DNA from: a virus
Virus record (IMG/VR): IMGVR_UViG_3300027127_000207
Coordinates: 1 to 21,919 of that record
Reading direction: 5' to 3' (one strand)
Length of the DNA: 21,919 bases
Shown here: piece after piece, positions 1-21,919 of the stretch
Layout of the letters: each line of letters opens with the position of its first letter
How positions within the stretch are numbered: position 1 is the stretch's first letter
The notes under the pieces: generated by a model
Told to the model about the DNA's origin: nothing
The model's database searches: none
What the model saw: the letters and a program-made list of their open reading frames with translations, nothing else
Translations under genes and position numbers: made by a program

Positions 1-72
1 ATATATAATAGGGAAGGACAACTCGACATTGCGGTATCTGAATATAGGAATAAACAGAAATTATACTATTAA
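1..72 (+). CDS. possible 3' end of an upstream gene (partial)
   Basis: Reading frame 1 is open from the window edge to a TAA at 70-72 and would encode the last 23 residues of a protein, ending KQKLYY. The stop lies 7 bases before the -33 box of the chaperonin promoter, the arrangement expected when one transcription unit ends and the next begins. Nothing can be said about function. It may be only a chance open frame, because frame 2 (that of groEL) is also open here. Confidence 0.3.
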   Translation: MYNREGQLDIAVSEYRNKQKLYY

Positions 73-78
73 TAAACC

Positions 79-109
79 TTTGTATTATCATCAAATCATT
101 TTACTTTTG
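79..109 (+). promoter_or_regulatory. Bacteroidota-type promoter for the chaperonin operon
   Basis: A TTTG box at 79-82 and TACTTTTG (fits TAnnTTTG) at 102-109 are separated by exactly 19 bases, the spacing of the known Bacteroides sigma-ABfr promoter. Transcription would start near 115, leaving a leader of roughly 35 bases before the groEL ATG at 149. It is the only promoter in the window with both boxes at canonical spacing. Confidence 0.65.
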
Positions 110-110
110 T

Positions 111-133
111 TATGCCATACTTCGTATGGTATA
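111..133 (+). promoter_or_regulatory. 10-bp hairpin in the groEL 5' leader
   Basis: Bases 111-120 pair with 124-133 (one G-T pair) around a three-base TTC loop, with core CCATAC / GTATGG. It lies at the predicted 5' end of the groEL mRNA, directly after the -7 box. It could protect the transcript, act as an operator (it is also a DNA palindrome), or behave like a CIRCE-type element; the sequence does not match the CIRCE consensus as I know it. There is no U-run, so it is not an intrinsic terminator. Confidence 0.5.
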
Positions 134-148
134 CTTAAATTAAATCAA

Positions 149-1747
149 ATGGAATACTCTCCTAAAGACTTAGTGTTTGCCGAACAGGGTCGGCAGAAGC
201 TTATTAGTGGCATTGAGAAGATGGCACAAGCTGTTAAAAGTACATTGGGCCCTTCGGGCAATACAGTTCTTATTGAGTCCCCCCAACATACGCATGGCAT
301 TACCGTCACCAAGGATGGCGTGACGGTGGCCAAGGCGGTTGACTTGTTGGACCCTGTAGAGAACCTTGCGGTTAAGATGATGAAGGAGGCGGCAGATAAG
401 ACAGCCACCCTTGCAGGCGATGGCACAACGACTGCAATCGTGCTCACCGAGGCGTTAGTCTTAGGTGGTCTTGAGCTGATGAAGCCACACCATAACCGAA
501 CAGAGGTGCTACGCAATATGGTGGACATAAGCAACAAGGTGGTGGATAAGCTGCGCAGGCGCAGCAAGAAGGTATCGGCAAGCATGCTGACGGACATTGC
601 CTCCATCTCGGCTAATAATGACCGTGAGATTGGTCGAATCATTGCTGAGGTGTATAAGGACGTGGGGCGTAGTGGTATTGTCACTGTAGAGCGTTCACAA
701 ACGGCTGACACCTATGCCGAGACGACCAAGGGGTTGAAGATTGACAGGGGGTATTTGAGCCCACTCTTTATCAACGACCAATCAAGAGACGAGTGTGTCT
801 TTGAGGACGTGATGATACTTGTGGCTGACATTGAGATAAGCAATATCCTACAGATAGAATCGGTTCTCAAGCCGATTATACAGGAAGGCAAGAAGTTACT
901 CGTAGTGGCACCATGCCACGTGAACGTGGTCAATACCTTTGCTGCGAATGTTATGAAGAACAACCTGAAGATTTGTGCGGTGCAGCCTCCGAGCTTTGGG
1001 TATAAGCAGCATGAGCTGATGCAGGACTTAGCAATTAGTGTCGGGGCTACTTACTTCAGCGAGAAGACCGGTGACGACTTGAGCCAAATCAACTACGCTG
1101 ACCTCGGCCATGCGGCCAAGGTAGTGGTGTCAAAAGACTCTACAATCATCCTGAAGAGTGACCTCAAGTATGACCAAGCCAAGATTGACGACAGGGTTGC
1201 ACAGCTTTGGGAGGCGCACAGGGTTGCCAAGAAGAAGACTGACAAGGACCATCTGCTGTCCCGGATAGCTTCGCTAACAGGTGGGATAGGGGTGATTTAC
1301 GTAGGTGGTAACACTGACCTTGAGCAGAAAGAGTTGTACGATAGGGTTGACGATGCGGTCCATGCGGTGCGTTCGGCATTGGAAGAAGGCATATTGCCCG
1401 GTGGTGGTAAAGCCCTCTATGAGGTTGAGGTGTTTGATATCGTTGGCGAAATTGCCTCCGAGGAGCAGGACATAGCAGCGCAGATACTGCAGAGCGCACT
1501 GAAAGCGCCACTTGAGCAGATACTGACAAATGCAGGGCTGAATGCGTCAGAGCACTATACGCTTGAGGTAGGTGAGGGTATGGGGTTAAACGTAAAGACC
1601 CGTGAGATGGGGGACCTCATCCGAATGGGTGTGATTGACCCACTTAAAGTGACACGTAGTGCACTTCAAAATGCCATCAGCGTAGCAACAACCATATTAT
1701 CCACAAACGCCATCATCACAATGGCACGCTCATACGAAACCAAATGA
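149..1747 (+). CDS. groEL: phage-encoded chaperonin GroEL (Hsp60, group I)
   Basis: This 532-residue protein is a full-length group I chaperonin, which forms a ring that refolds proteins by ATP hydrolysis in the cytoplasm. The equatorial ATP site is intact: TLGPSG at 32-37, TKDG with Asp56 (E. coli Asp52), GDGTTT with Asp91 (E. coli Asp87) and DDAVHAVRSALEEG with Asp402 (E. coli Asp398). It is slightly shorter than bacterial GroEL (about 548) and lacks the C-terminal Gly-Gly-Met tail, ending ARSYETK. The frame is open further upstream, but the ATG at 149 matches the family N-terminus and follows an A-rich leader also seen at 3847 and 19437. The stop overlaps the next ATG (ATGA). The gene is more GC-rich than the fibre genes. 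It probably folds phage capsid, tail or fibre proteins. Confidence 0.96.
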   Translation: MEYSPKDLVFAEQGRQKLISGIEKMAQAVKSTLGPSGNTVLIESPQHTHGITVTKDGVTVAKAVDLLDPVENLAVKMMKEAADKTATLAGDGTTTAIVLTEALVLGGLELMKPHHNRTEVLRNMVDISNKVVDKLRRRSKKVSASMLTDIASISANNDREIGRIIAEVYKDVGRSGIVTVERSQTADTYAETTKGLKIDRGYLSPLFINDQSRDECVFEDVMILVADIEISNILQIESVLKPIIQEGKKLLVVAPCHVNVVNTFAANVMKNNLKICAVQPPSFGYKQHELMQDLAISVGATYFSEKTGDDLSQINYADLGHAAKVVVSKDSTIILKSDLKYDQAKIDDRVAQLWEAHRVAKKKTDKDHLLSRIASLTGGIGVIYVGGNTDLEQKELYDRVDDAVHAVRSALEEGILPGGGKALYEVEVFDIVGEIASEEQDIAAQILQSALKAPLEQILTNAGLNASEHYTLEVGEGMGLNVKTREMGDLIRMGVIDPLKVTRSALQNAISVATTILSTNAIITMARSYETK

Positions 1748-1938
1748 CAGTAGGCCAAGAGAACGTAGCGTATCCTATGAGTTGCGACAGATGCAACTAT
1801 CAGTGGCTTGCTGTGGTTGAGGCGAGTAAAATTGAATGGAGTGAGTTCCACGTGGAACTTCACCATGGTGACTTATTAGAGTGTCCTGAGTGTGGACATT
1901 GGACAGAAATAAACAGAGACGATGAAAGCTATAGGTAA
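1744..1938 (+). CDS. small zinc-ribbon protein between groEL and groES
   Basis: This 64-residue protein carries two Cys pairs, CDRC at 14-17 and CPEC at 47-50, the layout of a zinc ribbon with a 29-residue connector. The middle is mildly hydrophobic and acidic (WLAVVEASKIEW), and a Trp-rich pattern follows the knuckles. The ATG overlaps the groEL stop (ATGA) and the end overlaps groES by 17 bases, so the three genes are translationally coupled. I do not recognise a named family. It could be a nucleic-acid-binding protein or a small adaptor for the chaperonin; the location, not the sequence, suggests the latter. Confidence 0.75.
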   Translation: MTVGQENVAYPMSCDRCNYQWLAVVEASKIEWSEFHVELHHGDLLECPECGHWTEINRDDESYR

Positions 1939-2179
1939 AAACATTGTGATTCGCAACATTGACGAGGAAATCAAAACGGCCTCCGGCCTTGTGTTATCGG
2001 GTGAAGATACCAACCAACTACGCTATAAGCGTGGCAAGGTGGTGACTCCGGGTACTGAGGTCAAATCAATCTCTGAGGGAGATGAAATTTATTATGACCG
2101 GGCTCAGAGTTACACCATGATTATCCATGATGAGCAGTTCACTATCATTCAGGAACGTGATGTAGTTCTTGTCCTGTAA
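1922..2179 (+). CDS. groES: GroES-like co-chaperonin (Cpn10)
   Basis: This 85-residue protein has the Cpn10 pattern in order: an N-terminal beta strand (GKNIVIRNI), a mobile loop ending in SGLVLS (E. coli GGIVLT, the GroEL-contacting tripeptide), GKVVTPG (E. coli GeVvAvG), EGDEIYYD (GDkVLf) and a C-terminal strand with QERDVVLVL (kesDIlaI). It would cap the GroEL encoded 170 bases upstream. It is shorter than bacterial GroES (about 95), and the loop connecting GKVV to GDEI is reduced. The order is groEL first, groES last, the reverse of the usual bacterial groESL operon. Its 3' end overlaps the convergent minus-strand gene by 35 bases. Confidence 0.85.
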   Translation: MKAIGKNIVIRNIDEEIKTASGLVLSGEDTNQLRYKRGKVVTPGTEVKSISEGDEIYYDRAQSYTMIIHDEQFTIIQERDVVLVL

Positions 2180-2606
2180 GCCTATTCTTCTTGAGTTCAG
2201 CGTTCATCCGTGTAATCATGTTGCGGTATACCTTGTCGGTGAAGGCAACTTTCTTCTTGTACATCGGGTTATTTTCAGCAGTCATGGGTATTTCCTCCCC
2301 ACTAAGCTTCTTGTAAATTGAGGTAATCATGCGCTTTGCCTTAAACGACAGGGAGTATAATCCCTTAGTTCCACCCTTACGGGGTCTGAAATTCTCAATC
2401 CATCCGTCACGTAATAGGCGGCCAAATCTCTGTTCGTCCCATGAAACGAGCTGTGCAAACTCCCTAAATTTATCTTTTCCGAAGTATCCTTCCGAGTAGA
2501 GAAACAGCAAAACATCGAGGTCAGACTGAGAAAGCCCATACTTTATCTTGGTGTATTGGCGAATCACTCTCCAATATTTTAGGCAATCGTCAAGATTTGA
2601 TTTCAT
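2145..2606 (-). CDS. winged-helix (MarR-like) DNA-binding protein
   Basis: The 153-residue product is the only minus-strand gene in the window. Residues about 25-105 read as a winged helix: a helix LSQSDLDVLLFLYSEG, then a helix-turn-helix region with FREFAQLVSWDEQRFGRLLRDG, a basic wing (FRPRKGGTKGLYSLS) and a helix KAKRMITSIYKKLSGEE. The C-terminal third is basic and helical. I start it at the ATG at 2606-2604; a longer frame would extend through the plus-strand promoter. It is divergent from the 2636 operon and convergent with groES, so it probably controls the late operon, itself, or both. It has no integrase or Cro-like partner nearby, so a lysogeny role is not shown. A structural or nucleic-acid-organising role is possible. 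Confidence 0.75.
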   Translation of the reverse strand: MKSNLDDCLKYWRVIRQYTKIKYGLSQSDLDVLLFLYSEGYFGKDKFREFAQLVSWDEQRFGRLLRDGWIENFRPRKGGTKGLYSLSFKAKRMITSIYKKLSGEEIPMTAENNPMYKKKVAFTDKVYRNMITRMNAELKKNRLTGQELHHVPE

Positions 2607-2611
2607 TTTAT

Positions 2612-2619
2612 TATATTTG
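2612..2619 (+). promoter_or_regulatory. -7 box of the promoter for the 2636 operon
   Basis: TATATTTG fits TAnnTTTG and sits 16 bases before the ATG at 2636. A TTTG lies at 2596-2599, but the 12-base gap is too short for a standard -33 box, so the promoter may be weak or activator-dependent. The box lies inside the leader region of the divergent regulator gene. Confidence 0.5.
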
Positions 2620-2623
2620 TGAA

Positions 2624-2631
2624 CAAAGATA
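2624..2631 (-). promoter_or_regulatory. -7 box of the promoter for the minus-strand regulator
   Basis: Read on the minus strand this is TATCTTTG (TAnnTTTG), 17 bases upstream of the regulator ATG at 2606. It lies 4 bases from the plus-strand box at 2612-2619, so two polymerases could not occupy both at once. The nearest minus-strand TTTG (2646-2649) is 14 bases away, short of canonical spacing. Confidence 0.5.
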
Positions 2632-2635
2632 GAAC

Positions 2636-3205
2636 ATGGAATCTGCAAAAGAAATAGCATCCAAGCATTTGGGAAAAAATGCTATCAACTATATCACCCT
2701 GCTTGTGTTAATAGGGGTGGTTAGCTCTATGTTTTTGGAAAGCTCTGTGCTTCCTGCCGTTATTGGTCTTGTTGCTACGAGTTCAATGGCATTAATAGGA
2801 ATCTTGCAGCACATTGTTGGAGCAAAAGAGAAAGAAGATAAGCCTGAGATTACGATTATAAAAGAGTTAATCACTGAAGTTTCAAAAGATAAGAACGAGC
2901 CGATGAAGGTTGACGTAGAAGATGGCAGAGTTACAGTATCCAAAGGAAAAGACATAATCACAAATAAACTTAAAAAAGATGGACAAGCCTTGCACGCAAG
3001 TAGTAAAAGGGGCAACAATGCCAAAGAAACCAAAAAAGTAATTTCTAACCCTCAAAAATCAAAGACGATGAAAAAAGCAAAACCAAATTTGCCTGCATCT
3101 TCAATGCTTCAGCCTCCTGTATCTTCCGGTAAAGGAATGATTAAGAAAGCTGCTGCGAAGAAAGTTGTTAAAGCCGTTATGAAAAAAGCTGCAAAAAAGA
3201 AGTAA
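2636..3205 (+). CDS. membrane protein with lysine-rich histone-like C-terminal tail
   Basis: This 189-residue protein starts with two hydrophobic spans (about 18-36 and 39-60), probably a hairpin in the membrane. A charged central segment (65-110) follows, then a low-complexity basic region, and the last 24 residues are nearly all Lys, Ala and Val (KKAAAKKVVKAV...). Such AK-rich tails occur in histone H1 and AlgP-like DNA-binding proteins. It is the first gene of the plus-strand operon, and its TAA overlaps the next ATG by one base (TAATG). I do not recognise a family. A membrane protein with a DNA-binding tail would fit DNA ejection or DNA anchoring, but this is inference. A holin is an alternative because of the hairpin, though the tail is unusually long for one. 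Confidence 0.7.
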   Translation: MESAKEIASKHLGKNAINYITLLVLIGVVSSMFLESSVLPAVIGLVATSSMALIGILQHIVGAKEKEDKPEITIIKELITEVSKDKNEPMKVDVEDGRVTVSKGKDIITNKLKKDGQALHASSKRGNNAKETKKVISNPQKSKTMKKAKPNLPASSMLQPPVSSGKGMIKKAAAKKVVKAVMKKAAKKK

Positions 3206-3495
3206 TGGCCGACAAAAGCAAAATGAAATGTAACCGTGTCGTGGCTTCTGATAGACCCGGCAAGAAGAGAATGGTTAAAGCCTGTGCAAATGGGCAAGAG
3301 AAACTTATTCACTTCGGTGCCGAAGGCTATGGCCACAACTATTCGGCTGCGGCACGGTCTTCATTCAAAGCAAGACACAAATGCTCATCTGCTGATAACA
3401 AGTTGAGTGCACGCTATTGGGCATGTAAAAACTTGTGGGCAGGGCCGGGTGGTTCAACCAAGTCAAGTCCTAAATCACGTAAAGGAAAGTACTGA
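3205..3495 (+). CDS. small basic conserved phage protein with four cysteines
   Basis: This 96-residue, strongly basic protein has cysteines at 9, 27, 60 and 74. Its core, KLIHFGAEGYGHNYS, FKARHKC and LSARYWACKNLW, resembles a small protein family I remember from marine and freshwater phages and large DNA viruses (pattern RFG.KG......FKARH......SA.YWA.K..W). No biochemical function is known to me. The four Cys plus His47 and His58 could bind zinc. It is joined to both neighbours by one-base stop/start overlaps, so it is co-translated with the basic membrane protein and the next Cys-bearing protein. A minor virion or DNA-associated protein is the most likely role. Confidence 0.75.
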   Translation: MADKSKMKCNRVVASDRPGKKRMVKACANGQEKLIHFGAEGYGHNYSAAARSSFKARHKCSSADNKLSARYWACKNLWAGPGGSTKSSPKSRKGKY

Positions 3496-3830
3496 TGAAA
3501 GACGCATGCTACCGTAAAGTAAAAGCATCGTATGATGTATTTCCTTCTGCAAGGGCTTCACAGGCTATTGCAAAATGTCGTAAGGCATCGGGCAATGTGA
3601 AGAAGACTGAGAAGGGAACGAGTCTTAAGAGGTGGCAGTCTGAGAAGTGGGTTGACACCAAAAGTGGTAAGCCATGTGGCGCAGGAGGAAGTAATGAGTA
3701 TTGTCGTCCTACAAAGCGTGTGTCTTCAAAGACACCAAAGACAAAGAGTGAAATTTCTCCTTCGAGACTTGCAGCAAAAAAAGCTGAGAAGAGTAGAGTG
3801 GGAATGGGTAAAAGAGTTTCTAAAGTTTAG
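3495..3830 (+). CDS. small basic two-motif phage protein (DUF6321-like N-terminus)
   Basis: The 111-residue product appears to be two short conserved units in one chain. Residues 2-30 (KDACYRKVK..YDVFPSARAS...AKCRK, Cys5 and Cys28) match a small virus/phage motif that I recall as DUF6321. Residues 42-82 (SLKRWQSEKWVDTKSGKP, then CGAGG and EYCRPTKRVSSKTPKT, Cys61 and Cys70) match a second motif that I know from other phage and giant virus proteins. Both assignments are from memory. The protein is basic throughout and ends in a Lys/Arg tail. It follows the 96-aa protein with a one-base overlap (TGATG), and a new promoter lies immediately after its stop. Function is unknown; the fusion is the notable feature. 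Confidence 0.72.
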   Translation: MKDACYRKVKASYDVFPSARASQAIAKCRKASGNVKKTEKGTSLKRWQSEKWVDTKSGKPCGAGGSNEYCRPTKRVSSKTPKTKSEISPSRLAAKKAEKSRVGMGKRVSKV

Positions 3831-3862
3831 TATATTTGTTTCATAATCTTAAATCAAATCAA
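3831..3862 (+). promoter_or_regulatory. promoter -7 box and A-rich leader for the 3863 gene
   Basis: TATATTTG at 3831-3838 directly follows the stop of the upstream gene. It is followed by a 24-base leader ending CTTAAATCAAATCAA before the ATG. Nearly the same leader precedes groEL (135-148) and a related one precedes the 19456 gene. No TTTG is found at canonical -33 spacing. Confidence 0.5.
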
Positions 3863-4273
3863 ATGGCACAAAAAGTCACAAAAACAAACGCTGAATTGCT
3901 TGAGTTAGTTCGTAACCTGAATATGACTCCTGCAGAGAAAGGCAGCAAAAAAGAGGCAAAGCTTAAAAAAATTGCCGAAAAAATTAAAAAGCTCTTTGAA
4001 GAGTACAACGAACAACGTGAAGACATTCGTCTTGACCATGCTTTCACAGCACCTAACGGAGTGTTAGAGCTGAACGAAAAGGGTGAATACAAATTCACTA
4101 AGGATGGTATCAAGGCAATGGCTAAGGACATGAAGACGCTACTTGATAAAGAGTTTGACTTTTATCAATTTACTTTTTCAACCGAAGGCATTGATGACTT
4201 GCACTTCCTCGCAGGATGGGTAGAAGGCATTGAGGCCGAGAAACCATCCGAAGAAGATGAGCAAGTTCAGTAA
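3863..4273 (+). CDS. hypothetical protein, charged helical, acidic C-terminus
   Basis: This 136-residue protein is chosen to start at 3863 because the ATG follows the shared A-rich leader; the frame is open slightly upstream through the promoter. The N-terminal half (about 8-50) is a Lys/Glu-rich helix, likely a coiled coil (NAELLELVRNL, KLKKIAEKIKKLFEEYNEQ). The middle has a small hairpin-like segment (NGVLELNEKGEYKFTKDG). The C-terminus is aromatic, then acidic (EKPSEEDEQVQ). I do not recognise a family. A dedicated promoter with the same leader as groEL suggests the protein is made in quantity, so a scaffolding-like or abundant structural role is possible. It overlaps the next gene by 17 bases. 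Confidence 0.7.
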   Translation: MAQKVTKTNAELLELVRNLNMTPAEKGSKKEAKLKKIAEKIKKLFEEYNEQREDIRLDHAFTAPNGVLELNEKGEYKFTKDGIKAMAKDMKTLLDKEFDFYQFTFSTEGIDDLHFLAGWVEGIEAEKPSEEDEQVQ

Positions 4274-4406
4274 GCTGTCAGATAAGATACAAAAGAAACA
4301 AGGCATCAGTTCCAAAAGAGCTGATGCCATTGTTGCTTCTATAGGTCGCAAGAAATATGGCAAAACTAAGTTTCAAAAAATGGCAAGCAATGCAAGAAAA
4401 AAGTAA
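4257..4406 (+). CDS. very small basic conserved phage protein (49 aa)
   Basis: The 49-residue product begins MSKFSKLSDKI and contains VASIGRKKYGKTKFQKMA before a basic end NARKK. The IGRKKYGKxKFQxMA pattern is a small motif I remember from many uncultured phages, always as a protein of about 45-60 residues. Its pI must be very high. It starts 17 bases inside the 3863 gene and ends 50 bases inside the 4357 gene, which supports coupled translation. Function is unknown. It belongs with the other tiny basic proteins here (3205, 3495, 5145) that may coat or pack DNA, or sit in the virion. Confidence 0.75.
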   Translation: MSKFSKLSDKIQKKQGISSKRADAIVASIGRKKYGKTKFQKMASNARKK

Positions 4407-4572
4407 AGGGCTCGGTGATACTATCGAAAAGATTACTACTGCTACCGGCATAAAAAAAGTTGTCGAGACAGTAGCTAAAGCTACAGGTAAAGACTGTGGT
4501 TGCAATAAAAGACGTGACGCACTTAATCGTGCGTTTCCATATCAGAACAATGAAACTAAAAAAACAAATTAA
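4357..4572 (+). CDS. small phage protein with CGC...FPY motif
   Basis: The 71-residue protein has the pattern GLGDTIEKITTATGIKKVV (18-36), then DCGCNKRRDALNRAFPY (46-62). I recall this from Bacteroidota and marine phages as a short protein of unknown function in the late region, the Cys-x-Cys followed by a helix and FPY being the invariant part. The start at 4357 gives a 50-base overlap with the preceding gene; an internal ATG at 4390 (60 residues) overlaps by only 17 bases and is equally possible, since the conserved part begins after it. Two closely spaced cysteines cannot form a zinc site alone. Confidence 0.72.
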   Translation: MAKLSFKKWQAMQEKSKGLGDTIEKITTATGIKKVVETVAKATGKDCGCNKRRDALNRAFPYQNNETKKTN

Positions 4573-4574
4573 AA

Positions 4575-4832
4575 ATGGCATATCAAAAATTACAACCGTC
4601 AAGAGCTTCTGTTGTTACCAAAAGTGACACAGTTGATATTCCGAATCCGGGTAATGGAGAGGTTGAGGGATGCGTTTTGTATGTAGGCACAGGAGGAACA
4701 CTTCGTGTTCTTACTGCAGCAGGTGATGATATTACCTTTACAAACGTACCTAATGGAACATTCTTTCCCGTTCAAGTGATTCGTGTATTCGCATCAACAA
4801 CAGACGCAACTAATATTATTGCATTATGGTAA
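4575..4832 (+). CDS. small beta-rich virion protein (spike-base / decoration-like)
   Basis: This 85-residue protein is almost all beta strand: VEGCVLYVGTGGTLRVLTAA, DDITFTNVPNGTFFPVQVI, then RVFASTTDATNIIALW. This layout (xxLYVGTGGxxxV...GDxxTFxNVPxGxFxPVxVxRVxAxxTTAxxIxALW) is common in tail-associated proteins of diverse phages and gene-transfer agents, sometimes annotated as spike base protein. That label is from memory. It lies between the small basic proteins and the lysis genes, 2 bases after the previous stop. A role in the tail tip or head surface is likely; catalytic residues are not evident. Confidence 0.7.
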   Translation: MAYQKLQPSRASVVTKSDTVDIPNPGNGEVEGCVLYVGTGGTLRVLTAAGDDITFTNVPNGTFFPVQVIRVFASTTDATNIIALW

Positions 4833-4854
4833 TCGCAATTACAATACAAGTGAG

Positions 4855-5142
4855 ATGAATCCTCAAGAAAACAATAGACTTGATTATATGGCAGCAGAGT
4901 TAGATGCACTTAAAAGTGATGTGGCAGAAGTAAAGGCAATCGTAAAAGACATGCACCATCTGCTCGCAGGTAATCCAATTGACAAAGATTCAAATGGTTT
5001 GATTGGAGATTTCAAGCAAGTGAAGAGAGAGTTTTATGCTTTGAAAGCAGAAATTAAAAAGTATAAAACATATTTCTATGCAATTGTAACACTTATAGGT
5101 ATTGGCGTTCTTAAAGTAATTATTGATTTTTTAAAAGGGTAG
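4855..5142 (+). CDS. coiled-coil protein with C-terminal membrane anchor (holin-associated, XhlA-like)
   Basis: Starting at the ATG at 4855 (22 bases after the previous stop), this 95-residue protein has an acidic helical region with heptad-like spacing (LDALKSDVAEVKAIVKDM, 17-33), a second helix (52-70) and one transmembrane span at about 73-93 (YFYAIVTLIGIGVLKVIIDF), ending KG. This topology is that of the XhlA/hemolysin-type phage proteins that accompany holins. Its position 120 bases before the endolysin supports a lysis role. An alternative is a tail or tape-measure-related membrane protein. No family is clear at the sequence level. Confidence 0.65.
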   Translation: MNPQENNRLDYMAAELDALKSDVAEVKAIVKDMHHLLAGNPIDKDSNGLIGDFKQVKREFYALKAEIKKYKTYFYAIVTLIGIGVLKVIIDFLKG

Positions 5143-5144
5143 TG

Positions 5145-5267
5145 ATGGCAAAAAGTGTTTCAAGTGTAAAGAAGATAAGTTTTGGCAAACGTAAAAGAGG
5201 TGTTGCCAAGAAGTCTTACAACAAACACAGTCCAAAACCAAAACCATATAGGGGGCAAGGAAGATGA
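5145..5267 (+). CDS. 40-aa basic conserved phage protein
   Basis: This tiny protein (MAKSVSSVKKISFGKRKRGV, ending KPYRGQGR) matches a motif I remember from uncultured phages, GKxKxGxAxKSxNKHxxKxKxYRGQGR, usually found beside the small basic proteins listed above. The ATG at 5145 is 2 bases after the previous stop; a GTG at 5142 is less likely. The stop TGA overlaps the ATG of the endolysin gene by 4 bases (ATGA). About one third of residues are Lys or Arg. Function is unknown; a nucleic-acid-binding or internal virion protein is plausible. Confidence 0.7.
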   Translation: MAKSVSSVKKISFGKRKRGVAKKSYNKHSPKPKPYRGQGR

Positions 5268-5725
5268 AAATATCAGAACACTTATCACTCGCTGAAGTAA
5301 CAAGAAGTGAAACAGCAAAGCGCAAAGGGATTAGTAACAATCCAACTGCTGAACATCTTGAGAATTTCAAGTTGTTGGCTGAGAATGTATTTGAGGAGAT
5401 AAGAGCGCACTTCGGTGTGCCTATCCATATCAGCTCCGGCTATCGCAGCAAGGAGCTTAATGATGCGATTGGTGGCAGCCATACATCACAGCATAGCAAA
5501 GGTCAGGCTATTGACATTGATATGGATGGTAGTGGAGATGGTGTTAGTAATGCTGACATTTATAATTTTATCAAGGACAACCTTGAGTTTGACCAATTGA
5601 TTTGGGAGTTTGGTACAGATGCAAATCCTGATTGGGTGCATGTGTCTTATGCTAAAGGAAAGAATCGTAAGCAAAAATTAAAAGCAATTAAGGTAAATAA
5701 AAAGACTCAATACATCGCAATATGA
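5264..5725 (+). CDS. endolysin, M15 family zinc peptidase
   Basis: This 153-residue enzyme is a single-domain M15_3-type peptidase that cuts peptidoglycan cross-links or stem peptides at lysis. The signature is complete: SSGYRSKELNDAIGG (58-71), SQHSKGQAIDID with zinc ligands His77 and Asp84 (75-86), and the third ligand His126 in WVHVSY. The length is typical of stand-alone phage M15 lysins. There is no signal peptide, so export must depend on a holin. The gene overlaps the 40-aa gene before it and the membrane-protein gene after it by 4 bases each (ATGA), fixing its start and placing it in a lysis cassette. Confidence 0.93.
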   Translation: MKISEHLSLAEVTRSETAKRKGISNNPTAEHLENFKLLAENVFEEIRAHFGVPIHISSGYRSKELNDAIGGSHTSQHSKGQAIDIDMDGSGDGVSNADIYNFIKDNLEFDQLIWEFGTDANPDWVHVSYAKGKNRKQKLKAIKVNKKTQYIAI

Positions 5726-6180
5726 GTGACAAGAAGAAGTTTAAAGACACCAAGGTTGGTCAGTTTCTTAAGACCAAAGCGCCCAATATCTTGGCGAAAG
5801 TTGGTGACTTGCTTCCTGACTCAGGTGTTTTGGGTATTGTAAAGAATTTAGTTGATAAATCTCCCGAACTTAGCCCTGCTGATAAAGCTGCAGCGCATGA
5901 ACAACTTAAAGAGCTTTATGCGTTAGAGGTGCAGGATAGGGAGTCTGCACGCACACGTGAGGTTGAAATAGCGAAGACGGGTAAGTTTGATTTTTTATTT
6001 AACCTTACCGGTCTTATTGGATTAGGCGTTTTTGTTTTCATTGTTTACGCCATTGTCTATCTTGATATACCAAAAGAAAATAAAGAATTATTTATACACT
6101 TAATAGGAATTGCGGAGGGTGTTGTGCTTTCAATCTTTGGATATTATTTCGGTAGTGCAGTGAAGAAAAATACTCAGTAA
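5722..6180 (+). CDS. holin-like membrane protein (GTA holin 3TM-like)
   Basis: The 152-residue protein has a soluble amphipathic N-terminal half, a charged helix (DRESARTREVEIAKTGKFD, 72-90) and two hydrophobic spans (91-114 and 123-145). The end of the second span, IFGYYFGS, followed by a basic tail, is characteristic of proteins annotated as holin of 3TMs for gene-transfer-agent release. It directly follows the endolysin with a 4-base overlap, supporting a pore-forming role that lets the M15 enzyme reach the wall. Only two clear spans are visible, so the topology is N-out/C-out or N-in/C-in. Its TAA overlaps the fibre ATG by one base (TAATG). Confidence 0.8.
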   Translation: MSDKKKFKDTKVGQFLKTKAPNILAKVGDLLPDSGVLGIVKNLVDKSPELSPADKAAAHEQLKELYALEVQDRESARTREVEIAKTGKFDFLFNLTGLIGLGVFVFIVYAIVYLDIPKENKELFIHLIGIAEGVVLSIFGYYFGSAVKKNTQ

Positions 6181-9100
6181 TGGCACGGATAAGTACATAC
6201 CCCATAATAGTTACTCCTACGCTGAACGATTTATTAATCGGTACAGACGTAGAGAACTTGAACAATACGAAGAATTTTACCGTTGCCGAGCTTGGCAATA
6301 CTATAGGTCAATTCTATGTTCCTTATGTTGGCGCTACAGGCAACGTAAATCTTGGAGCATTTAGTATAGAGGCAGCAGCATTCATTGTTCCGGGCGGTCT
6401 TGCTTCACAATTTGTGAAGGCTGATGGCTCTTTAGACAGTACTGCATACACTCCTGAGACAAGAACGCTTACAATTAATGGTACAACCTACGACTTATCG
6501 GCTGATAGGACATGGGATTTGCCTACAATTGACACGCTTACTACGCTTGGAACGGGTGGAGCCGCCACATATATTGGCAAAACGCTCAATATCCCAATCT
6601 ATCAGTCGCAGGGAGACTATATTACGCAGCTTTCGGGTGAGGCAACAGCTCTTGGCCCGGGCAATGCTACGATTACCCTCGACAATATGGCCGTTATAAC
6701 CAAGGTATTGACGGGATTAAACATCACAGGTGGTACTGTAGTGTCTACAGACAGCATAGTTACAGCTTTTGGTAAGGTACAGAACCAAATTAATAGCCTT
6801 GTTGGTGGCGTTCAATACCAAGGTACATGGGATGCAGCTACCAACACACCCTTTTTGCAGAGTTCTGTAGGCACAAAGGGCTACTACTACGTAGTAAGTG
6901 TACCGGGTAACACCAACTTGAACGGAGTTACTGATTGGAGGCTTGGTGATTGGGCTATTTTTGATGGTACAGCATGGAGTAAGGTTGACAATACTGACGC
7001 AGTTGTAAGCGTAAACGGATACACAGGTGCGGTTGTGCTTACTTACAGTGATGTAGGTGCGCCTCCGTCTACAAGAACCCTTACTATTAATGGAACAGGG
7101 TATGATTTGAGTGCAGATAGGTCATGGACAGTGGGTGATGTACGTACAGATGGTTCTTATGCTAACCCTGCGTGGATAACTTCACTTGGTTGGAGTAAAA
7201 TTACCAACACACCAACTACAATTGCAGGTTATGGCATCACTGATGCAGTTGATGATAGCACTACTCTGACTATAAACGGTGTTAGCTACGACCTTTCAGC
7301 AAACAGGACGTGGAATGTAGGAACAGTTACGAGCATTGCTACAAATGGCCCTCTTACAGGTGGCACAATCACGGGTTCGGGCACAATCGGTATAACTCAA
7401 GCAGGTCCAACATCAGATGGATACCTTAGTGCTGCTGATTGGAATGAGTTTAATACAAAACTAAACGACCTTAGCGCAACAGCCCCTATTACTTATGTAG
7501 GAAATGTTATAGGTATTACACAGTCAGGCGCAAGTTCAAATGGATATTTGAGTTCAACAGATTGGAACACGTTTAACAACAAGCAAGATGCGCTTGTTAA
7601 CCCGGTTACAGGTACAGGTACAGCTTATGTACTACCAATGTGGAGCGGTGCTACAACACTTACCAATAGCCCACTGTCTTATGTAGCTGATACGTTTACT
7701 TTTCAGTATAATAGTGCCACAGGTGGTGTGGTTACGTTTACAAATGGCGGCTTAACGTCTTATGCGTACACTATTACAATGAACAACTTTGGTTCTCCAA
7801 GGTCAACTGTTCATAGTTACACTGATGGTGTAGTATCTCAAGTGATTGGGAGCACACAGGTATCAAAAATATTCGCTAATGGAAACACTATTATTGGTGA
7901 TGGTATTAACGACACAGGATATAAACTTACTGTAGAGGGAAATCTTTATATTGAGACGATTATAAACGCAACTACTGACACAGATAAATTTTTAGTATCT
8001 GATTCAGGGGTTATTAAGTACAGGACAGGTAGTGAGGTGCTCGGTGATATTGGTGCTGTACCTACAACAAGACAGCTCACTATCAATGGGACCTCCTACG
8101 ACTTGTCCGCAGACAGAACATGGAGCGTAGGTACAGTTACTTCAGTAGATATGAGTGTGCCTGCAGGGTTTACCATTTCCGGAAACCCTGTTACAGGCGC
8201 AGGAACTCTTGCGGTAGCATTTGCTTCAGGGTATTCTTTACCTACTAACGCAAGTCAGGGTACTTGGGACACTGCTTACAATAGAAGTCTTACTTCTGCT
8301 GCAGTTACCGGTACAGTAACAAAAACATTAACACTTAATCAGCAGGATGGAGGAACCATCACTGCATCATGGACTGATTACGATACCGCCCCGGTGACAA
8401 GTGTGTTCGGAAGGACAGGGGCCGTTATAGCTCAGTCAGGAGATTACTCAACGACCCTTGTTACCGAGGGCACTAATTTATATTTTACAGACGCACGTTC
8501 ACGTGCGGCTATCAGCCTTACTACCGTGGGTAGTAGTGGCCCTGCAACATACAGCAATCTTACGGGGGTATTTAATATCCCTAATTATGGGTCTGCTTTG
8601 ACAGGATACGTTCCATATACCGGGGCTACGCAAGACGTAAATATCGGTACGTATGGGCTTATTACTGATTTTGTTAGATATAATCTATCGAGCAGCAATA
8701 TTCCTTCTGCTGAAGGAGTAATGTGGTGGGATAATATTGAGGGAACAATTAGACTTTCTCTCAAAGGAAATACATATAATCTTCCAATTGGAGAGAGTGT
8801 TGTAGCGAGAGTGCGCAATAGCACCGGAGGTAATCTATCAAGAACAGCTTATCAAGCTGTAAGGGTTGCAGGTGCGCAAGGACAAAGACTTGCTGTTGCA
8901 TTGGCTCAAGCTAACAACGACCCTAATAGCGCATCTACACTTGGATTGGTATGTGAAGACATATCAACTAATCAGGAAGGATTTATTGTAAACATCGGTC
9001 AGATTGTTAACGTAGATACTACAGGTAGCCTTCAAGGAGAGACTTGGCTTGATGGTAATGTATTATATCTGAGTCCAACTATACCGGGAGCTCTTACTAA

Positions 9101-12002
9101 TGTTAAACCTGCTGCGCCTCAACATACCGTAATCATCGGATATGTAGAATATGCGCATGCTAATAACGGTAAGATATATGTTAAGGTAGATAACGGATAT
9201 GAGCTCGAGGAGCTACATGACGTTGCTCCAACTCCTTATGTAAATAATGGAGTGCTTTATCGTGACACAGCAACAAACCTTTGGAAGAGTGCAACTATTG
9301 CTACTCTTCTTGGATACACTCCGGCTAATCAGGCTATTACTCTTACCATTAATGGTACTACGTATGACCTTAGCGCCAATAGAACGTGGAACGTAGGTAC
9401 AGTTACTTCAATTACTGCAGGCTCAGGTCTTGATGGTGGTACTATTACTACATCAGGCACTATCAGCCACGCAGATACTTCTTCTCAAACAAGTGTTGAC
9501 AATACGGGTGGATTCGTTATTCAAGATGTAACTCTTGATACATTTGGTCATGTAACAGGTCTTACAAGCACTGACTTTGACTTGAGGTATGTGCCACTTA
9601 CTCGTACACTAAACGGCCTTGCGCTATCTTCAAACCAAACATTTGCTACCGGAACAACAGGTACTGACTTTAATATTGTTAGTGCAGGTACTGTTCATAC
9701 GTTCAATATCCCTGATGCGTCAGCTTCAGCAAGAGGATTTGTGAACGCTACGACTCAGACAATAGGTGGTGCAAAAACATTTACGGCTTCCCCTACTGTT
9801 CCTTCTTTGTATTTGACAAATATGGGAGCAGGAAGCGGTGCGCTTTACTACAATACATTAGAGAGCAGACTTACGCTTGCCAACTACAATGTAGGCGGTA
9901 AGTTGATGTTCGAGGTGAATGGTGGTAACTATACCATGTCATTAAATGCTGACTTAAGTGTTCAGCTTCTTGGCTACACTACCAATGGAATACTGAAGAC
10001 TTCAGGTTCAAATGGTACGCTGATAGTAGATACCACAGCTTATACGCCTCAGTCAAGAACGCTTACTATCAATGGCACTGCTTATGATTTAAGCGCTGAC
10101 AGGTCATGGTCTGTTGGTACAGTGACAAGCGTAAACATGAGTGTTCCTACGGGATTTGTTATAGGTGGTAATCCTGTAACGTCAAGCGGTACACTTGCTT
10201 TGACTTTTGCTTCAGGATATAGCCTTCCAACAAATGCTAAGCAGGCCAATTGGGATACAGCATACGATAATCGAATTACATCTCTGACGACTACAGGTAC
10301 GAGTGGTGCAGCTACGTTGGTATCCAACGTGCTTAACATCCCTCAGTACCAAGCTCAGGGCAACTATATTACTTCACTGACGGGTGAAGCCACAGCGAGT
10401 GGACCGGGCGCAGCAAGTGTCACGCTCAGTAACTCTGCTGTTACGGGCAAAGTGCTTACAGGTCTTACAGTGACCGGCACAACAATCTCTGCTACAGATA
10501 GTATTCTTAGCGCTTTAGGAAAGCTTCAGGGTCAAGTGAATGACCTTGTAGGTGGCTTGCAGTATCAAGGTACTTGGAACGCATCAACAAATACTCCTAC
10601 TATCACTTCAGGTGTCGGCACCGATGGATACTTTTACATTGTAAATGTAGCAGGTAACACGACTATTGACGGTGTTAGTGGTTGGCAGGTAGGGGATTGG
10701 ATAGTTTTTCATGGGTCTGCTTGGCAGAAGGTGGACAATACTGAGTCTGTTACATCTGTAAATGGATTTACAGGTGCTGTAGTTCTTACTACTTCAAACA
10801 TTTCTGAAGGCACGAACCTTTATTTTACAGATAGCAGGGCTCGTTCTGCGATAAGTTTAACAACTACCGGAAACAGTGGTGCTGCTACTTACAGCAATTT
10901 AACAGGTGTTCTTAATGTTCCTCAGTATTCACTTGCAGGGCTTGGTGGTGTGCCTGATACTCGTCAGCTTACTATCAATGGTACTGCGTACGACCTTAGC
11001 GCTAATAGGACATGGTCGGTTGGTACTGTAACAAGTATTGCTACTACAGGTCCTATTACAGGAGGAACGATTACAGGTAGTGGAACAATTGGAATTACTC
11101 AAGCAACTACTTCTTCTAATGGTTATCTCAGCTCAACAGATTGGAATACATTTAATAATAAGCAAGCTGCCATCACACTTACTACTACAGGTAATAGTGG
11201 CGCAGCGACATTTGTAGGCGCTACACTTAATGTTCCTAATTATACGTTAGGTGGGTTGGGTGGTGTTCCTGAAACAAGAACAATAACTATCAACGGCACA
11301 AGTTATGACCTGAGTGCTAACCGCACTTGGTCAGTAGGTACTGTTACCTCAATAACATTTAGCGGCCCGTTAACGGGCGGCACTATCACAGGCTCAGGTA
11401 CAGTTGGGATACTACAAGCAAGCGGTTCACAGAACGGATATTTGAGTTCAACTGATTGGACTACGTTCAATAACAAGCAGAATGCTATTTCAGTTACAGC
11501 TCCTATTACGCTTGTGGGTAGCACAATTGCTATCACACAGGCAGGTGCAAGCTCAAATGGCTATCTGTCGAGTACTGATTGGAATACGTTCAACAATAAG
11601 CAAGGAACCATAACACTGACGACCACGGGTACGAGTGGAGCGGCTACGTTTGGAGCAGGAAATATTTTAAATATACCTATCTATCAGAGCGTGCTGACCA
11701 ATCCTGTTACCGGTACGGGTACGACAAATTATTTGTCGAAGTGGAATGGTACATCTTCGCTGACTGATAGTTTGCTTTATGATAGTGGTTCAGCGATAGG
11801 ATTGGGTACAGCAACTGTTAATGCTGCAGCATTATTCCAAATGGATAGTACTACAAGAGGTTTATTGCCTCCACGTATGACACAGGCTCAGCGTCAGGCA
11901 ATAGCAACTGTCCCTGAAGGGTTGATAGTTTATCAGACAAATGGTGTAATTGGTTTGTATATTTACGCTAACGGAACTTGGCGTTCACTCACAATGGTAT
12001 AA
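6180..12002 (+). CDS. giant modular tail fibre / adhesin (1940 aa)
   Basis: The protein is a mosaic of repeated beta modules. Its N-terminus (LLIGTDVENLNNTKNFTVAEL) recurs in the 78-aa protein at 19189 and is probably the attachment segment. Eight copies of LTINGTxYDLSA(D/N)RxW occur, most followed by xVGTVTSI. Five copies of NGYLSSTDWNTFNNKQ are seen, plus a duplicated 145-residue unit (YQGTW...NTP, GDW, VDNT, VNGxTGAVVLT) and two copies of EGTNLYFTDxRxRxAISLTT. The C-terminus (STTRGLLPPRMTQAQRQAI, then EGLIVYQT) is the ending I know from Bacteroidota phage fibres. It should bind host surface structures. Composition is Thr/Gly/Ser-rich with few charges and essentially no Cys. At 5.8 kb it is the largest gene in the window. 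No frameshift or stop interrupts it. Confidence 0.9.
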   Translation: MARISTYPIIVTPTLNDLLIGTDVENLNNTKNFTVAELGNTIGQFYVPYVGATGNVNLGAFSIEAAAFIVPGGLASQFVKADGSLDSTAYTPETRTLTINGTTYDLSADRTWDLPTIDTLTTLGTGGAATYIGKTLNIPIYQSQGDYITQLSGEATALGPGNATITLDNMAVITKVLTGLNITGGTVVSTDSIVTAFGKVQNQINSLVGGVQYQGTWDAATNTPFLQSSVGTKGYYYVVSVPGNTNLNGVTDWRLGDWAIFDGTAWSKVDNTDAVVSVNGYTGAVVLTYSDVGAPPSTRTLTINGTGYDLSADRSWTVGDVRTDGSYANPAWITSLGWSKITNTPTTIAGYGITDAVDDSTTLTINGVSYDLSANRTWNVGTVTSIATNGPLTGGTITGSGTIGITQAGPTSDGYLSAADWNEFNTKLNDLSATAPITYVGNVIGITQSGASSNGYLSSTDWNTFNNKQDALVNPVTGTGTAYVLPMWSGATTLTNSPLSYVADTFTFQYNSATGGVVTFTNGGLTSYAYTITMNNFGSPRSTVHSYTDGVVSQVIGSTQVSKIFANGNTIIGDGINDTGYKLTVEGNLYIETIINATTDTDKFLVSDSGVIKYRTGSEVLGDIGAVPTTRQLTINGTSYDLSADRTWSVGTVTSVDMSVPAGFTISGNPVTGAGTLAVAFASGYSLPTNASQGTWDTAYNRSLTSAAVTGTVTKTLTLNQQDGGTITASWTDYDTAPVTSVFGRTGAVIAQSGDYSTTLVTEGTNLYFTDARSRAAISLTTVGSSGPATYSNLTGVFNIPNYGSALTGYVPYTGATQDVNIGTYGLITDFVRYNLSSSNIPSAEGVMWWDNIEGTIRLSLKGNTYNLPIGESVVARVRNSTGGNLSRTAYQAVRVAGAQGQRLAVALAQANNDPNSASTLGLVCEDISTNQEGFIVNIGQIVNVDTTGSLQGETWLDGNVLYLSPTIPGALTNVKPAAPQHTVIIGYVEYAHANNGKIYVKVDNGYELEELHDVAPTPYVNNGVLYRDTATNLWKSATIATLLGYTPANQAITLTINGTTYDLSANRTWNVGTVTSITAGSGLDGGTITTSGTISHADTSSQTSVDNTGGFVIQDVTLDTFGHVTGLTSTDFDLRYVPLTRTLNGLALSSNQTFATGTTGTDFNIVSAGTVHTFNIPDASASARGFVNATTQTIGGAKTFTASPTVPSLYLTNMGAGSGALYYNTLESRLTLANYNVGGKLMFEVNGGNYTMSLNADLSVQLLGYTTNGILKTSGSNGTLIVDTTAYTPQSRTLTINGTAYDLSADRSWSVGTVTSVNMSVPTGFVIGGNPVTSSGTLALTFASGYSLPTNAKQANWDTAYDNRITSLTTTGTSGAATLVSNVLNIPQYQAQGNYITSLTGEATASGPGAASVTLSNSAVTGKVLTGLTVTGTTISATDSILSALGKLQGQVNDLVGGLQYQGTWNASTNTPTITSGVGTDGYFYIVNVAGNTTIDGVSGWQVGDWIVFHGSAWQKVDNTESVTSVNGFTGAVVLTTSNISEGTNLYFTDSRARSAISLTTTGNSGAATYSNLTGVLNVPQYSLAGLGGVPDTRQLTINGTAYDLSANRTWSVGTVTSIATTGPITGGTITGSGTIGITQATTSSNGYLSSTDWNTFNNKQAAITLTTTGNSGAATFVGATLNVPNYTLGGLGGVPETRTITINGTSYDLSANRTWSVGTVTSITFSGPLTGGTITGSGTVGILQASGSQNGYLSSTDWTTFNNKQNAISVTAPITLVGSTIAITQAGASSNGYLSSTDWNTFNNKQGTITLTTTGTSGAATFGAGNILNIPIYQSVLTNPVTGTGTTNYLSKWNGTSSLTDSLLYDSGSAIGLGTATVNAAALFQMDSTTRGLLPPRMTQAQRQAIATVPEGLIVYQTNGVIGLYIYANGTWRSLTMV
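6618..7055 (+). repeat. first copy of the duplicated 145-residue fibre module
   Basis: This stretch encodes YITQLSGEATALGPG through VVLTYSDVG and is homologous over its whole length to 10365-10806 (YITSLTGEATASGPG through VVLTTSNIS). Shared landmarks are KVLTGL, VGGxQYQGTW, NTP, VGTxGYxYxV, GDWxxF, VDNT and VNGxTGAVVLT. I take the module as a carbohydrate- or receptor-binding unit of Bacteroidota phage fibres; that role is inference. Confidence 0.8.
10365..10806 (+). repeat. second copy of the duplicated 145-residue fibre module
   Basis: This is the homologue of 6618-7055. It is followed directly by the EGTNLYFTDSRARSAISLTT unit, whose sister copy (near 8466-8590) instead follows a different segment. 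The modules have therefore been shuffled, not copied as one block. Confidence 0.8.
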
Positions 12003-12005
12003 GAT

Positions 12006-15000
12006 ATGTCAAATTTAGCAACGATAACGAATAACATATTAGCAGACAGTGGTATTGATGACTTGAACGTGGTTGTTACTACGGGCTCGTATGCTAATCC
12101 TGCTTGGATAACTTCTTTAGCTTGGTCTAAGATTACAGGTGCTCCTTTAGGTGATTACTTGCCTTTGGCAGGTGGTACAATGACAGGTAATATTAATTGG
12201 GCTCAGACTGATAGGGGTATTACATGGAATTTTAATACTGACGGTGCTTATATTAAGTTCTATAATACCGGAGACGGTGATACTGATTCAAGGTTAGAGT
12301 TTGCTACTATTGATAATAACAACGAATACTTCAGATGGGGACATGTTCCTTCGGGTGGGTCTTTCTATGAGTCAATGAAGCTTGTACCTAATAGCAGTGG
12401 TAATGCTCAATTAATTGTCTCAGGTAGTGTAGGTATTGGAACAACATCTCCTTCGTATGTATTTCATGCTGTTTCATCAAATACAACAATAGGTGCATTT
12501 AGGAATAGTGGGGCAGCTAATGGTCAGTTATTAGTAGGTAATACTGCAGGTGATTTAGCATTAAGAATATTAGCAAGTGGAGATGCTATAATGTTTTCAG
12601 ACGTTTCAAAGTATTTAGCGTTTGGTACTAATGGCGGTTCTGAAAGAATGCGCATATCTTCCGCAGGAGCTATCAAGTTTAACACTTATGGTTCAGGAAC
12701 CAATACAGGTACAGTAGCTTATAACCTTGCCGTAGATGCAAGTGGAAACGTAATTGAAACAGCAGGAGGCGTTGTTGATGGTAGTGGTACAGCTAACTAT
12801 ATTCCTAAATGGAGTGACCCAAATACACTTACCAATAGTTTAATTTATGATAATGGTACCAATGTAGCTATTGGTACAACATCACCCATTAATACAGGAT
12901 TAACTGTTCAGACAAGTGGTGCTGCGTTTAGCACTACTGCTACCAAAAACTCAAACATGTATGGGTTGACATTAGTTTCTACGACTAATGAAAACACAAT
13001 GAGTGGAGTTTGGTTTGGTAGTGGAGGTGGTGTGCATTGGAGTGGTATTGCAGGTTCAAGAAGTAACTATACTGTTGATTGGTCTACCCATCTATCTTTT
13101 TATACTCACATAGCTAACACTGTTAATATAACAGAAGCTACTGAGAAAATGCGTATAACAGGGGATGGTAACGTGGGTATAGGGGCTACAAACCCTGATA
13201 GTAAAGTTGTTTCAAATTATGGAACTCTTACTTCATTTAATAATAATGATATAAGGACTACAACAGCTTTGCTTCTTACTGCATCAGACCCCGGCACAAC
13301 ATCAAGTAGTAATGGGGTAACTCTTGCATTTAGACCTATTATCAATAGGGGTGCTGCTGCTACAATAACAGTATTAAACGATAGTGTCAATAAAGAAGGC
13401 AGTGGTGTAATGATATTCAGCAATGGTGGTGGTGTTTATCCTTCTTCTGTTACTGAAGCGATGAGGATTAGTAATTCTCAAAATATATTGATTGGTATTG
13501 GAACAGATGCAGGTTATAGGTTAGACGTTGCAGGTACGGTGAGGGTACAATCTTCTTTCAATGGATTAGGTTATGGGTCTTTTGGAAGAACTGTAGATGG
13601 TACATATAGACTTATTATTCAAGGTGTAGGAACATCATCTTCTAATTATGGGTTATCGGTTACAGATAGTGGAGGAAATCAAAATCTATGGGTAAGAGAT
13701 GATGGTGTTGTTTATTTGAGAGGTAATGTCGGCATTGGAACGAGCAGCCCTTCATATAAATTACAAAGTAACGCTTCAAGTTATCAGTTAGCATTAATCA
13801 ATCCCGGATATGGAGGGTGGTTATATAATGTTGGAACTGATTTGAGTATGGGATTTGTTCTTGAAGGAACAGGAGAGAAGATGCGACTTACAAGTAGTGG
13901 TGACCTTTTAATAGGAGATACAACTGCAAGTGCTAATCTTTGGGTAAAAAGTAGTGCATCCGGAAATGCTTTTGGAGCAAGAAATACGAATGCTACATTT
14001 GCCGCAACAGTTGGGTTTTTTGGAGCAGATAGAAACACATCAAATAATACTTTTTATTACATTGATTGTTATAACTACGGTAATTCTACTTATAGATTTA
14101 GAGTAGCTGATAGTGGTAATGTTACATCAGCAGGTTCAGCTACATTTGCAGGTACTTTTTTTGGTGGTAATAATATTGAATTAGTAAATGCAGGTGGTCC
14201 TTATATATTAGTTGGAGAAGGAACAGGAGCAAGTCAATACGGAGTTGTAGATTGGGATGCAACTAATAATCGTTTAAGAATAGCTACACAACCTTATGCT
14301 TTTGGAGCAAATAGTGGACAAATAACATTAACTACAGCAGGTAATGTAGGAATTGGAACCCTTTCTCCTGCAACAAAACTTGAAGTTAGAAGTAATGTTG
14401 CAGGATTAGAAGCTGCAAGATTTTCAGATAGCAACTATGCTGATTTAGCAATAGGATTCCCGACTGCAGGCGTTGCATCGATAGATTTCGAATATGGTGC
14501 TGCAGGTGCTTTAGCGTTCAGAAGTGGGACAGGTAAGAATGAGCGCATGCGCATCACATCGGGCGGTTTTGTTGGGATAGGTGAAAGTTCTCCAATTAGT
14601 AAACTTACTGTTACAGACAGCAATCAATTTGTTGCACGTTTTTACAATAGTTCCGCCAATCAACTTACAACAGTTCAGGTGGCAAATCAAGCTCAGTCAA
14701 CTGCAGGTGTAAATACGGCTGCTGCAACATTTGAATTAGTTGGTAAAGCGGGATCGTCTACACATGGTAGACACGCTTGGATTGGTGCAGAAGGTGTAGC
14801 AGCAGAAACATTTAGAACTAAACTTTTATTTAAACTAAGAGGCGAGTCTAATTCGGGATACACTTGGGCAGGCGTTACTGAAGCTCCAACAATTTTAACA
14901 CTTGATGGTAATGGACTTGTGGGTATTGTAACAAGTAGCCCTGCATCTTTTTTGCAAATTGGTACTTATGCAAGTGCAAGTAAATATATTGACAGCTCTA

Positions 15001-16925
15001 CCTTGCCAACTACGCCAAGTGGTTATTTAATAACATTAACTCCTCCAAGTACTACAGGATATTATGGAGGAGGTATTGGATGGTCAGAAGGTACAAATAC
15101 AGCAGCAAGTATAAATGTTTACGATGATGGTGCAGGTGGAGCTCTCGGTATGGTATTTGCAACGGGTAGCAATAGCTCATTATCTGAAAATATGCGTATT
15201 ACTTCAGGTGGTAATATAGGTATTGGAACGAGCAGCCCTTCTTTTAAATTAGATGTAAATGGAACAACAAGATTCCAAGGTATAGTTAGATTTAAAGTAG
15301 ATGCTTGGAATTTAAGTGATGATGGATTTAATCGTTTTTATTTTGCTTCCGGAGGAAGAACATATTTTGGATCAGGCAATGGATACGAATGGAGGAATAA
15401 CTCTGATTCTTCTATAATGACTTTAACAAATGTAGGAGTTTTATCAGTAAATCCTTCTGCTGTTTTAGGAAGAGTAAATATTGGATACAATTTTTATATA
15501 GAAAACGACCAAAGCCCTGAGATAACATCTTTTGTAAATTCATCAGGCTCATCAATATTCAGATGGATGCAAGGTATTACTCCTTCTGAAAGGATGAGAT
15601 TGAATCCTCAAGGAAATTTGGGGATTGGAACAAGTGCTCCCGGATACAAACTTGAAGTGAATGGTGGATCGGTAGGGAATAATATTGCCCGATTTACTAC
15701 AGGTTCAGCAGGAGGTGGAACAAGAGGGATGAATATATATTCAAATGATTCCTACGTAAAATTGCAGGTAACAGATAATGCAGGTAGTGCTTCAACATGG
15801 GCTCATTTAGTCCTTAATCCTGATGCAGGTTATGTAGGAATTGGCACAACATCACCATCATACTCATTAGACGTAAATGGTGCTGCAAGATTTTTAAGTT
15901 TTGGAATTGTTCAAGCATCAGGCAATGCAGATGTTCCAAATATTACGTTTACAAATAATGGTGGCGCATATACTTGGGGAATTGTAGGGGCGCTTCTTCA
16001 AGGAGACGGTGATGGAGCTTTGTATTTTAAGACAAAAATTGGTGGTTCTGTAACTGAAAAGATGAGGATTGCATCAAACGGAAACGTAGCAATTGGAACA
16101 ACTTCAGTAAACGCAGCAGCATTACTTCATCTTTCTTCATCTGCTTCCGAGACTACATTGCTTTTAGAAAATACAGGAACAGGTGGCGATAGATGGATGA
16201 TTAGGTCTACAAATAACTCTTCAGGATGTTGTGGTAGTAGCGGAAATTCTAACTTAACTTTTTATGATGATAGCACGGGTGTATCTCCTTTAGTGTTACA
16301 AAGAGGGGGGTCAGTTGGAATAGGAACTTTAAGTCCCACTACAAAACTTCATGTATATGACTCTACTCAAGACAGATTCAATATAAGAATATCTTCTACT
16401 ATAGCAAACAATGTAAATAAATATATGGGTATTGGATTCTCAGGAGAAGAATCTAATACAAAAGGTGCTATATTCTTTCAAAGTTTAGGACAGAGTTATT
16501 CAAGGGGTAAAATGATTTTTGCCTTAAATAATGTTTCAGACCAATCAAGCGCTACACCTTCAAATGCTGTAGTTACTTTAGACGTAACAAGTTCTTATGC
16601 AATGTCTGTTGCCGGAACTATATATGCTACAGGTGATGTCATTGCTTATTCTGATGCTTCTGTAAAAACTAATATTAGACCAATTGAGAATGTTCTTTCA
16701 AGGATTTCTGATTCAAGAGGTGTTCTTTATGACAGAACAGATAGAGATGATAAAGATAATATTGGATTTATTGCTCAAGAATTGGAGAAGCAGTTTCCTG
16801 AATTAGTGAGTACAAGCACCGATGGAACTAAAGGTGTTAAATACCAAAATGCAGTAGCAGTTCTTTTTGAAGCTATCAAAGAACAGCAGAAACAAATTGA
16901 TGAACTTAAAAAACGTCAAGCATAA
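12006..16925 (+). CDS. tail fibre/tailspike with C-terminal S74 intramolecular chaperone (1639 aa)
   Basis: The N-terminus contains SYANPAWITSLAWSKITGAP, a unit also found in the upstream fibre at 7155, then LPLAGGTMTGN, a common phage fibre motif. The body holds about thirteen GIGTxSPxxxLxV repeats, often followed by NGTxRF, spaced by variable segments and by ERMRIxSxG-type motifs; these form a trimeric beta shaft. Residues 1549-1639 are a peptidase S74 domain, which aids trimerisation and then cuts itself off: Ser1549 of SDASVKTNI and Lys1554 match the Ser/Lys dyad of endosialidase. A C-terminal coiled coil (KEQQKQIDELKKRQ) follows. The gene is AT-rich and favours TTA for Leu, unlike the preceding fibre. 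It starts 3 bases after the upstream stop. Confidence 0.9.
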   Translation: MSNLATITNNILADSGIDDLNVVVTTGSYANPAWITSLAWSKITGAPLGDYLPLAGGTMTGNINWAQTDRGITWNFNTDGAYIKFYNTGDGDTDSRLEFATIDNNNEYFRWGHVPSGGSFYESMKLVPNSSGNAQLIVSGSVGIGTTSPSYVFHAVSSNTTIGAFRNSGAANGQLLVGNTAGDLALRILASGDAIMFSDVSKYLAFGTNGGSERMRISSAGAIKFNTYGSGTNTGTVAYNLAVDASGNVIETAGGVVDGSGTANYIPKWSDPNTLTNSLIYDNGTNVAIGTTSPINTGLTVQTSGAAFSTTATKNSNMYGLTLVSTTNENTMSGVWFGSGGGVHWSGIAGSRSNYTVDWSTHLSFYTHIANTVNITEATEKMRITGDGNVGIGATNPDSKVVSNYGTLTSFNNNDIRTTTALLLTASDPGTTSSSNGVTLAFRPIINRGAAATITVLNDSVNKEGSGVMIFSNGGGVYPSSVTEAMRISNSQNILIGIGTDAGYRLDVAGTVRVQSSFNGLGYGSFGRTVDGTYRLIIQGVGTSSSNYGLSVTDSGGNQNLWVRDDGVVYLRGNVGIGTSSPSYKLQSNASSYQLALINPGYGGWLYNVGTDLSMGFVLEGTGEKMRLTSSGDLLIGDTTASANLWVKSSASGNAFGARNTNATFAATVGFFGADRNTSNNTFYYIDCYNYGNSTYRFRVADSGNVTSAGSATFAGTFFGGNNIELVNAGGPYILVGEGTGASQYGVVDWDATNNRLRIATQPYAFGANSGQITLTTAGNVGIGTLSPATKLEVRSNVAGLEAARFSDSNYADLAIGFPTAGVASIDFEYGAAGALAFRSGTGKNERMRITSGGFVGIGESSPISKLTVTDSNQFVARFYNSSANQLTTVQVANQAQSTAGVNTAAATFELVGKAGSSTHGRHAWIGAEGVAAETFRTKLLFKLRGESNSGYTWAGVTEAPTILTLDGNGLVGIVTSSPASFLQIGTYASASKYIDSSTLPTTPSGYLITLTPPSTTGYYGGGIGWSEGTNTAASINVYDDGAGGALGMVFATGSNSSLSENMRITSGGNIGIGTSSPSFKLDVNGTTRFQGIVRFKVDAWNLSDDGFNRFYFASGGRTYFGSGNGYEWRNNSDSSIMTLTNVGVLSVNPSAVLGRVNIGYNFYIENDQSPEITSFVNSSGSSIFRWMQGITPSERMRLNPQGNLGIGTSAPGYKLEVNGGSVGNNIARFTTGSAGGGTRGMNIYSNDSYVKLQVTDNAGSASTWAHLVLNPDAGYVGIGTTSPSYSLDVNGAARFLSFGIVQASGNADVPNITFTNNGGAYTWGIVGALLQGDGDGALYFKTKIGGSVTEKMRIASNGNVAIGTTSVNAAALLHLSSSASETTLLLENTGTGGDRWMIRSTNNSSGCCGSSGNSNLTFYDDSTGVSPLVLQRGGSVGIGTLSPTTKLHVYDSTQDRFNIRISSTIANNVNKYMGIGFSGEESNTKGAIFFQSLGQSYSRGKMIFALNNVSDQSSATPSNAVVTLDVTSSYAMSVAGTIYATGDVIAYSDASVKTNIRPIENVLSRISDSRGVLYDRTDRDDKDNIGFIAQELEKQFPELVSTSTDGTKGVKYQNAVAVLFEAIKEQQKQIDELKKRQA
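12423..16360 (+). repeat. about thirteen GIGTxSP coding repeats in the S74 fibre
   Basis: Units such as VGIGTTSPSYVFHAV, VGIGTSSPSYKLQSN, IGIGTSSPSFKLDVNGTTRF and VGIGTTSPSYSLDVNGAARF recur through the fibre body. Some have drifted (VGIGATNP, IGIGTDAG, VGIVTSSP, VAIGTTSVN). Two copies share an exact 20-base stretch (13734-13753 and 15222-15241), a possible substrate for homologous recombination that would delete or swap about 1.5 kb in frame. Confidence 0.8.
16650..16922 (+). other. S74 (endosialidase-type) self-cleaving chaperone domain
   Basis: The domain begins with SDASVKTNI (cleavage expected just before Ser1549). It contains DNIGFIAQELEKQFPELV, the strand-helix element diagnostic of the family, then KGVKYQNAVAVLFEAIKEQQ. 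The 91-residue fragment would be released after the trimer folds. Confidence 0.88.
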
Positions 16926-17848
16926 TGGCACTACCTGCAAGTGGATTATTAGAACTATCAAGGATAGCAAACACAGACGGAGCCAACTCCGTTGGTGTGG
17001 TTACACCTTATACTCTTGGGCAGCTTACCTGTCTTACAGGATGCGGAGGCTATTGGGATGGGGGATGGTTTTGGAGCAACCGTGCTATTAGTGCTTTTTA
17101 TAATTGGAAGGGATATGGTTTTCAATATGCAAGTCCGGCAATATTGCATGATTTTGGCCTTAGCTCAAGATTCCCTACAAACTCAAGTAATATTATTGAT
17201 ACAAGCGGCAATGGCAGGACGGGTACTTTTGTTACAGGAACCGGTAACGGAACTGCAACAAATGTAACGGGATATACCCAAACATATCCTGCTATGTTAG
17301 CAACATCAAGCTCAAGTCAATATGCAGTAAGGTTAAATGATGTGGCTAAATATGGAGGAACTTCTGCTTTTACTTGGGTAGCGTGGTTTAGGAATACAGG
17401 ATTCCCTACGAGTTATAATGGTATTATTGCAGCAGAAGGAAGAAGTGGTAGTACTCCAATAGGCCAAAGCGTATACATATCGGATGCAAGCGGATACTTT
17501 ATTCAATATGAAAGATGGGATGGTACTACAGGTTCAGGGGCTACGGCCCGATTAACTTGGGGCAGTGGCGGTATTCCTTCTTTTGTATCAGGTAAATGGT
17601 ATATGATGGCTTTAACTTTTACCGGGAATAAGGCTACTCTTTATTTGTTTGTAGATGGAACTGCATATACTGCAGGTGTTACCACTTCGGTGAGTGTTAC
17701 AACTGATGCAAGTTGGGGAGTTTTTGCAGGTCTTAGATACAATCAGTGGCTTACCGGAAACTTAGGATATGTAGCTTGTTACTCATCGGCACTTACCGTT
17801 TATGATTTATATGACTTTAACTCAATGACGAGAACAAGATATGAATAA
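16925..17848 (+). CDS. LamG / concanavalin-like tail protein
   Basis: This 307-residue protein has a short N-terminal segment (LPASGLLELSRI) and a Gly/Trp-rich stretch with Cys36 and Cys40, then from about residue 75 a laminin-G-type jelly roll: IDTSGNGRTGTFV (91-103), FTWVAWFRNTG, VSGKWYMMALTFTGNKATLY with LFVDG, and the final strand GNLGYVACYSSALTVYDLY followed by DFNSM. These are the usual LamG_3 landmarks. In phages the fold binds sugars or holds a fibre tip together. Its ATG overlaps the S74 fibre stop by one base (TAATG), so it is co-translated with the fibre and may be its companion receptor-binding protein. Substrate is unknown. Confidence 0.82.
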   Translation: MALPASGLLELSRIANTDGANSVGVVTPYTLGQLTCLTGCGGYWDGGWFWSNRAISAFYNWKGYGFQYASPAILHDFGLSSRFPTNSSNIIDTSGNGRTGTFVTGTGNGTATNVTGYTQTYPAMLATSSSSQYAVRLNDVAKYGGTSAFTWVAWFRNTGFPTSYNGIIAAEGRSGSTPIGQSVYISDASGYFIQYERWDGTTGSGATARLTWGSGGIPSFVSGKWYMMALTFTGNKATLYLFVDGTAYTAGVTTSVSVTTDASWGVFAGLRYNQWLTGNLGYVACYSSALTVYDLYDFNSMTRTRYE

Positions 17849-18011
17849 GACTATTAGACTATACGACAAAAAAGAATTAATTTTATTTTTGATACTGTGT
17901 GCTATTGTACTATTTATGATAGGTATGAATAGAACTCAGTATATAGAAATTAAAACAATTAAATATACCACGTCAGATTCGACATGGGACAATTTTTATC
18001 CAAACAAATAA
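17841..18011 (+). CDS. small single-span membrane protein (56 aa)
   Basis: The protein has a basic N-terminus (MNKTIRLYDKK), one hydrophobic span (about 12-29, ELILFLILCAIVLFMIGM) and a polar C-terminal part ending STWDNFYPNK. It begins 8 bases inside the LamG gene. Such short signal-anchor proteins occur as inner-membrane spanin-like or accessory holin components in phages, or as membrane proteins of unknown role. No partner lipoprotein (lipobox) is found beside it, so spanin is only a guess. The coding evidence is the overlap with the upstream gene and the clean membrane topology; no family is recognised. Confidence 0.6.
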   Translation: MNKTIRLYDKKELILFLILCAIVLFMIGMNRTQYIEIKTIKYTTSDSTWDNFYPNK

Positions 18012-18022
18012 AATAAAACAAC

Positions 18023-18403
18023 ATGGCTATTGTTTACAATTGGGTTGTCTCTTCAATGGATGAGTACCCTACAACACCCGACAATCTTACAGATGTAGTA
18101 TTTGTGGTAAATTGGAGACGCAATGCTACAGATGTAGTAGATGATGAAACTTACTTTGCTGATGTGTATGGCTCTCTAACAGTTCCTGCTCCTAATCCTG
18201 AAGATTTTACTCCTTATGCTGACCTTACTTTTGACCAAGTATGCGGATGGCTTGATGCAGGATTGGACGTTGCAGCTATTGATGCAGGTCTTGCTGTACA
18301 AATAGGGAATCTTATTAATCCACCGGTAGTATCACTTCCATTACCTTGGCCACCTCAACCTCCTGTACCTCCAACTCCTGAAATAACAGAACCTAACGAA
18401 TAG
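18023..18403 (+). CDS. DUF7936-like phage tail-region protein
   Basis: This 126-residue protein reads YNWVVSSMDEYPTTPDNLTD (5-24), VVFVVNWRRNATD (25-37), VYGSLTVPAPNPEDFTPYADL (about 49-69), FDQVCGWLDAG (70-80), an AAIDAGLAVQIGNLINPPVV segment (84-103) and a Pro-rich tail (PLPWPPQPPVPPTPE). I recall the same series in short proteins beside tail fibre genes of many unrelated phages, now labelled DUF7936. That name is from memory. The region before the tail ends with the conserved IxNLINPPVVSLPLPW. Its role is not established; position suggests an assembly factor or minor tail protein. A 10-base gap and A-rich leader precede its ATG. Confidence 0.78.
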   Translation: MAIVYNWVVSSMDEYPTTPDNLTDVVFVVNWRRNATDVVDDETYFADVYGSLTVPAPNPEDFTPYADLTFDQVCGWLDAGLDVAAIDAGLAVQIGNLINPPVVSLPLPWPPQPPVPPTPEITEPNE

Positions 18404-18405
18404 TC

Positions 18406-19185
18406 ATGGCTTGGAATGATGTAGCAAATAATCAGACGGTATCTTTTAACAATCTGCAAAGCGCTGTTAACAATGGCGTATTTACAGCCAAGACTTCGAT
18501 ACCGGCAAGCAACGAGCAGATTACCAAAGCTGATGCAAATACCTACGTAAACATTGATACTGCTTACGGACCGTATGCTGCCTTAGCAAGTAATCAGCTC
18601 GTTGTTAAATCTGACTTACAAGCTGTCATCACTTCCTACGCTCACACAGTGTACTATTACTCTACCTGTTACTATGATGGCTTCTACATAGAATCGGGAG
18701 CAGCAACAGCTTCTGCTGCTTGTAGCAACACAAACACGATTACTCTTTATAGCTCTGACTTTTCACTTGGCAACGGGTCTATTCTTTATTATGACAGTTC
18801 TCTTAATTCACCTTGGTATAGTGATACTGTGTGTGGAGGAGGTGCAGGATACTTTAAAGTTGGCGACTACACATTTGACTACTACTCTCCCGGAGGAGAA
18901 GACCCTTGGCAAATATTAGACTACACGCTTTGTTCAGGTCAAACAGCTTACTCATTTGGTAACTGTGGTGTTAGTAACTCGAGCGCTTCAGGAGCTTGTT
19001 CAGACGCAAGTAGTAATCCTAAAACGCTATACTCTGAGTGTAGTCCATTAACAGCAGGATGCTCTTTATTTTATAACTCAAATCTTACTAATCCTGTAAC
19101 TGAGCTTTATGTCTTTGCAGACTATGCGAATTGGGACATGGACGCATACGGTGTGATAGTAGGATTTTCATCAGTACAATGTTAA
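18406..19185 (+). CDS. cysteine-rich adhesin-like tail protein (259 aa)
   Basis: The N-terminus (MAWNDVANNQTVSFNNLQSA, later ITKADANTYVNI and ASNQLVVKSDL) matches a start I associate with Bacteroidota phage fibres. Residues about 80-259 hold two diverged repeats rich in Tyr, Ser and Cys: each has ACS, then TLYS, an L..G..LFY/LYY.S.L..P segment and an aromatic end. Nine cysteines are present and the protein ends in Cys, so disulphides in the assembled virion are likely. It has no catalytic motif. It is separated by 2 bases from the DUF7936-like gene and by 3 from the mini-fibre. A receptor-binding or tail-tip role is inferred from this context. Confidence 0.7.
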   Translation: MAWNDVANNQTVSFNNLQSAVNNGVFTAKTSIPASNEQITKADANTYVNIDTAYGPYAALASNQLVVKSDLQAVITSYAHTVYYYSTCYYDGFYIESGAATASAACSNTNTITLYSSDFSLGNGSILYYDSSLNSPWYSDTVCGGGAGYFKVGDYTFDYYSPGGEDPWQILDYTLCSGQTAYSFGNCGVSNSSASGACSDASSNPKTLYSECSPLTAGCSLFYNSNLTNPVTELYVFADYANWDMDAYGVIVGFSSVQC

Positions 19186-19188
19186 AAC

Positions 19189-19425
19189 ATGGGAAACATT
19201 AATTCATACGCAACCGACAACAACGTATCCTATGCCGATAAACTTATTGGCACAGATGCAGAAGACCAAAACAAAACAAAAAATTTCACCGTAGGTGATA
19301 TATTGGCTCTCCCATTACCGAACGTCCCCGTGTATGCGAATAACGCTGCTGCACTTTCTGCAGGATTAGTCGCAGGTAATGTATACCGTATAACCGGTAC
19401 GGATTATTTGGGTGTAGTGCATTAA
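19189..19425 (+). CDS. 78-aa mini-fibre sharing the anchor of the 1940-aa fibre
   Basis: Residues 17-37 (DKLIGTDAEDQNKTKNFTVGD) closely match residues 15-36 of the 1940-aa fibre (NDLLIGTDVENLNNTKNFTVAE). The C-terminal half (VPVYANNAAALSAGLVAGNVYRITG, ending GVVH) is an ending I know from other Bacteroidota phage proteins. It therefore looks like a fibre reduced to its attachment part and its C-terminal cap, with no shaft. It may be a complete small tail component or the stump of a former fibre gene, but the frame is clean and the position just before a new promoter argues it is expressed with the fibre genes. Confidence 0.72.
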   Translation: MGNINSYATDNNVSYADKLIGTDAEDQNKTKNFTVGDILALPLPNVPVYANNAAALSAGLVAGNVYRITGTDYLGVVH

Positions 19426-19455
19426 CTTTGTAAATGAAATTTAATCTAATCAAAT
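19423..19455 (+). promoter_or_regulatory. promoter -7 box and A-rich leader for the packaging operon
   Basis: TAACTTTG at 19423-19430 overlaps the stop of the mini-fibre and is followed by a 25-base leader ending TTTAATCTAATCAAAT before the ATG at 19456. The leader resembles those before groEL and the 3863 gene. A TTTG at 19407-19410 is only 12 bases upstream, too close for a canonical -33 box. Confidence 0.55.
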
Positions 19456-19683
19456 ATGGACATCAGGAAAATATCTATAGGACCTGACTACAAGGGTAGT
19501 GCAATGCACTATATTGTAGGACATAAAGTTCTTGGAGAGACAAACTCAATTCACCTTATTAAGTTCGAGCCTGAAACGGGAGATGTAAAGATTTATATCA
19601 TCAACGAAAAAGAGGAGGTGATGCTATGGAAGTCTTTCAATCAAAACATGCCTGTGTCCATTGAATTTAATATCGACTATTAA
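19456..19683 (+). CDS. conserved small phage protein (75 aa)
   Basis: The sequence MDIRKISIGPDYKGSAMHYI followed by VGHKVLGETNSIHLIKF, KIYIINEKEEVMLWKSF and MPVSIEFNIDY resembles a small protein that I remember from Flavobacteria and marine phages. The pattern is a beta-rich single domain, ending in a conserved NMPVSIEYNI. No catalytic motif is visible. It opens the operon that also holds the GroES-like protein, oxygenase and terminase, and its TAA overlaps the next ATG by one base (TAATG). The dedicated promoter suggests high expression. Function is unknown. Confidence 0.72.
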   Translation: MDIRKISIGPDYKGSAMHYIVGHKVLGETNSIHLIKFEPETGDVKIYIINEKEEVMLWKSFNQNMPVSIEFNIDY

Positions 19684-20237
19684 TGCAATCCCCATTTGAC
19701 TTCATTGTTACAGGTAAACGATATAATAATACAAAAGAGATTGGCGGCATAGAGCTTATCGTTAATACCTCAGAAGAAGACCATAAATTTTCCAACCGGT
19801 ATGCCGAGGTGGTAGAAGTGCCACGTGGATATGATGGGCCAATTCAAAAAGGTGACACGTTACTCGTTCACCACAACGTATTTAAGTTCTACAACGACAT
19901 CAAGGGTAAGCGCAAGAGTGGTCGTAGCTTCTTTAAAGATGACATCTTCTTTGTAGAGCCTGACCAATTTTTTATGTACAAGCGTGACGGCAAGTGGCAC
20001 ACGTATAGCCGTTTTTGCTTTGTGAGACCAATTCCTGCTGTTGACTCTTATATCAAGAAACCATTTACCAATGAACCGCTCATGGGTATTATGGTCTATC
20101 CAAACGCCTACCTCGAGACTCAAGGAGTCCGAGCAGGCGATACTGTATGTTTTAAGCCTGACAGTGAATATGAGTTTGATGTCGATGGAGAAAAGCTATA
20201 CCGAATATTTGACCACCAAATAACCATGACGCTATGA
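19683..20237 (+). CDS. double GroES-like (Cpn10-fold) protein
   Basis: This 184-residue protein appears to hold two Cpn10-like halves. The first (about 7-100) runs FIVTGKRYNNTKEIGGIELI (loop and GGIxL as in GroES GGIVL), then YAEVVEVPRG, KGDTLLVHHNVFKF (GDkVLf) and PDQFFMYKRDG. The second (about 107-184) runs FCFVRPIP, MGIMVYPN, GVRAGDTVCFKPDSEYEF and DVDGEKLYRIFDHQITMTL (geeylilre.DI). I remember similar proteins from marine phages, some annotated as co-chaperonin; this is not verified. If correct, the window encodes two different GroES-type proteins. It could be a second cap for GroEL, or an unrelated beta-barrel with a structural role. Stop and start overlap its neighbours by one and four bases. 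Confidence 0.5.
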   Translation: MQSPFDFIVTGKRYNNTKEIGGIELIVNTSEEDHKFSNRYAEVVEVPRGYDGPIQKGDTLLVHHNVFKFYNDIKGKRKSGRSFFKDDIFFVEPDQFFMYKRDGKWHTYSRFCFVRPIPAVDSYIKKPFTNEPLMGIMVYPNAYLETQGVRAGDTVCFKPDSEYEFDVDGEKLYRIFDHQITMTL

Positions 20238-20722
20238 ACCTAATGGTATCGGACAACGTCCTACAGAACCCACACGAGTACGTTTCTGACATACTCAAAA
20301 ACGAATTTGTTGACATCTACGATGGTGTCAATACATTTCAGAACATTCAACCTCGTGACCATTCCGATGAGTTCACCCAAATGGTTATTGACTTTATTGG
20401 GTCAAACTATGAGGTATCTTGGAACTTCATACGCAAGTCTCCAAAGGGGCAGAAGGAGCCAAACTTCATCCACACTGATGAGATGATGGGCGACATTACC
20501 GCTATCCTGTACTTGAGCCGTCAGCATCCTGAAGAGGATGGGACTACCATTTACGGGGAAGACGGCAAGCCTTCATGTGTGATATATTCTAAGTTTAACC
20601 GGATGCTAATTTTTGATTCTAAGCTTCCGCATAGCAGAAATATATTTGAAAACTTTGGGCAAGACGATTCAAGTCGTCTCGTTCAAGTTGTATTTTTAAA
20701 GGAGAAAGATGAAAGATATTAA
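20234..20722 (+). CDS. 2-oxoglutarate/Fe(II)-dependent oxygenase
   Basis: This 162-residue enzyme has the facial triad of the superfamily: His80 and Asp82 in FIHTDEMMG, and His133 in LPHSRN, with Arg148 in SRLVQVVFL as the 2-oxoglutarate-binding arginine. Strand TAILYLSRQHPEEDGTTIYG lies between, as in prolyl 4-hydroxylase-like and DUF6445-type proteins. It would oxidise a substrate such as a protein side chain or nucleic acid using O2 and 2-oxoglutarate. The substrate cannot be read from the sequence. It lies in one operon with the GroES-like protein (4-base ATGA overlap) and terminase genes (14-base overlap), suggesting modification of a virion or packaging protein, or of DNA. Confidence 0.85.
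   Translation: MNLMVSDNVLQNPHEYVSDILKNEFVDIYDGVNTFQNIQPRDHSDEFTQMVIDFIGSNYEVSWNFIRKSPKGQKEPNFIHTDEMMGDITAILYLSRQHPEEDGTTIYGEDGKPSCVIYSKFNRMLIFDSKLPHSRNIFENFGQDDSSRLVQVVFLKEKDERY
20698..20704 (+). promoter_or_regulatory. Shine-Dalgarno-like sequence for the 20709 gene
   Basis: AAAGGAG lies 4 bases before the ATG at 20709, inside the end of the oxygenase gene. Most other genes in the window lack such a site and rely on coupling or A-rich leaders, so this one helps to fix the start. Confidence 0.5.
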
Positions 20723-20993
20723 GTCAAGGATTGTTGAAGCAGGCTATCAAGCAGTCGAGCAGCTTATCAAAGTGGCAAAGGAAGATATTATCAAGCCTGA
20801 CCCTGATGATGAGCTTGCTGCAGACAGGCTTAAGAATGCTGCAGCAACAAAGAAGCTTGCCATCTTTGATGCTTTTGAGATTCTAAATAAGATTGAGGCA
20901 GAGAGGGAAGCGCTTGAAATGCTTGAGAAAGGAATAAATAGAACAGATACAAAACAAGGATTTGCAGAACGAAGGTCTATATCGGGTCGTTAA
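20709..20993 (+). CDS. probable small terminase-like protein (94 aa)
   Basis: The 94-residue protein is all helical and charged: MKDIKSRIVEAGYQAVEQLI, then DELAADRLKNAAATKKLAIF, DAFEILNKIEAEREALEML and a basic end ERRSISGR. Its position directly upstream of the large terminase gene, overlapping it by 32 bases in another frame, is where a small terminase (DNA recognition for packaging) is usually found. The sequence AADRLKNAAATKKLAIFDAFEILxxIE resembles a family I remember from marine phages next to terminase. It is shorter than typical TerS and no helix-turn-helix is evident, so the assignment rests on context. Confidence 0.6.
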   Translation: MKDIKSRIVEAGYQAVEQLIKVAKEDIIKPDPDDELAADRLKNAAATKKLAIFDAFEILNKIEAEREALEMLEKGINRTDTKQGFAERRSISGR

Positions 20994-21919
20994 GGACTAT
21001 GTGCCTCAGAATGCCATATCAAAAAAGAACGGAATACGCTCTTGGAAGTACGGGTATAATGAGCAGTACGATATGGTGGTCATCTCCAAGACAGGACAAA
21101 TTGGAGAGATTATCAATATCGCAGGGCTGATTATTGCCCTACCTCTTGCACCAAAAGAGTGTCTTCAAAGACACTCCACCAAGAGTGAACAATATTGGGA
21201 AAGGTTTGACCTACCCAAAGAGCTTGGCAAAATTCAATCTATCTTTCAATGGAACGAAATGCCTACTGAGTTTAAGGACAGATGGGTGGACTATATTGAG
21301 GATGAGTTTAACCGTAGGGAGAATGGCTTTTGGTTTATGAACAATGGGGTTCCCACTTATGTACCCGGGTCTCACTACATGTACTTACAATGGTCAAGTA
21401 TTGATATAGGGTACCCTGACTTCAGGGAGGCGAACAGAATATTTTACATTTTTTGGGAGGCATGCAAGGCTGACCCTCGTAGCTTCGGGATGATATATCT
21501 GAAGATAAGACGTTCAGGGTTTTCCTTTATGTCTTCGTCAGAGTGCGTGAACATAGCCACGCTTGCCCGTGACTCAAGGGTTGGTATCCTGTCTAAGACG
21601 GGTGCTGATGCCAAGAAAATGTTCACAGATAAGGTTGTCCCTATCAATAGCAGGCTTCCGTTCTTTTTTCGTCCAATTATGGATGGTATGGACAAGCCTA
21701 AGACCGAGCTTGCTTATCGAGTACCTGCTTCAAAGATTACCAAGAAGAATATGAGCAACGCTTCAGAGAGTGAAGTAGACGGATTGGACACCACAATAGA
21801 TTGGAAGAATACAGAAGATAACTCGTATGACGGTGAAAAGCTTTTGTTTCTTGCGCACGATGAGAGCGCAAAGTGGCTGAAGCCAAATAATATCCTGAAT
21901 AATTGGAGGGTAACCAAGA
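20962..21919 (+). CDS. terL: terminase large subunit, N-terminal part (cut by window end)
   Basis: At least 319 codons of the ATP-driven packaging motor are present; the nuclease half is beyond the window. Conserved segments include FQWNEMPTEFKDRWVDYIED, ENGFWFMNNGVPTYVPGSHY, YPDFREANRIFYIFWEACKA, then a divergent Walker A, KIRRSGFSF (21502-21528), and a Walker B, LLFLAHDES, with Asp and Glu at 21859-21864. There is also a FFFRPIMDGMDKPKTEL stretch, which I recall from marine phage terminases. There is no ATG between the upstream in-frame TAA (20935) and Asp-rich residues; TTG at 20962 is my choice, ATA at 20938 or 20947 and GTG at 21001 are alternatives. The first ATG, at 21073, would cut conserved sequence. 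Confidence 0.85.
   Translation, partial: MQNEGLYRVVKDYVPQNAISKKNGIRSWKYGYNEQYDMVVISKTGQIGEIINIAGLIIALPLAPKECLQRHSTKSEQYWERFDLPKELGKIQSIFQWNEMPTEFKDRWVDYIEDEFNRRENGFWFMNNGVPTYVPGSHYMYLQWSSIDIGYPDFREANRIFYIFWEACKADPRSFGMIYLKIRRSGFSFMSSSECVNIATLARDSRVGILSKTGADAKKMFTDKVVPINSRLPFFFRPIMDGMDKPKTELAYRVPASKITKKNMSNASESEVDGLDTTIDWKNTEDNSYDGEKLLFLAHDESAKWLKPNNILNNWRVTK

Follow-up and report, generated by a model that had tools for sequence, protein, structure and literature searches.

Does a phage that carries both groEL and groES possess a folding machine of its own, or do these genes represent a captured host operon, spare folding capacity, or lids for the chaperonin of the host? The question is raised by a 21,919-base virus fragment (the window, meaning the whole stretch analysed), near the start of which three open reading frames overlap end to start on the plus strand, exactly as the original prediction had placed them: groEL (149-1747; 532 aa), a zinc-ribbon ORF (1744-1938; 64 aa, four cysteines) and groES (1922-2179; 85 aa). 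The groEL stop and the zinc-ribbon start share the letters ATGA, giving a 4-nt overlap, and the zinc-ribbon ORF overlaps groES by 17 nt. Beyond them lie a convergent 171-aa gene on the minus strand (2145-2660), small genes, an M15 endolysin, two very large fibre-like proteins and the 5' part of the terminase large subunit gene, which runs off the window (20992-21919, plus strand; phrog_6681, E=1.8e-65). This layout agrees in outline with that of MW202828, a circular podovirus genome of 60.85 kb, and many relatives are contigs of 60-65 kb; the window is a fragment of a podovirus genome of about 60-65 kb. The convergent gene (phrog_17028; labelled 'repressor protein' in MW202828), for which tblastn returned a match in 82 of the 83 loci compared, is a conserved neighbour that lies outside the chaperonin; it adjoins groEL-groES in nearly all relatives and is a possible regulator. 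The two fibre-like proteins (6180-12002 and 12006-16925; 1940 and 1639 aa) contain internal repeats, and the second ends in a C-terminal Peptidase_S74 intramolecular chaperone.

The identity of both chaperonin genes is clear. The GroEL protein matches Pfam PF00118 (Cpn60_TCP1; E=1.3e-55) over residues 26-525 and phrog_5725 (E=7.6e-129), and the Cpn60_TCP1 domain spans the whole protein, as it does in a group I chaperonin. A predicted model of middling confidence (pLDDT 70.5) gave a Z of 31.5 in fold comparison, with a single-ring Hsp60 ranked on top, albeit by Z differences below 1 that amount to ties. The site of ATP hydrolysis is intact, as had been claimed: the GDGTTT motif is present, and D56, D91 and D402, which correspond to E. 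coli D52, D87 and D398, are invariant across all 82 family members. The reported lack of a Gly-Met tail also held, the C-terminus reading ...MARSYETK with no GGM. The short GroES, likewise correctly recognised, matches PF00166 (E=3.9e-11, above the curated cut-off) and PHROGs (E=5e-14), and belongs with the Cpn10 proteins by its conserved T-x-SG-x-x-L pattern and its mobile loop, which reads SGLVLSG in the window and follows the pattern SG[LI][VI]LSG. Its predicted model has the GroES fold, the low-confidence part being the mobile loop, and matches T4 gp31 in the GroEL-gp31 complex with a Z of 9.3. Low dN/dS values against near relatives (0.07-0.10 for groEL, 0.03-0.14 for groES) indicate that both genes are constrained and maintained.

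The zinc-ribbon protein, which the original prediction had included in a groEL - zinc ribbon - groES cassette, fared differently. The ORF exists, overlaps both of its neighbours and is kept at 78-90% identity in near relatives, as a working third component might be; its own matches to zinc ribbons are sub-cut-off only. However, only about a dozen of 80 relatives have a zinc ribbon related to it; most of the others have unrelated ORFs or nothing in its place, and in some of them groEL and groES adjoin directly, at -4 to 11 nt. We therefore rejected it as a component: the ORF is optional cargo, and a working role in the machine is very improbable. Other relatives (L022, L026, L032, L034, L042, L082 and similar) carry 2.6-3.5 kb inserted between groEL and groES; the inserts include ORFs of about 293-304 aa and 178-183 aa on the opposite strand, and in some of these relatives groES has a promoter-like motif of its own.

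The arrangement of the two chaperonin genes themselves is constant. In a survey of the 80 nearest IMG/VR relatives and MW202828, groES lay 3' of groEL on the same strand in every case, at spacings of -4 to +3478 nt, so that both genes are present with groEL first in 81 of 81 loci, whereas all 34 bacterial loci checked have the order groES-groEL. Pairwise distances for GroEL and GroES are also the most closely correlated of the gene pairs compared (r=0.81, against 0.39-0.73 for the others). On the GroEL tree, where deeper joins are uncertain and branches long, the groEL-groES order maps to one change, and its carriers (the window lineage, elemo, Panino and related contigs; 33 rows, including L084, a short contig in which no groES was found) fall on one side of a branch with support of 95/97, and thus form one clade of phage GroELs. 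This agrees with the link between gene order and GroEL phylogeny reported by Marine et al. (2017, ISME J 11:2479), as far as that study is quoted in PMC9611531; the groEL carriers among its virioplankton clades were reportedly inferred to have genomes over 70 kb, compared with about 60-65 kb here. Thus, the reversed order stressed by the original prediction is real but no surprise, as it defines a phage GroEL clade and is already known in phages: the records of the cultured Flavobacterium elemo phages annotate the pair openly, and both genes are reported for Panino. In the Maribacter phage Panino record we found that an ORF annotated as hypothetical (L090:4703-4969) is GroES (PF00166, E=7.4e-9), lying 3' of groEL with a 44-aa ORF between them.

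Expression from one promoter, as had been proposed, is borne out by a Bacteroidota-type element, TTTG-N19-TACTTTTG, on the plus strand at 79-109, about 40 nt 5' of groEL, which matches the Bacteroidota -33/-7 element exactly (0.47 such matches expected per window) and recurs in relatives. Of 81 loci that could be scored (the relatives and the window), 26 have the full motif within 120 nt 5' of groEL, against a background of 0.6%, and 77 have the -7 element there, against a background of 9%. By the same motif, none of 68 groES genes close to groEL has a promoter of its own, compared with 4 of 14 distant ones. Because of the promoter type, and because Flavobacterium and Maribacter are hosts to phages from sister lineages, the host of the window phage is likely a member of the Bacteroidota. 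Contigs carrying this GroEL in metagenome-assembled genomes (Chthoniobacterales, Aliivibrio, TMED88, Bacteroidetes) are short, and we treated them as mis-binned phage and left them out of the host assignment.

Given that group I chaperonin ancestry is cellular, and that the best PDB match is a reconstructed ancestor of the Fibrobacteres-Chlorobi-Bacteroidetes, the pair might be thought to derive from recent transduction of a host groE operon. Near identity with host genes, the outcome that the original prediction had set against itself, was not what we found: the window GroEL shares 36-39% identity with the GroELs of Bacteroidota in our comparison and 38% with that of E. coli, and its lineage forms a clade of its own on a long stem. 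With the opposite gene order in bacteria and the missing GGM tail pointing the same way, recent transduction has next to no probability, and identity and tree together rule it out. At least 463 IMG/VR stretches carry the groEL of this lineage, and groEL is found more widely in many unrelated phages (262 GenBank records). One GroEL match, 'Acinetobacter phage MD-2021a', proved on inspection of its neighbours to be a fragment of a bacterial chromosome.

The surface on which GroES would dock differs from that of cellular GroELs in a consistent manner. L234, V263 and V264 are present in 33 of 33 bacteria, whereas the phage family has E or D at 234, K at 238, A at 264 and L or M at 203 in 82 of 82 members and A at 263 in 80 of 82; the substitutions relative to bacteria are therefore L234 to E/D, E238 to K, V264 to A, V263 to A and Y203 to L/M. 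Positional entropy in the groove is nevertheless as low as in bacteria (0.22 versus 0.21 bits). By sequence, the GroES-binding groove is fixed in the lineage and chemically unlike that of every bacterial GroEL sampled. The lid has changed as well: the aligned members of the GroES family lack the residues that would match the E. coli roof loop, which forms the roof beta-hairpin. T4 gp31 is likewise without roof loops (PMC6318259), and the hairpin is thus not a strict requirement for a Cpn10/GroES protein.

At the interface between rings the canonical contacts of the double ring have largely gone. The K105-E434/D435 salt bridge is present in 33 of 33 bacteria and 7 of 82 phages, the R452-E461 bridge in 33 of 33 and 2 of 82, and a hydrophobic residue at position 464 in 33 of 33 and 1 of 82; the window has E105, E434/E435, E452, N461 and E464. 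At these few positions, chosen from the literature, entropy in the phages is 1.99 bits, where the protein as a whole averages 0.64; the corresponding bacterial values are 0.92 and 0.81. Such contacts are not required for membership of group I, since the single-ring mitochondrial Hsp60 is also without the same two salt bridges (PMC5575113). An engineered single-ring form of E. coli GroEL is functional only when GroES binding is weakened (PMC5575113), and V464E is among the changes in the single-ring reconstructed ancestor ACI (PMC12696368). We therefore predict, from the loss of cross-ring contacts, that the phage GroEL is probably a single ring or a ring-splitting machine whose contact with the lid is retuned and weaker. 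It may instead be a remodelled double ring: the GroEL of phage EL, despite being only 22% identical to GroEL, forms a double ring that splits with ATP (PMC7185714). The window resembles mitochondrial Hsp60/Hsp10 and E. coli SR1 in the absence of the K105-D435 and R452-E461 bridges and in changes at 452, 461 and 464, but differs from them in that its single-ring state is a prediction and that its GroES contact residues are also changed.

A second co-chaperonin is encoded at the other end of the window. The 184-aa product of 19683-20237 (plus strand) matches phrog_13932 'co-chaperonin GroES' (E=2e-25) over residues 1-175, a full-length match that places it in this family. In comparisons based on broader alignments, its C-terminal half matched the GroES profile with E=8e-12, and its N-terminal half aligned with Cpn10 in register, with a loop-like GGIEL motif, at a weak E=0.0018; against shuffled GroES the N-terminal half reached an AUC of 0.88, with no clean separation from the shuffled controls, and hhalign of the halves using narrow window-lineage alignments gave no signal. 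A C-terminal Cpn10 domain is thus certain, and the N-terminal half is possibly a second Cpn10 domain in the manner of Cpn20. At least 593 IMG/VR stretches encode a relative of this protein, and the elemo, Cellulophaga and Panino phage records label theirs cpn10 or GroES; in each of the five relatives that we inspected, the large co-chaperonin gene immediately precedes the terminase gene or lies close to it. Of 30 groEL-bearing records, 24 have it, among them every one of the 18 that reach 59.8 kb; the six without it are all shorter than this and may be fragments. In Cellulophaga phage phi18:3 (L231, NC_021794) we found the large co-chaperonin and no GroEL, and this lid, by analogy with gp31, probably acts on the host GroEL ring, since the phage carries none. 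By gene content, then, the phage of the window would have two different lids available to one ring, GroES and this protein of about 184 aa. Between the second co-chaperonin and terminase lies a 162-aa protein (20234-20722) with an HTD...H pattern, which resembles a 2OG-Fe(II) oxygenase and has mixed PHROGs matches (minor coat protein, endonuclease V).

These observations probably describe a dedicated, phage-encoded group I chaperonin system belonging to a lineage of podoviruses of Bacteroidota. The reading that suits the GroEL and GroES pair best is that of a dedicated folding machine of the phage, because the pair is self-contained, co-transcribed, specific to its lineage (with a GroEL about 38% identical to those of bacteria) and always co-inherited, so that this part of the original prediction stands; that its clients are phage proteins is our inference. 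In the mechanism that we propose, the single Bacteroidota-type promoter would drive production of the GroEL ring first and of the phage's own GroES lid second. ATP binding would raise the apical domains, the SG[LI][VI]LSG loop of the phage GroES would cap the ring, and the resulting open-topped cage would enclose phage clients, of which capsid and other virion proteins seem the likeliest. The ring probably works singly or splits into single rings, and it is probably the retuned groove, and not a cue passed between rings, that sets the release of GroES. The second co-chaperonin, made from the terminase-portal operon, would probably serve as a lid on this same ring when certain virion proteins are folded, or else form part of a mixed lid with GroES.

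Two other accounts of the same genes take the lids or the ring in a different direction. Both GroES and the second co-chaperonin could be gp31-like lids for the GroEL of the host, leaving the phage GroEL as a lidless open ring like those of EL, OBP and AR9. The hydrophobic tripeptide of the GroES loop is indeed canonical, the larger co-chaperonin of phi18:3 must be served by host GroEL, and the rings of giant phages, which are also phage-encoded, group I-like, and single or splitting, need no co-chaperonin (PMC9598537), although the AR9 protein and a homologue from a Pseudomonas giant phage are only about 25% identical to the window GroEL. We nevertheless find this account improbable, because GroEL and GroES are inseparable in every locus surveyed and are the most correlated in their divergence, and because a groove as conserved as that of bacteria would be odd if its lid were unused. 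Alternatively, the pair may simply add folding capacity for host and phage proteins alike, favouring no particular client and working by the usual double-ring GroE mechanism; the intact ATPase and lid would allow this, and so would the presence of groEL in many unrelated phages. Lineage-fixed changes in the groove, the lid roof and the ring interface argue instead for specialisation, and a fixed locus with conserved neighbours speaks for a core gene and against exchangeable cargo, which makes auxiliary use unlikely. A more elaborate form of the dedicated system would be a chloroplast-like machine, in which a single GroEL ring carries a mixed lid of GroES and a tandem Cpn20-like co-chaperonin, forming a roofless asymmetric cage for virion proteins. 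The phage recalls chloroplast Cpn60/Cpn10/Cpn20, where a 10-kDa lid and a lid-like protein of about 20 kDa serve one ring family (PMC5780408, PMC4242682), but Cpn10 homology is the only sequence link between Cpn20 and the second co-chaperonin, in which the N-terminal Cpn10 domain is putative, and we regard this version as unlikely.

Among known phages, the closest likeness to a dedicated ring with its own lid is Podoviridae sp. ctfjg026 (MW202828.1) from Manatee Spring, whose GroEL, GroES and second co-chaperonin are 62%, 64% and 75% identical to those of the window; it shares the gene order and the convergent neighbour, but has no zinc ribbon between the genes, and its record lists the second co-chaperonin simply as hypothetical. 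Flavobacterium phages vB_FspP_elemo (Elemovirus) and Maribacter phage Panino are also podoviruses of Bacteroidota with groEL then groES, a roofless GroES and a large co-chaperonin gene adjoining terminase, yet their GroELs are only about 35-36% identical to that of the window and they belong to different genera, with genomes of 60 kb (elemo) and 77 kb (Panino). T4 shares the roofless lid in gp31 but uses the GroEL of its host, whereas the phage of the window brings its own ring and a shorter lid. What is new is the combination of a rewired groove, a roofless lid, lost ring-ring contacts and a terminase-linked second co-chaperonin, conserved across a large environmental phage lineage; the original prediction had noted none of these four features.

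Phage chaperonins are common, and have hardly been studied where the ring comes with its own lid. The lineage described here is widespread and the chaperonin is fixed in its phages, and the changes in sequence suggest a GroEL/GroES system that is naturally single-ringed and has a second lid. If this is so, these phages would show in nature whether weaker binding of the lid can stand in for signalling between rings, for which the cases so far are an engineered E. coli GroEL and, by inference, mitochondria.
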